DNA from: Candidatus Macondimonas diazotrophica | GTDB taxonomy: Bacteria; Pseudomonadota; Gammaproteobacteria; UBA5335 | DNA length: 64,000 nucleotides | Assembly (NCBI RefSeq): GCF_004684205.1 | Contig: NZ_SRIO01000010.1 | Location: forward strand, 1-64,000 | Direction of reading: 5' to 3' | Shown: positions 1 to 64,000 of the stretch, one piece after another | Layout: each line of letters opens with the position of its first letter | Position numbering within the stretch: the stretch's first letter is position 1 | Translations under genes and position numbers: made by a program | The notes under the pieces: model-generated | What the model was told of the DNA's origin: nothing | Seen by the model: the letters and a program-made list of their open reading frames with translations, nothing else | Databases searched by the model: none

Positions 1-383
1 ACCGCCAGATCGAACAGCGTGATGTGGTTCGGAAGTGCGTCGTCCAGGATGGCCGCCACGATATCGGGCGCCAGCGTAGTCAGGTTGACCATACGGCTGA
101 CGTAGCTGTTGTCGATGCCCTCCCGCGTGGCGATCTCCTTCAAGGACTTTGCTTCCCCCGATTCCAGCATGGCCAGCCAGCGGTGGCCCCTGGCCAGCGC
201 CAGTTGGATGGATGTCGGTGCCACATCCCACGGTCTGACCGGCACGGTTTCGCCGTTCGGCAAGGTGACCAGCTTGCGGCCACTACGGCGCTTGATCTGG
301 ATCGGTACCGACAGGGTCAGCCGGCCATCACTCGCCTCAACGATGTCCGGCTCGCCAGTTTTCTGGATGCGGATGCCGCTCAT
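1..383 (-). CDS. Recombinase-associated HTH protein (KorB/ParB-like), truncated by the window edge
   Basis: A partial reading frame starts at an ATG at 383 and runs off the left edge with no stop, giving about 127 residues. The N-terminal part contains the stretch IQIKRRSGRKLV. Further on, the stretch SLKEIATREGIDNSYVSRMV reads as a helix-turn-helix of the KorB/ParB type. Small proteins of this kind are commonly encoded directly downstream of large serine recombinases in integrative elements, and this one overlaps the recombinase stop by ATGA. It is probably a DNA-binding accessory protein of that element. The family assignment is from memory of such neighbours, and the exact role is unknown. 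Confidence 0.6.
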   Translation of the reverse strand, partial: MSGIRIQKTGEPDIVEASDGRLTLSVPIQIKRRSGRKLVTLPNGETVPVRPWDVAPTSIQLALARGHRWLAMLESGEAKSLKEIATREGIDNSYVSRMVNLTTLAPDIVAAILDDALPNHITLFDLA

Positions 384-1138
384 GCCAGTGCTTCCTCTCG
401 TTGCTCTACCGGTTCGGGGCGCAGCTCCAGCACCAGGCGTTCGATGCCGTTGGCGCGCAGCCGCACTTCGAGGTCGTTGGGTGACACGATGACTTTCTCG
501 ACCAGCAGTTTCACGATCCGGGTCTGCTCGGCCGGGAAAAGTTGATCCCAAATCGCGTCGAGCCGAGTCATGGCCACGGTGATCTTCGCCTCGTCCAAGG
601 TTGGATCGAGCTTGATCGCTTGCGACAGCATGTCGCCGAGTAGATTCGGCGCGCGCAAGATCGCGCGCAGTTGATCGGGCACCGCCGATTCGAGTTCTGC
701 GGCCGGCAGTCTCGGCAAGCCCGACGCTCCTGCATGCTCCTTGGCATCGCGCTGGGGCACGTAGTACCGATAGCGCCGGCCATTTTTCTTCGTGGTGTGC
801 CAGGGCGACAGTGCCCGCCCGTCGTTTCCGAACACGATGCCTCTGAGCAGATAGGGAACCTTGGCCCGCGTCGTGTTGCCCCGGACTCGGCCATTCATCT
901 CCAGAATCGCGTGGACACTGTTCCACAGCTCGCGGCTGCCGATGGGCGGATGCTCGGCCTGGTACCACTGGCCCTTGTGCCGTAACTCACCGAGGCCGGT
1001 TCGGTTACTGAGGAGCTTGTCGATGTGGCCCTTGTCGATCGGTCTGCCATCGCGCGTCTTGCCATGTTGCATGGTTCAGGCCTTGGACGTCACACCATCC
1101 AGTTTCAGCCCTTGACCAGTGAGGTGCTTTCTGCGTCG
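380..1138 (-). pseudogene. Large serine recombinase, C-terminal half only
   Basis: The open part is 380-1072 (230 residues). It carries the recombinase-domain signature around DKLLSNRTGLGELRHKGQWY and the later zinc-ribbon/coiled-coil-type region typical of phage and ICE serine integrases, which are usually 450-600 residues. The N-terminal catalytic resolvase domain with its active Ser is absent. The same frame stays similar to the family upstream of the apparent ATG at 1072: it reads GLKLDGVTSKA, then TGA at 1076-1078, then TMQHGK. Family members tend to have Trp at that position. The gene is therefore both truncated and interrupted, and cannot recombine DNA alone. A domesticated C-terminal DNA-binding fragment starting at 1072 is possible but less likely. 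Confidence 0.75.
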
Positions 1139-1376
1139 TGGCAGCCGGGGCATTCAGGCGCATGAGGGGCCTCGGTTATTCGTCGTTCTCGAATAACTGC
1201 CGCCGATGGCAAATACGCCAACACCAGGTCACGGCGGCGCTGAACGAGGGCGAATCAACCTGATGCAATTCAGCCCGACTTGATACCGATTGGAGCAAGA
1301 GGGCTTGCTGGCCCAAGCCTGACTCTGCGACGGCCTGACGGGGCGACGCAACGCCAATCTGGGCGACAACAAGGGG

Positions 1377-2087
1377 TTGTTCTGTTCGGCGTTCTTCGAA
1401 CTGTCGATTGGCTTCGAGCGGGTGCTGAAGCTGGTCTTGGTCCTCGACCAGATGGCGCGCAACCAGCTGGCTCCTCCCGACAGCAAGACCGTCGAGGATT
1501 ACGGGCACCAGCTTCGCGCCCTCTTAGACGCCGCAAAGGCCGTTTACGCCGCGCGCAACGTGTCTGCACTGAATGGATTTCAGGCCGATTCGTTGCCCAC
1601 TGGGATCCTGGGCTTCCTGGACGATTCCGCGCACCCCGGCGGGCGCTATTCGAACATCAACAAGCTGACCGGCCACAGGCATCAGGCGATGGCCGACCCC
1701 ATCACGCGATGGGGCGAGATGGCGAGCCAGATCATGCGCACGCAGGCCGCTGCGCGGGCGCGCGAACGCGCGCAGATGAACGGCCGGACGGCCGATGTTG
1801 CGTTGGGTGATGCTGCAGCCCGCGTGATGAGTGATCTCAACCCGCGACGGATGGATGTCGCGCCGCTGCATGTCCGGGCCTCGGAACCGGATACCGCCGT
1901 CAAGTACGCTATCGACGCATTGGTCACTCTGATCGTCGCGTTGCGCGATGTGATCGACTCGCTTTGTGGGAGTGCGTGGGCGGTCAATCCGGCTGGTCAA
2001 TCCGGCGCGGCTGAGGTGCCGGCCATGAAAGCGTTCGTGCTGTTTGCCTGTGCAGACCGGCAGTACGCGATGCGGAAGCGGCCATGA
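1377..2087 (+). CDS. Hypothetical protein, probably the 3' part of a decaying gene
   Basis: This is a 236-residue frame from a TTG. The family is not recognised. It is Ala- and Arg-rich and mostly helical in appearance, with no signal peptide and no metal or nucleotide motif. The protein-like sequence continues upstream in the same frame from an ATG at 1263, broken only by TGA at 1281-1283 and TGA at 1320-1322. Both fall where Trp would read naturally (SPT-x-YRLEQEG and LLAQA-x-LCDG). So the original start is probably at or before 1263, and the listed CDS is only the part that remains open. No convincing ribosome-binding site precedes the TTG. It lies in a patch of other broken mobile-element genes. 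Confidence 0.4.
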   Translation: MFCSAFFELSIGFERVLKLVLVLDQMARNQLAPPDSKTVEDYGHQLRALLDAAKAVYAARNVSALNGFQADSLPTGILGFLDDSAHPGGRYSNINKLTGHRHQAMADPITRWGEMASQIMRTQAAARARERAQMNGRTADVALGDAAARVMSDLNPRRMDVAPLHVRASEPDTAVKYAIDALVTLIVALRDVIDSLCGSAWAVNPAGQSGAAEVPAMKAFVLFACADRQYAMRKRP

Positions 2088-2260
2088 CCGACCGCGCAAG
2101 AAGCCGATTCTGCGGCGGTACCGCCCGGCGACTCTCAAGATGCCCTCGCAGGCCGGTGTAGGCTGACGGCGAGGCCTCTGAGCAAAGGCTGCTGTACCGC
2201 TCGCGACTGGTATTAACGGACGATCTCATACATAAAGGTCCCATCAATGACAGCTAGACC

Positions 2261-2710
2261 ATGAAGCGAACAAAAGACACTGACGCCATCTCGACGATGC
2301 AGGACAACGCGGTACAGGCCTTCGTTCCGCATCCGCTGCCGCCCTCCAATCCTCCACAGGCTCCCGAGGCATTTCCCAATCTGAATCATCAGGCCGAGCC
2401 GGCTCTCGCCCGCCTGTCCGCGGCGTGTCGTGGCTGATGCCGTCGGTTGACTGGCTGCGCTATAGCACCATCCGTAAGACGGCCCTGCTCACCTCGCGAA
2501 TTGAAGGTCCGCAGGCACATTGACCGACCGGCCTCGATGAGGCAGCGGAAGTCGCCGTCCGCAACACGAACGATGTCGGGGAAGTTACCCACGATCTGCG
2601 GGCCTTACGGTTGGCCCAGAACAACTCGCGCGATCCCAATGGACTGCCCACCAGCGTGCGTCTGCTGTGTAAGGCCTTCCGTGTCCTGATCGACGGGGTG
2701 CGCCGGATAC
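2261..2710 (+). pseudogene. Fic family protein, N-terminal fragment with frameshift
   Basis: The ATG at 2261 opens a frame with FVPHPLPPSNPP, the usual N-terminal start of Fic/DUF4172-type proteins. A frameshift near 2425 moves the similarity to another frame, which reads WLMPSVDWLRYS, then SRIEGPQA (the conserved S-x-IEG-T-Q region). After a TGA at 2521-2523 the match continues with DPNGLPTSVRLLC and LIDGVRR. The match stops near 2705, so the whole catalytic half with the HPFxxGNGR AMPylation motif is missing. The next gene, on the opposite strand, begins 26 bases later, so this edge probably marks an old deletion or insertion boundary. No functional product is expected. Confidence 0.7.
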
Positions 2711-2735
2711 GGCGTCTTGAATGTGTCGCGGACGA

Positions 2736-4529
2736 TCACACGCCGCGCAGCAACCGGCTCGCCGCAGCCGCGATCCCGGCCAGACTTTCGCCGGCCACCA
2801 GGCCGGCAGCAATCGCCAACAGAAAGCGCGCCGCCCAGTGCGGCGCCAGGCGGGAGAGCGCCGCGCCGATCAGCGCGCCGAGAAACAGCGACACCGAATT
2901 CCAGGCCGGGATCACGAAGGCCAGTCCCATCGCGGAACCGCTCGGCATCCACCGCCCCCACGTCGGCACCAGCTCGGCGATCAAAGCCAGTGCCACACCG
3001 GCAATTGCCGCAACAATCAGCGCCGAGACACTGCCGGGCGGCAAGGACCCTGCGCCGCCCTGCAGGACTTCAGCGACGGCTTTCCAGGTGGCGACCGCCG
3101 GAGCGGGCCACTCGGGTGTCAGCAGCATGCTGTGCGGATCGGGAATCAACAGCAGGTAAGCGGCGCTACCCACCAGCGCGCCGGTGGCCACACCGAACAA
3201 CTGCGCAATTGCCTGGAATCTCGGCGCGGCGCCCAGCAGCATCCCCGCCTTCAAGTCGTGCAACAGGTCGGCGCACTGATCGGTCGCGCCGCCGGTCACG
3301 TTGGCGGCCATGAGGTTGTTGCTGATGTTGCCCGGGGTGATCACCGCAAAGGACACCTGCGTGACCTTGCCGGTGGCGCCGATGGGTGTGATGCCGGTTT
3401 CGCCTGCCACCCGCGCTGCGACGATCGCCAGTCCGAAGGCCAGCAGCGTGGCGATCACCGCGGCATACAGGGCGATACCGAACAACGCCATCTGGGCCAC
3501 CACCGAAATCAGCCCGGCGATGACCGCGCCCGACCTGAACCAGGCCGCCGGGACCTCCCCGATCGCCGCGGCCGTCTCGATCCCGGCAAGCGGTTCCCGG
3601 CGACGATGCCGATGCCACCCGGCTGCGACCACAGTCGTGAGCGACGCGCTGACCATCAACGCCACGCCCGGCCACAGCAACCATTCGACCATCGGCCCGA
3701 ACCATACCGCCTCCGGCGCACCCGGCTCGGTCCAGCCCCGGGCAATGGTCCATGGGCCGATCCACCCCCAGGCGATGAGTGCGCCCAGCAGGAGGGACAG
3801 ACCAACCTTGAGCCCCACGATGGCTCCGAAACCGATCATCAGCAACGACGGGTCCAGCGCGAAACCGAGGTTGTGCAGGCTCGCACTGCGCCCCGGCAAA
3901 GTCAGCGTCGGCGACCAGCGGGACACCGTAAACATAAACTCCTGCCCGAGCTTCAGGGCCGCTGCCAGCGTCAGGCTCGCGAACAGTACCCGCACCCGCG
4001 CGGTGGCCTCGGCGCCGTGACTGTAGATCTCGCGCAGCGTCTGGGCCGTCGCCATGCCGGCCGGAAATGGCAAGCCGCTGCGCAGCAGCATCTGACGGCG
4101 CAGCCCGACCGCCACCATCACGCCGAGAAAACTCACCACGAACAGCCAGCAGGCCAGCCAGGCCCAGGACAGTTGCGTCCCGTTCACCAGTGCCAGCGCT
4201 GGGATGGGCGCCGCCAGGCCGCTGGAAACGATGGCCGCGGCAGCCGATGCGGCGGTCTGGTTGATGGTGTTTTCCATCAAGCCGAAACGGCGCACGCCGA
4301 ACACTTCCATGAGCCGCCACAACGCCAGGCCGATCAGCGCGGCCGCGATCGACATGTTGAAGCTCCACCCGATTTTGAGACCTGTGTAGATGTTGCATGG
4401 CGCGAGCACGCCGCCGATCACCATGCCCGTGACCAACGCGCGCAGTGTCAGCTGGGGTTCGTGGGAACTCTCCCGCCCTGGACCCATCGCCGCATCCGCA
4501 TTCGATTGCAACCGCACCCTCCCGATCAT
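2736..4529 (-). CDS. OPT-family oligopeptide/metal-complex transporter
   Basis: This is a 597-residue polytopic inner-membrane protein with about 14 hydrophobic segments, the size and layout of prokaryotic OPT transporters. Typical family stretches are LAPCNIYTGLKIGWSFNMS near the first helix, ENTINQTAASAAA, FPAGMATAQTL and GNISNNLMAANVTGG. OPT proteins import peptides or metal-chelate complexes by proton symport, but the substrate cannot be read here. The frame is open to 4835, but the first 100 residues of that extension are low-complexity. I chose ATG 4529, which has AGGA about 10 bases upstream; ATG 4487 is the alternative. Its 3' end abuts the broken Fic fragment. No linked operon partner is visible. 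Confidence 0.85.
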   Translation of the reverse strand: MIGRVRLQSNADAAMGPGRESSHEPQLTLRALVTGMVIGGVLAPCNIYTGLKIGWSFNMSIAAALIGLALWRLMEVFGVRRFGLMENTINQTAASAAAAIVSSGLAAPIPALALVNGTQLSWAWLACWLFVVSFLGVMVAVGLRRQMLLRSGLPFPAGMATAQTLREIYSHGAEATARVRVLFASLTLAAALKLGQEFMFTVSRWSPTLTLPGRSASLHNLGFALDPSLLMIGFGAIVGLKVGLSLLLGALIAWGWIGPWTIARGWTEPGAPEAVWFGPMVEWLLWPGVALMVSASLTTVVAAGWHRHRRREPLAGIETAAAIGEVPAAWFRSGAVIAGLISVVAQMALFGIALYAAVIATLLAFGLAIVAARVAGETGITPIGATGKVTQVSFAVITPGNISNNLMAANVTGGATDQCADLLHDLKAGMLLGAAPRFQAIAQLFGVATGALVGSAAYLLLIPDPHSMLLTPEWPAPAVATWKAVAEVLQGGAGSLPPGSVSALIVAAIAGVALALIAELVPTWGRWMPSGSAMGLAFVIPAWNSVSLFLGALIGAALSRLAPHWAARFLLAIAAGLVAGESLAGIAAAASRLLRGV

Positions 4530-5317
4530 CGATCCGCCGTCCTGCGAAAATCCGGCTGGCCGGACCACGGCGCACCATCGCACGCATGCTGGTCCGGAAC
4601 GCCGATGCGACGGCTCGGCCGTTTCGGCCGTCATTCCGTGGATCAGCGCGCCGGCATCTGGGATCACCGACGCCCATCCCGCCGTCCCACAGCGCGACGG
4701 CGCCTTCCACGTCCCCGCCGTGCACACGGTGGAACCCGGACGTGTCCGTCCGACCGAGCAACCACCATACCGAATCGAAGGCCATCCGGCCGCCCCGATG
4801 GGCTCGGTCAGCACCCCGCCCGAGGGGCGGAACACGGAACGACGGCCCCCGCCGCCCAGGGTTCAGGTACGCCGCTTCGATGGCGGGCGTCGCCGCCGGA
4901 AGGCAGGTTCGGGCGCTGTTCCGGGCTTGGCAGCACAGCATGCCTGCGAAGATCGCCGGCCACAGTCCGCGCACAGGGCATCCATGAGGCATCCGTACCA
5001 GATCAGTGCGCCCCCCGGCCAGGGGCCACAACACGCCAGCGGGGCACGCCGCCGTCCATCCCATTGAGTTCGAAGCCCTTTCCGACATTGATCCTTTGGA
5101 CGTTCATGGTCCCTTAACAGCAATACGCGGGGATTCACCTAGAATTGAGTGACCTGTCGATACCGTTGACTGGCAGGGTTATTGCGTAGTACCCAATACG
5201 ACCCAAAGTATCGTGCCGCACGACATGAGACAGCGATCAGGCCATCAGAGATGAAGCGAACGTCGCGCACGCGCTTGTCGCGATACTCAACCAGCACTTC
5301 TCTATGGAGGCTTCAAT
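4530..5317. other. 788-base stretch without a recognisable gene
   Basis: Several frames are open in this GC-rich stretch, but none has a coherent family match. An ATG at 5106 on the minus strand has AAGGGA upstream, and its frame stops after about 34 residues. Long open frames in two other minus-strand phases are Arg/Gly-rich and look like GC artefacts. It may hold a gene degraded beyond recognition, or the long leader of the OPT gene. A weak TTGACT at 5166 precedes the glycosyltransferase, without a good -10 at the right distance. Confidence 0.4.
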
Positions 5318-6157
5318 ATGGCCGCCCAACCCGCCAGGAGGCTTCAGCCGAAGATCCCGACGCCTGCGTCAATGCCACTACGTGGAAGAATCAGCGATCT
5401 GCCCTCAATCAGCGTCATCATTCCCTGCCTGAATGAAGAAGGCGTCGTGGATGGCCTGATCGATGATCTGCTGGACAACGATTACCCGCACTTCGAAATC
5501 ATTGTCTGCGATAGCGGAAGCAGCGACGGCACAGCGGCCGTCGTGACCGAACGCGCGCAGACCGATCCGCGCCTGCGCTTGGTGACGGCACCGAAGCGCG
5601 GCGTTTCACTCGCCCGGAATACCGGCGCGTCGGCGGCGCAGGGCGACTATTTCGTTTTTCTCGATGCCGATGCTCGTGTTCCCCATGACTACCTCGAAGT
5701 CGCCATGACCGAGATCCGCCAAAGAGTTCTGGCGGTGGCCACCTTCTACATGCGCGCCGGAAACGATGACCGGCTGTGCCGGCTGATCGTCAAGGCGTTC
5801 AATCATTGGATTTCGATCCTGCAATACATCAAACCCACCGCGCCGGGTGCATCAGGCTTCTGGGTGCGGCGCGACCTGCACGCGAAAACCGGCGGGTACG
5901 ACGAAACCCTAAACTTTGCCGAAGATCTGAAATACCTCGCCCACTGCAGTCGGTTCGGCAAGTTCGGGGTCCTGCGCAAGCAGCGCGCGATTATCAACAT
6001 GCGCCGTTTCGAGCAGGACGGCCGAATCAAGACCGGGCTCGAGTGGCTGTTCGGCGGGATGACGCATACGATCGGACTTCGTTTGCGGCGCACGCCGTTC
6101 AAGTACCGTTTCGGTCACTACAGCGCCGTAGGTACAGGCAAAGGCCGGAACATCTGA
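5318..6157 (+). CDS. Glycosyltransferase family 2
   Basis: This 279-residue protein transfers a sugar from a nucleotide-sugar donor to a lipid, protein or polysaccharide acceptor not identifiable here. GT-A fold marks appear in order: VIIPCLNEE near residue 33, the DSGSSDGT nucleotide-binding stretch near 60, FLDADAR with the metal-binding D-x-D type motif near 112, then GASGFWVRRD and a FAEDLKY acidic residue likely to act as base. There is a short hydrophobic stretch at the C-terminal side but no clear transmembrane anchor. The start at 5318 has TGGAGG seven bases upstream. It stands alone, with no capsule or LPS genes beside it. Confidence 0.85.
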   Translation: MAAQPARRLQPKIPTPASMPLRGRISDLPSISVIIPCLNEEGVVDGLIDDLLDNDYPHFEIIVCDSGSSDGTAAVVTERAQTDPRLRLVTAPKRGVSLARNTGASAAQGDYFVFLDADARVPHDYLEVAMTEIRQRVLAVATFYMRAGNDDRLCRLIVKAFNHWISILQYIKPTAPGASGFWVRRDLHAKTGGYDETLNFAEDLKYLAHCSRFGKFGVLRKQRAIINMRRFEQDGRIKTGLEWLFGGMTHTIGLRLRRTPFKYRFGHYSAVGTGKGRNI

Positions 6158-6580
6158 GCCTCGACTGAGACCCCGCATCGGCACCCCGAGCCCTCTGAAC
6201 AGAACCACCGGGGATCGGGGCGCGGGCGGGGCGCCCGGATGGACCCTGGCGCACTGGCGTACTTCGGTGGGCCATGGCCATCGCCCGCCGGGGTCAAACA
6301 CCGGTCGCAGGTGACTCTCGGCAACACGTCCGGAAGCACTGCCGCCAGCGCGGGCTGCCGTTTGCCGCATCGACCAGCAGGCGCTAGAATGCGCGGTTTT
6401 TCAGCGCATCCCGTCCTCGATCACCAACGGCGCCTGCCCTTGCCAGCCGGGGCTGCCGCGCGCCGCGCACGGCGGCCCACACCAGCCGACACTGCGCGGC
6501 TTCCCGGCCCCGTCATCTTCCGCCTGGACACCACTGCTGCGAGAACCGGGGCCGTCCGAAACCAAGCCAAGGAGCCCACC
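6158..6580. other. 423-base intergenic region before the SulP gene
   Basis: No gene is supported here. The SulP frame stays open through this stretch, but its translation is Pro/Ala/Arg-rich and unlike a transporter N-terminus. The only signal seen is a candidate promoter at 6362-6390. Confidence 0.5.
6362..6390 (+). promoter_or_regulatory. Candidate sigma-70 promoter for SulP-usp
   Basis: TTGCCG at 6362-6367 is separated by 17 bases from TAGAAT at 6385-6390. This would give a leader of about 185 bases before the TTG start at 6581. It was identified by eye only. Confidence 0.4.
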
Positions 6581-8059
<1,479 letters not shown>

Positions 8060-8069
8060 GGGACGCGCC

Positions 8070-8936
8070 GTGATAGATCCGCAGAACAAGGTTCTGGCCT
8101 GCGTCGACCGGTCCCGCTTCGCGGTGCACGTGGCGGACTACGCCGCCTGGGCGGCGAACAGGCTGAATGCGCCGCTGGAGTTTCTCCATGTGATCGACCG
8201 CCACCCTGAGCGCAGCACCGGCGATGATCACAGCGGAACCATCGGTATCGACGCTCAGCAGCACCTGCTGACCCAGCTTTCCACCGAAGACGAACAGCGC
8301 GCCCGCAGCACCCGCGAACAGGGGCGCATCTTCCTGAAGCAACTGCGCGAACGCGCCCTGGCGGCGGGCTGTCCCGAGGTCGACGTGCGCCAGCGCCATG
8401 GCGAGCTCGAAGACACCCTGCGCGAGCAGCAGGCGCAAGTCCGGCTGATGGTGCTGGGCCGGCGCGGCGCATCGGCCGAGGCCACCCGGCGCGATCTGGG
8501 CCGCAACGTCGAGCGGGTGGTCCGCGCGCTGCGCCGGCCGGTGCTGACCGTCACCGAGGGCTTCAAGCCACCCGAACGGGTGATGATCGCCTTCGATGGC
8601 AGCGGCGTGACCCGCCGGGGGGTCGAGATGATCGCCGCCAGTCCGCTGTTTGCCGGCCTGCCGATTCACCTGCTGATGTCCGGCAAGCCGCGTGCCGATG
8701 CACCGCGACAACTCGATTGGGCGCACGCCAGACTGGAGACTGCGGGCTTTGCGGTGACGCCGGCCTGGGTCCCCGGCGATGCCGAAACCGTGATCGCCCG
8801 CGTCGTTCAGGAACAATCGATCGACCTGCTGGTCATGGGCGCTTTCGGTCATTCGGTGCTGCGCCGGCTGATCCTCGGGAGCAAGACCGCCGATCTGCTG
8901 CGTTCAGCCACCATCCCTACCCTGCTGCTGCGATAG
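8070..8936 (+). CDS. Universal stress protein, tandem Usp domains
   Basis: This 288-residue cytoplasmic protein has two UspA folds, at about 1-145 and 150-288. The second carries an intact ATP-binding loop, [16 protein letters not shown], fitting G-x2-G-x9-G-S/T. The first has a degenerate version ([16 protein letters not shown]). One ATP-competent and one degenerate domain is common in tandem Usp proteins. The GTG start at 8070 follows GAGGGA and sits 10 bases after the SulP stop, so the two are co-transcribed. The protein may sense adenylate levels and adjust the transporter, which is an inference from the pairing alone. Confidence 0.85.
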
Positions 8937-8959
8937 CACAGGTCGGGCGCGGCGCCACG

Positions 8960-9871
8960 TTACGCGGCCGCGCGCGGCGATGGCCGCAACGCAGCCTTGC
9001 ACACCGCCATCAGCGCCTCGATGCTGGCGGTGCGGGTGTAATTGGGCCGAATCACGAAGGCAATACGCCGGTGGGGACCAGGCTCGTTCAGATGCACCGC
9101 CGAGAGCGCGCTGTTCTGGGAAATCAGCTGATCCAGCGCCATCTCCGGGATCAGGGTCGTCCCGAGCCGGCCCAATACCATCTGCACCAAGGTATTCAGG
9201 CTGGCGGCGCCGAAGCCGTGGTTGGCAGTCTGCCCGGAAAGCTTGCAGGCATCGAGAATGTGCGCCTTCAGGCAGTGCCCTTCCTTGAGCAGCATCAGAT
9301 TGCTGTGGTTCAACTCGTCGCTGGTGATTTCCTTCTGGTGTGCGTGGACATCCTCGGCCAGCGTCACCCAGTAGAAATCCTCCTGCCAGAATTCCAGCGT
9401 CAACAGGCCGTCGACCGGGAACGGCAGCGCCAGAATGGCCGTGTCGATCTCGCCCTGGCGCACCATGTCCACCAACATCTGGGATTGCTCCTCGACGATG
9501 TTGAGCTGCGCCTTTGGGTATTGCGCGCTGAGCAAGGGCATCATCCGGGGCAGCAGAAACGGCGCAATGGTAGGAATCAGGCCGACCGAGAGCGGGAAGT
9601 TCAGTGGATCCTTCTGGCTCTGGGCCAGATGCTGCAGCTCGTCCACCTGCAGAATCACCTTGCGGGCCTGCGCCAGTACCTGCCGGCCGAGCGGGGTCAC
9701 CAGCACCTTCTTGTTATCGCGCTCGAAAATCTGCACTCCAAGCTGCCTTTCCAGTTCGTTGAGCGCGGTGCTCAGGGCGGATTGGCTGATATTGCACTGC
9801 TCGGCGGCCTTGCGGAAATGCAGCGTCTTTTCCACCGCCAAGGCGTAATGGAGCTGTTTGATGGAAACCAT
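8960..9871 (-). CDS. oxyR: OxyR, LysR-type peroxide sensor
   Basis: This 303-residue transcription factor has an N-terminal winged helix-turn-helix (about 1-60, LHFRKAAEQCNISQSALSTAL) and a redox-sensing periplasmic-binding-like domain. The two OxyR cysteines are present: Cys200 in KEGHCLKAH and Cys209 in LDACKL, matching Cys199/Cys208 of E. coli. On oxidation they form the disulfide that activates transcription. It is divergent from ahpC-ahpF with 140 bases between the starts, the classic arrangement in which OxyR controls both itself and the peroxidase. The start is ATG 9871, immediately before the HTH. Confidence 0.95.
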   Translation of the reverse strand: MVSIKQLHYALAVEKTLHFRKAAEQCNISQSALSTALNELERQLGVQIFERDNKKVLVTPLGRQVLAQARKVILQVDELQHLAQSQKDPLNFPLSVGLIPTIAPFLLPRMMPLLSAQYPKAQLNIVEEQSQMLVDMVRQGEIDTAILALPFPVDGLLTLEFWQEDFYWVTLAEDVHAHQKEITSDELNHSNLMLLKEGHCLKAHILDACKLSGQTANHGFGAASLNTLVQMVLGRLGTTLIPEMALDQLISQNSALSAVHLNEPGPHRRIAFVIRPNYTRTASIEALMAVCKAALRPSPRAAA

Positions 9872-9895
9872 GCCGGACCCCTTTTGATCATCTTG

Positions 9896-9914
9896 CGTTC
9901 TATATTTTGGAACG
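9896..9914. promoter_or_regulatory. Inverted repeat in the oxyR/ahpC intergenic region, possible OxyR site
   Basis: CGTTC and GAACG flank a nine-base AT-rich centre. The repeat lies between the divergent genes, about 20 bases upstream of the ahpC -35, a good position for an activator. The classical four-tetrad OxyR pattern is not clearly visible, so the assignment is tentative. Confidence 0.35.
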
Positions 9915-9934
9915 TCATGATAATTTTAATTCAA

Positions 9935-9963
9935 TTTACATATGAACGGGGCATGCTTAGGAT
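9935..9963 (+). promoter_or_regulatory. Candidate ahpC promoter
   Basis: TTTACA at 9935-9940 is followed after 17 bases by TAGGAT at 9958-9963. The surrounding sequence is unusually AT-rich for this genome. Transcription would begin about 40 bases before the ahpC ATG, which has AAAGGAG upstream. Confidence 0.55.
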
Positions 9964-10011
9964 CGAGAGTCACAACAACGCTTTTCCAACCCACCGAGAA
10001 AGGAGTGCACC

Positions 10012-10575
10012 ATGGCGCTGATCAACACAGCCATCAAACCCTTCAAGGCCACCGCTTTCAAACAGGGCGAGTTCATCGAAGTGTCCGATCAGGACCTGAA
10101 AGGCAAGTGGTCGATCTTCTTCTTCTACCCCGCCGACTTCACCTTCGTCTGCCCGACCGAGCTGGGCGATCTCGCCGACCACTACGAGGAGTTCCAGAAG
10201 CGCGGCGTGGAAATCTATTCGGTCTCCACCGACACACACTTCACCCACAAGGCCTGGCACGATTCGTCTGAAACCATCGGCAAGATCCAGTACACCATGA
10301 TCGGCGACCCAACCGGCGAGATCACCCGCAACTTCGACGTGATGCGCGAAGGCCAGGGCCTTGCGGACCGTGGCACCTTCATCGTGGACCCGGACGGCGT
10401 CATCCAGGCGATGGAAATCACCGCCGAGGGCATCGGCCGTGACGCAGAAGACCTGCTGCGCAAGCTCAAGGCGGCCCAGTACGTTGCCGCCCACCCGGGC
10501 GAAGTCTGCCCGGCGGCCTGGAAAGAAGGCGAGTCCACCCTGGCGCCTTCGCTCGACCTGGTCGGAAAGATCTAG
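10012..10575 (+). CDS. ahpC: Alkyl hydroperoxide reductase subunit C (peroxiredoxin)
   Basis: This 187-residue typical 2-Cys peroxiredoxin reduces hydrogen peroxide, organic peroxides and peroxynitrite in the cytoplasm. The peroxidatic Cys47 lies in FTFVCPTEL and the resolving Cys166 in GEVCPAAW, both at the positions expected for the AhpC class, and the length matches E. coli AhpC. It receives electrons from AhpF, encoded 76 bases downstream. An AAAGGAG ribosome-binding site precedes the ATG. Its position opposite oxyR implies induction by peroxide. Confidence 0.97.
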
Positions 10576-10651
10576 TCCGAAAGGGGGGGGTGTGGGCGCC
10601 GGCCCGCACCCCGCTCGACCCGCCCACGCAAGCACGGCAAAGGACCGAACC

Positions 10652-12268
10652 ATGTTATCGAAAGACATCCTCCAAGCATTGCAAGGCTACGCCGCGAACA
10701 TGCAAAGGCCGGTCACGTTCGTCTTGCAGACCGGCGCGCACAGCAAACGCGACGAACTGGCGCAGTTTCTGGCCGAGATCGCCAGCGTCAGCGACAAAAT
10801 CACGCTTGAAGAGCGAGACCTGCCCGGTCTGCGCAGCCCCCTCAGCTTCGCGCTGCTGGCGGGCGGCGAAGACACCGGCATCCGCTTTTCGGGCATCCCC
10901 AGCGGGCACGAGTTCAACTCGCTGGTGCTCGCCATGCTGCAGGCCTCGGGCACGCCCATCAAACTGGACGACTCCCTCCAGCAGATGGTCGGCCGAATCA
11001 GCGAGGCGCTGCACTTTGAAGTGTTCGTCAGCCTCAGCTGCCACAACTGCCCCGAGGTGGTGCAGGCGCTCAACCAGTTTGCGCTGCTCAACCCGAACAT
11101 CCGCACCGAGATGATCGACGGTGGCCTGTTCCAGGACGTCATCGCGGAGCGCGACATCCAGGGGGTGCCGATTGTGTACCTGAACGGCGAAGTCTTCGCC
11201 AACGGCAAGGTCACCGCCGCTGAACTCATCGACCGGCTGGTCGAGCGCTACCCGCAGATCGCCGAGTCCGCGCCCACAGCCCGCCTGCCCCTGCAGGACG
11301 TGGTGGTGGTCGGCGGCGGCCCAGCTGGGGTGAGCGCCGCCATCTACAGCGCGCGCAAGGGCCTCGCCGTGACGCTGATCACTGACCGCATGGGTGGCCA
11401 GGTAAAGGACACCATGGGCATCGAGAACCTGATTTCCGTGCCCAAGACCACCGGCCCCGCGCTCACCGGCGCCCTGCAGGCGCACCTCAACGCGTACGCG
11501 GTCACGGTCAAGGAACACCTCAAGGTGCTGAACGTGACCCAGGGACCGATCAAGCGCCTGACGCTGTCCTCGGGCGAGCAGATCGACACCAAGACCCTGA
11601 TCGTGGCCACCGGCGCCAAGTGGCGCGAGCTCGGCGTTCCGGGGGAGAAAGAGAACATCGGCAACGGGGTCGCGTATTGCCCCCACTGCGATGGCCCCTT
11701 CTTCAAGGGCAAGGACGTCGCGGTCATCGGCGGCGGCAACTCCGGCATCGAAGCGGCGCTGGACCTTGCCGGCATCGTCAAGTCGGTCACCGTGTTCGAG
11801 TTTCTGCCCGAACTCAAGGCGGACAAGGTGCTGGTCGACCAGGCGCTGGCCCGGGACAACATCCGCATCCTCAAGAACGTCGCGACCAAGGCGATCAAGG
11901 CCGAGGGTGGCAAGGTCACGGCCATCGAATACGTCGAGCGCGCCACCGACACACCGCACAGCCTCGCCCTGGATGGTGTCTTCGTCCAGATCGGCCTGGT
12001 GCCCAACAGCGACTTCCTGGCCGATGTGGTGGAGCGCACCCGCTTCGGCGAGGTCGTCATCAACGAGAAGGGCGAAACCTCCGAGGCCGGCATCTATGCC
12101 TGCGGGGACGTCACGACCGTGCCCTACAAGCAGATCGTCATCGCCATGGGCGAGGGTGCAAAGGCCGCGCTCGCTGCGTTCGAGTACCTGCTGACCCGTT
12201 CGACGGATCTCGCTGCGGCCTACGCGGCCAGCGGCACCGATCCCCTGGAACAGGGGAAAGCGGCCTGA
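10652..12268 (+). CDS. ahpF: Alkyl hydroperoxide reductase subunit F
   Basis: This 538-residue FAD/NADH-dependent disulfide reductase recycles AhpC. The N-terminal double-thioredoxin domain carries the CxxC at about 130/133 (SCHNCPEV). The thioredoxin-reductase-like part has GGGPAG for FAD (near residue 217), the second CxxC in YCPHCDGPFF (near 348), and GGGNSG for NADH. The order and length match E. coli AhpF. ATG 10652 has AAAGGA ten bases upstream and homology starts there; the open frame before it is not protein-like. It is co-transcribed with ahpC and ends at a hairpin at 12321. Confidence 0.96.
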   Translation: MLSKDILQALQGYAANMQRPVTFVLQTGAHSKRDELAQFLAEIASVSDKITLEERDLPGLRSPLSFALLAGGEDTGIRFSGIPSGHEFNSLVLAMLQASGTPIKLDDSLQQMVGRISEALHFEVFVSLSCHNCPEVVQALNQFALLNPNIRTEMIDGGLFQDVIAERDIQGVPIVYLNGEVFANGKVTAAELIDRLVERYPQIAESAPTARLPLQDVVVVGGGPAGVSAAIYSARKGLAVTLITDRMGGQVKDTMGIENLISVPKTTGPALTGALQAHLNAYAVTVKEHLKVLNVTQGPIKRLTLSSGEQIDTKTLIVATGAKWRELGVPGEKENIGNGVAYCPHCDGPFFKGKDVAVIGGGNSGIEAALDLAGIVKSVTVFEFLPELKADKVLVDQALARDNIRILKNVATKAIKAEGGKVTAIEYVERATDTPHSLALDGVFVQIGLVPNSDFLADVVERTRFGEVVINEKGETSEAGIYACGDVTTVPYKQIVIAMGEGAKAALAAFEYLLTRSTDLAAAYAASGTDPLEQGKAA

Positions 12269-12320
12269 CCCGAAGCCCCGCGGATGGGATGACGGCAACA
12301 CGCCAAGCGCATCCCCTTTG

Positions 12321-12350
12321 ACCCGGCGGCCGGCACCGCCGGGTGTTCTG
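12321..12350 (+). terminator. Probable terminator after ahpF
   Basis: A perfect 9-bp GC-rich stem (12321-12329 with 12336-12344) and a six-base loop are followed by GTTCTGTTT. The T tract is interrupted, so efficiency is uncertain. Confidence 0.6.
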
Positions 12351-12431
12351 TTTCGGACTCCAGGCAGCGGACCGGCCACCGGGACCCAGGCTCGCGTCAT
12401 CCCGACAAGACCCCGACCGGACCGGTTCCGC

Positions 12432-12644
12432 TCACCGACGATCGGTTGCCCGGCGCCGCTGCTCGGTCACGGAGATGCCACCCACCCCCCAGTTATCGGT
12501 CGATACTTCCTCGATCACCACAAAGGTACTGGCCGGGTTCTTGCCCAACACATCCACCAGCATTTGCGTGGTCCGCTCGATCAATTCAGCCTTCTGCGCC
12601 GCGCTGACGCCATCGTCAGTCACGCGAATGTGAACATAGGGCAT
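12432..12644 (-). CDS. 4-oxalocrotonate tautomerase family protein
   Basis: This 70-residue protein belongs to the tautomerase superfamily, in which the N-terminal proline exposed after Met removal (MPYVHIRVT) is the catalytic base. The stretch VLGKNPASTFVVIEEV and the later NWGVGG are typical of small 4-OT-like enzymes. The substrate is unknown, and such proteins act on unsaturated keto acids or dehalogenate small acids. A run with CAAGGAGAAAAGG-type purines lies just upstream of the start at 12644. It is last in an apparent minus-strand operon with an NTF2-like gene and a GST, opposite a LysR regulator, which suggests detoxification or aromatic/quinone metabolism. Confidence 0.8.
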   Translation of the reverse strand: MPYVHIRVTDDGVSAAQKAELIERTTQMLVDVLGKNPASTFVVIEEVSTDNWGVGGISVTEQRRRATDRR

Positions 12645-12727
12645 ACCTTTTCTCCTTGGTTTGAACAGTCAATGGCGCGGTATCGCGCCGCCAGCGCCCA
12701 GCCGCATCGTACCGGTGTGGAGCGGCC

Positions 12728-13105
12728 TCAGGCACGGGGCGCGTACATCTTGTTGACGATGCGCCATTGCCCATCCTCCCGCAGCAGGCTGAGGCAGTCG
12801 GTAAACCGATCGCCCAGCAAGGGGCAGTCGACTTTCGCAAGGGCCTGGTCGCCCATCAGGTCGATACCCAGAATCCCGTAGGCGAAGGGGTCCTCTCGCA
12901 CCGCGGGCGAGCTGCGCCGGGCTACCATCGCGAGCCACGCATCGAGGCTGCGCCGGAGCCCGGGGGCCTGCAGCGCCGCCTGTGGATCGAACAGCGACCG
13001 AAGCAAGGCGGGATCGCCCTGGTGCAGGCCTTTGCAATAGGCACGCACCAACGAAGCAATCGCCGCCAGATCCGCTTGCCCACGCAACGATTCCGTGCCG
13101 CTCAT
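12728..13105 (-). CDS. NTF2-like (SnoaL/DUF4440-type) protein
   Basis: This 125-residue protein has the cone-shaped NTF2 fold pattern: an N-terminal helix pair (LAAIASLVRAYCKGLHQGD), an LFDPQAAL segment, a mid-protein ILGIDLMGDQALAKVDC strand, then FTDCLSLLREDGQWRIVNKMY at the C-terminus. Members include small isomerases, hydratases and binding proteins, and no catalytic residue can be assigned here. The start ATG overlaps the GST stop by four bases, so the two are translationally coupled. It probably works with the tautomerase and GST. Confidence 0.75.
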   Translation of the reverse strand: MSGTESLRGQADLAAIASLVRAYCKGLHQGDPALLRSLFDPQAALQAPGLRRSLDAWLAMVARRSSPAVREDPFAYGILGIDLMGDQALAKVDCPLLGDRFTDCLSLLREDGQWRIVNKMYAPRA

Positions 13106-13710
13106 GCCACCGCCCTGGCTTGCTCTTCGGCCAGTCCGGCCTGAAAGCTCGGGCGCGCCATCACCGCAGCGGTCATGCGCTTGACCGCCTCACCCAGCTC
13201 GATCGTGACCGGGAATTGCGCGTTCCAGCGTGCGTACACCGTCAGCATCACATCAGCCGCAGTGGGTTCACTGCCGCCCAGGAAGATGTGCTCACCCAAG
13301 CGGGTGTTCACCGTGGCCCAAAGAACGCTCACCGCATCGGCGGCCGCTGCCATGGCTTGCGCTTTAGCGGGCCCCGCTGCCATCGACTTTGCCAGGAAGA
13401 ACAGCCGCCCATAGGCCGGATGCACGGTGGCATTGGCGAACATGATCGCGTCGATCGCCGCGTCGCGGGCCGGACCGGACCGGGGCAGCAAGGGGCTGTC
13501 CGCGGCCTCCAGCAGATGGATCATCGCCGCCGCACCCTCGCGCAGCACCCGATCTCCATTCACCAGCACCGGGACGGTGCCGACCGGATTGATGCGCGAG
13601 AAGTCGGCAACCCCCCGCTTGTCGACCAGCTCGATCGGCAATCCCAACTCGCGCGCCATGACATGGGTGGCCAGAGAGCAGGCACCGGGCAGAAAATAGA
13701 GTGTGTACAT
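13102..13710 (-). CDS. Glutathione S-transferase, beta-class-like
   Basis: This 202-residue protein has an N-terminal thioredoxin-like domain with LPGACSLATHVMARELGL, where Cys11 matches the beta-class GST catalytic Cys, and a VGTVPVLVNGD segment with the cis-Pro that binds glutathione. The helical C-terminal domain carries EHIFLGGSEPTAADVML. It conjugates or reduces electrophiles with glutathione in the cytoplasm. It is the first gene of a three-gene minus-strand operon, divergent from the LysR gene at 13837, which is the likely regulator. The 126-base gap between them is AT-rich with several short inverted repeats. Confidence 0.88.
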   Translation of the reverse strand: MYTLYFLPGACSLATHVMARELGLPIELVDKRGVADFSRINPVGTVPVLVNGDRVLREGAAAMIHLLEAADSPLLPRSGPARDAAIDAIMFANATVHPAYGRLFFLAKSMAAGPAKAQAMAAAADAVSVLWATVNTRLGEHIFLGGSEPTAADVMLTVYARWNAQFPVTIELGEAVKRMTAAVMARPSFQAGLAEEQARAVA

Positions 13711-13836
13711 GGGACTGAAAACCTCCGAATTACGTCATCGTCGACGGGAGGGTCGACGTCGGTGCAGCGTAGTTCGGAAACGAAATTCGAAAAATCCGTA
13801 TTCTGTACATGCACTGTTGCCATTTCGGAAACATTC

Positions 13837-14733
13837 ATGAACAAGCTACGGGCCATGCAACTGTTCGTTCGCATTGCGGAGCTGGGAAGCTTCAGTCGCG
13901 CGGCCGATGAATTGGCACTGTCGAAATCGGTGTTGAGCAAGGAGATGACCCGTCTGGAAACCGCGCTGGGTATCCGCTTGCTGCAGCGCAGTACCCGCCG
14001 GCTCGAGTTGACGGAACGAGGACAGGATTATCTGCAGCGCTGTCGGGCGATTCTGGCTCAGGTGGAATCGGTCGAGGCCGAACTCATGGCTCTGGACGGC
14101 GCGCCGCGCGGCAAACTGCGCGTCAACGCGTCCATGTCCCTCGGTCTGACCGAGTTGTCGCAGGCACTCTCGGCCTTCATGGCGCAATATCCCGAGATCG
14201 AACTGGACGTCGAGCTCAGCGACGAGTGGGTCGATCTGATCACCCAAGGCTTTGATCTGGGATTCCGCGCAGCCAGCCGCCCGTTCGACTCGAGCTACGT
14301 CGGCCGGGCCGTCGCCACCTTCCGCTTTCATGTCTGCGCCGCCCCCGAATACGTCGCGCGTCACCCCCCGATCCGCACCCCCGCCGACCTGAGCCGTCAC
14401 AACTGCTACGTCTACCGCCACTTCCGGGGCGGTACGGTCTGGCCAATCGGAGATGGGGTGCAGATCGGCGGCCGACTCCGGGCCAACAACACCCTGTTCA
14501 TCCGGCAAGCCGTCCTCGACGGGCACGGCATCGCCATGATGCCGAGCTTTGTCTGCGGCGACGGCCTGGCCAGCGGGGCCCTGGTCGAGTTGCTGGCCGA
14601 TCATCCGCGCCCACCGCTGATCCTGTATGCCACCTATCCGGCCCGGCGCCACGTGCCGCCCAAGGTCTCGGCGTGCGTGGCGTTCATTGAGCAATGGTTC
14701 GCAGCCGACGGCGCCGCGAATGAACGGCCTTAG
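13837..14733 (+). CDS. LysR-family transcriptional regulator
   Basis: This 298-residue regulator has an N-terminal winged HTH (AMQLFVRIAELGSFSRAADEL, then SVLSKEMTRLE), a linker helix and a type-2 periplasmic-binding effector domain. This subclass (with GKLRVNAS and a VDLITQGFDLGFR stretch) resembles the DsdC/CrgA-like group often placed opposite GST or quinone-oxidoreductase genes. ATG 13837 directly precedes the HTH, and the long open frame upstream is not protein-like. It probably controls the divergent GST/NTF2-like/tautomerase operon; the inducer is unknown. Confidence 0.9.
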   Translation: MNKLRAMQLFVRIAELGSFSRAADELALSKSVLSKEMTRLETALGIRLLQRSTRRLELTERGQDYLQRCRAILAQVESVEAELMALDGAPRGKLRVNASMSLGLTELSQALSAFMAQYPEIELDVELSDEWVDLITQGFDLGFRAASRPFDSSYVGRAVATFRFHVCAAPEYVARHPPIRTPADLSRHNCYVYRHFRGGTVWPIGDGVQIGGRLRANNTLFIRQAVLDGHGIAMMPSFVCGDGLASGALVELLADHPRPPLILYATYPARRHVPPKVSACVAFIEQWFAADGAANERP

Positions 14734-14918
14734 CGGGCGAGGTGTCCCGAAAAACAACAGCCCATCGCCGTCAACCGCCGCTATCGATCCTGCGGAAATC
14801 AGTTTGTCATGAATGTCCCTGGGAGAATGTGCTTTGATACCGGGCAGGTGAAGATGGCATGGTTTGTCGTCACCACCCCGACCCGGGCCTTCGGGGACAT
14901 CGCTGCGGCTGCCCTGCC

Positions 14919-14938
14919 GCAACCGCGCCGGCGGTTGC
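14919..14938. repeat. GC-rich 8-bp hairpin in the gap between the LysR and VOC genes
   Basis: GCAACCGC and GCGGTTGC flank a four-base loop. There is no T tract, so it is not a classical terminator. The rest of the 289-base gap (14734-15022) shows no other signal. Confidence 0.3.
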
Positions 14939-15022
14939 CGGGCCGAGCCGCAGCCTCCCACCCCATGTGTTCGCCCGACACCGCCCCACGGCAACACCAC
15001 GACCGTGGTTCTGGAGCGCGCT

Positions 15023-15805
15023 ATGGCCAACAAACACGGCGATTTTGTCTGGTACGAACTGCTCACACCCGATGCCGACGCAGCGCAGCGGTTTTATGGC
15101 GAGGTGGTGGGGTGGCAGATAGCGCGGGGCGACCTGTCCGGTCTCGACTATCGCGTCCTGTCGGCGCAGGCGGCCGAGTCCGACGCCAGCCATCAGATCG
15201 GCGGGATCATGCCGCTGACCCCGGCCATGATCGACGGCGGCGCGCGGGCGATTTGGCTGGGCTATATCGAAGTCGACGATGTGGACCAGGCCGTCACCCG
15301 CCTCCAGAACGCCGGCGGCCGGGTGCTGATGACAGCCGCCGACCTGCCGGGTGTGGGCCGCATCGCACTGGTCGCCGACCCGCAGGGCGCCCTGTTCTAT
15401 CTGATGCACTCCTTGGACGCACAGGACAGTCTGGCCTTCGCCCATGACCTGCCCCGGCCGGGTCACTGCGCGTGGAACGAACTGACCACCCCGGACGCCA
15501 AGGCGTCGCTGGCGTTCTACAACGCCCAGTTCGGCTGGGTGAAAGATGGCCAGATGGATCAGGGACCCAACGGCACTTATGAGTTCCTTCGCCACGGCTA
15601 CGGGCTGGGCGCCCTGAATCCGAGCCCGGATGCGGCGCCCGCGCAATGGACGTACTATTTTCGCGTGGCTGATTTCGACACGGCGGTCGAGCGCATCGGC
15701 GCCGGTGGTGGGCAGATCGGGATGGGGCCGGTAACGATTCCGGACGGCGACCGGATCCTCCATGCCGTCGACCCCCAAGGGGCTCGCTTCGCGCTCATTG
15801 GCTGA
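15023..15805 (+). CDS. Two-domain VOC (glyoxalase/bleomycin-resistance) protein
   Basis: This 260-residue protein contains two vicinal-oxygen-chelate modules, at about 7-125 (FVWYELLTPDADAAQRFYG) and 140-258 (CAWNELTTPDAKASLAFYN). It resembles the mycobacterial Cfp30B type, and several bacterial members bind flavin or small electrophiles. Glyoxalase I metal ligands are not evident, so a lactoylglutathione lyase role is not claimed. ATG 15023 follows GGAG at suitable spacing; the open frame upstream is Pro/Arg-rich and rejected. It precedes arsC but is separated by the operator-like palindrome, so it is probably a separate transcript. Confidence 0.85.
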   Translation: MANKHGDFVWYELLTPDADAAQRFYGEVVGWQIARGDLSGLDYRVLSAQAAESDASHQIGGIMPLTPAMIDGGARAIWLGYIEVDDVDQAVTRLQNAGGRVLMTAADLPGVGRIALVADPQGALFYLMHSLDAQDSLAFAHDLPRPGHCAWNELTTPDAKASLAFYNAQFGWVKDGQMDQGPNGTYEFLRHGYGLGALNPSPDAAPAQWTYYFRVADFDTAVERIGAGGGQIGMGPVTIPDGDRILHAVDPQGARFALIG

Positions 15806-15856
15806 ATTCGGTGCGCCGCCCGGCCCGGCAAGCCGAGAATAGAGCGGCACCGATAT

Positions 15857-15880
15857 TTCCATAAATTGCGAACTATGGAA
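15857..15880. promoter_or_regulatory. Candidate ars operator overlapping an arsC promoter
   Basis: A perfect inverted repeat, TTCCATA with TATGGAA, has a 10-base spacer and ends 79 bases before arsC. It overlaps a possible promoter with TTTCCA at 15856-15861 and AATAAT at 15879-15884, 17 bases apart. An ArsR-type repressor bound here would block RNA polymerase. No arsR gene lies nearby. Confidence 0.45.
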
Positions 15881-15959
15881 TAATCCAATTGCGGCCACTT
15901 CCGGATGCAAGCCGCGGCCCCACCGTCTGGCATCCCCTTTTTCAGAAGGCAGACGCATC

Positions 15960-16373
15960 GTGTCCACACCCAAAACCGTTCTCGTCCTTTGCACCGGCAA
16001 CTCCTGCCGATCCCAGATGGGTGAAGCCATCCTGAATCATGACCTCGACGGCCTGGTGCGTGCCATTTCGGCCGGCACCGCGCCGCAACCAAAGGTCGCC
16101 GATGGTGCGCTCGAGGCCTTGCGGCTCGCCGGACTGCCGACCGGCAGCCTGTACCCCAAGACGGTCGATGCGGTCCTGAATCAGGACATCGATCTGGTGG
16201 TGAGCGTATGCGACAACGCTCGGGAGACCTGCCCCATATTTCCCCGGCCGGTCAGACGGATCCATGTCGGATTTCACGATCCGCACGGGGAGCCGCTGGC
16301 CAGCTTCATAGCGGTGCGTGACGACATCCGCGCGCGCCTGGTTCCCGCTGTTCGCGAAGCCCTCGAACTTTAA
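15960..16373 (+). CDS. arsC: Arsenate reductase, LMW-phosphatase fold (thioredoxin-coupled type)
   Basis: This 137-residue enzyme reduces arsenate to arsenite in the cytoplasm. The P-loop C-x5-R is CTGNSCR (Cys11). The redox pair is in VCDNARETCPIFP, two cysteines seven apart (C-x6-C), as in the thioredoxin-dependent ArsC of the pI258 type. The GTG start at 15960 is the first in-frame start next to the P-loop. The acr3 efflux gene follows after 12 bases, so product export is coupled. Regulation is probably through the palindrome at 15857-15880. Confidence 0.92.
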   Translation: MSTPKTVLVLCTGNSCRSQMGEAILNHDLDGLVRAISAGTAPQPKVADGALEALRLAGLPTGSLYPKTVDAVLNQDIDLVVSVCDNARETCPIFPRPVRRIHVGFHDPHGEPLASFIAVRDDIRARLVPAVREALEL

Positions 16374-16385
16374 GGAGTATCCGTC

Positions 16386-17471
16386 ATGTCGGCCCAGTGT
16401 GAAGTCACCGCCAAAGCCGCCGCGGGTGAACCCATGAGTGTGTTCGAACGCTTTCTTACCATATGGGTGTTTCTCTGCATCGGCGCCGGTATTCTGGCCG
16501 GTCAGGTCGCACCGGAGCTGTTTCGCTGGGTGGGCAGCCTGGAGGTAGCGCGCGTCAACCTTCCGGTGGGCCTGCTGATCTGGGTGATGATCATCCCGAT
16601 GCTGGTCAAGGTCGACTTCGGCGCAATCCATGAGGTCCGCCAGCATGTGCGCGGGATCGGCGTCACGCTGTTCGTCAACTGGCTGGTCAAGCCGTTTTCG
16701 ATGGCTTTTCTCGGCTGGCTGTTCCTGCGTCATCTGTTCGCCCCGATCCTGCCGGCCGACCAGATCGACAGCTACATCGCCGGCCTCATCCTGCTGGCCG
16801 CTGCACCGTGCACGGCCATGGTCTTCGTGTGGAGCCGGCTGTCTAATGGCGATCCTTTGTTCACCCTGTCTCAGGTAGCCCTGAACGACACCATCATGGT
16901 GTTCGCATTTGCACCCATCGTCGCCTTTCTGCTTGGAATTTCGGCGATTACCGTACCCTGGGACACCCTGCTGACCTCGGTCGGCCTGTATATCGTCGTT
17001 CCGGTCATCCTCGCGCAGCTCTGGCGCCGACGCCTGCTGGCCCGGGGACCCGAAGCATTCGATGCCGCCATGGCGCGGATCGGCCCCTGGTCAATCGCCG
17101 CGCTGCTTGCCACACTGATCCTGCTGTTCGCCTTCCAGGGCGAGGCGATCCTGAAGCAACCGCTGATCATCGCCCTGCTGGCGGTTCCGATCCTGATCCA
17201 GGTGTTTTTTAATTCCGCACTGGCCTACTGGCTCAACCGGGTGGTGGGCGAGAAACACAGCGTAGCCTGCCCGTCAGCCCTGATCGGCGCATCGAATTTC
17301 TTCGAGCTGGCGGTCGCGGCGGCCATCAGCCTGTTCGGCTTTCAATCCGGCGCGGCGCTGGCGACCGTCGTAGGGGTGTTGATCGAAGTCCCGGTCATGC
17401 TGCTGGTCGTGCGGGTGGTCAACGCCTCGAAAGACTGGTACGAATCCGGCGCCGTCGGCGCGCGCGGCTAG
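16386..17471 (+). CDS. acr3: ACR3-family arsenite efflux permease
   Basis: This 361-residue, ten-helix inner-membrane carrier exports arsenite by proton antiport. Family landmarks are AAAPCTAMVFVWSRL, which includes the conserved essential Cys of the fourth helix, and SALIGASNFFELAVAAAISLFG near the C-terminus. The length is normal for Acr3. The ATG has AAGGAG eight bases upstream and is 12 bases after arsC. No arsA ATPase, arsH or arsR is linked, so this is a minimal two-gene resistance unit. Confidence 0.94.
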   Translation: MSAQCEVTAKAAAGEPMSVFERFLTIWVFLCIGAGILAGQVAPELFRWVGSLEVARVNLPVGLLIWVMIIPMLVKVDFGAIHEVRQHVRGIGVTLFVNWLVKPFSMAFLGWLFLRHLFAPILPADQIDSYIAGLILLAAAPCTAMVFVWSRLSNGDPLFTLSQVALNDTIMVFAFAPIVAFLLGISAITVPWDTLLTSVGLYIVVPVILAQLWRRRLLARGPEAFDAAMARIGPWSIAALLATLILLFAFQGEAILKQPLIIALLAVPILIQVFFNSALAYWLNRVVGEKHSVACPSALIGASNFFELAVAAAISLFGFQSGAALATVVGVLIEVPVMLLVVRVVNASKDWYESGAVGARG

Positions 17472-17478
17472 CCAACAC

Positions 17479-17549
17479 GGGGCGATCGCGAGGGTCAGCG
17501 CCGGCCGAAACCGTCGGGTCCAAAAAAACCCGATGAATGCGATCGCCCC
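17479..17549 (+). terminator. Long inverted repeat after acr3, possible terminator
   Basis: An 11-bp perfect repeat (17479-17489 with 17539-17549) encloses a smaller 6-bp hairpin (TCGGGT with ACCCGA, 17514-17533). It lies eight bases past the acr3 stop. A U-run is lacking, so it may protect the 3' end rather than terminate. Confidence 0.35.
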
Positions 17550-17686
17550 TCGCACAGCAGCCGATCCGTGGGATTAATGGCGCCAAGTCCGGTATGCTTG
17601 GGCGGGCCGAACGACTGCGGCAAGGCTAGCGCCCGCCGGCACGTCGACCCCCGTATCCGCCCCTTTTTGCGCCAGATTCCACGATC

Positions 17687-18934
17687 ATGCTGTCCACGCT
17701 GTTACCCATCGTTTCCCTGCTGCTTGGCATTGGCATCCTGCTCATCGGCAATGGCCTGCTGGGCACCCTGCTCGCCCTGCGGGCGGGTATGGACGGTTTT
17801 TCCGATCCGGTCATCGGCCTGGTGATGTCCGCCTATTTCGTCGGCTTCTTCGGGGGAACCTTCATCTGTCCAACGCTGATTCGCCGGGTGGGACATATCC
17901 GGGCATTCGCCATCTTCGCGGCGATCGCCGCGGTAGCCGCTCTGCTGCATGTGTTGATGATCGAACCCTTTTTCTGGCTGGCGTTGCGCGTCGTCAGCGG
18001 CGTCTGTCAGGTAGGCCTCTATACGGTGATCGAGAGCTGGCTGAACGCCTCGATCCCCAATGCCCGACGCGGCCAGGTCTTCGGTGCCTACATGGTGGTG
18101 ACCTTGTTCGCCCTGGCCTTGGGTCAGGCCCTCATCACCCATGCCGACCCCGCCGGATTCACACTGTTCGCCATCGCATCGATGCTGATGTCTCTGGCGC
18201 TGCTGCCGATCGCTTTCACCAGCATCCCCCAACCGCAGCTGGCCCGAACGCCGCGCCTGGGCCTGCGCTTTTTGTACCGCGCCTCACCTGCTGCGGTCGG
18301 CGGAACGCTGGCCTCTGGGCTCATTATCGGTGCGTTCTGGGGGATGGGACCGGTTTTTGCCCTGCGCATCGGGTTGGACGAGGCCGGAGTCGCCGGGTTC
18401 ATGAGCGCCACCATCCTCGGTGGCGCCGCCCTGCAATGGCCCATCGGGCACCTGTCCGACCGGGTCGACCGTCGCCGGGTACTGGCGGTCATCGGCGCAA
18501 CCGCCGCTCTGGTTGCCCTGGTAACCCTGCTGCTTACCGAAGGCCCCGTTTTCGGGTTGGTGCTGGCCACGTTCCTGTTCGGGGGGCTGGCATTCAGCGT
18601 GTATCCGGTGAGTGTGGCGCATATGAACGATCACCTGCAGCCGGAAGAAGCGCTCGAGGGCAGCAGCGGTCTGCTGCTGTTGCACGGACTCGGGGCCGCG
18701 GCAGGCCCGGCCCTGGTCGGCGTGTTGATCGGCAGCTTCGGTCCTCGCAGCCTGTTGATCTATTTCGCCGTCGCGCTCGCTTCGCTGGCGGTCTTCGTGG
18801 CCTTGCGCATCCGGCAGGCGCCGCCGGTCGCGTTGGAAGACCACGCGCACTTCGCACCGATGGTGCGCACCTCGCCGGAAGCCCTGGCGGTGGTAGCCGA
18901 TACACCGCCTTCTGCCGATCCGGAGGCGTCCTGA
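17687..18934 (+). CDS. MFS transporter, YcaD-like
   Basis: This 415-residue major facilitator protein has twelve predicted membrane helices. The A-motif region is represented by TLIRRVGHIRAFAIFA between helices 2 and 3, and a second RxDRRR-type loop follows near DRVDRRRVLAV. GFFGGTFICP and QWPIGHLSDR resemble the YcaD/UMF-type subfamily, whose substrates are poorly known. The C-terminal 40 residues are soluble and acidic. It stands alone between the ars genes and the manganese-riboswitch-type leader. Confidence 0.85.
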   Translation: MLSTLLPIVSLLLGIGILLIGNGLLGTLLALRAGMDGFSDPVIGLVMSAYFVGFFGGTFICPTLIRRVGHIRAFAIFAAIAAVAALLHVLMIEPFFWLALRVVSGVCQVGLYTVIESWLNASIPNARRGQVFGAYMVVTLFALALGQALITHADPAGFTLFAIASMLMSLALLPIAFTSIPQPQLARTPRLGLRFLYRASPAAVGGTLASGLIIGAFWGMGPVFALRIGLDEAGVAGFMSATILGGAALQWPIGHLSDRVDRRRVLAVIGATAALVALVTLLLTEGPVFGLVLATFLFGGLAFSVYPVSVAHMNDHLQPEEALEGSSGLLLLHGLGAAAGPALVGVLIGSFGPRSLLIYFAVALASLAVFVALRIRQAPPVALEDHAHFAPMVRTSPEALAVVADTPPSADPEAS

Positions 18935-18974
18935 TCCGGACAGCCAAGCGCTGGGCTCGGCAACCTCGCTGCGT

Positions 18975-18980
18975 TAGAAT
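18975..18980 (+). promoter_or_regulatory. Candidate -10 element before the riboswitch
   Basis: A TAGAAT lies just upstream of the conserved leader. The -35 region (TGGGCT, 17 bases upstream) is poor. Confidence 0.3.
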
Positions 18981-19128
18981 CGCAGCCGTCATCGGGGAGT
19001 AGCCGCTCTTCCACCGGAAGAGGCTTGCGTCAACACACTTGGCCCCATCGGCCATGGCGCAGGCAGTCCCGCACCTGGCAAGACCGTTGACCACAGCGCC
19101 GCCGCAGGCCGGGGTAGCGCTGTGGTCA
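18981..19128 (+). promoter_or_regulatory. yybP-ykoY manganese riboswitch with expression platform
   Basis: The leader contains the hallmark GGGGAGTAGCC at about 18994-19004. It is followed by a hairpin (CTCTTCC with GGAAGAG, 19006-19022), then CAACACACTTGGCC and CTGGCAAGACC, as in proteobacterial yybP-ykoY aptamers. Directly after is a perfect 12-bp stem (19088-19099 with 19117-19128) that ends about 21 bases before the start codon and could act as the switching element. This RNA class binds Mn2+ and commonly precedes Mn exporters. The downstream gene belongs to a family known to be under this riboswitch. Confidence 0.8.
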
Positions 19129-19149
19129 TCGATGTCGTTCCGGCCGGGG

Positions 19150-19722
19150 ATGTTCATGGAAGCGTTCTTCGTCTCCACCAGTCTGGTCGCGCTGGCCGAA
19201 ATCGGCGACAAGACTCAGCTCCTCGCCTTTATCCTCGCGGCGCGCTTCCGGCGTCCCGTGCCCATCATGCTGGGCATCCTTACGGCCACCCTGTTCAATC
19301 ACGGCCTCGCCGGCAGCCTGGGCGCCTGGATCGCAAGTGCGGTCGATCCGGCCATCCTGCGCACGGGGCTGGGATTGTCGTTTCTGGCCATGGCCGTCTG
19401 GATGCTCATCCCCGACCAGCTTGATTCCGACACGATGCGGCTTTCGCGCCGCCTGGGTGTCTTCGGCACCACCCTGCTCGCCTTTTTCTTCGCTGAGATG
19501 GGCGACAAAACCCAGATCGCGACGGTGGCGATGGCGTCGCATTACGCCGCGCTCGGTCCGGTGGTCGGCGGCTCGACGCTCGGCATGATGATCGCGAACG
19601 TCCCGGCCGTCCTGATCGGAGAGCGGCTGGCGCAACATCTGCCCACCCGGCGCATCCACCAGCTCGCCGCTGCGCTGTTCGCGCTGCTGGGCGGCATGGT
19701 GCTGTTGGGTCTGGGCGGATGA
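19150..19722 (+). CDS. TMEM165/GDT1 (UPF0016) family transporter, probable Mn2+ exporter
   Basis: This 190-residue inner-membrane protein has two homologous halves, each with the family signature: [14 protein letters not shown] near residue 14 and [14 protein letters not shown] near 118. About six helices are predicted. GDT1-family proteins move Mn2+ and/or Ca2+, and the Vibrio homologue MneA exports manganese. The manganese-riboswitch-type leader immediately upstream supports the Mn role. ATG 19150 and ATG 19156 are both possible, and GGGGA sits closer to 19156. The upstream frame overlaps the riboswitch and is rejected. Confidence 0.9.
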
Positions 19723-19814
19723 AACGCACCCGTGTCGTCACGACCGACAGGCAAAATCCCCACGGCAGTTGGGCTATCATGGCCGCACGAACGACCCACG
19801 AGAATCTTCCGATC

Positions 19815-21050
19815 ATGGACAATCCGACAAGCCCATCACGCCATCCCACGCACGCCGTCCGCATTCGCAACATGACGGTCGGCGGCAGCGCGCCCGTCGC
19901 CGTGCAGTCGATGACCAACACCGACACCGCCGACGAGGTCGCCACCGCCATTCAGGTGGCGCAGCTCCATCGCGCCGGCTCGGAGTTGGTGCGCATCACG
20001 GTCAACACGGTCGAGGCGGCGGCCGCGGTGCCCGGGATCCGCGAACGGCTGGACCGCATGGGCCTCGACGTGCCCTTGGTCGGCGATTTCCACTTCAACG
20101 GCCACAAGCTGCTGGCCAGCAATCCGGCTTGCGCGGAAGCGCTGGACAAATACCGCATCAACCCCGGCAATGTCGGCAAGGGCCAGCGCCGTGACAGCCA
20201 GTTCGCGCAGATGATCGAGCTGGCCTGCCGCTACGACAAGCCGGTCCGCATCGGTGTGAACTGGGGCAGCCTCGATCAGGATTTGCTGGCGCGCATGATG
20301 GACGACAACGCCCGCCGGCCCGAGCCGTGGGACCCGCGCCGTGTCATGGACGAGGCACTCATCGCCTCGGCACTGGACAACGCGGCGCGCGCCGAGGAAC
20401 TGGGCCTTGCCGCCGATCGCATCATCATCTCCTGCAAGCTCAGTGGCGTGCAGGACCTGATCCGCGTCTATCGCGAGCTGGCCCGTCGCTGCGCCTACTC
20501 CCTGCATCTGGGCCTCACTGAAGCCGGCATGGGCGTCAAGGGCATCGTCGCCTCCACCGCCGCGCTGGCCGTGCTGCTCCAGGAAGGCATCGGCGACACC
20601 ATCCGCATCTCGCTCACGCCGCAACCCGGCGAACCGCGCACCCGCGAGGTGGAAGTGGCGCAGGAGATCCTGCAGAGCATGGGCCTGCGCGCCTTCACGC
20701 CCAGCGTCGTCGCCTGCCCCGGCTGCGGGCGCACCACCAGCACCGTGTTTCAGGAACTCGCGCGCGACATCCAGAGCCACCTGCGCGAGCAGATGCCGCT
20801 CTGGCGCGAGCGCTATCCGGGCGTGGAGAACATGACTGTCGCGGTCATGGGCTGCGTGGTCAACGGCCCCGGCGAAAGCCGGCATGCCAACGTGGGGATT
20901 TCATTGCCCGGCACCGGCGAGGTGCCAGTGGCGCCGGTCTATGTCGACGGCGAGAAGACCGTCACGCTCAAGGGCGACACCATCGCCGCGGATTTCTCGC
21001 GCATCGTGGATGACTACGTGGTGCGCCGCTACGGCAAAGCTGCCCTTTAG
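19815..21050 (+). CDS. ispG: 4-hydroxy-3-methylbut-2-enyl diphosphate synthase (IspG)
   Basis: This roughly 411-residue [4Fe-4S] enzyme converts MEcPP to HMBPP in the MEP isoprenoid pathway. The N-terminal TIM barrel starts with [11 protein letters not shown] and includes [10 protein letters not shown] and LHLGLTEAG. The C-terminal cluster ligands are CPGC (ACPGCGRTT) and the Cys in [10 protein letters not shown], with Glu nearby. The length matches the bacterial enzyme without the plant insert. I chose ATG 19815; upstream ATGs at 19779 and 19719 extend a tail without family similarity. A weak ribosome-binding site leaves the start uncertain. Confidence 0.95.
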
Positions 21051-21137
21051 GCTGCATCACGTCGTAACCCGTCCGTCACCCTATAAGCGCCGCTGGGCCA
21101 GCTTACGTCCGCTTGTCATTCCAGGGAACGCATTGCG

Positions 21138-21962
21138 ATGACCGAATCGCACTCACGCAAGATCGATGACGAGAAGTGCGTCGCGCACTACACCCCTTTC
21201 GAATCCGGCATGAAAATATTGACGAGCAATGAGCTCCGCCTCGGTCGTGTCGAGCGTCTCTGCGACCCGCGAGAACGTACGTTTGGCTGGATAGAGATCG
21301 ACTCTTTTGTTGAAGACGGGAGCTCAACTCTCGACTTCGTCAGACGCGAATCCAAAATCACGGCAGCCCAAGAACGCTTTCAGAAAAATTGCCGCATTCT
21401 TTGCACCTGCACCCGAATCGCGGGCGAACACACCTTTTGCCCGGTCGAGTCATCGGCTTACGGCCGGCCGCGGATGTGGGCCCAGTACGGAGGAAAAGGC
21501 GAAGGTCTGTGTCTCGTTCTGGACAGAAACAAGGTTCAGACGGCTTTGAAAAAAAAGGCGGAACACCCGAGATATCTTCTTGAGGGAGAGGTCGCCTATT
21601 ATCCCTGGCTCTCCCAGGGAGGTGGGGGCGCATCGCTTTCTTCCGATCCGGACATCGATTGGGACACAGTGAACGTTTTCGATCTGGTCAACGAAAACGA
21701 GATGATTCGCTCGACCTTGTTCAGGAAGAGCATCGACTGGAGGGACGAGTCAGAGTACCGGTGGTTGCTCTACTCCGAGGAGAGCGGCGATGTGAGTCTG
21801 CAACTGAATCAATGCTTGGCGGGCATCGTCCTAGGACCAAATGCGCAAAACGAATCTGACATCGAAACGGTTCTTGCCTATTGCCAGCGTTTTCAGCGGC
21901 CGTGCTACCGCCTCGAATATTGGCACCCTAAGTACAGAATCACCGAACTCGGGTGGCGTTAG
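21138..21962 (+). CDS. DUF2971 domain protein
   Basis: This 274-residue protein fits the DUF2971 pattern: an N-terminal HYTPFESGMKIL, an early LCDP, a central RPRMWAQYGGKGEGLCLVLD, and a late KSIDWRDESEYRWLL with acidic residues. The family has no established biochemical activity. Members are scattered by horizontal transfer and are often seen near mobile or defence genes. Base composition looks lower in GC than its neighbours (for example AAAAAAAAGGC-type runs), fitting recent acquisition. It sits alone between ispG and the glycine-zipper genes, with no transposase beside it. Confidence 0.75.
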   Translation: MTESHSRKIDDEKCVAHYTPFESGMKILTSNELRLGRVERLCDPRERTFGWIEIDSFVEDGSSTLDFVRRESKITAAQERFQKNCRILCTCTRIAGEHTFCPVESSAYGRPRMWAQYGGKGEGLCLVLDRNKVQTALKKKAEHPRYLLEGEVAYYPWLSQGGGGASLSSDPDIDWDTVNVFDLVNENEMIRSTLFRKSIDWRDESEYRWLLYSEESGDVSLQLNQCLAGIVLGPNAQNESDIETVLAYCQRFQRPCYRLEYWHPKYRITELGWR

Positions 21963-22032
21963 TGATCGACGGCGGAACCAGCCATGTAACCAACCGCTCA
22001 CCCGTGGTTCTGCACAGTAACGCGGGCAAGGC

Positions 22033-22055
22033 TGCGCCGCCGGGGAGGCGGCGCA
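22033..22055. terminator. Strong hairpin between convergent genes
   Basis: A perfect 9-bp stem (TGCGCCGCC with GGCGGCGCA) has a five-base loop. It lies between the ends of the DUF2971 gene and the glycine-zipper gene. No T run is present on either side, so intrinsic termination is uncertain. Confidence 0.4.
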
Positions 22056-22060
22056 AGGGC

Positions 22061-22390
22061 TCAGCAATTGCCTTTCTTCGCCTGCCCCGGCGGGCAGAAG
22101 CCCCCGCGTGCGGGCGGGGCGACGATGACGGCTGGCGCCGAGCCACCCACCGAATGGTGGTGATGGCCATCCCGATCCTTGTCGACGGCAATCGCGGTGC
22201 CAGCAGCCGCGCCGAGCGCGCCACCCAGGATGGCGCCCTCGCGGCCGCCGACCTGCTGGCCGATGACGGCGCCGGTGGCGCCGCCGAGCGCGCCGCCGAT
22301 GGCCGCTTCGGTGGTGGCGTTCTGAGCCATGACGGGTGCGACCGCGGTTAGGGCGAAGAGCCCGACCGCACGTACTACACTGGATTTCAT
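22061..22390 (-). CDS. Exported glycine-zipper protein
   Basis: The 109-residue product has an N-terminal signal peptide (about 1-22, ending near VMA-QN) and a glycine-zipper hairpin at about 28-68 (IGGALGGATGAVIGQQVGG, then REGAILGGALGAAAG). A short His cluster (DGHHHH) and two Cys near the C-terminus follow. Glycine zippers of the YMGG/Rcc01693 type insert in or associate with the outer membrane, and the function is unknown. Start ATG 22390 is preceded by AGGGGG; an upstream ATG at 22411 lacks a signal. It is a paralogue of the next gene, 80 bases upstream. Confidence 0.75.
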   Translation of the reverse strand: MKSSVVRAVGLFALTAVAPVMAQNATTEAAIGGALGGATGAVIGQQVGGREGAILGGALGAAAGTAIAVDKDRDGHHHHSVGGSAPAVIVAPPARGGFCPPGQAKKGNC

Positions 22391-22470
22391 TGTCGTTATC
22401 CCCCTATTCAAAACGAGCCGGTCGGCACCACGGTGAATGAACCGGATTCACGCGGGATTCTGTTGGCAGG

Positions 22471-22890
22471 TCAATGATCGTGCCAATCGTCATGCCGGTG
22501 AGCCTTGTGCGCCTTGCGGTGCGCGATATGACCATGATGATGGTGAGCCATGTGATGGCGCGCTGCACGCCGCGCCCAGCGATGATCATGGGTGTGATAA
22601 GCGGCGGCGGGCCGCGCCGGACGATAGACCACCGGCGCTCCAGAGCGATAGCTATGAGGATGCGCGGGTCGGTAACGATGATCGTGATCATCCACCGCCA
22701 AACCGGCTCCGAGTGCACCCCCCAGGGCGCCGCCGATCGCCGCCCCGGTGGTGCCGCCGAGTTGCTGCCCGATCACGGCACCGGCCGCACCGCCCAGCGC
22801 GCCGGCGACCATCGCCTCGCGCCGCTCGTCACCCGCCAGCGCATTCATCGATCCAAGGCCAATCAATCCTGCCAGCAAAAACCGCTTCAT
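22471..22890 (-). CDS. Exported glycine-zipper protein with His-rich tail
   Basis: The 139-residue product starts with a signal peptide (KRFLLAGLIGLGSMNALA). It has a glycine-zipper segment at about 28-62 that parallels its neighbour (AGALGGAAGAVIGQQLGG, then TTGAAIGGALGGALGAG). The C-terminal half is very rich in His, Arg and Tyr, including HHHHGH and a final HDDWHDH, so it could bind Ni, Cu or Zn. It is probably a periplasmic or outer-membrane protein. The two genes look like a tandem duplication whose tails diverged. ATG 22899 is an alternative start. Confidence 0.72.
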   Translation of the reverse strand: MKRFLLAGLIGLGSMNALAGDERREAMVAGALGGAAGAVIGQQLGGTTGAAIGGALGGALGAGLAVDDHDHRYRPAHPHSYRSGAPVVYRPARPAAAYHTHDHRWARRAARHHMAHHHHGHIAHRKAHKAHRHDDWHDH

Positions 22891-22971
22891 GCGCGTCACA
22901 CTCCAATCCGATACCCCTCTTGGGGCGCCTACAGATTGGAACCGGCAATCGGTGCAAACAACTGTTTCCGC

Positions 22972-25900
22972 TCAGCGACAGTCCTCGAACAATTCTGCCA
23001 GACGACGCTCGGACACCCGACCCTGAACGCCGAGTTCCTGGGCGAACAACGACAGGCGATATTCCTCGACCATCCAGCGCAGTGCATCCCGCCGGGCCGC
23101 ACGATCGGGATCGTCGGTGGCGGACAGTTCGGCGAGGCGTCGCAGCCAGTGCGCGACCGCCGCCTGCCACTGGGCATCGCGCGCTGCCCGTCCGGGCAGC
23201 TTTTCGAGCCGCAGCCGCGCGCCCTTGAGGTAGACCGCCAGCCGGCCGAGCCAGGGGTCCTCGATGCGCGCCGCAAACCCCGGCGCCATCAGCCACTCGG
23301 CTTGCGCCCGGATGTCGGCGAGGACACTGCGTCGGGGTTCTGGCGCGTCTGCCTGCAACAGAGGCCGCAGCACCTTGTATTCCGTGAGCGCCGCGTGCAC
23401 GGCCTGGGCCACCTGCGCCGCCACCGGCATGAGCTGGCGCCGGCCGGCGTCGAGACGGGCGGCGAACGTGTCGGCATCGCGGGGCAACGGCAGGGTCAGG
23501 AACAATCGCCTGAGGACCGCCTCGACCAGATCGGCCCGCAGCGCGTCCCAACGGCCCTGCGGCGCATACAAGAGCCCGAGCTCACGCGCCAGCGGCATCT
23601 GTTTTTCCAGAAGACGCATCGATGCGCCCAGGCGCTGACGCACCAGCGCCAGAATGCCCGCCCGATGAGCGGCCCGGGCGGCCTCGGGTCGGTCGAACAG
23701 GCGCAGCGCCACGGCATCCCCCTCCACAGCGAGCGCCGGCCAGGCCGGCACGCGCAAGCCCGCCCGCACGACCTCCACCGCACCGTCGGGGAGTGGGCCG
23801 AAATCCCAGTCGGTTACCCGGTCCCGATTCCAGCGCGCGACCTCCTCGCCCTTTGCCGGCGCGGCTTGCGCAGGCGCCACGATCCGGCCATCGCCGTGAT
23901 GGGCCGCCTGTAGTGCGCCCAAATCGCGCCCTGAAGCGACAATGCTCCCATCCGGGCCCAGAATCTCGAAGCGCATGCGCAGGTTGTCGGGCACGCTATC
24001 CTCCGGCCACTGATCCGGGGGCACCTCGACACCGGTCATGCGGGCCAGTGCCCGCGAAAGCCCGGGCCGCAATGCGACGTCCGCCTCCTCAAGCAGCGCC
24101 TCGGTCGCGGCTTTCGCGAAATGGGGGGCGGGAATGAAATGACGACGCAGGGCCTTGGGCAGACCGCGGATCAGGGCTTCCACCTTGTCGGCGAGCATCC
24201 CGGGGACCAGTCGCTCGAACGACTCGGCGCGCAGCGGCGCCAGAGCCGGTTGGGGGATCTGCACCGTCACCCCGTCCTCCGGATCGCCGGGCTCGAAGCG
24301 ATAGCGCAGCTGCAGCGGCATGCCCTCGACCGTCATCTGATCGGGATAGGCGCGACTGTCCGCCCAGGCCGAATCGGCGCGCACCAGATCCTCGCGGTGC
24401 ATGAACAACCGCCCGGGATCCTCACGCTCGGCGGCTTGCCGCCAGCGCTCGAAACGCACCATGTCGTGAACATCCGCCGGGATGCGCTGCGCGTAGAAGT
24501 TGAAGGGCGCTTCTTCATCCAGCAAGGCACCGGGCTGGCGAAGCTTGGCTTCCTCCTCGAGCAGCTCGGCCCACAGCGCACGATTGTGCGCCAGAAAGCC
24601 CCCGCGGGTACGGCATTCCCCGGCCACCAGGCCCTCGCGGATCAGAAGCTCCCGCGCTAGCACCGGATCGATCGGGCCATAATCCACCCGGCGTCGGGCG
24701 CTGAGGATCAATCCATGCAGGCTGGTCTGCATGTAAGCGCCCACCCGCCCAGCGCGCGCCTGCCAATGCGGCTCCAGATAGCTGCGCTTGAGCAGATCCC
24801 CGGCAGCAGCCTCGACCCAGGGCGGCTCGATCGCCGCCACAGTGCGCGCATAGAGCCGGCTGGTCTGCACCAGCTCGGCGGCCATTACCCATTCCGGACG
24901 CTTGCGCGCCAGGCCGGACCCGGGATGCAGGTGAAACCGCACCCCACGCGCGCCCTGGTAATCGCCTTCCTCACGCTTGTGCCCGATGCGGCCCAACAGG
25001 CCGCTGAGCAGGGCCTGATGGATGGCTGCTTCCTCGGCCGGCTTCTGATTCACCCGCAAGGATTGCTCGTGCACCAGTTGCAGCAGTTCGCGGTGCACAT
25101 CCGACCACTCGCGCATGCGCAGCGCCGAAACCATGTGCGCTTCACAGAACTGCCGCCGCGCCGCGCTCGAACTGCCGGCCTCGCGCCACGCCGCCCACAG
25201 CCGCAGATAGCTCAGAAAATCCGACCGGGGATGCCGAAACACGGCCTGTTTGCTGTCGGCGAGCGCCGCCTGTTCGGGCGGCCGCTCGCGCGGATCACCG
25301 ACCGCCAAGGCGCTGGCGATGATGAGCACCTCGTGCAGGCAGTGATGTTCGGCGCCGGCCAGCACCATGCGCCCGACCACCGGATCCACCGGCAGCCGCG
25401 CCAGATCCCGGCCGCGCCGGGTGAGCTGCCCGGCGCCGTCCAACGCGCCCAGCTCGCGCAGCAGCTGCAATGCGTCCTTCACATAGCGCGCATCGGGCGG
25501 GTCGGGAAAGGGGAAATCCTCGATTTCGCCCAGCCGCAGGGCCTTCATCTGCAACACCACACCCGCGAGATTGGTGCGCTGGATTTCCGGGTCGGTGAAA
25601 CGCGGCCGTGCGAGGTAGTCCGCCTCGCTGTAGAGGCGGATGCAGGTGCCCGGCGCGGTGCGGCCGCAACGGCCGGCGCGCTGATCGGCACTGGCCTGGG
25701 AGATGGCTTCAATGGGCAATCGGCCCACCTTGGTGCGATGACTGTAGCGACTGATGCGCGCCACACCGGTATCGATCACATGCCGGATGCCGGGCACGGT
25801 GAGCGAGGTTTCGGCGACGTTGGTCGCGAGCACGATGCGCCGCTGCCGATGCGGCCGAAATACCAGATCCTGATGCCGCGCGGCCAGCCGGGCATAAAGC

Positions 25901-26841
25901 GGCAGAATCTCGGTGCCGGGCAGATTCTGCCGGCGCAGCGCTTCGCCGACTTCGCGGATGTCGCGCTCGCCGGGCAGGAACACCAGGATGTCCTGGCGAC
26001 CACCTCGGTCCAGCTCGGCCACCGCCGCCAGCACACCGTCTGTCGGATCGCGCAGCGCCTTGGGGTCGGCGTCGAGCGGTCGGTAGCGCAGCTCCACCGG
26101 ATAGGTCCGCCCCGCCACGCTGAACACCGGCGCGCCGTCGAAGTGGCGGGCAAAGCGTTCCGGGTCGATGGTGGCCGAGGTGATGACGACCTTCAGATCC
26201 GGCCGACGCGGCAAAAGATGCTTGAGGTAGCCCAAGAGAAAATCGATGTTCAGGCTGCGCTCGTGCGCCTCGTCGATGATCAGCGTGTCGTAGGCCCACA
26301 GCATGCGGTCGCGCGCCAGCTCGGCGAGCAGGATGCCGTCGGTCATCACCTTGATGAAAGGATCGGGACCGAGCTGTTCGGCAAACCGGACCTGATAACC
26401 CGCCACTTCGCCCAAGGGCGAGCCGAGTTCCTGGGCCAGCCGCGCCGCCACGGTGCGCGCCGCCAGCCGGCGCGGCTGCGTGTGGCCGATGAGTCCGCGG
26501 ATGCCGCGCCCCGCTTCCAGGCAGAGCTTGGGAATCTGGGTGGTCTTGCCCGAACCGGTGGCGCCGCAGATCACCACCACCGGATGCGTCGCTATGGCCG
26601 CAACCAGTTCGTCGCGCGCTCCACTGACGGGCAGCTCGGGCGGATATTGCAAGGCTGGCAGCCGCGCCCGCCGCGCCGCGCAGGCGGCCCGGCTGGCCTC
26701 GACACGCTCGGCCAGCTCGCTGGCAGACAGCCGGCTTTTCCGGTTCTTGAGCTCGCGTAGCGCGCGCCGCAGAGCCGGCTGATCGATGCTGCGCACCTGC
26801 GGCAGCAAAGCGGCCAATTCATCCCAGTGAACATCAGACAT
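22972..26841 (-). CDS. hrpA: ATP-dependent RNA helicase HrpA
   Basis: This 1289-residue DEAH-box helicase has the family's usual length. Near the N-terminus are the Walker A GATGSGKTTQIPK, the DEAH box in IIDEAHERSLNIDFL and SATID. These are followed by a helicase C-terminal domain (TNVAETSLTVPGIRHVIDTG, then QRAGRCGRTAPGTCIRLYS), HA2, an OB fold, and the long C-terminal DUF3418 region specific to HrpA. HrpA helps resolve stalled ribosomes and process mRNA in E. coli. The start at 26841 has homology from residue 1. No operon partner is evident. Confidence 0.95.
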   Translation of the reverse strand: MSDVHWDELAALLPQVRSIDQPALRRALRELKNRKSRLSASELAERVEASRAACAARRARLPALQYPPELPVSGARDELVAAIATHPVVVICGATGSGKTTQIPKLCLEAGRGIRGLIGHTQPRRLAARTVAARLAQELGSPLGEVAGYQVRFAEQLGPDPFIKVMTDGILLAELARDRMLWAYDTLIIDEAHERSLNIDFLLGYLKHLLPRRPDLKVVITSATIDPERFARHFDGAPVFSVAGRTYPVELRYRPLDADPKALRDPTDGVLAAVAELDRGGRQDILVFLPGERDIREVGEALRRQNLPGTEILPLYARLAARHQDLVFRPHRQRRIVLATNVAETSLTVPGIRHVIDTGVARISRYSHRTKVGRLPIEAISQASADQRAGRCGRTAPGTCIRLYSEADYLARPRFTDPEIQRTNLAGVVLQMKALRLGEIEDFPFPDPPDARYVKDALQLLRELGALDGAGQLTRRGRDLARLPVDPVVGRMVLAGAEHHCLHEVLIIASALAVGDPRERPPEQAALADSKQAVFRHPRSDFLSYLRLWAAWREAGSSSAARRQFCEAHMVSALRMREWSDVHRELLQLVHEQSLRVNQKPAEEAAIHQALLSGLLGRIGHKREEGDYQGARGVRFHLHPGSGLARKRPEWVMAAELVQTSRLYARTVAAIEPPWVEAAAGDLLKRSYLEPHWQARAGRVGAYMQTSLHGLILSARRRVDYGPIDPVLARELLIREGLVAGECRTRGGFLAHNRALWAELLEEEAKLRQPGALLDEEAPFNFYAQRIPADVHDMVRFERWRQAAEREDPGRLFMHREDLVRADSAWADSRAYPDQMTVEGMPLQLRYRFEPGDPEDGVTVQIPQPALAPLRAESFERLVPGMLADKVEALIRGLPKALRRHFIPAPHFAKAATEALLEEADVALRPGLSRALARMTGVEVPPDQWPEDSVPDNLRMRFEILGPDGSIVASGRDLGALQAAHHGDGRIVAPAQAAPAKGEEVARWNRDRVTDWDFGPLPDGAVEVVRAGLRVPAWPALAVEGDAVALRLFDRPEAARAAHRAGILALVRQRLGASMRLLEKQMPLARELGLLYAPQGRWDALRADLVEAVLRRLFLTLPLPRDADTFAARLDAGRRQLMPVAAQVAQAVHAALTEYKVLRPLLQADAPEPRRSVLADIRAQAEWLMAPGFAARIEDPWLGRLAVYLKGARLRLEKLPGRAARDAQWQAAVAHWLRRLAELSATDDPDRAARRDALRWMVEEYRLSLFAQELGVQGRVSERRLAELFEDCR

Positions 26842-27042
26842 GGTGGTGCAGCAATTCGGTCAGACGGTGAAGCGGCGCGGCTCGCAGTTGCCCAAGGACC
26901 CTCGACGGGGCAAACAGCCGGCGCGCGCCATGAGACAGGCATCCGCTCCAGCGGGTTCATGAACAGTCGCAAAAAGGGGATCATAATGGATCGCGCGCCA
27001 GATCAGGAGGCGCGTCTTCAGCGCACACCGAAGGAACCCGCC

Positions 27043-27885
27043 ATGGATGGAACCGCGATACCCAACCCACCCCTGACCCAGGCCGTGCTCATTACCGGCG
27101 CCTCCTATGGCCTGGGCTACGAACTTGCGCAGTGCTTCGCCGCCGATCGGCATGCCTTGATCCTGGTGGCCCGCAGCGGCGAGCGCCTCGACGCCGTCGC
27201 TAGCGAGTTGCGGGCGGCGCATGGCATCGCCGTCGACACGATCGCGATGGACCTGGCCCGCCCTGAAGCCGCCCGCGAGCTGTTCGCAGAGGTCCAGCGG
27301 CGTGGCCATGCGGTCGAAACGCTGGTCAACAATGCTGGATTCGGGACCTATGGCCGCTTCTCCGACATCGATTTCGACGCCGAGACCCGGCAGATGCAGC
27401 TCAACATGCTCACGCCGACCCAGCTCACCAAGCTGTTCCTGCCCGGCATGCTGGCCCAGCGACGCGGTCAGGTGGTGAACATGGCCTCCATGGCCGGCTA
27501 CACGCCGGGCCCCTACATGGCCATCTATTTCGCCTCCAAGGCCTACCTGCTGTCCTTCTCCGAAGCCATCGCTGAGGAACTGCGCGGTTCAGGCGTCTCG
27601 GTCACTGCGGTCTGCCCCAACGTGGTGGAAACGCGTTTCCAGGAAGCTGCTCAAAACCAGGCGGCCTACATCGGCGGCCGCTTCCGGCCGCTGATGGCGG
27701 ACGCCCGCACCACGGCACGCCAGGCCTACGCACTGATCAAGGCGCGCCGGATCGTCGCCATTCCGGGCTGGACCAATCGTCTGGCCGTGGCCGGACTGCG
27801 CCTGATTCCGCGCGCGCTGCTGCGCCGCGCCATGGTGCCGTTCCAGAAAGGTCCGGATATTGCCGATTACCCAAAAGGATCCTGA
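27043..27885 (+). CDS. Short-chain dehydrogenase/reductase
   Basis: This 280-residue classical SDR has a Rossmann nucleotide-binding motif TGASYGLGYELA (T-G-x3-G-x-G), NNAGFGTYG, the catalytic Ser in NMASMAGY, and the Y-x3-K pair in YFASKAYL. It resembles the DltE/YqjQ-like group, and the substrate cannot be read. ATG 27043 has AAGGAA six bases upstream; a longer open frame extends to 26827 but begins in sequence opposite hrpA. It is divergent from hrpA. Confidence 0.85.
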   Translation: MDGTAIPNPPLTQAVLITGASYGLGYELAQCFAADRHALILVARSGERLDAVASELRAAHGIAVDTIAMDLARPEAARELFAEVQRRGHAVETLVNNAGFGTYGRFSDIDFDAETRQMQLNMLTPTQLTKLFLPGMLAQRRGQVVNMASMAGYTPGPYMAIYFASKAYLLSFSEAIAEELRGSGVSVTAVCPNVVETRFQEAAQNQAAYIGGRFRPLMADARTTARQAYALIKARRIVAIPGWTNRLAVAGLRLIPRALLRRAMVPFQKGPDIADYPKGS

Positions 27886-28067
27886 ACAGGTTGGCCGCGC
27901 CGATACGCAAGCCGGTCACACGCACAGGTTATCCTCCGGAACGTTGCGGGCGTTGATCCCGCAACGCGGTACCGAGGCTCGCGCATCCTGAGCGGCAATG
28001 CCCTGGACGGGCAGGACCGATCCGCCCGGATCCGAGCTGTGCTGAATTCGTCTTCCAAGGAATCTGC

Positions 28068-30626
28068 ATGGCCCCGAAACGCTTTTCAATCGAAGTCCAG
28101 GCCCGCCTGCCGGCACGGCTGGCCGATCTCGACGTCCTCGCCAACAACCTGTTGTACGCTTGGGATCGGCGTGTGCGGCGCGTCTTCCGGCACATGGATC
28201 CCATCCTGTGGGACCGCTGCGGCCACAATCCCAAGGTGTTTCTGCGGCAGATCTCCCAGCGCCGTCTGGAGGAGCTGCTCGATGACATCAATTTCATGGA
28301 GGAGTACGAATACGCCCTGACCGTTTCGCGGCACTACCAGGACCAGACACGCCGCCTGCACCCGAAACTGACGCGCCATCTGGATCCGACCAACGATGTC
28401 ATCGCCTATTTCTGCGCCGAATTCGGCCTGCACGAAAGCTTGCCCATCTATTCCGGCGGGCTCGGCATCCTGGCGGGCGACTATTGCAAGGCCGCGAGCG
28501 ATCTCGGACTGCCTTTCGTGGCCGTCGGGCTGATGTACCACCAAGGCTATTTCACCCAGATCATCGATGAACATGCCGAACAGCGCGCCGAGTTTCATCC
28601 CCATCGACTGGAAGATCTCCCGATCACCCCAGCGCTCGGACCCGATGGCCGGCCGGTAGAAATCCAGCTCGGCTTCCCGGGCCGCAACGTTGCGGTTCGC
28701 GTCTGGCAGGCGATGGTGGGACATCTCAAGCTCTATCTGCTCGATACCGACGTGCCGAGCAATCACGACGAAGACCGCGCCATCACCTATCAACTTTATG
28801 GCGGCGACCGCATCACCCGGCTGAGCCAGGAGATCGTGCTGGGCATTGGCGGCGTGCGTGCCCTGCATGCACTGGGCGTCACGCCTGCGGTCTGGCACAT
28901 CAACGAAGGTCATGCCGCCTTTCTGGTCCTGGAACGCTGCCGCGAACACGTTGCCCGGGGAATGCCGCTGACCGCCGCGCTGGAACAGGTGGCCGGCGCC
29001 ACCGTGTTTACCACCCATACGCCGGTGCCGGCGGGTCACGATGTATTCGATCGCGCGCTGATCGAGCCGTATCTGAAGGACATGGCGCACGATCTCGGCA
29101 TCGGCATGGACGAGCTGATGGGGCTGGGCCGTTCGCCCGGACATGAGTCGGGCTTCAATATGACCACGCTGGGGCTGCGCGGCTCACGTTTCCACAATGG
29201 GGTGAGCCGGATCCACGGCGAGGTCGCTTCCCGCATGGAAGCCTACCACTGGCCGCAGGTTCCGCCGTCGGAAAATCCCATTGGCTATGTCACCAATGGG
29301 GTGCATGTAATGACCTTCCTGGCCAGTGAATGGGTGATGCTGTTCGATTCCCGCTCGCGGGGCTGGCGTGAATACATGACCGACCGCCGGTTCTGGACCG
29401 ATTACGTCCAGGCCATCCCCGATCAGTCCTTCTGGAGTCTGCGCCAGAACATCAAGACCGGCTTGCTGGACTATGCGCGCGAAGTGCTGTGCCGCCAATA
29501 TCGGCGCAATCACATGGGTGAAGCCCACATCCAGCGTCTGCTGTCGCATCTGTCGCCCAACGGTCATCCTCCGCTGGTCCTGGGCTTCGCCCGCCGTTTC
29601 GCGACCTACAAGCGTGCAACGCTGATGTTCCGCGATCCGGTCCGGCTTGCACGCATCCTGAACCAGACCGATCGCCCCATCGTGCTGCTCTTCGCCGGCA
29701 AGGCACACCCCCAGGATCGGCCCGGCCAGGATCTGATCCGCATCATCGGCGACTATTCGGAACAGCCCGAGTTCGAAGGCAAGTTGTTCTTCATCGAAAA
29801 CTACGACCTGGCGCTGGGGCGCAAACTGGTCGCCGGCGTGGATGTCTGGCTCAACAATCCGGAATACCCCATGGAGGCCTGTGGCACCTCGGGTCAGAAA
29901 GCCGGGCTCAACGGGGCGTTGAACGTCAGCATCCTGGATGGCTGGTGGGGCGAGACCTTCGATGGGGAGAACGGCTGGGGCCTGATCCCCCAGACCGGAG
30001 TCGATCCCGATACCCGGGACCGGCTGGAAGCCGAGGAGTTGCTCGACGTGCTCGAACACGAGGTCATTCCGCTCTACTTCAACCGCAACAGCCAGGGCTA
30101 CTCACCCGGCTGGGTCAAGCGCTCGAAGGCCGCCATGCAGAGCATTCTCCCGCGCCACAGTGCGGAGCGCATGCTGCACGACTACATCGAACAGTACTAC
30201 ACTCCGGCGATCCATCATGGCCGGCGTCTGGCGGCCAAAGAGGGCGCGCTGGCCCGGGAACTGACCCAGTGGAAAAACAAGGTGCGCCTGGCGTGGAGCG
30301 GCGTCCGCATGACGCGGCTGGATACCCCCTCCGCTCGGATCGACGTCGACACCGCGCTCAACATCCAGGTCAAGATCGAGCTCAATGGCTTGACCCCCGA
30401 GGATGTCCGACTGGAATGTGTGCTGGGAGAGGAAGATGCTTTCGGCGCCTTCAACCGTCGGACCTGCTATGCGCTGCAGCCCGTCGGGGTAGAGGGCACG
30501 GCCACCATGTTCGGTCTGCAGGAACCCATGGCGGAAGCCGGGCTTTATGCCTACGAGGTTCGACTGTTCCCCTTCCACCCGGCGCTGGCCCATCCCTTCG
30601 AGACCGGCTGCATGCTCTGGCTGTGA
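28068..30626 (+). CDS. glgP: Alpha-glucan phosphorylase, DUF3417 type
   Basis: This 852-residue enzyme releases glucose-1-phosphate from glycogen or maltodextrin. The N-terminal DUF3417 segment (about 10-110, NNLLYAWDRRVRRVF) marks the short GlgP subfamily rather than the E. coli type. The core has AEFGLHESLPIYSGGLGILAGD, WHINEGHAAF and THTPVPAGHD. The PLP-binding region is GTSGQKAGLNG, where Lys carries the cofactor. No other glycogen gene is linked. A putative MATE gene starts 67 bases downstream. Confidence 0.93.
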   Translation: MAPKRFSIEVQARLPARLADLDVLANNLLYAWDRRVRRVFRHMDPILWDRCGHNPKVFLRQISQRRLEELLDDINFMEEYEYALTVSRHYQDQTRRLHPKLTRHLDPTNDVIAYFCAEFGLHESLPIYSGGLGILAGDYCKAASDLGLPFVAVGLMYHQGYFTQIIDEHAEQRAEFHPHRLEDLPITPALGPDGRPVEIQLGFPGRNVAVRVWQAMVGHLKLYLLDTDVPSNHDEDRAITYQLYGGDRITRLSQEIVLGIGGVRALHALGVTPAVWHINEGHAAFLVLERCREHVARGMPLTAALEQVAGATVFTTHTPVPAGHDVFDRALIEPYLKDMAHDLGIGMDELMGLGRSPGHESGFNMTTLGLRGSRFHNGVSRIHGEVASRMEAYHWPQVPPSENPIGYVTNGVHVMTFLASEWVMLFDSRSRGWREYMTDRRFWTDYVQAIPDQSFWSLRQNIKTGLLDYAREVLCRQYRRNHMGEAHIQRLLSHLSPNGHPPLVLGFARRFATYKRATLMFRDPVRLARILNQTDRPIVLLFAGKAHPQDRPGQDLIRIIGDYSEQPEFEGKLFFIENYDLALGRKLVAGVDVWLNNPEYPMEACGTSGQKAGLNGALNVSILDGWWGETFDGENGWGLIPQTGVDPDTRDRLEAEELLDVLEHEVIPLYFNRNSQGYSPGWVKRSKAAMQSILPRHSAERMLHDYIEQYYTPAIHHGRRLAAKEGALARELTQWKNKVRLAWSGVRMTRLDTPSARIDVDTALNIQVKIELNGLTPEDVRLECVLGEEDAFGAFNRRTCYALQPVGVEGTATMFGLQEPMAEAGLYAYEVRLFPFHPALAHPFETGCMLWL

Positions 30627-30693
30627 CACCGATGCCGAACGTCGCGCCCCATCGCACACGAGGACGCCGCATCCTGCAGCAGCCCGGATTCGC

Positions 30694-32022
30694 GTGAAGG
30701 ACACCGCTCCGGGCTACCGGACACTGGTCCGGCTCGCCATTCCGGTCATCCTGGCCAACGCGGCAACCCCGTTGTTGGGTCTGGCCGACACAGCAGTGAT
30801 CGGGCGCACCGGCGATGCCACCGCGATCGGCGCAATCGCCTTGGGCGCGCTGATCTTCAGTGTCCTGTCCTGGGGCTTCGCCTTCCTGCGCATGGGCACC
30901 ACGGGATTCGTGGCCCAAGCCGCGGGCGCAGGGGACCCGGTCGAAGTGCGGGCCATCGTCGCCCGCACCCTCATTACCGGCCTATTCCTCGGCATGGCGT
31001 TGATCCTGCTGCAAATCCCGCTGCGCGTTGCCGCGCTGGGCCTGCTTGGTGGCAGCGAACCGGTGGAAACGGGCGTCCGGCACTATTTTCACATCCGCAT
31101 CTGGGGCGCGCCGGCCACCCTCGGACTGTACGCGCTGCTCGGCACACTGATCGGTCTCGGCCGGATGCATGCGCTGCTCGGGCTGCAACTGTTGCTGAAC
31201 GGATTGAACCTTGCCCTGGACGTCGGGTTCGTGCTGGGGCTGGGATGGGGCGTGCGAGGGATCGCGCTCGGCACCGTGATCGCCGAATGGATCGCCTTCG
31301 CTGTCGGCTGCCGGCTCGTGTGGCGGCTGATTCATCCCGGACGGCGGTCCCAGACCGCCATGTGGCCGTGGAAACGCATCCTGATGCGCCACGAATGGCG
31401 GCGCATGATGAGCGCCAACACCGATATCCTGTGGCGGACCCTGGCGCTGCTCGCCGGTTTCGCCTGGTTCACCAACCAGGGTGCCCGGTTTGGCGATGTG
31501 ACCTTGGCCGCCAATCACATTTTGATGCAGTTCACGATACTGTCCGCCTTTTTCCTGGACGGATTTGCCTTCGTTCTCGAATCACAGGTTGGCCATGCCA
31601 AGGGTGCGCGCGAGGCGAAGCGGCTTCGCCTTGTGGTCATCCGCTCGACCGTTCTGGCCGGAATCACGGCCACGGCGCTGTCACTCGTCATCCTGCTTGC
31701 CGGACCCTGGTTGGTGGACCGGCTCACGACACTCGAGAGCGTGCGCGAACAGGCCCGGATCGCGCTGCCTTGGGCTGCGCTGTATGTGGCGTGCTCGTTC
31801 CCTGCGTTTCAGTTGGATGGCATCTTTGTCGGTGCCGGCGACAGCCGCCCGATGCGCAACGCGACCGTGATGGCGTTGTTGAGCTTCCTTGTCGCCGCGC
31901 TACTGCTGGTGCCAAGGGCTGAAAACCACGGGTTGTGGATCGCCTTCGTGGGCTATGTGATCGCCCGGGGCCTGTTTCTCGGCCGCTATCTGCCCAGGCT
32001 TGCACGCCAGCTGCGATCCTAG
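30694..32022 (+). CDS. MATE-family efflux transporter, DinF-like
   Basis: This 442-residue protein has twelve predicted membrane helices and the MATE duplicated architecture: PVILANAATPLLGLADTAVIG in the first helix pair, FLRMGTTGFVAQAAGAGD, and a second half starting near ILWRTLALLAGFAWF. DinF-type MATE proteins export cationic drugs or organic acids using Na+ or H+. The start is the GTG at 30694 next to the first family match; the open frame upstream lies over the glgP 3' end. It is possibly co-transcribed with glgP. The tRNA-His gene is convergent 65 bases downstream. Confidence 0.88.
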   Translation: MKDTAPGYRTLVRLAIPVILANAATPLLGLADTAVIGRTGDATAIGAIALGALIFSVLSWGFAFLRMGTTGFVAQAAGAGDPVEVRAIVARTLITGLFLGMALILLQIPLRVAALGLLGGSEPVETGVRHYFHIRIWGAPATLGLYALLGTLIGLGRMHALLGLQLLLNGLNLALDVGFVLGLGWGVRGIALGTVIAEWIAFAVGCRLVWRLIHPGRRSQTAMWPWKRILMRHEWRRMMSANTDILWRTLALLAGFAWFTNQGARFGDVTLAANHILMQFTILSAFFLDGFAFVLESQVGHAKGAREAKRLRLVVIRSTVLAGITATALSLVILLAGPWLVDRLTTLESVREQARIALPWAALYVACSFPAFQLDGIFVGAGDSRPMRNATVMALLSFLVAALLLVPRAENHGLWIAFVGYVIARGLFLGRYLPRLARQLRS

Positions 32023-32086
32023 GCCGCACGCAGTGCGGTCAGGGCACGCGCGCACCCGTTGAAACGGCTGGAGATCAAGGGGGGGA

Positions 32087-32163
32087 TGGGGTGGACGATG
32101 GGGCTCGAACCCACGACCGCTGGAATCACAATCCAGAGCTCTACCGACTGAGCTACGTCCACC
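32087..32163 (-). tRNA. tRNA-His(GTG)
   Basis: The cloverleaf reads on the minus strand with a 7-bp acceptor, an encoded CCA, the TTCGAGC T-loop region and the anticodon loop TTGTGAT, anticodon GTG. An extra G at the 5' end (-1, opposite C73) is present, as required for tRNA-His. It is last of a three-tRNA operon. Confidence 0.95.
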
Positions 32164-32205
32164 ATAGACTTGTACGAAGCTGCAACCCGCTCGCCGGCGG
32201 ATCAG

Positions 32206-32282
32206 TGGCGCGCCCGGCAGGACTCGAACCTGCAACCCTCGGCTTAGAAGGCCGATGCTCTGTCCGGTTGAGCTACAGGCGC
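32206..32282 (-). tRNA. tRNA-Arg(TCT)
   Basis: The acceptor GCGCCTG pairs with CGGGCGC, and CCA is encoded. The anticodon loop is CTTCTAA, anticodon TCT. It is the middle gene of the operon. Confidence 0.95.
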
Positions 32283-32304
32283 TCTCCTGAACACCCTGGC
32301 GGGT

Positions 32305-32381
<77 letters not shown>

Positions 32382-32447
32382 AGAGACTGATCCGAGGCTC
32401 GGCCTTACCGTCCCAAGGCGGTGACGCCAAAAACAGCAAGGTTGCAA

Positions 32448-32476
32448 ATCATAGCGGCCGTTTCGGCCAGCGTCAA
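32448..32476 (-). promoter_or_regulatory. Promoter of the Pro-Arg-His tRNA operon
   Basis: On the minus strand, TTGACG (32476-32471) is followed after exactly 17 bases by TATGAT (32453-32448). This is the best sigma-70 match seen in the window. It points straight into the tRNA cluster. Confidence 0.75.
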
Positions 32477-32667
32477 TTTCCTGAAGGCGGGTCCGCGACA
32501 GGGAGCCGGATGGCTCCGGCGCCGGCGCGCCGGGTATCATGCTCGTACCGGCAGCCAAGCGGACGCTGCCGGGATCCGGCGCACCCTCGCCAAGGCCGTG
32601 CACCCACCGCAACGACCCGCAATGCTCCGCAACCCGCGGCCCGGACCTGATGCTGAAAAGGACCCCC

Positions 32668-34563
32668 ATGACCGACGCCACGCCCGAACCGATCGTGCTG
32701 ATTTCAGAGCAGGCCGATCCGGAGACACTGGCGAGCCTCGAAGCGGAGCTGACCAAGGCCGAGGCATCGACGCTCGAACGCCGTACCCTCGATCAATGGC
32801 TCGCCGACACCCGTCCACAGACTCGCCTGGTGTGTCTGCTGTCGGACGCCGAGTTGCGCCGGTTGCTGACCGACGAACGCGTGGGCGATTGGCAGATCGC
32901 GGTCCTGCCGCTCAAAACCAATCGCAGTGCCCAGGTCAGCTTCGGCGTGCCCGCGCATCTGGGTCAGGCGCTCAAGGGCGCACTGGAGATGGAGAATCCC
33001 ACACGCATCGATCTGCTGACCTGCAACGGACAGATCATGCTCGGCACGCTGATCGTCGGCAACGTCTGGGGTCTGCACGCGCCGATCACGAAGCCGCACT
33101 TCTGGCGTGATCTCATCACCACCCTGGGACACCTGCGCAGTCTGCGGCTGCAGGCTTTTTCCATCACCACGGGCAAGGGGCAGAAACAGGATCTGGCGGC
33201 CATGGGGGTGACGGTCTTTGGTCACAACTTTGCGGGACTGTCCACCACAGCCATTCACCAGGCGCTCATGCCCAATGATGGCCGGCTCAACGCCTTCATC
33301 CTGTCTCCGACCAGCGTGCTGAGCCATTTGTGGTTCCTGCTCAAGCTGCGCTTCCAGCGCCCGTTCTCGATGCGTCAGCTGCCGGACAGCATGGGTTTCA
33401 TCCGCAGCCAGTCGCTCATCATCACCAGTCAGCATCCGCTCGAGTCAACGCTCGACGGCCAGACGATGGAGACAAGCGAGTGGCACATCGAGGTTCGCCA
33501 GGACGCCGCAGCCGTCTTCATCAACAAACGGCTGGAATTGAGTACCGAAGAGGGCGATACGCGCGATTCGCTGCGCACCAGCCACCTCCCCAATCTGGCG
33601 GCCAGCCGCATGCTGAGAGACCGGCCGCTGCCGTTTCTGCCGCATGCGGCCGAGGCCGACTTTCGCGAACTGTTTCTCACGCTGCGCAGCAATGCCGAGC
33701 CGTCGGTGCCGTTCGTCCTGCTGATGATCCTGAGCACGCTGCTGGCCAGCACCGGCCTGTTTCTCAACTCGGCATCGGTGATCATCGGGGCAATGATCCT
33801 GGCGCCGCTGATGTCTCCCATCATTTCCCTGTCCATGGGCATTGTGCGGTCCGATCGCTCACTGGTACAGCCCAGTCTCAAGACCCTGGCCGCCGGGCTG
33901 TCGATGGGGCTGGTCTGCGCTGCAATCTTCGCCCTGCTGACCCCGCTGCGGACACTGACGCCCGAAATGGCGGGCCGACTGAACCCCAGTCTGCTGGACC
34001 TGATGGTGGCGCTGCTCTCCGGCGTGGCTGGGGCCTATGCCCATGCCAAGGAAGAGATTGCCAGGAGCTTGGCCGGAGTTGCGATCGCGGTCGCCTTGGT
34101 CCCGCCGCTGGCGGTAGTCGGCATCGGTGTGGGCTGGATGGACACCGCCACGATGCTGGGCGCGAGTCTGCTGCTCATCACCAACCTGATCGGCATCATG
34201 CTGGCCTCCAGTGCAACGTTCATCATGCTCGGTTTCGCGCCGATCAGCCGTGCACGCAAAGCCCTGCGGTTGAGTCTCGTGCTGATGCTGCTGGTGACCA
34301 TTCCACTCAGCTTGCGCTTCGATCGCATGGTCGATCAGAACGCGATTCAGGACACCCTGTCGCGGATCGCCGCCAACCATCCCGAAGACGGCATCCTCGA
34401 TGTGCGCGAAGTGATTCTGTCCGGCAAGAAGCCGCTGATCCGGCTCGATGTACGCGTGCAACAGGACTGGAATGAGACCATGATGGACCGGCACAAGGCC
34501 CGCATCGAGCAGACGCTGGGCTACCCGGCCGACCTGGAGTTTTCCGTGGTCCATGTCCGCTGA
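32668..34563 (+). CDS. DUF389 / TIGR00341 family membrane protein with cytoplasmic N-terminal domain
   Basis: This is a 631-residue protein. The N-terminal 330 residues are soluble; part of this region (about residues 90-320, QVSFGVPAHLGQALKGALE, FSMRQLPDSMGFI and SQSLIITS) recalls a diacylglycerol-kinase-like lipid/nucleotide domain, which is an inference. The DUF389 membrane domain begins near residue 340 (SNAEPSVPFVLLMILSTLLA, then NSASVIIGAMILAPLMSPI) with about six helices. A short soluble C-terminus follows. The family function is unknown. ATG 32668 has AAAAGGA six bases upstream. No operon partner is evident; folD begins 175 bases downstream. Confidence 0.85.
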   Translation: MTDATPEPIVLISEQADPETLASLEAELTKAEASTLERRTLDQWLADTRPQTRLVCLLSDAELRRLLTDERVGDWQIAVLPLKTNRSAQVSFGVPAHLGQALKGALEMENPTRIDLLTCNGQIMLGTLIVGNVWGLHAPITKPHFWRDLITTLGHLRSLRLQAFSITTGKGQKQDLAAMGVTVFGHNFAGLSTTAIHQALMPNDGRLNAFILSPTSVLSHLWFLLKLRFQRPFSMRQLPDSMGFIRSQSLIITSQHPLESTLDGQTMETSEWHIEVRQDAAAVFINKRLELSTEEGDTRDSLRTSHLPNLAASRMLRDRPLPFLPHAAEADFRELFLTLRSNAEPSVPFVLLMILSTLLASTGLFLNSASVIIGAMILAPLMSPIISLSMGIVRSDRSLVQPSLKTLAAGLSMGLVCAAIFALLTPLRTLTPEMAGRLNPSLLDLMVALLSGVAGAYAHAKEEIARSLAGVAIAVALVPPLAVVGIGVGWMDTATMLGASLLLITNLIGIMLASSATFIMLGFAPISRARKALRLSLVLMLLVTIPLSLRFDRMVDQNAIQDTLSRIAANHPEDGILDVREVILSGKKPLIRLDVRVQQDWNETMMDRHKARIEQTLGYPADLEFSVVHVR

Positions 34564-34738
34564 TCGGCCGGATGTGGGCGTCTTTCGTACCGGCCAGTGC
34601 GTCGAGGAATCATCGCCACTGCTTGCTGCGCGGTAGCGGCCATGCGAGAATCGCCCCCCAACCTCGCCAGCCGCTCCGGGTTGATACGACCACCGTGCAC
34701 CGTTTTCCAGCCGCTTCGATGATGCCCCGGGGGATTCC

Positions 34739-35608
34739 ATGAGTGCCCGCACCCTGGACGGTCGCGCGCTGGCGCAAACGCTGCGCAGCCGTATTGCCGC
34801 CCAAGTCAGCGCCTGGCGCGCCGAGGGGCGACGCGCCCCCGGCCTGGCCGTCATCCTGGTCGGTGACGATCCGGCATCGGCGGTCTACGTGCGCAACAAG
34901 CGCACCGCCTGTGACGCCGCAGGCTTCGCTTCGCACCACCACCCGCTGCCGGCGAACACTTCCCAACAACAGCTGCTGGATCTCATCGCGACGATGAATG
35001 CCGATCCAACGATCGACGGCATTCTGGTCCAGCTCCCCCTGCCCCCGCATATCGACAGCGAAGCGATCATCGAACGCATCGATCCGACCAAGGATGTCGA
35101 TGGCTTTCACCCGTACAATGTCGGCCGGCTGGCGCTGCGCCTGCCGCTGCTGCGCCCCTGTACGCCGCGCGGCATCATGCTGCTGCTGGAGCAGACCGGC
35201 ATCGACCTGCGCGGCCAGCGCGCCGTGGTCGTTGGCGCCTCCAACATCGTCGGCCGCCCGATGGCGCTGGAACTCCTGCTGGCCGGCGCCACCGTGACAG
35301 TCTGTCATCGCTTCACGCGCGATCTGGCCGCCGAAGTGGGCGCAGCCGAAATCGTGATTGCCGCGGTTGGCAAGCCGGGACTCATCCCCGGCGGCTGGAT
35401 CCAGCCCGGCGCGATCGTCATCGATGTCGGCATCAACCGACTGGCCGACGGTTCGCTGGTGGGTGATGTGGCGCCGCAGGCCGCTGAACGGGCCGCCTGG
35501 CTGACACCGGTCCCGGGCGGCGTCGGCCCGATGACCGTGGCCATGCTGCTGCAAAACACCCTGGAAGCCTACGCACGCCGGGAGGGCGTCGCCCCCCTCG
35601 CCGATTAG
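34739..35608 (+). CDS. folD: Bifunctional methylene-THF dehydrogenase/cyclohydrolase (FolD)
   Basis: This 289-residue cytoplasmic enzyme interconverts 5,10-methylene- and 10-formyl-tetrahydrofolate. The catalytic Tyr/Lys pair is in [12 protein letters not shown], the substrate loop is GILVQLPLP, and [11 protein letters not shown] follows. The NADP-binding segment is [12 protein letters not shown], and the C-terminal [15 protein letters not shown] is invariant. The length is standard. The end is convergent with cysS. It links to purine synthesis, but the window's purT uses formate rather than 10-formyl-THF. Confidence 0.96.
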
Positions 35609-35631
35609 GTGCATTTCACCCGGTCCTGCCG

Positions 35632-37023
35632 CTAGGCGCGCCGCCAGACGGTGCCGCCTGCCCCGTCTTCCAGCACCACGCCGTTGTGCGCCAGCTCATC
35701 GCGGATGCGATCGGCCTCGACCCAGTCGCGGCGGGCCCGTGCCTCGCGCCGCGCGGTAATCAGCGCTTCGATGGCCGCTGCGTCCAGCCCGCCCTCGGTC
35801 GTACCGGCACCCTGGAGATAGTCCTCGGCCGAGGTTTGCAGCAAGCCCACGACACCGCCCAGCGTGCGCAGGCCCGCGCCCAACGCCGCGGCCTTTTCGC
35901 TATCGGTGTCGCGCAGGCGGTTGATCTCCCGGGCCATCTCGAAGAGCACAGCGAGCGCCTTTGAGGTGTTGAAATCGTCATTCATGGCATCGTCGAAGGC
36001 TTCCGCAAACGAACCGGTTTGCGCTGTCGTGACCGGCGGCAGGCCGCGCAGACTGAGATAAAGCCGGTCCAGTCCCTCGCGCGCCGCCTCCAGCTGGGCC
36101 TCGGTATAGATCAGCGGGCTGCGGTAGTGGCTGCCAAGAATGAAAAAGCGGAGCACCTCTCCGGAGTAGCGCGCCAGCACATCGCGGATAGTCGTGAAAT
36201 TGCCCAGCGACTTGGCCATTTTCTCTTCGCCCACCTGGACGAAGCCGACATGCATCCAGGTCTCGACGAAGGGTTCTCCGGTCGCCGCTTCGCTTTGCGC
36301 GATCTCGTTTTCATGGTGCGGAAACTGAAGATCCATCCCGCCGCCGTGAATATCGAAATGGGCGCCCAGGCACTGGGTCGCCATGGCCGAGCATTCGATA
36401 TGCCACCCCGGACGGCCTGGACCCCATGGCGAATCCCAGGCCGGTTCGCCCGGCTTGGCCTGCTTCCAGAGCACGAAATCCAGCGGATCGTCCTTGCGTG
36501 CATCGATCTCGACCCGCGCACCGGCAAGCAGGTCTTCCGGGCGCCGACCGGACAGTTTCCCGTAGGACTCGAACTGGCTGACATCGTAAAGGACATCGCC
36601 GCCCGCCCCAACGTAGGCGTAGCCCTTGTCGACGAGGGTGCGGATCATGGCCACGATGTCGGCGATGTGTGCTGTCGCGCGAGGCTGATGATCGGGCGGC
36701 AACACGCCGAGCGCCGCGGCATCCTCGTCCATGGCCTGGATGAATCGGCCGGTGAGCGCGGCGATGGATTCGCCGTTCTCGGCGGCGCGTCGGATGATCT
36801 TGTCGTCGATGTCGGTGATGTTGCGCACATAGGTCAACTCGAAACCCAGATACCGCAGGTAACGAGCGACCACATCGAACACCACCAGGACCCGGGCGTG
36901 ACCAAGATGGCAGTAGTCGTAGACGGTCATGCCGCACACATACATGCCCAGTCGGCCTGGGTGGAGGGGCTCAAGGGGCGCTTTGGTGCCGGTCAGGCTG
37001 TTGTGGATCTTCAGTGTGCTCAT
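35632..37023 (-). CDS. cysS: Cysteinyl-tRNA synthetase
   Basis: This 463-residue class I synthetase charges tRNA-Cys. The zinc-binding [16 protein letters not shown] includes the HIGH-type motif (HLGH), KMAKSLGN supplies KMSKS, and the Cys/His zinc ligands around [19 protein letters not shown] are present. The start is ATG 37023; an in-frame ATG at 37035 adds four residues. It begins 15 bases after the gltX stop, so the two synthetases are co-transcribed. Confidence 0.96.
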
Positions 37024-37038
37024 GGAGAAGGGCAATCC

Positions 37039-38481
37039 TTATGGCATTTCGGATCGTGCCACAGCGCAGGCCGCCTCGGCCGCAGCGAGCCGGGCACGCA
37101 CGATCGGTCGCGGCATCAGGGCAAACAGATCCCGCAGTTCGGGACCGTGTTCGCGCCCGGTCAGTGCCAGACGCAACGGGATGAACAGCGCCTTGCCACT
37201 GCGGCCGGACTGGTCGCGGACGGCGCGAGTCCAGGCGCCGGCATCGTCCGGATGCGCCTCGAACAACGCCGCGGCGAGTCGAAAGAATGCGGAGCCTGCG
37301 GCATGCAGATCCGCCAGGTCATCGGTGCCGACGAGCGGCTGGTCGGTGAACAGACACTCGGCCCATGCGCGCGCTTCGGCTGGAAAATTCACGTTTGGCG
37401 CCACGGCGCGAACGAAATCCGCACGCACGGCTTCGGGCACCCGATCGTCACCCAACTCGGCAAAGGCCAGAAAGGCGTCCACGGGCAGAGCGCTCACCGC
37501 CAGCTTCTGATAATGCATCAGCTGAGCCGGATCGAAGCGCGCAGGCGCGCGGCCGACGGCAGCGAGATCGAAAGCGGCGGCCAGTTCGTCCAGGGACAGC
37601 AGACCGGGTTTTTCCAGATGATGCCCCAGGCGCGCCAGATAGTTCACCAGCGCCAACGGCAGATAACCGGTCGCACGCAGCTCGGCGATGCTCTGACTAC
37701 CGTTGCGCTTGGACAAAGGCGCGCCGTCGTGCCCGGTGATGAGCGGCAGGTGGCCGTAGTACGGCGCCACCAGACGTAACGCTTCGAGCAGCAGGATCTG
37801 GCGTGGAGTGTTGGTCAGGTGGTCCTCGCCGCGCAGCACATGGGTAATGCCCATGTCCGCGTCGTCGACCGCGTTGCTGAAGAAAAACGCCGGAGTCCCG
37901 TCCGTTCGCCGCACCACGAAATCGCCGATATCCTTGGATTCGAAGCATTGCGGACCGCGAATGAGGTCCTCGAACACAACCGTCTGGCCTTCGGGTACCC
38001 GAAATCGCAGTGCCGCGGGCTGATTCTCAGCCATTCGCCGATCCACTTCAGCGGCCGGCAACCGGGCGCAACGGCCGTCGTAACGCGGCGGTCGGCCGGC
38101 TGCCAGCTGACTGCGCCGCTGCTCGGCAAGCGCTTCGGGCGTGCAAAAGCACGGGTACAGTCGCCCTTGGGCGCGCAGCGCCTCGAAATGCTCCGCGTAC
38201 AGATCCTGCCGCCGTGACTGGTAGAACGGCCCTTCCTGCCACGGCAGGCCGAGCCAGCGCAGGTCTTCCAGGACGCCTTCGGCATGCAGGACCGTGCTGC
38301 GCGCCGCATCGGTATCCTCAATACGCAGCACGAAATGCCCCCCCTGCCGGTACGCCAGCAGCGCGCTGAACAAGGCCGTACGCGCGTTGCCAAGGTGCAT
38401 CCGTCCGGTCGGACTTGGGGCGAATCGGGTCTTGAGCACGGAATCAGGCTCCACGGGAAATCGCCAAAGGTGCTCAATCAT
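37039..38481 (-). CDS. gltX: Glutamyl-tRNA synthetase
   Basis: This class I synthetase of about 480 residues attaches glutamate to tRNA-Glu. The HIGH motif is in FAPSPTGRMHLGNARTALFS, FVLRIEDTD follows, and the KMSKS equivalent is PLSKRNGSQS. The start is ambiguous: ATG 38481 has a poor ribosome-binding site, whereas GTG 38439, just before the first conserved residues, has GGAG at usable spacing and would give 466 residues. Some gammaproteobacteria have a second GluRS specialised for tRNA-Gln, and the sequence alone does not show which this is. Confidence 0.93.
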   Translation of the reverse strand: MIEHLWRFPVEPDSVLKTRFAPSPTGRMHLGNARTALFSALLAYRQGGHFVLRIEDTDAARSTVLHAEGVLEDLRWLGLPWQEGPFYQSRRQDLYAEHFEALRAQGRLYPCFCTPEALAEQRRSQLAAGRPPRYDGRCARLPAAEVDRRMAENQPAALRFRVPEGQTVVFEDLIRGPQCFESKDIGDFVVRRTDGTPAFFFSNAVDDADMGITHVLRGEDHLTNTPRQILLLEALRLVAPYYGHLPLITGHDGAPLSKRNGSQSIAELRATGYLPLALVNYLARLGHHLEKPGLLSLDELAAAFDLAAVGRAPARFDPAQLMHYQKLAVSALPVDAFLAFAELGDDRVPEAVRADFVRAVAPNVNFPAEARAWAECLFTDQPLVGTDDLADLHAAGSAFFRLAAALFEAHPDDAGAWTRAVRDQSGRSGKALFIPLRLALTGREHGPELRDLFALMPRPIVRARLAAAEAACAVARSEMP

Positions 38482-38573
38482 ACCAGTCACAGCAAGCACG
38501 GCGGATGAGGTCAGCTTGGCCCGGGCGAGTCGGCGCCGTATGATGGCGCCCATCCAACAGGAGTCCTGAAGTC

Positions 38574-39161
38574 ATGCGGAGATTGGGAATGCTATCGATG
38601 ATCTTGATGCTGCTCAGCCATCCGGCGGCGGCCGAACCTGGTGAGGGCGGAACCGCCGCGCCGCGCGTGCGTCTGGAAACCACGCAGGGCCCCATCGATG
38701 TCGTACTCTTTCCCGATCGCGCGCCCGAGACGGTGAAGAACTTCCTCGCCTATGTGGATGCCGGCGCGTACGACGGCACCGTGTTCCACCGCGTCATCCC
38801 CGGTTTCATGATCCAGGGCGGCGGTATGGACGAACAGATGAACCAGCGGCCGACACGCGCGCCCATCACGAACGAAGCCCGCGCCGACACCCCCAACCGC
38901 GCCGGCACGCTGGCCATGGCCCGCACCAGCGCGCCCCACTCGGCCACCGCACAGTTCTTTATCAACCTGGTCGACAACGGGTTTTTGAATCACACCGCAC
39001 CCACGCCGCAGGGCTTTGGCTATGCCGTCTTCGGCGAAGTCATCGCGGGCATGGACGTGGTGAACGAGATCGCGCAGGTGCCCACCGGCTCGCGCGGCAT
39101 GCATCAGGACGTGCCCAAGACGGCAGTCGTGATCACCTCGGCGCAGCGCATCACGCCCTGA
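38574..39161 (+). CDS. ppiA: Periplasmic cyclophilin-type peptidyl-prolyl isomerase
   Basis: This 195-residue PPIase has a cleavable signal peptide (MRRLGMLSMILMLLSHPAAA) followed by a cyclophilin fold: VRLETTQGPIDVVLFPDRAP, YDGTVFHRVIPGFMIQGGG with the catalytic Arg, AMARTSAPHSATAQFFINL, and a C-terminal FGEVIAGMDVV. It assists folding of secreted proteins. It is encoded four bases before lpxH, forming a two-gene operon. Confidence 0.92.
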   Translation: MRRLGMLSMILMLLSHPAAAEPGEGGTAAPRVRLETTQGPIDVVLFPDRAPETVKNFLAYVDAGAYDGTVFHRVIPGFMIQGGGMDEQMNQRPTRAPITNEARADTPNRAGTLAMARTSAPHSATAQFFINLVDNGFLNHTAPTPQGFGYAVFGEVIAGMDVVNEIAQVPTGSRGMHQDVPKTAVVITSAQRITP

Positions 39162-39164
39162 GCC

Positions 39165-39902
39165 GTGCCCGCCACGCTGCTGTTCTCGGACGTTCATCTC
39201 AGCCCCGCCCGGCCAGCGATCCAGGACATCCTGATCGGCCTTTTGCACGGTGAAGCGCGCCGGGCGGCGGCGGTCTACATTCTCGGTGACCTGTTCGAGT
39301 ACTGGGTGGGGGACGACATGGTACCCCCCGAATTCGCGCCGGTGCTTGATGCCATCCGGGCACTATCGGGAAGTGGTGTCCCCGTCTTCTTCCAGCGTGG
39401 CAACCGGGATTTCCTCATCGGCGCGGCACTGGCCCGTCGCTGCGGCCTGCAGCTGCTCCCTGATCCGACCGTCGTCGAGCTGCATGGTCGGCGGGTGGTG
39501 CTAACCCACGGGGACCTGTTGTGTACCGCCGATGTCGGCTACCAACGGTTCCGGCGGGTGGTCCACAATCGCCCGCTGCAGCGCCTGTTCCTCGCCCTGC
39601 CCCGCGCGGCGCGCCGTCGCATCGCTGCCAGTCTGCGGGCGCGCACCCAACAGGCGGTCCGCGGGAAACCGGCGGCCGTCATGGATGTCGATCCGGCTGC
39701 AGCCCGTGCTCTGCTGGAGCAGCACGGCGCCCAGTGGATCATCCACGGCCATACCCATCGGCCCGCCATCCACGACTTGGACGATACGAATACGGGGCGT
39801 CTGCGCATCGATCTCGGCGACTGGTACCGCGACGGGCGCGGCCTGTGGGTCGATGCCGAGGGTGCCCGCCCGGTGCGCTTTCCCGCCGTCACGCGGAACT
39901 GA
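39165..39902 (+). CDS. lpxH: UDP-2,3-diacylglucosamine diphosphatase LpxH
   Basis: This 245-residue calcineurin-like metallophosphoesterase makes lipid X in lipid A synthesis at the inner-membrane surface. All metal-binding motifs are present: SDVHLS, GDLFEYWVGDD, QRGNRDF, LTHGD and HGHTHRPAIH. The length matches E. coli LpxH. The start is GTG 39165, three bases after the ppiA stop. It shows that the organism makes lipopolysaccharide. Confidence 0.93.
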   Translation: MPATLLFSDVHLSPARPAIQDILIGLLHGEARRAAAVYILGDLFEYWVGDDMVPPEFAPVLDAIRALSGSGVPVFFQRGNRDFLIGAALARRCGLQLLPDPTVVELHGRRVVLTHGDLLCTADVGYQRFRRVVHNRPLQRLFLALPRAARRRIAASLRARTQQAVRGKPAAVMDVDPAAARALLEQHGAQWIIHGHTHRPAIHDLDDTNTGRLRIDLGDWYRDGRGLWVDAEGARPVRFPAVTRN

Positions 39903-40138
39903 TTGCACACCGCGTCCTCACGGCGCCACACAATCATCCGCGTCAAGAAAAGCCGACGGGCCAAGGCCGGCCCCGGCCGCAGCTCAGCGCAACACGTGTT
40001 TGACAGATGCCATGCGATGAACTTCACTCGGTCGGATAGTCGCGTCCGCCGAAGGGGATCGCCTCCACGGCGATCGGAAGACGCGGCACTACGGGTTCCA
40101 TGGAACGAGAAACCCGCTCAACGTCAAGGAGACATTGC

Positions 40139-43749
<3,611 letters not shown>

Positions 43750-43802
43750 GGGTCGCTTCACCCGCACGATAATGGCTAGCGATCCGATCAGGAGAGTTCA
43801 AT

Positions 43803-44402
43803 ATGGATGAAAGCGTCCAGGCCGCACTGCGCAAATGGCCCGATGTCCCGGCCGCCTACGGCTGGCTGGCACTGGACCGGCGCGGCAGCTGGCTGCTCGA
43901 AGGCCGCCCATTGCGGCATGCGCGCACCATTACCTTCATCAACCGCAACTACCTCGCCGACGCAGACGGTGCATGGCTGTTCCAGAACGGGCCTCAGAAA
44001 GTCTATGTCGCCCTCGCCTACACGCCGTGGGTCCTCCATCGCCATCCGGATCGCGCGCCCGGCACCGAGGGCGCTTTGGTCACCCACGTCGGCGCAGCAG
44101 TGGAACGGGTGGACAGCGCGTGGGTGGATGAGGAAGGCAACCTTCTGCTGGAAACGCCAAACGGCATCGGTCTGCTCGATGACCGTGACCTGGTGGCCTA
44201 CGGTGCAGCATTTTGCGACCCGCAAGGCCAACCCTTGGCCGACACCGCACTCGAATCGGCGCTGGCCGCGCTCATGGAGGGTGAGCGCCCCGCGTTGGGC
44301 CTGCGTGACGGCGAGCGCATTCTGCCGGTTCAGCCGATCCGCTGCGCCGAGGTGCCGATGCGGTTCGGGTTCATCCAAGACCCCGCCCCCGAGGCGCCAT
44401 GA
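43803..44402 (+). CDS. DUF2946-like conserved protein
   Basis: This 199-residue soluble protein has a family pattern recalled as DUF2946: WPDVPAAYGWLALDRRGSWLLEGRPL at the N-terminus, then ITFINRNYLADADGAWLFQNGPQKVYVAL and a GNLLLETPNGIGLLDD segment. The function is unknown. It overlaps the MOSC gene by ATGA, so the two are translationally coupled and may work together. A GGAGAG ribosome-binding site precedes the ATG. The family label rests on memory and is less certain than the reality of the gene. Confidence 0.7.
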   Translation: MDESVQAALRKWPDVPAAYGWLALDRRGSWLLEGRPLRHARTITFINRNYLADADGAWLFQNGPQKVYVALAYTPWVLHRHPDRAPGTEGALVTHVGAAVERVDSAWVDEEGNLLLETPNGIGLLDDRDLVAYGAAFCDPQGQPLADTALESALAALMEGERPALGLRDGERILPVQPIRCAEVPMRFGFIQDPAPEAP

Positions 44403-45073
44403 ACGACACCCTGCGCTGGTCCGGACCATTCATCGGCCGCCGGACGCTGTTGCCCGAAGGCCACTTCAGCGGCATCGTCAAACGCGCCGTGACGGGCTCA
44501 CTCCAGCTCGATCAATCGGGCTTCGCCGAAGATGTGCAGGTAGACCAGCGGGTTCACGGCGGCGCGGAGCGGGCGGTGTGCGTCTTGACGGAAACCGCCT
44601 ATCGCCACTGGGCCGAGGTCTACCCGCGGCGGGCAGCGGACTTCGTGCCCGGTGCCTTCGGCGAGAATCTGTGCTGGGCCGGTATCGACGAGCGCGAGGC
44701 CTGCATCGGCGATCGCTGGCAGCTTGGCGATGCCGTGCTCGAAATCAGCCAGCCACGCAATCCGTGCTGGAAACTGAGTCAGCACATGGAACTGCCGGAT
44801 CTGTCCAAGCGCATCGTCAAAACGGGCTACGGCGCCGGCTGGCTATGCCGGGTTATCCAGCCGGGTTATATCCAGGCGGGAGATCCCCTGCGCCGCGTGC
44901 ACTGCCACCCGGCACGACTTTCCATTACCGATCTGTGGGGGCTCACCCTCCATGACTCGCCCGATCGCACCAACTTGGCAGCCGCCGCCGAGCTCGAGGT
45001 TCTGGCGCCGACATGGCGCGAGCGCCTGCGCGCCCGGGCACGGTTGCTGTTTCCGCCGATGCAGGAGCGTTAA
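44399..45073 (+). CDS. MOSC domain protein, YiiM-like
   Basis: This 224-residue protein has a MOSC beta-barrel at about 20-165: [36 protein letters not shown] and [14 protein letters not shown], in which the Cys is the putative molybdenum/sulfur-carrying residue. A helical C-terminal tail is typical of YiiM. YiiM-like proteins reduce N-hydroxylated compounds using molybdenum cofactor. The coupled upstream gene of unknown function may be an accessory factor. wrbA follows after 89 bases. Confidence 0.88.
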
Positions 45074-45162
45074 CGGGACTGCATCGCCTCGCGGATCGGC
45101 CGCTTTCATCACGAGAACGCCGGCTTCGGCGGCGATCCATGTTTCTTGAGGAGGACACATCC

Positions 45163-45771
45163 ATGGCCAAGATCCTGGTCCTTTACTATTCAATGTACGG
45201 TCACGTCGAGACCCTGGCCCACCATGTCGCCGAAGGCGCCCGCGCCGTGGCTGGCGCCGAGGTCACGCTCAAGCGAGTGCCGGAAACCATCCCCGAGGAG
45301 CAAGCGCGCCAGTTCGGCGCCAAGCTCGATCAGGCTGCACCCATCGCCACGCCGGCCGAGCTGGCCGACTACGACGCCATCCTCTTCGGCTCCCCGACCC
45401 GCTTCGGCAACATGACGGGGCAGATGCGCACCTTTCTCGACCAGACCGGCGGCTTGTGGGCCAAGGCCGCGTTGAACGGCAAGCTGGCCAGCGTCTTCAC
45501 CAGCACGGGTGTGGGTGGCGGGCAGGAGACCACCGTCGTTTCCTTCTGGCACACACTGGCGCATCACGGCATGGTCATCGTGCCCTTGGGCTACGGCGAC
45601 ATTGCTGGCCAGATCCTGTCAGACCTCAGCGAGGTGACCGCCGGCTCGCCCTATGGTGCGGCAACGCTGGCCGGCGGCGACGGCAGCCGTCAGGTCTCCG
45701 AGAAAGAAGCCACCGCGGCCCGCTACCAGGGCCGGCGAGTCGCAGAATTGGCCGTTCGGCTGAATGGCTAA
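45163..45771 (+). CDS. wrbA: NAD(P)H:quinone oxidoreductase WrbA
   Basis: This 202-residue flavodoxin-like FMN enzyme reduces quinones by two electrons, avoiding semiquinone radicals. The N-terminal FMN loop is [16 protein letters not shown], then [21 protein letters not shown] and the C-terminal [17 protein letters not shown], all typical of WrbA, as is the length. GAGGAGG precedes ATG 45163. A terminator follows at 45784. Confidence 0.94.
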
Positions 45772-45783
45772 TCGTCCTTTGGG

Positions 45784-45811
45784 GGATAGCGGTGTCGCCG
45801 CTATCCTCTTT
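45784..45811 (+). terminator. Intrinsic terminator after wrbA
   Basis: GGATAGCGG pairs with CCGCTATCC across a five-base loop (45784-45806), followed by TCTTT. Confidence 0.75.
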
Positions 45812-45866
45812 CACCTGTTGTCCGTAACCTTTGCCGGCCGAGGGCGCCGGCCCCACGGTTAGGCGC

Positions 45867-46640
45867 TCAGATCCGCCAGATCAGCGCGGCCATCCGACCG
45901 GTTGTGCCGTCGCGGCGGTAGGAAAAAAACCGGTCGGGATCGCTGGCGGTGCACCACTGACCGCCCCAGACACCGTTCACCCCCAACCGGTTGAGCCGCT
46001 GACGCGCGAGCAGCGTCAGATCGGCTCGCCACCGATCCCCCGGCCCCGGTCGGAATGCTGCCGCAGCGGCCACATCGATGCGAAGAAAGGCTTCGCGCAC
46101 CTCCGGCCCCACCTCAAACGCTGTCGCACCAATGGCAGGCCCTATCCAGGCCAAGAGCCGGTCCGGCGCCACATCGAGCGCCGCGACCGTGGCTTCCAGC
46201 ACGCCGGCCGCCAATCCGCGCCAACCGGCATGCGTAGCGGCCACATGCGTGCCCGCAAGATCGCAGAACAGGACCGGCAGACAATCCGCCGTTCCGACGG
46301 TGCACACCACGCCGATCTCGTCCGTCCAGGCGCCATCCGCCTCGAGAGGTTCGGTCGTCACCATCCCCGAGACCCGCATGACATGCGTGCCATGGACTTG
46401 TCGCAGCCAATGGGGCACCGCGGGCAGAGCCAGTGCCTCGGCCAGGAGTCGACGGTTCGCAATCACGGCCGCCGGATCGTCGCCGACATGATCGCCAAGG
46501 TTAAAGCTGGCGTAAGGTCCGGTGCTCACGCCGCCGAGGCGGGTGGTAACCACCGCCTGCACCGAGCGCGGTGCCGGCCAGTCGGGCACGATCAGCGGCA
46601 CCGCTCCACGCTCGACCAGGCCAGGAACGACCCCGCTCAT
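45867..46640 (-). CDS. pgeF: Peptidoglycan editing factor PgeF (YfiH, laccase-domain)
   Basis: This 257-residue protein removes L-Ser wrongly incorporated in muropeptides by MurC. The metal-binding and catalytic motifs are QVHGTHV, VGTADCLPVLFCD and ATHAGWRGLAAGV, and the C-terminus has WCTASDPDRFFSYRRDGTTGR. ATG 46640 overlaps the rluD stop by ATGA. The order bamD/rluD-pgeF, with bamD divergent, is conserved in gammaproteobacteria and supports the assignment. Confidence 0.93.
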   Translation of the reverse strand: MSGVVPGLVERGAVPLIVPDWPAPRSVQAVVTTRLGGVSTGPYASFNLGDHVGDDPAAVIANRRLLAEALALPAVPHWLRQVHGTHVMRVSGMVTTEPLEADGAWTDEIGVVCTVGTADCLPVLFCDLAGTHVAATHAGWRGLAAGVLEATVAALDVAPDRLLAWIGPAIGATAFEVGPEVREAFLRIDVAAAAAFRPGPGDRWRADLTLLARQRLNRLGVNGVWGGQWCTASDPDRFFSYRRDGTTGRMAALIWRI

Positions 46641-47629
46641 GAGACCGGTCCGCGACGCAGCGTCTCGATCAAGGCTTGCATGTCCGCCGGCGGCGGCACC
46701 TCCCAATGCATCTCACGACCCTCGCTCGGGTGCACAAGACCCAGACGGGCTGCATGCAACGCCTGACGCCTGAATCTCCGCAGCGTCTCGGCCAGTTCGG
46801 GATCGATGCCGGCGGGCAACCGCAAGCGGCCTGCGTAGAGCGGATCACCCAGCACCGGATAACCCAGATGGGCCATGTGAACACGGATCTGGTGCGTCCG
46901 GCCGGTTTCCAGACGCAGCGCAAGGCGGGTGTGATGGGCGTAGCGTTCGGCGATACGGTAATGCGTGACCGAGGCGCGTCCGCCTTCCCGTACGGTGATC
47001 CGCAGTCGATCACGCGGGTGTCGACCCAGCGGCGCATCGACTGCGCCGCCCGCCACGGGCGTCCCGATCACCACCGCATCGTATTCGCGGCGGATCTCTC
47101 GCGCCTGCAGCGCGCTGACGAGCCGCGTATGACTGCTCAGTGTCTTGGCCACCACCATCAGCCCGGAGGTATCCTTGTCGAGTCGATGCACCAACCCGGC
47201 TCTCGGCAGATGCGCCAATGCCGGAAGATGATGAAGCAGCGCATTCTGCAGCGTCCCCGATGGGTTGCCCGCCCCTGGATGGACCACAAGTCCAGGCGGT
47301 TTGTCGAGGATCAGCAACGCCTCATCCTCATGCACGACGGTCAGTGCCAAAGGCTCCGGGCGCAACGGCACCACCGGCGCCGGATCCGGCATGCACAGCG
47401 CGATAAGCTGTCCTTCACGCAGTCGGTCGCTGGGTCGTGCCGGCGCACCATCGACCCGAACATGTCCGTCCCGGATCCAACGGGTCAGCCGACTGCGCGA
47501 ATGCGCCGAGAACTGCTGCGCCAAGATCTGGTCGAGACGCTGACCGGCCCACGCGGGGGTGACGATCACGACCTGCTCGGAGGCGGCCCGCTCGGCAGAT
47601 GATTCGGAGGGACAGGGGATGTGAGCCAA
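46637..47629 (-). CDS. rluD: 23S rRNA pseudouridine 1911/1915/1917 synthase RluD
   Basis: This 330-residue protein has an N-terminal S4 RNA-binding domain (about 28-90, RLDQILAQQF) and a pseudouridine synthase domain with ILDKPPGLVVHPG, the catalytic Asp in AGLVHRLDKDTSGLMVV, and LETGRTHQIRVHMAHLGYPVLGD. It modifies helix 69 of the 50S subunit. It is divergent from bamD with 66 bases between the starts and coupled to pgeF downstream. Confidence 0.95.
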   Translation of the reverse strand: MAHIPCPSESSAERAASEQVVIVTPAWAGQRLDQILAQQFSAHSRSRLTRWIRDGHVRVDGAPARPSDRLREGQLIALCMPDPAPVVPLRPEPLALTVVHEDEALLILDKPPGLVVHPGAGNPSGTLQNALLHHLPALAHLPRAGLVHRLDKDTSGLMVVAKTLSSHTRLVSALQAREIRREYDAVVIGTPVAGGAVDAPLGRHPRDRLRITVREGGRASVTHYRIAERYAHHTRLALRLETGRTHQIRVHMAHLGYPVLGDPLYAGRLRLPAGIDPELAETLRRFRRQALHAARLGLVHPSEGREMHWEVPPPADMQALIETLRRGPVS

Positions 47630-47695
47630 GGGCTTTGATATACTCCGTTAAATTCTTTGACCCGGCTTGGCCGGCTACGAGCGTTAGTCTAAACC

Positions 47696-48499
47696 ATGCA
47701 TTCCTTTGCCCGCCTCGTTTTCCTGTCGCTGCTTGGCCTGAGTCTGTCGGCCTGTTCGCTTCTATCGTATCTGCCGAAAGGATCAGACGATCCTGAGAAT
47801 GGCGATGAAGTGCCGGAGGTCAACACCAGCCGGCCTGCTGCAGAGATCTATCAGGAAGCCCATCAGGCGCTTGAGAATGGAAGCCTCGACGGCGCCATCA
47901 AGCGTTTCAACGCCCTCGAATCGCGCTATCCGTTCGGAACCTATGCCCAGCAGGCACAGATCGAGCTCATCTACGCTTACTTCCGTCAGCGCGAATGGGA
48001 ACAGGGCATCGCCACGGCACAGCGGTTCCTGCGTGAGTATCCCAGCCACCCGGCGGCCGACTATGCGCTGTACATGCAGGGGCGGATCAATTTCGAACGC
48101 ACTCTGGGGCTGCTCGAAAGCAATCTGCGCTGGAAATGGTTCAATATCGACGGCGCAGAACGCGACACGCAATACGCTCGTGGTGCCTTCGTGGCGTTCG
48201 ACAACCTCCTGCGTCGCCATCCAGACAGCCCCTACGCCGCCGATGCCCGTCAGCGCATGCTGTTCCTGAAAGACCGGGTCGCGCGACATGATCTTGCGGT
48301 CGCCCGTTACTACCTCAAGCGCGGCACCTACGTCGCCGCAGCCAATCGTGCGCAGGATATACTGGCGGAATTCTCGGGAACCGAGGCCGTCCTGCCAGCC
48401 CTTGACATCCTGATCGCTTCCTACAAGGCCCTGGGCCTGTCGGACATGGAGCAGCAGGTTCGGTCGCTGCGGGAACAGGCTAGCGGCCAAACCGGCTGA
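47696..48499 (+). CDS. bamD: Outer membrane assembly factor BamD
   Basis: This 267-residue lipoprotein of the BAM complex has a signal peptide ending in the lipobox LSAC (Cys20). TPR-type helical repeats follow: YQEAHQALENGSLDGAIKRFNAL, RYPFGTYAQQAQIELIYAYF and HPAADYALYM. The conserved NLRWKWFNIDGAERD resembles the BamD core region. It confirms a Gram-negative outer membrane. The downstream nitroreductase gene starts 31 bases on and may share the transcript. Confidence 0.95.
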   Translation: MHSFARLVFLSLLGLSLSACSLLSYLPKGSDDPENGDEVPEVNTSRPAAEIYQEAHQALENGSLDGAIKRFNALESRYPFGTYAQQAQIELIYAYFRQREWEQGIATAQRFLREYPSHPAADYALYMQGRINFERTLGLLESNLRWKWFNIDGAERDTQYARGAFVAFDNLLRRHPDSPYAADARQRMLFLKDRVARHDLAVARYYLKRGTYVAAANRAQDILAEFSGTEAVLPALDILIASYKALGLSDMEQQVRSLREQASGQTG

Positions 48500-48530
48500 T
48501 CTGCGGGCCACCGCGAGGGAGAACCAGCCG

Positions 48531-49064
48531 ATGTGGGATTTTTTCGAGACCATCCGGCACCGCCATTCGGTTCGGCACTACCGTCGTGACCAACCGGTTT
48601 CCCGAGAGCAGTTGCATGCCATCCTGGAGATGGCCTGTGCCGCACCTTCGGCCGGGGATCTGCAATCCTATCGGATCGCCGTTGCAACGACCGCCGAGCA
48701 GCGCCAAGCGCTCCAAGCCGCAAGTGGCGATCAGAGTTTCCTGACCGAAGCGCCGCTCTGTCTGGTGTTCTGCACCGACCCGGAACGCGCCGCCATGCGC
48801 TATGGCGAGCGTGGCAGAACGCTTTACGCAATACAGGACGCTACCATTGCAGCCAGTTACGCGCAGCTTGCCGCTGTTGCGGCAGGATTGGCCAGCGCCT
48901 GGATCGGCAATTTTGATGAAGATGCCGTGCGATCCGCCTTGGAGCTTCCAGACCGATTGCAGCCCATCGCGCTGATCGTCGTGGGGACGGCTGCCGAGAT
49001 CCCCGAAGCAACCCCACGCCGACCGCTCAAGGACATCCTGATCCAACCTCATAGCGAACCTTGA
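48531..49064 (+). CDS. Nitroreductase family protein
   Basis: This 177-residue FMN-dependent oxidoreductase has RHSVRHYRRDQPVSREQL at the N-terminus (FMN phosphate contacts), MACAAPSAGDLQSYRI, and DATIAASYAQLAAVAAGLASAWIG, the conserved helix at the dimer/flavin site. The C-terminal VVGTAAEIPEATPRRPLKDI is typical. Substrates can be nitroaromatics, quinones or flavins. It overlaps no other gene but sits close after bamD. Confidence 0.88.
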   Translation: MWDFFETIRHRHSVRHYRRDQPVSREQLHAILEMACAAPSAGDLQSYRIAVATTAEQRQALQAASGDQSFLTEAPLCLVFCTDPERAAMRYGERGRTLYAIQDATIAASYAQLAAVAAGLASAWIGNFDEDAVRSALELPDRLQPIALIVVGTAAEIPEATPRRPLKDILIQPHSEP

Positions 49065-49122
49065 ACACCGGCATTTCCGCGACCCCGATCAACGATGTGA
49101 TTCACACGGAGGCGAATCCACC

Positions 49123-49875
49123 ATGTCATCGCGACGCGCACTGCCCCTGGCGATAGCGGCCTACCTGTTTTCGTTGTCGAGCCTGGGCGCCCTGATCGTG
49201 TTCCTGCATGACCTATGGCTGCCCTGGACCGCTGGAACCGGCGAACTGCGTGGCGGTTGGGGACAAACCGTCGCCATCAATACCGGCCTGATCGCGCTGT
49301 TCGGTTTGCAGCACAGCATCATGGTCCGCCCGGGTTTCAAGCGGCGCTGGACGCGAATCGTACCGGAACACCTCGAGCGCAGCGCCTATGTCGTCGCGTC
49401 CGGAGTAGCGATTTTCGTGCTCATGGGATTCTGGCAGCCGATGCCCGGGGTAATCTGGCACGTCACCTGGCAACCCTTCGTCACGCTGTGTCTGATCTTG
49501 CTCGCCTTGGGCGGCATCATCGCCGTGTGGTCGACGTTTCTGACCGACCACTTCGAATTGTTTGGCCTGCGCCAAGCCTATATTCACGATCAGGGACTGC
49601 CCTATACACCCGTTCCATTCAAGATGGGCCTGCTATATCGCTACGTGCGCCACCCCATGATGCTGGGTATGCTGCTGCTGTTCTGGGTCACCCCCTATAT
49701 GACCATTGGCCATCTTTTCCTGGCGGGCGGCTTGACGCTCTACATCCTGATCGGCCTGTATTACGAAGAGCGCGATCTGGTCCGCAACCTAGGCTCGGAC
49801 TACGCCCGCTACCGGGACAGCACGCCGCTACTGTTTCCGCGACTCAAGCGTTCACGGCCGATCCCGCAGCATTGA
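49123..49875 (+). CDS. mddA: Methanethiol S-methyltransferase-like membrane protein (MddA type)
   Basis: This 250-residue protein has about five transmembrane helices: ALPLAIAAYLFSLSSLGALIVF, VAINTGLIALFGLQHSIMV, a segment near 90-110, a segment near 125-145, and a C-terminal pair. The SAM-binding signature of the isoprenylcysteine-methyltransferase-like fold is YRYVRHPMMLGMLLLFWVTP, then LYYEERDLVRNLGSDYARYR. This end-to-end pattern is that of MddA, which methylates methanethiol to dimethyl sulfide at the inner membrane. NnrU-like proteins are the main alternative. Start ATG 49123 follows GGAGG. Sulfur-methyl genes mtnBCD lie 2 kb away. Confidence 0.7.
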   Translation: MSSRRALPLAIAAYLFSLSSLGALIVFLHDLWLPWTAGTGELRGGWGQTVAINTGLIALFGLQHSIMVRPGFKRRWTRIVPEHLERSAYVVASGVAIFVLMGFWQPMPGVIWHVTWQPFVTLCLILLALGGIIAVWSTFLTDHFELFGLRQAYIHDQGLPYTPVPFKMGLLYRYVRHPMMLGMLLLFWVTPYMTIGHLFLAGGLTLYILIGLYYEERDLVRNLGSDYARYRDSTPLLFPRLKRSRPIPQH

Positions 49876-49939
49876 TGCGCCGATCGGGTAGAGGGATTTT
49901 CGAAATCAGCTGAAAAGGGTATCCTAGCGACCCTCACAG

Positions 49940-50015
49940 GCCGGTGTAGCTCAGTCGGTAGAGCAGCTGATTCGTAACCAGCAGGTCGGAGGTTCGATTC
50001 CTCTCGCCGGCACCA
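49940..50015 (+). tRNA. tRNA-Thr(CGT)
   Basis: The acceptor GCCGGTG pairs with CGCCGGC, discriminator A, and CCA is encoded. The anticodon loop is TTCGTAA, anticodon CGT; the lowest anticodon-stem pair is an A-C mismatch. A possible promoter (TTTTCG 49897, TATCCT 49920) lies upstream. Confidence 0.93.
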
Positions 50016-50223
50016 TCTTCGCAATTCCGATCGGGCCGCTTCGCCCGCTCGGATGACCGTCAGGCAGGCCCCGTGTGGGCACCTGCCGAATTTCCTCAAG
50101 TCCTTGTTGACCATGGATGATCATCCGTGACGTGTGCACCGCCACCCCGTGTTCACGGTTGGCACCCACCCGCACAAGGACCCCGGTGCGATCGACCCGC
50201 CATTCCGACCCATCACACTGTTT

Positions 50224-51104
50224 ATGGCCGGCGATATCATGACCGGATGGGCATCGACCAGATCCTCCACTCTCCCAGCCCGCCAGAGACCTTCGAACCC
50301 TGCCTCCGATCGGCGCCGATTATGGCGCGCTGGCGGCGGCGCGGGGGCCGATCAGGCGTGCCACCCACTTTATTATCGACCTCTGGGGCGACGCGTTGGC
50401 GAGACTCGATCACCGCCGGCGCCGGGCGCAATGCCCACGAAGCCTGGCAGCCGGCGGTGCTGGATCGACCGGACCTAGGACGGATCACAGTGTTCGCCGT
50501 TGGCTGTCCCAGCAGCGGCATTCCGCCGGAATGGGCAGCGCGCGATGACACCCCGGGCATTGCGCGACTGGCCGATCTGTCGGTGCACACTTGATTGAGG
50601 ACATCAGCGAACATCTGGATCGGTGCCGGAAACCGGGTGATACGATCATCGTTTTGGTTCACTGGGTCGGAAATTGGGAGGATGCCATTCCATAAGGCCA
50701 TCGCGCATTCGCTCCTGGATTGATCGATCGGGCCGGGGTAGCGGTGGTCCACGACCATTCTTCGCATCATCCGCTGGGAATCGAAATCTATCGTGACCGC
50801 CCAACTTTTTTATGGCTGCGGCGACTTGCTCAACGACTATGAGGGAATCCGGGGCTTTGAGCGTTATCGTCCCGGCCTCGCCTTGTGCTATCTGGTCCGC
50901 CTGACCGATACGCGCCTGCAGCATCTGGAACGGGTACCACTGCACCGATCAGGGTTCCGTCTGCATGGCGCGAAGCGCGAGCGGGCCGAAGGGCTGCGGC
51001 AAAAGTTGACGCAGAACAGCCTTGGGCTCGGGGACCCTCTGGGCATCGATGGCCAAGGCCACTTACACTGGTACCCGACCCACGATACGAGTGAACTGCT
51101 GTGA
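50224..51104 (+). pseudogene. CapA-family (poly-gamma-glutamate synthesis-like) protein, frameshifted and internally deleted
   Basis: Similarity to CapA/PgsA-type metallophosphatase-fold proteins is spread over several frames. It starts with FMAGDIMTG from ATG 50224. After a frameshift near 50246 it reads GIDQILHSPSPPETFEP, then in further frames GPIRRATHFIIDLWGDALARL, AGAGRNAHEAWQPA, CRKPGDTIIVLVHWVGNW, HSSHHPLGIEIYRDRP and YGCGDLLNDYEGIRGFERYRPGL. Some 70-80 residues between WGDALARL and AGAGRN are missing, as judged by family layout. At least three frame changes and stop codons exclude a working protein. Decay is moderate, as codon similarity is still clear. It sits just after tRNA-Thr. 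Confidence 0.75.
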
Positions 51105-51117
51105 TACGGGAGGATTC

Positions 51118-51510
51118 ATGGAAACGCCGGATCTGAATACCGAGACTGTCTGCACTCTGATCACCAGACTCAAGGAATTCCATGCCAAGGAAGCCGTCGC
51201 GATTCCCGAACCGGAGGGTGATTGGAGCGATGACTGGGCACTGCAGGTGCTGGCCGACCACGAGGACGATCTCACCTATCGAGAAGTGAAAATCGTGATC
51301 GACGATCTCGAACCCGACCAACAGGCGACCCTCGTGGCGCTCATGTGGGTCGGCCGCGGTGACTATGGTGAGCGCGAGTGGACCGAAGCCCTGACCGAGG
51401 CGACACGAAGCGCCACAAGCCGCACGGCGGAATACCTTCTCAGCACGCCCATGGTCGCGGATTATCTCGCCGAGGGCCTCGCGACCTTCGGGCATCGCTG
51501 CGACGACTAA
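51118..51510 (+). CDS. DUF3775 domain protein
   Basis: This 130-residue acidic cytoplasmic protein fits DUF3775: an N-terminal helix (TETVCTLITRLKEFHAKE), DWALQVLADHEDDLTYREVKI, then ATLVALMWVGRGDYGEREW and a C-terminal TAEYLLSTPMVADYLAEGLATFG. The family's role is unknown. ATG 51118 has GGGAGGA four bases upstream, better than the earlier start at 51022, which lies in the CapA remnant. It starts 14 bases after that remnant, so it may once have been the second gene of its operon. Confidence 0.8.
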   Translation: METPDLNTETVCTLITRLKEFHAKEAVAIPEPEGDWSDDWALQVLADHEDDLTYREVKIVIDDLEPDQQATLVALMWVGRGDYGEREWTEALTEATRSATSRTAEYLLSTPMVADYLAEGLATFGHRCDD

Positions 51511-51598
51511 GCCACCAAACGAGCGGGCCAACGGATGCCGGCTGAAATCCCGGCGCCCGCCGAGACCGGGTCCCGTGTCTTGGCAAAACCCATGCCCA

Positions 51599-52141
51599 TC
51601 ACGCCAGGCGCGGAAAACCATCGGCGATGGCATCGCCGGTAAACTGGGCAATCCATCCATCCGGATTGTTGAACAGGCGAATGGCAGTAAACCGCGGGCT
51701 CGATCCCATGTCGAACCAGTGCCGGGTTCCTGCCGGCACACTGATCAAATCCCCTTTGGTGCACAAGACAGCATAGACCTGTCCATTCAGATGCAGGCAG
51801 AACAACCCGGCGCCGTCCACGAAAAAGCGCACCTCATCCTCGCCGTGGGTGTGTTCACTGAGAAACTTGTCGCGCAGCGCGGCGCGGTCCGGGTGCGTTG
51901 GGTACATATTGACCACATCGACACTCTGATAGCCCGCCTCGGCGATCAGCCGATCGATTTCCGGGCGATAAGCCGAGAGGATCACCGACTCGTCGGCGCG
52001 CTCATCCAGCGCTTGCGTCGCTGCCCAACGGCGAAACAGCACTCCGGCTTCGGCCAGCGTCTGGCGAATCGTTTCGCCATCTTCGGTCTCAAGTGTGGGA
52101 TGTGCGGCGTCATTCTCGGAATAAACGGTCAGGCGGCTCAT
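51599..52141 (-). CDS. mtnD: Acireductone dioxygenase
   Basis: This 180-residue cupin enzyme of the methionine salvage pathway converts acireductone to 2-keto-4-methylthiobutyrate plus formate (Fe form), or to methylthiopropionate, CO and formate (Ni form). Metal ligands are in HTHGEDEVRFFVDG and the later TRHWFDMGS. The start overlaps the mtnC stop by ATGA. It is the third gene of mtnB-mtnC-mtnD. Confidence 0.95.
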   Translation of the reverse strand: MSRLTVYSENDAAHPTLETEDGETIRQTLAEAGVLFRRWAATQALDERADESVILSAYRPEIDRLIAEAGYQSVDVVNMYPTHPDRAALRDKFLSEHTHGEDEVRFFVDGAGLFCLHLNGQVYAVLCTKGDLISVPAGTRHWFDMGSSPRFTAIRLFNNPDGWIAQFTGDAIADGFPRLA

Positions 52142-52830
52142 GAGGCAACCTCCTTCAGCTGCGGGATGTGGTGAAAATCTGCGGCAATGGGATGATCGCT
52201 CGTCAATCCACCACCGCGCGCCAACAGACAGGTTTCGAGCCCTGCGGCTCGCGCTGCATCGAGTTCGGATTCGATGTCCGACAAGAACAGAGTGCGATCC
52301 GCCGCGATACCGATCGCCTCGACGATCCGGCGATAGCTTTCGGCCTCGCGCTTGGCGCCGACGCGCGTATCGAAGTAACCCCCGAACAGGGGCGTCAGAT
52401 CGCCATGGTTGCTATGCCCGAACAGAAGCCGCTGCGCCTCTTCCGAGCCGGACGAATAGACATAGAGCCGCAGCCCGGCCGCAGACCAGCGACGCAGGCA
52501 AACAGCAGCATCCGGATAGACATGGCCGGTAAAGTCGCCGCGCTGGTAGCCCTCGCGCCAGATCCAACCCTGCAAGGTCTTCAATGGCGTCATCTTAAGA
52601 TCGAGCTTGATCCACTCCAGCAGCTGATCCACCACCGCGGCCTCGCTGGCCGCGGGCTGACCGCTTGCCGCAGCCACCTCGACCAGCAGCGCCTGCAGCG
52701 CGGGCTCGTCGCGATGTGCCGCGACGTAGGCCGGCAGCCTACGCGCGGCATAGGGAAACAGCACCCGATGCACGAAGCCGATATCGGTGGTCGTGCCTTC
52801 GATATCGGTCACAACGGCTTGGATCCTCAT
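52138..52830 (-). CDS. mtnC: Enolase-phosphatase E1
   Basis: This 230-residue HAD-superfamily enzyme enolises and dephosphorylates 2,3-diketo-5-methylthiopentyl-1-phosphate. The nucleophile motif is VTDIEGTTTDIGFVH, the motif-II Ser is in LYVYSSGSEEAQ, and the motif-III/IV acids are in LFLSDIESELDAARAAGL. ATG 52830 overlaps mtnB by ATGA; a longer frame to 52884 would run into mtnB. Confidence 0.95.
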   Translation of the reverse strand: MRIQAVVTDIEGTTTDIGFVHRVLFPYAARRLPAYVAAHRDEPALQALLVEVAAASGQPAASEAAVVDQLLEWIKLDLKMTPLKTLQGWIWREGYQRGDFTGHVYPDAAVCLRRWSAAGLRLYVYSSGSEEAQRLLFGHSNHGDLTPLFGGYFDTRVGAKREAESYRRIVEAIGIAADRTLFLSDIESELDAARAAGLETCLLARGGGLTSDHPIAADFHHIPQLKEVAS

Positions 52831-53447
52831 TGACGGGCCTCCAGTAAACGTTCCTGAAGCAGGCAGTTCAGCAAGAACTCCCAACCTTCCACATGGCGCC
52901 GGGCTTCAGCGACCGTACGCCCCCACGCGTAAAGCCCGTGGCCACGCACCAGAAAGCCGCCCGGCAATCCACCCTCGGCTTCCCAGCGCACAGCCAGTTG
53001 GTCAGCCAGCGCCGGAATGTCCTGGGTATTGTCAAACAGCGGCAGCGCAAGCGTGGCCTCGTGGGTCGTCTGCCCCCGAATCGCTTTTTGCATTTCATAG
53101 CCGCGCAAGACCAGCGTGTCATTGGGGTCAAGGCGAGAAAGGACGGTAGCAGCAACCGAGTGGGTATGCAGCACGCAGCCGATCGTTGGGTCGAGCCGAT
53201 AGAGCCGCTGGTGCAGCGCGGTCTCGGCCGATGGCAGTGGGTCGGTGGTGGCGAGCGCGCCGGCAACTGGCAGGCGGATAAACTGGCCGACGCTCACCCG
53301 GCGCTTGTCGCATCCCGAGGCCGTGATACAAAACTGGTCCAAGCCTTCACGCATCGAAAAATTGCCACCCGTGGCCGGCGAAAAGCCATCGGCCGCCAGT
53401 TCACGGATGACATGGACCAGCGTCTCAATCGAATCCATGGACTCCAT
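52827..53447 (-). CDS. mtnB: Methylthioribulose-1-phosphate dehydratase
   Basis: This 206-residue class II aldolase-fold zinc enzyme carries out the third step of methionine salvage. The pattern is FSPATGGNFSMR, a Zn site in VLHTHSVAATVLSRL (His-x-His), and LVRGHGLYAWG with a further His. ATG 53447 has GGGAGG seven bases upstream. It is the first gene of the salvage trio. mtnA, mtnK/mtnP and an aminotransferase are not in the window. Confidence 0.94.
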   Translation of the reverse strand: MESMDSIETLVHVIRELAADGFSPATGGNFSMREGLDQFCITASGCDKRRVSVGQFIRLPVAGALATTDPLPSAETALHQRLYRLDPTIGCVLHTHSVAATVLSRLDPNDTLVLRGYEMQKAIRGQTTHEATLALPLFDNTQDIPALADQLAVRWEAEGGLPGGFLVRGHGLYAWGRTVAEARRHVEGWEFLLNCLLQERLLEARQ

Positions 53448-53593
53448 GGCCCCACCTCCCGCGGAAGGCTTGCAAAAGGCCCACATCATACCCCAGGGCA
53501 CGCCCAGCGTCGTAAACGCCCGCGTGACATCGGCGTCGCTGATCCTTTGGGCTAGAATCGCGCTTTTAGCGACACCTATCGCGGAGATCCTCC

Positions 53594-54793
53594 ATGCGCA
53601 TCGGCACCCCCCTCACTCCTTCCGCCACCCGCGTCATGCTGCTGGGTGCAGGTGAGCTGGGCAAGGAGGTAATCATCGCGTTTCAGCGTCTCGGGGTCGA
53701 GGTGATCGCCGTGGATCGCTATGCGCATGCGCCTGGCCATGCGCTCGCCCATCGCGCCCACGTCCTGGACATGACCGATGGCCCCGCCCTGCGTGCACTC
53801 ATCATCCGTGAGCGGCCGCATTGGGTCATTCCGGAAATTGAAGCAATCGCCACCGAAACCCTGTGTGAACTGGAATCCGAAGGCCTCACCCAGGTCATCC
53901 CCACGGCCGAGGCGGCATGGCTGACCATGCAACGCGAGGGCATCCGCCGTTTGGCGGCAGAGGAACTGAACCTGCCCACATCCGGCTACGCCTTCGCCGA
54001 TTCCGAGGATGAGCTGCGCGCCGCGATCAACGGTGGCATCGGCCTGCCCTGTGTGGTCAAGCCGGTGATGTCCTCTTCCGGCAAGGGCCAGTCGGTCGTC
54101 CGAAGCGAACGCGACGTCGCGGCAGCCTGGACCCATGCCCGCAGTGGACGGGTGGATCGCGGGCGCGTCATCGCCGAGCAATGGATCGATTTCGATTTTG
54201 AAATCACGCTGCTCACCGTCCGAACGCTGGATGCTGCAGGGAATATCCAAACCCGCTTCTGCGAACCCATCGGGCATCGTCAGGTCGACGGCGACTATGT
54301 CGAAAGCTGGCAGCCACAACCGATGCAGCCAATTGCGCTCGAGCGAGCGCGCGACATCGCCGGCCGCATCACCGCGCGCCTCGGCGGACGCGGCGTTTTC
54401 GGCGTGGAGCTGTTCGTTCGCGGTGATGCGGTGTGGTTCAGCGAGGTCAGCCCGCGCCCGCACGACACCGGGCTGGTGACCCTGGCCAGCCAGCGTCAGA
54501 GCGAATTCGACCTGCATGCACGCGCAATTCTGGGCTTGCCAGTGGACACCCGGCTTCAACGTCAAGCGGCCAGCGCCGTGATCTATGGCGGCACCGATGC
54601 GCCCGGCGTCGCCTTCGAGGGCGTCGAGCACGCCTTGGCTGTGCCCGAAAGCGACCTGCGCCTGTTCGGAAAACCGCTGGCGACCCCCAAACGCCGCATG
54701 GGGGTCGCGCTGGCCTGTGGGGAAACCATCGGGCAGGCGCGAGAGCATGCCCAAGAGGCGGCACGGCGGATACGGGTACTCGCCGCGGATTAA
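53594..54793 (+). CDS. purT: Formate-dependent phosphoribosylglycinamide formyltransferase (PurT)
   Basis: This 399-residue ATP-grasp enzyme makes formyl-GAR from GAR, formate and ATP in purine synthesis. Motifs are [13 protein letters not shown] at the N-terminus, [26 protein letters not shown] (ATP-grasp loop), and [25 protein letters not shown]. The length is standard. A TAGAAT -10-like element lies at 53553-53558 between it and the divergent mtnB. The formate it uses is also a product of mtnD, an interesting but unproven metabolic link. Confidence 0.95.
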
Positions 54794-55542
54794 TGCGGGG
54801 TTGGATCTGCGGGTTTCGCGCCCAACTGCGCGACCTCTTCGGGCTCAAGAAGGCGCCACGCACCCTTGGGCAAATCTCCCAGCCTCAGGGGGCCGATGGA
54901 GACACGCACGAGCCGACGCACATTGAACCCGAATGCGGCCAACAGCCGCCGCAGATGGCGGTTGCGCCCTTCGGTCAGCCCCAGTTCCAGCCAACTGTTC
55001 TTCGCGCCCTGCCGCAACAGAGTCGCCGCCGTGACATGCAACCATTCTCCCTGGCAATCCGCACCCACACGCAAGGCCGACAGCAGCGCGGCATCAGCGA
55101 TGCCGTCCACCTGGACGTGATATCGCTTCTCCAATCCGCTTCCCGGTGCCGTTACACCGGCCGACCATTGGTGATCATTACTAAACAAAAGAAGCCCTTC
55201 ACTGGCACGATCCAGGCGTCCCACGGGGGAGAGCCCGGGCCATGCCGCAGCGTCACCGAGTACGGAATAGACGGTCGCCCTGCCCTGCTCATCGCGGCGG
55301 GTCGTGACCAATCCACGCGGCTTGTTGAGCATCACATATCGTGGCGCCGCTGCTTTTACCCGCATCCCATCCAGCGTCAAACGATCGGCGTCGAGCTTGA
55401 TTCGGCTCATTGGGTCCCGAACGATCCGGCCGTTCACGGCCACCCGCCCGGTTCGAACAGCCGTCTCGGCTTCGGTGCGCGAGCAGACACCCAGCTTGGA
55501 TAATGCCCGCACCACCGACAGCGCATCTTTCAACGTCGGCAT
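54790..55542 (-). CDS. S4-domain pseudouridine synthase (RsuA/RluB/E/F family)
   Basis: This 250-residue protein has an N-terminal S4 RNA-binding domain ([18 protein letters not shown]) and a pseudouridine synthase domain with [18 protein letters not shown], the catalytic Asp in [19 protein letters not shown], and [18 protein letters not shown]. It modifies a uridine in 16S or 23S rRNA, and the target cannot be read. ATG 55542 is at the start of the S4 domain. Its end overlaps the convergent purT by four bases. Confidence 0.88.
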
Positions 55543-55626
55543 GGGGCCACCACAGTACCGGATAACCACTCAGCCGCGCGATCGAACCGCCCGTTCCGCC
55601 GTCTTGAACGGTAACCCAATAAACAC

Positions 55627-55655
55627 TTGACCGCTCGTTCAAGATACCCTAGTGT
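55627..55655 (+). promoter_or_regulatory. Candidate promoter of the solitary pmoC, with a short inverted repeat
   Basis: TTGACC at 55627-55632 is followed after 17 bases by TAGTGT. CTTGA and TCAAG (55626-55643) form an inverted repeat over the spacer and could be a regulator site. The -10 match is poor. The 157-base leader region is AT-rich compared with its surroundings. Confidence 0.35.
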
Positions 55656-55726
55656 TTGTCGATACATGACATAGATCATGGTTTTTTAGCTTTTTAATGG
55701 CGGTTCTAAGTAACGAGGAGATAGAC

Positions 55727-56512
55727 ATGAGTGCGGTTATGCCATCCAGTAGGGCCGTTGCTGCCCCAGCTGAAGCGGCCCCCTCCATTCGGGGGCCATG
55801 GATGTTTGCCCTGGGCGTCGGTATTCTCGCCGGCCTTGTGTTCGGCGTTTATCGCTGGTACCAGCAAAATTACTCCTTTACGGTCGGAATGGACTATTTC
55901 GAACCGGAATTCCAGACCTATTGGATGAGTCTGTTCTATGTCCAGATGACAGTCATCCCGCTGATCGGCGCCATTGCCGTAGCCGTTCTGTGGTTCACCC
56001 GCGACCGCAACATCATGGCAATCACCCCGCAGGAAGAGCTGAAACGCTATTACTATGTCCTGACGCTGTTGGCCATGGCCAGCATTCTGGCCGCGGTCAT
56101 CTTCGGCCTGTTCGTTGAAGCTGATGCGGCGTGGCACCAGACGACCATCCGCGACACCGACTTCACCCCCACGCACATCGCGCTGTTCTATTTCGCCATT
56201 CCCGCAGCACTAGTGGGGCTCACCTTCGCCTGGGTGTGGGTCCATACGCGACTCCCACAGTTCACCCAGCGGGTTTCCATTCCGTTGTCCCTGGTCGTCG
56301 CCGGACCAATCCTCATCATGCCCAATCTCGGTCTGAACGAGTGGGGCCACACGTTCTTCTATGCCGAAGAACTTTTCGCGGCGCCGATCCATTGGGGCTT
56401 TGTAGTGTTGGCCTGGGGCATCTACGCACTCGGCGGTTTCGCAGTCCAGTGTGTGGCCCGTATCGCGGAATTGACCCGGCTTACTCAAGCGCAAGGGTCA
56501 CAGACCACCTGA
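55727..56512 (+). CDS. pmoC: Copper membrane monooxygenase subunit C (PmoC/AmoC), solitary
   Basis: This 261-residue protein has about six membrane helices. Clear family blocks are GMDYFEPEFQTYWMSLFYVQM, EADAAWHQTTIRDTDFTPTHIALFY, TRLPQF and MPNLGLNEWGHTFFYAEELFAAPIHWGFV. Both copper sites known in particulate methane monooxygenase subunit C are conserved by spacing: Asp133, His137, His150 (CuC type) and Asn204, His208, His222 (CuD type). ATG 55727 has GAGGAG six bases upstream. No subunit A or B gene is adjacent: a pseudouridine synthase lies upstream, a PagL-like gene downstream, and a strong terminator directly follows. It may replace or supplement the C subunit of a CuMMO operon elsewhere; substrate (methane, ammonia or short alkane) is unknown. 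Confidence 0.93.
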   Translation: MSAVMPSSRAVAAPAEAAPSIRGPWMFALGVGILAGLVFGVYRWYQQNYSFTVGMDYFEPEFQTYWMSLFYVQMTVIPLIGAIAVAVLWFTRDRNIMAITPQEELKRYYYVLTLLAMASILAAVIFGLFVEADAAWHQTTIRDTDFTPTHIALFYFAIPAALVGLTFAWVWVHTRLPQFTQRVSIPLSLVVAGPILIMPNLGLNEWGHTFFYAEELFAAPIHWGFVVLAWGIYALGGFAVQCVARIAELTRLTQAQGSQTT

Positions 56513-56539
56513 TCCCCAATCCGCACCGGATCGACATTC

Positions 56540-56570
56540 AAAAAGCCGCCGGTAACCCCGGCGGCTTTTT
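56540..56570 (+). terminator. Strong intrinsic terminator after pmoC
   Basis: A 13-bp stem (56540-56552 with 56558-56570) has a five-base loop and ends in TTTTT. It makes the pmoC transcript monocistronic. Confidence 0.92.
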
Positions 56571-56838
56571 CTGTTTCATGACGTGTCCACCCGTACCCCA
56601 TGGGGCACCGTTACCTCATCTTCGAACGCGTCCCCCCGGCGATATTCGGGTCTATGGACTGTTTATCCCCACGCCCGAAAAACGGCCCCGATCGCCGCGC
56701 AGCGATCCTTGCGCTCAAGCAAGATTCCCTCAAACGATCCATGCTTCAATCACGTGGTTGGCTCGTGGGATTCGCCACCGACCGCGACCATTGTGGGTTT
56801 CTGTTACTGAATTGATTTCGAGAATCAGAGGAGGTGGG

Positions 56839-57396
56839 ATGCCTCGATCGCTCATGAAGTCGAACCGATTCGGGTTGCTCTTGCGTCTGCTCCTGCTCAG
56901 CAACCCAGCGGTCACACTACACGCAGCGCCCCTCTATGCCGTCGGCGTGCTTGCCCATGACCGTGGACCATTCAGTGACCGCCACGAAGACGGCGTCGAC
57001 CTCAATGTTGAAATCCAGTTTGTGCCACTGTCGATTATCCCATACAGCGTGCGGCCGCATCTCGGCACCACCCTGAATTTCAACGGAGATACGAGCGCTG
57101 CGTATGGCGGCCTGAGCTGGCGGCTGTACGATACGCCGCGGGGCTTCCTCGACGGCATCGTCAGCCTCGCCGTTCACGACGGTCCTCTGAGCAAGGACAA
57201 ACAGGGATGCAAGACGAGAAGTGACTGCGGTTTCGGTGTGCGGATGCTCCCCCGTCTCGGCATGGAAATCGGCTATCGGATCACCTCAGGTCGATCCATG
57301 GGCCTGTTCTATGATCACATGTCCCACAAATGGGTGATCGGGGGTGAGAACGAGGGGATCGACCACATAGGGCTGCGCTACCGGCAGGCGTTCTGA
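56839..57396 (+). CDS. PagL-like lipid A deacylase / acyloxyacyl hydrolase family protein
   Basis: This 185-residue exported protein has a signal peptide at about 1-29 (LLLRLLLLSNPAVTLHA-AP). Alternating strands suggest an eight-stranded outer-membrane barrel. The C-terminal FYDHMSHKWVIGGENEG, with IDHIGLRYR, matches the PagL pattern His-x-Ser (His160, Ser162) with a following Glu; the exact Glu spacing differs from P. aeruginosa PagL, so activity is not certain. It would remove a 3-O-acyl chain from lipid A. ATG 56839 has AGAGGAGG upstream. A 268-base gene-free gap separates it from the pmoC terminator. Confidence 0.7.
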   Translation: MPRSLMKSNRFGLLLRLLLLSNPAVTLHAAPLYAVGVLAHDRGPFSDRHEDGVDLNVEIQFVPLSIIPYSVRPHLGTTLNFNGDTSAAYGGLSWRLYDTPRGFLDGIVSLAVHDGPLSKDKQGCKTRSDCGFGVRMLPRLGMEIGYRITSGRSMGLFYDHMSHKWVIGGENEGIDHIGLRYRQAF

Positions 57397-57472
57397 CCAA
57401 GCCGCAGACTGGGTCGGCCGCCATTACCGCGCCATAGCGCCGAAGTGCCTCGCATTGCGCCCGGATTCCTTT

Positions 57473-57500
57473 GCAAAAAAACCGGCCCTAAAGGGGCCGG
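57473..57500 (-). terminator. Intrinsic terminator of icd
   Basis: On the minus strand, a 7-bp GC stem (57500-57494 with 57488-57482) and a short loop are followed by TTTTTTT. It lies 50 bases past the icd stop. Confidence 0.85.
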
Positions 57501-57549
57501 CGATGAGGCAAACGGACGTGTCAAAGCAGCCGGGACGCGATCCCGAGAC

Positions 57550-59319
57550 TCATTCAGCCCGAATCCAGTTGAACAGTTCGACGGCATTGACCATATCGGC
57601 TTCCGTGGCAATACCGATGACCTTGCCGTTTTCTTCCACCAGCAGGCGGCGGATTCGATGCTTGATCATGCGATCGATGCATGCACTGATCGGCTCGGTC
57701 ATCGGAACCGTGATGACCGGCGTGGTGGCCATTTCGCCCACTGTCACTTCAGCCGAATTGCGTCCAGCCTGCGCAACGCGCCCCATCACATCGCGCCGCG
57801 TCAGGATCCCCCAACCGAGCCCATCATGCGGCTCCACGATAACCGAGCTCACGCCGTGATCGCGCATGACCCGAACGGCATCATCGATCGTGGCATCATG
57901 CGCAATCGTCACCAGCTTGCGCGTCATGATATGGCCAATGGCAGTCGGCTTCCGACCGGATTCCAGCATGGCCTCCATGGGTGCGGTGATCCGCCGGCTT
58001 TCACGCAGCTGGCGGTTTTCCAGACGCCATTGTCGCCGTGCTTCAGCGCGTGCCTGCACATCGATACCGGCATGAATACGACTGATGATTTCATCGGCAA
58101 AGGCGCTGGTCGCCACTTCGCGGGCGCCTTCCATCTGGCGCGCAAAGTCGTAAGTGACGACTTTATCCTGGACGACGTCCTGGAAGGCTTCGCGGATGAC
58201 GTCGCCGGCTTCGGTCCAGCCGATATAGTCCAGCATGTCGACACCACTGAACAGCAGCGAGCCCGGGTTGACCTTGTCCTGGTTGGCGTATTTCGGCGCG
58301 GTCCCGTGCGTGGCCTCGAACACCGCCACGCCATCACCGATGTTGGCACCGGGCGCAATGCCGACCCCACCGACCTGGGCCGCGATGGCATCGGACAGGT
58401 AGTCGCCGTTGAGATTCATCGTGGCGAGCACATCGAATTCCTGTGGGCGCAGCAGCATCAGCTGGAAGATGATGTCGGCGATGCGATCCTTGATGACGAT
58501 CTTGCCTTCGGGGACCTTGCCGCCATGCTCCTCGAACACCTCGGTCTCGGTGATGGTGCGGTCGCCGAACTCCTCGCGGGCAACCTGATAACCCCAGCCA
58601 CGAAATGCACCTTCGGTGTACTTCATGATGTTGCCCTTGTGGACCAGCGTCACACTCTCGCGGCCATGATCGATGGCATACTGAATCGCCTGACGTACCA
58701 GTCGCTTGGTGCCAAAGGGGCTGATGGGTTTGATGCCGAGCCCGGCGTCCTCGAAAAACTCTGCCCCCATTTCCTGACGCAGGAACTGGGCGAGCTTCTT
58801 GTTATCCGGCGTTCCAGAGGCATATTCGATACCGGCGTAGACGTCCTCGGTGTTTTCGCGAAAGATCACCACATCGATCAGCTGGGGTTCGCGCACGGGC
58901 GAAGGCACGCCGCTGTAGTAGCGCACCGGCCGCACACAGGCATACAGATCGAGATCCTGGCGCAACGAGACGTTCAGTGACCGGAACCCGCCGCCGACCG
59001 GGGTGGTCAGCGGACCTTTGATCGAAACGCCAAGCTCGCGCAAGGCCGTCAGCGTTTCCTCGGGGTAATAGTTGCCGTCGTAAAGAGAAGCAGCCTTTTC
59101 GCCAAGAAACAGCTCGCACCAGTGGATCTTGCGGCGTCCGCCGTAAACGACCTCCACTGCAGCATCCCAGATCCGCAGACAGGCCCGCGTGATATCCGGG
59201 CCGATGCCATCGCCTTCGATATAGCCGAGAATGGGTTGATCGGACACTTTAGGCCGGCCATTGGCGTCGAATTGAACCTTGTCTCCCTGTGCGGGCATTC
59301 GAATGTGACGATACGTCAT
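57550..59319 (-). CDS. icd: NADP-dependent isocitrate dehydrogenase fused to a C-terminal CBS pair
   Basis: This 589-residue protein has residues 1 to about 425 as a standard bacterial NADP-type [13 protein letters not shown], the phosphorylatable-type Ser and substrate Arg residues in [29 protein letters not shown], and [17 protein letters not shown] whose Lys-Tyr pair marks NADP specificity. A 35-residue linker follows. Residues 460-580 form two CBS motifs ([34 protein letters not shown], and [33 protein letters not shown]). Normal ICD is about 415-420 residues. CBS pairs bind adenylates, so allosteric control by energy state is likely. The reading frame is continuous. Confidence 0.93.
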
Positions 59320-59467
59320 GAGTAGCGCTTCTCCTGGACCGGGTGATCAGCCCGGGGGTTGAAACATCCCGCCTCGGAGGGTCGCTCCAAAGACGGTCTC
59401 CTGGTTTTACTCCAGCGGCGGATCGGCGCCGGCAGAGAGTCAAATCCTCGGGCCCGATCCATTCTCC

Positions 59468-59902
59468 TCAGTCCAGGGGAACAGGGCGGCCGGCCCGATA
59501 GAATTCGAAATAGTCCGCCACGATCCGGGCATGATCGAATGCCAGATCAGGCAGGTTTGCGCGGGTGAAGACAGCGGCGTCCCGAGCATCATCCGCGCCT
59601 TGCGGCATGCCGCTCGCGGTCCCGACATATACAGCGCTTACCGTGTGCCCGCGGGGGTCACGGGACGGGTCCGAATAACATCCGAGCAGTGCTTTCAGGG
59701 TAACCGACAGGCCGGTTTCTTCTTTAGCTTCGCGGCGCGCAGCTTCCGGCAGCGTTTCACCCACATCGACAAAGCCACCGGGCAAAGCCCAGCCAAGCGG
59801 CGGATAGCGACGTGCCACCAGCACGATGGAGGGCTCCGATCGATCGGTCATCTCGATGATCAGGTCCACGGCGACTGGTGGTGTGCGCACATCCATCGGC
59901 AC
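59468..59902 (-). CDS. NUDIX hydrolase
   Basis: This 144-residue protein has a complete Nudix box: GGFVDVGETLPEAARREAKEETGL fits G-x5-E-x7-R-E-U-x-E-E-x-G-U. Preceding WALPGG and RRYPPLG are typical of ADP-ribose or (d)NDP-X hydrolases. The substrate is unknown. The start is ATG 59902. It precedes icd by 148 bases and may share regulation, but no coupling is seen. Confidence 0.88.
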   Translation of the reverse strand: MPMDVRTPPVAVDLIIEMTDRSEPSIVLVARRYPPLGWALPGGFVDVGETLPEAARREAKEETGLSVTLKALLGCYSDPSRDPRGHTVSAVYVGTASGMPQGADDARDAAVFTRANLPDLAFDHARIVADYFEFYRAGRPVPLD

Positions 59903-59967
59903 AATAGGTTCCTACGGGCGGTGACGGAACCGGCCCAGTATACCGAAAGCGACCGACCCCGGGCAGA

Positions 59968-60372
59968 TCAGAAGCGCTGAGACAGGGCACGCAGACGCCG
60001 TCGCATTCGTTTATCAGGCCGTTGGCCCGGATCGGGCGGGGGTGCGAGCCGATGGTTCTCCCGATTCTGTTCACGCGCGGCGCGGCTTTGCAGCGTCTCC
60101 AGATACAAAGCGGCCGCCTGACTGGCCGGGCCCCGACGGACATCCAGTCCAAGGAGCTCCACCTCATAGCGTTCCTGTCCGCGTTGGATGCGAAGACGAT
60201 CGCCGATCCGCACCAGATGCGCGGGCTTTACGGCATGTCCATTGCAATGCACCTTTCCGCCCCCCACCGCCTCGGTGGCCAGCGAACGGGTCTTGAAAAA
60301 GCGCGCGGCCCACAGCCAGCGGTCGATCCGAATCCGATCAATCGGCTCGTCTCGCGTTTTGGGCTGACTCAT
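59968..60372 (-). CDS. hslR: Heat-shock protein 15 / S4 RNA-binding protein HslR
   Basis: This 134-residue protein has an S4 domain ([32 protein letters not shown]) and the basic C-terminal tail ([11 protein letters not shown]) of Hsp15, which rescues 50S subunits carrying a nascent chain. The length matches E. coli HslR. It overlaps the upstream chalcone-isomerase-like gene by ATGA. Confidence 0.92.
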
Positions 60373-60950
60373 GCACCCGCTCCGGCAAGCAGATCCTTGC
60401 GAAATGCCGGCTCACTGGTCCGCGGATCGAGCCAGATACCGAAAAAGGCGCGGCCAAACGCGGGGTCGGGAACAGTCGAGAAGAGTGTGCCGTTCAAGTA
60501 GAAGCGGGTTTCCCGACCCGGCAGGTTAACGCCAATCAGGCGGTCTCCGGCCTTGACATCAGGAAAAGCCCTGCGCATTACGCCCTCCCATTCGACAAGC
60601 CGCGCATCACTGATCTCGCCGATCTGCCGCATCTCGTCGACCGAGCGTTTGGCCAGATCACGGGCCTTAAAGTCCAAAGCGTAGGTCAAATCGAGCGCGT
60701 ATACCCCTTGCCAGTCGAATGCGCCGGCTGTGACCCAGAGTCGGCCATCATAGACATTGATGAAATACTTTCGGAATCGAGCGCTCCCCATCATCTGCCA
60801 GTCATTCCCAAGTGCCCGAATCTCCCCGGGGAGCGGCAACGCCGGAACACTCGCCTGGACACCCGGCGCCCCACTCACGGCAACCAGTAATATCAAGGTC
60901 AAGGCCAAGAACCATCCATGCACCCGCGGGCCGTGTCTGCCATTCATCAT
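60369..60950 (-). CDS. Chalcone-isomerase-like exported protein
   Basis: This 193-residue protein has a signal peptide at about 1-34 ([21 protein letters not shown]) followed by the chalcone isomerase-like fold: [45 protein letters not shown], and [15 protein letters not shown]. Bacterial members are periplasmic and of unknown function. Plant CHI catalytic residues are not assumed. Two adjacent ATGs (60950, 60947) are possible; GGAG is spaced best for 60950. It is coupled to hslR. Confidence 0.85.
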
Positions 60951-61095
60951 CCCGAACTCCTGCTACGGTAACGCGTCGTGTTCACTCCCTATGGCAGTGT
61001 AGACTGGAAACATCGGCAAAAGTTGTCGCAGATACCCTTGCACACGGCGGATGCGCAACTGCCCCTCCTTGCCTTCAATTCGGAGACTTTATTGC

Positions 61096-62385
61096 ATGCG
61101 ACGCGTGATCGGTCTTTTGTCCGGGTGCATTCTGCTATCGGTGCTCACCGCCTGCGCCGTCAATCCCGTCACGGGCCAGAATGAACTCAACATCATCTCC
61201 ACCGAACAGGAAGTCAGCCTGGGCGCACAGAACTACGTTCCGGCCCAACAGATGCAAGGCGGGTTGTACAAAGTCGACCCCCGAGTCGGTGCCTATGTTC
61301 AGGAAGTGGGCCAAAAACTGGCAGCCGTCTCCGATCGTCCGCTGCCCTATGAATTCGTGGTCCTGAACAACTCCATTCCCAACGCCTGGGCGATGCCCGG
61401 CGGGAAGCTTGCCGTCAATCGGGGGCTGTTGACCGAGCTGAATAACGAAGCCGAACTGGCGGCTGTCCTGGGTCACGAAATCACCCACGCGGCCGCACGC
61501 CACAGCGCGCAGCAGATGCAACGTGCATTACTGCTCCAAGCGGGCGTGATGGCCGTTGCCGCCGCTGCCGGCAGCGCCGATGACCGCTACGGTCCGCTTG
61601 CAGTCGGCACGGCTGCGCTGGCTGCCTCGGTGCTCAATCAGCGCTACAGCCGGGAAGCCGAGCTGGAAGCGGATTACTATGGCATGGCCTATATGGCGCG
61701 AGCGGGCTACGACCCGTCGGCCGCGGTCACACTGCAGGAAACCTTCGTCCGCTTGTCGGAGGGGCGTCAAACGGGGTGGCTCGACGGGCTGCTCGCCTCA
61801 CATCCACCGTCTGCCGAACGGGTCGCCCAGAATCGCCTGCGTGCCCAGCAATTGGGGATCAGGGGCGAACTCAATGCGGAACGGTATAGAGATCGCATCG
61901 CAACACTCCTGAAGGACCAGCCGGCGTACGAAGCCTATGATCAAGCCGTGGAAGCCGTAGGCAAAAAGAACTTCGAGAAAGCGCAAACCCTGGTGGCCCA
62001 GGCCGTCAAGGCACAACCGAGAGAAGCCCTGTTCCACGGCCTTCAAGGTTATCTGGCCCTGCAGCAGTCGCGCCCCTCAGAAGCCTTGGCCGACTATGAA
62101 CGTGCGCTGGCGCTCGACGGTGGTTACTATCAGCATTACGTGGGAGCCGGGCTCGCCGCCAAGGCATTGAAGCGCGATGCGCCGGCGATGCAATACCTGG
62201 AAAAAAGCCTGACGCTGCTGCCCACCGCGACGGCGCATAACGCATTGGGAGAATTGGCCTTGGCCCGAGGTGACCGTGGGCGGGCGATTGAACACCTGCG
62301 CATCGCAGCCCAGTCGGACAGTCCCGTCGGCAAGCAAGCCCGAGATACGCTGAGCCGAATGGGGGTTCCCATCGCAGCCCCGTAG
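61096..62385 (+). CDS. M48-family metalloprotease lipoprotein with TPR domain (BepA/YfgC-like)
   Basis: This 429-residue periplasmic protein has a lipobox LTAC at Cys17, suggesting lipid anchoring. The Zn motif HEXXH is in LGHEITHAAARHSAQQM, with the third ligand Glu in EAELEADYYGMAYMARAGYDP. Two or three TPR units follow (about 300-410, LQGYLALQQSRPSEALADYERAL). The layout is that of BepA, which degrades stalled LptD and BamA clients. It is not linked to bamD, 13 kb upstream. ATG 61096 is at the signal peptide; upstream codons are not family-like. Confidence 0.9.
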   Translation: MRRVIGLLSGCILLSVLTACAVNPVTGQNELNIISTEQEVSLGAQNYVPAQQMQGGLYKVDPRVGAYVQEVGQKLAAVSDRPLPYEFVVLNNSIPNAWAMPGGKLAVNRGLLTELNNEAELAAVLGHEITHAAARHSAQQMQRALLLQAGVMAVAAAAGSADDRYGPLAVGTAALAASVLNQRYSREAELEADYYGMAYMARAGYDPSAAVTLQETFVRLSEGRQTGWLDGLLASHPPSAERVAQNRLRAQQLGIRGELNAERYRDRIATLLKDQPAYEAYDQAVEAVGKKNFEKAQTLVAQAVKAQPREALFHGLQGYLALQQSRPSEALADYERALALDGGYYQHYVGAGLAAKALKRDAPAMQYLEKSLTLLPTATAHNALGELALARGDRGRAIEHLRIAAQSDSPVGKQARDTLSRMGVPIAAP

Positions 62386-62507
62386 CGACACCGAACGCCG
62401 GAGCCGCGCCCGTCCGAACGATTGCCGAACGCCATGCGGGCCAAGCCCATCGCCGCCAGGCGATGGGGCACACTCCCGGCTCGACGGGCGCGTCCATCGA
62501 CGCGGAT

Positions 62508-62906
62508 TCAGACTTGCATAAACCAGACAGCCAACGCGCCGAATCCGATCATGGACAAGACACCCACACCGACGAGCCCATGCCTCACCCGCGTGATCGA
62601 TCGGGTCACGGCGGGTTCAGGCATTCCACCGCGTCCCACCAATTGCAGCACGAACCGCGTTCCGGCGCTCCAGGCCAGCACTACCACCAGAACGGACGAC
62701 AAGACGCCGGTCAAAATCAACGGCGGCACGAGGCTTATCCAGTACACCCAATCGGTTCGACCATAGCATTCCCCGCGCACCACGCAGATCACATCCAAAT
62801 AGTGTCCCAGCTCCTGCGCGGCCCAGCCGCCCAACCCCACAGCCAAGACAAGAATCAGAACGGCAATCGTTCTGGGGATCGGCATCGGCATCGTTGCGGA
62901 CATCAT
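62508..62906 (-). CDS. Small membrane protein of unknown family
   Basis: The family is not recognised. The 132-residue product has three hydrophobic helices at about 13-33, 52-82 and 108-131, with a short two-Cys loop (CVVRGEC) between the first and second. The positively charged loop RSITRVRH near 100 suggests an inner-membrane orientation. A GGAGG precedes the ATG at 62906. It stands alone between the M48 gene and tRNA-Lys. Confidence 0.6.
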   Translation of the reverse strand: MMSATMPMPIPRTIAVLILVLAVGLGGWAAQELGHYLDVICVVRGECYGRTDWVYWISLVPPLILTGVLSSVLVVVLAWSAGTRFVLQLVGRGGMPEPAVTRSITRVRHGLVGVGVLSMIGFGALAVWFMQV

Positions 62907-63056
62907 CCACCTCCATTTCAGATATCACCGCTCGCCCAGCGACGAACAGCAGCGATTCACACCGGACAGACTACGGGCAGAACCATCCGGGCGCCATGCG
63001 GCCGATTGCCGCACCGATAAGAATGCAGGAAAGGCGTCCATTGAGTCGAGGAGAGA

Positions 63057-63132
63057 TGGTGGGCTGCCCGGGACTCGAACCCGGAACCAATGGCTTAAAA
63101 GGCCACTGCTCTACCGATTGAGCTAACAGCCC
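63057..63132 (-). tRNA. tRNA-Lys(TTT)
   Basis: The acceptor GGGCTGT pairs with GCAGCCC, discriminator A, and CCA is encoded. The anticodon loop is CTTTTAA, anticodon TTT. Confidence 0.96.
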
Positions 63133-63158
63133 GCGATGAATGCATCAAGCGGGCCGAC

Positions 63159-63186
63159 ATGATACCCCAGCGGACGCAAATGACAA
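63159..63186 (-). promoter_or_regulatory. Promoter of tRNA-Lys
   Basis: On the minus strand, TTGTCA (63186-63181) is followed after 16 bases by TATCAT (63164-63159). It is about 27 bases from the tRNA 5' end. Confidence 0.7.
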
Positions 63187-63195
63187 GGGCAAACC

Positions 63196-63870
63196 TCAAG
63201 TCCAATATCGGGTTGGATCGTCGATCCCGGCCTCGGCAAAGCCGGACGCGCGCAGACGGCACGCATCACAAAGACCACAGGCAGCACCGGATGTGTCGGC
63301 CTGATAGCAGGATACCGTCATGCTGAAATCCACACCGAGTGCGACCCCTCGCTGAATGATCTCAGCTTTGGACCAGTGGATGAGCGGTGCGTGAACCCGA
63401 AAAGGACTTCCCTCGACTCCCGCTCGGGTCGCCAGGTTCGCCAGCCGTTCGAAGGCCTCGATGAAAGCCGGACGGCAATCCGGGTAGCCGGAATAATCCA
63501 CCGCGTTGACACCGATAAACAGATCACGGGCCGGCAGTACTTCGGCCCACGCCAAGGCATGGGCGAGAAACACGGTATTGCGCGCCGGAACATAGGTGAT
63601 CGGAATGCCGCTGGATGGCGCCGTCGGCACCGCGATCGAAGAATCGGTCAGCGCCGATCCGCCAAAGGCAGCCAGATCCAGTGTCACCGTTCGGTGGACG
63701 CTTACCCCGGCATGGGCCGCGACGCGCGCCGCCGCCGCGAGCTCCGCATCATGGCGCTGGCCGTAAGCGAAGCTCAGCGCAGCACAGTCAAAGCCTTGTT
63801 GCTTTGCCAAAGCCAGCGTGGTCGCCGAATCAAGACCACCGGACAACAGGACAATCGCAGATCGGGTCAT
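63196..63870 (-). CDS. queC: 7-cyano-7-deazaguanine synthase (QueC)
   Basis: This 224-residue enzyme of queuosine synthesis converts CDG to preQ0 with ammonia and two ATP. The PP-loop is [15 protein letters not shown], and the zinc site is the four Cys in [20 protein letters not shown]. The start ATG 63870 follows queE by 15 bases. Together they give part of the preQ0 pathway. Confidence 0.95.
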
Positions 63871-63885
63871 GATGCATCCACCGGA

Positions 63886-64000
63886 TCAGTGCCCCGGTGC
63901 CTCGCCCCAGAGCAATTTATGCAGTTGGATCTGCATTCTCACCGGCAACCCGTCTTCAAGCAGCCACTCCGCCAGCCGGCGAGGATCGAGCCGGCCGTGC
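63886..64000 (-). CDS. queE: QueE C-terminus, truncated by the window edge
   Basis: The last 38 codons end at a TGA at 63886 and read LPVRMQIQLHKLLWGEAPG, the conserved C-terminus of 7-carboxy-7-deazaguanine synthase. It is a radical SAM enzyme acting just before QueC. The rest lies outside the window. It is upstream of queC in the same operon. Confidence 0.85.
   Translation of the reverse strand, partial: HGRLDPRRLAEWLLEDGLPVRMQIQLHKLLWGEAPGH

Follow-up and report, generated by a model that had tools for sequence, protein, structure and literature searches.

A solitary copper monooxygenase subunit C gene with an operator-like palindrome common to alkane-oxidation genes in Candidatus Macondimonas diazotrophica

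The genome of Candidatus Macondimonas diazotrophica, an uncultured gammaproteobacterium that probably degrades hydrocarbons, contains a gene for subunit C of a copper monooxygenase (CuMMO) that stands apart from any A or B gene. On balance we favor the view that this focal gene encodes an alternative, stand-alone and exchangeable C subunit of an alkane-oxidizing CuMMO that is controlled together with alkB. The focal C is strongly conserved and is preceded by a putative control site common to genes of alkane degradation, suggesting that it is probably an interchangeable part of the enzyme. The sequence, fold, conservation of metal ligands, gene counts, orthology, selection and common palindrome were obtained directly, and from these we infer the partner and substrate of the subunit, the function of the operator and the type of regulator. 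The gene lies within the window, the whole 64,000-nucleotide stretch of DNA that was analyzed (contig NZ_SRIO01000010.1), and the features discussed are collected in Table 1.

The focal subunit and its locus

The focal open reading frame was read in the window from its ATG to its stop codon. The encoded protein scores 245 bits against the Pfam profile PF04896, for which the cut-off is 26.7, identifying it as a CuMMO subunit C. A sequence search matched it to PmoC and AmoC chains of the PDB with E values of about 1e-54 to 1e-59, and its AF2 model (pLDDT 81) was aligned by Foldseek to chain C of pMMO and AMO structures (7s4h, 9cl2, 9leg and 9cl6) with TM values of 0.75–0.85 and prob 1.00. This agrees with an earlier note, made from the DNA alone, which had described a complete PmoC/AmoC-type protein. 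Scores of the focal C against NF041641 and TIGR03078 are under the equivalog cut-offs, which would be expected of a branch that lies apart from characterized AMO and pMMO. All six of the ligands that the note had assigned to the CuC (D133, H137 and H150) and CuD (N204, H208 and H222) sites are present, and these are invariant in an alignment of 58 solitary C proteins, the exception being two sequences that end before the second site. The metal sites of the focal C and the segments that flank them are invariant, as they are in operon-encoded C subunits. The N-terminus had also been described as unlike that of standard PmoC and AmoC, but this is a weak claim, as residues 1–20 form a tail that is variable throughout the family and modeled with low confidence. 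The protein probably assembles as a complex with A and B, both of which the genome encodes.

The gene is encoded alone, as the note had stated, among unrelated genes for an RluB/E-type pseudouridine synthase, a PagL-like protein and an isocitrate dehydrogenase, and the strong terminator that had been reported for it was found again. Within the genus the genes upstream of the focal C are kept (pseudouridine synthase, PurT and mtn genes) while those downstream are not, which fits a transcription unit of one gene. The orthologs start at the same position, all with MS(A/S)V and with a similar Shine-Dalgarno sequence ahead. We rejected an assembly artefact because three relatives have this gene too, with its upstream neighbors unchanged, and a pseudogene on the basis of dN/dS and the intact ligands. 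A phage origin was rejected as the surrounding genes are ordinary bacterial ones and 50,697 phage records gave no match, and a plasmid origin as every plasmid match was under 60% identity. Two other features of the window are the isocitrate dehydrogenase (57550-59319), which bears two C-terminal CBS domains, and a Mn2+ riboswitch (yybP-ykoY, 89.8 bits, 18982-19151) ahead of a gene for a small membrane protein (19150-19722).

Each of the six genomes of the host family has exactly one ortholog of the focal C. The six rows form one clade in the tree (UFboot/SH-aLRT 96/97), and the branching order inside this clade fits the kinship of genus and family. Within the genus dN/dS is 0.05–0.06, values that are rough because dS is above 1; by this measure the constraint is similar to that on the A and B genes of an orphan AB pair described below and stronger than that on the operon C, and the focal C is less divergent than the latter. 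Over its full length the focal C aligns with about 50% identity to the operon C found in its genus, and no C protein from the remaining aligned groups exceeds about 59%. The suggestion that this is a special C subunit is supported by an ortholog group separate from the operon C, strong purifying selection and a regulated-looking promoter of its own.

Table 1. Coordinates of the features discussed, in the window unless a contig is named
Feature	Position	Strand	Description
Solitary CuMMO subunit C gene	55727..56512	+	261 aa; full CuC and CuD ligand sets
Shine-Dalgarno GAGGAG	55715..55720	+	kept in orthologs
Intrinsic terminator	56540..56570	+	13-bp stem followed by T tract
Palindromic operator-like site TTGACCGCTCGTTCAA (consensus TTGAACGNNCGTTCAA)	55627..55642	+	also at CAB, C-less AB and alkB promoters
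Putative sigma-70 promoter	55627..55655	+	TTGACC (55627-55632), 17 nt, TAGTGT (55650-55655); weak -10
PmoA-PmoB pair without subunit C	G000:C1:65026-67122 (L036:9020-11248)		315-kb contig

Subunit counts and an AB pair without C

Profile searches of the whole genome assembly (2.8 Mb, 96%-complete), which included the genome-wide search for A and B that the earlier note had called for, gave six C genes against two A and two B genes. Contig C8 has one complete C-A-B operon and one solitary C; the other solitary genes are on C6 (three) and C10 (the focal gene), making five in all. The focal C adjoins neither A nor B although the genome has AB, and no complete pmoCAB operon contains it. The other AB pair, on contig C1, is without a C subunit: the profile search found no C gene within 20 kb around it or elsewhere on the contig, and tblastn found no remnant of C at the pair. 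This C-less pair is present in four relatives, each time on a contig without any C, and the orphan B retains the N-terminal HGE and HxH copper motifs. Bacterial xmoAB genes have been described as “always clustered with an xmoC”, with singleton C genes only as extras (PMC6215863). The C1 pair and its counterparts in the four relatives lack an adjacent xmoC, and the C1 pair is an exception to this rule.

The orphan AB cluster also holds genes for an aldehyde dehydrogenase, a PQQ propeller protein and multicopper oxidases, and other C genes adjoin acyl-CoA ligases and acyl-CoA dehydrogenases. These metabolic neighbors fit a route from alkane through alcohol and acid to beta-oxidation. Close relatives have the same imbalance of C against A and B, while in the more distant UBA5859, NORP74 and NORP120 the related AB genes are inside CAB operons and many solitary C genes are present too. 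When 370 gammaproteobacterial genomes were drawn, only 12 proved to have any C gene. In UBA3067 and NORP332 genomes there are tandem arrays of two to three C genes that include neither A nor B (L081:7240-10741; L094:1531-3418).

The tree bears on which C might serve the orphan AB pair. In a 24-row clade (99/99) the operon C from the nearest relatives of the orphan pair is joined by the paralogs on C6 and C8, and the deeper position of the focal C is not clearly in that clade, so the partner of the orphan AB could be a paralog.

A palindrome common to CuMMO and alkB promoters

A palindrome was first seen on aligning the regions upstream of the focal orthologs and was then sought throughout the genome. 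Its consensus arms are TTGAACG and CGTTCAA, separated by any two bases, and the copy in the window is 84 bp upstream of the focal start codon. With at most one mismatch it is found in only three places in 2.8 Mb: at the CAB operon, where the copy is perfect, at an alkB gene and at the focal gene. Allowing up to two mismatches gives 13 sites, compared to seven for a reversed control pattern, and six of the 13 precede CuMMO or alkB genes (the CAB operon, the orphan AB, the focal C, a solitary C on C6 and two alkB genes). At this threshold the palindrome is carried by four of the seven CuMMO units, for which the chance probability is about 1e-9; the copy at the orphan AB, some 300 bp upstream, differs from the consensus by two mismatches, and at three of the five solitary C genes of the genome no clear copy was found. 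Among 3000 stretches of 400 bp taken at random from the window, the highest palindrome score was 10/14, the focal site excepted. The identity of AlkB is supported by a match to PDB 8f6t (E 1e-39). The promoters of the focal C and alkB have in common a site whose function is putative.

In the relatives the palindrome lies ahead of the focal orthologs, the orphan AB pairs and most CAB operons, and also ahead of alkB genes, an aldehyde dehydrogenase gene and an acyl-CoA ligase gene. At the CAB operon of KhS21 there is only a different copy with two mismatches (G005:C97:7086). A more distant genome with multiple C genes, G018, has seven palindrome sites compared to 12 of the control pattern and so no enrichment, and we therefore claim the regulon only for the host family.

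At the CAB promoters the left arm of the palindrome is the -35 box (TTGAAC, 17 nt, TATATA). At the focal gene the two boxes are equally far apart and the -10 is weaker, and the orthologs keep identical -35/-10 spacing; a generic consensus scan reported no sigma-70 promoter at the focal gene. A palindrome laid over a putative promoter is the geometry of a repressor operator, and judging from this geometry the regulator is probably of the TetR type. As the putative operator precedes the CAB operon, the C-less AB, alkB and the focal C, a TetR-like regulator probably switches all of these on together in the presence of alkanes. We rejected the possibility that the palindrome is the operator of a TetR gene, since none of the five TetR genes in the genome is near a good copy. 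One TetR-family gene (L200:1024-1668; G000:C5 about 14039) adjoins a 2Fe-2S ferredoxin reductase of the kind that transfers electrons to AlkB, and is a candidate for the regulator.

Roles considered for the focal subunit

In the scheme that we favor the focal C would have a transcript to itself, initiated at a promoter on which the palindromic operator is superimposed. Sensing of alkane would lift repression from the focal C at the same time as from alkB, the CAB operon and the C-less AB. The focal C would then enter the membrane and complete an A-B-C protomer with A and B produced from another locus, the C-less pair being the likeliest and the CAB operon a possible source, and the resulting monooxygenase would differ in its catalytic C subunit. 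It is conceivable, and we suggest it only tentatively, that the CuMMO is combinatorial, with a shared C-less AB core and a set of separately encoded C subunits. Each of these would give the enzyme its own alkane range or affinity, and the focal C along with a few more would be under the alkB regulator.

Stand-alone pmoC and amoC genes are already known from Methylocaldum, Nitrosomonas and phages, and the roles ascribed to them suggest other readings. A passage of PMC5960693, citing Berube and Stahl 2012, ties Nitrosomonas AmoC3, like the focal C a solitary C beside complete operons, to the stress response. By this precedent the focal C, which keeps the full ligand set and is mono-cistronic, could be a stress or starvation isoform that swaps into the same AB core and stabilizes the enzyme under stress with the substrate unchanged. 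This seems rather unlikely, as the focal control site is common to alkB and CuMMO operons and not to stress genes, and the focal C is under constraint similar to that on the orphan A and B; AmoC3 belongs to stress in an ammonia oxidizer, whereas the focal C is linked to alkane genes. The comparison that the earlier note drew with singletons of methanotrophs and ammonia oxidizers has precedents, but the context of those organisms does not carry over. A regulatory link that involves alkB, aldehyde dehydrogenase and acyl-CoA ligase genes speaks for alkane use and against a role in methane or ammonia starvation. The operator of the CAB operon, which the focal gene also has, would suit a gene that simply raises the dosage of C or stands in reserve for CAB, with no distinct role. 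We regard this as improbable given the distance from the operon C, the separate ortholog group in every genome of the family and the real need for a C that is created by the AB pair without one.

The solitary position of the gene could also be taken to mean that the focal C works without A and B, in copper handling, as a membrane protein or as an independent oxygenase. Functions unrelated to CH4 oxidation have been proposed for the stand-alone PmoC of Methylocaldum, of which there are four types (types 2–5) (PMC11931723). The resemblance is close in that several conserved solitary C genes occur per genome, the CuD residues are kept and the neighbors are unrelated. Methylocaldum is however a methanotroph for which a non-methane function is proposed, whereas the genome studied here has an AB pair without C, and its solitary C has an operator-like site as found at alkB and CuMMO operons. 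We consider independence from A and B very improbable, and the suggestion in the earlier note that the subunit might act in this way is unsupported, as two AB pairs exist and one of them needs a C; the metal sites and surrounding segments are as invariant as in operon-encoded C, and the operator is common to the focal C and AB.

Hydrocarbon CuMMOs (pHMO/HMO) are found in Gammaproteobacteria and Betaproteobacteria. Those of Solimonas, Panacagrimonas and Polaromonas fall in the same wider C and A clades of the tree as the host genes; at the loci examined C adjoins A and B, whereas the focal C is detached. Cycloclasticus has multiple pHMO operons, also in a hydrocarbon setting (PMC12510462). Phages encode pmoC (PMC7674155), like the focal gene as a C without A and B, but the focal C is flanked by ordinary bacterial genes. 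We found neither a C-less AB pair nor a solitary C within an alkB-type regulon described in the open-access literature.

Structural work on pMMO places catalysis near the copper sites of the C subunit. Much the same is said in PMC7674155 and PMC11931723. A lineage with one or two AB pairs, one of them C-less, and many C genes is a natural experiment in subunit swapping that may bear on the contribution of C to the choice of substrate. Surveys based on pmoA would under-count the diversity of CuMMOs in oil degraders, and the putative operator offers a specific point of regulatory contact between CuMMO- and AlkB-based oxidation of alkanes.

Solitary pmoC or amoC genes are also found on plasmids of Methylocystis rosea (L145:3941-4714) and Nitrosomonas sp. 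sh817 (L146:3869-4684), and a 5-kb, putatively viral IMG/VR contig (L204:1981-2655) codes for a distant C subunit that is 48%-identical.
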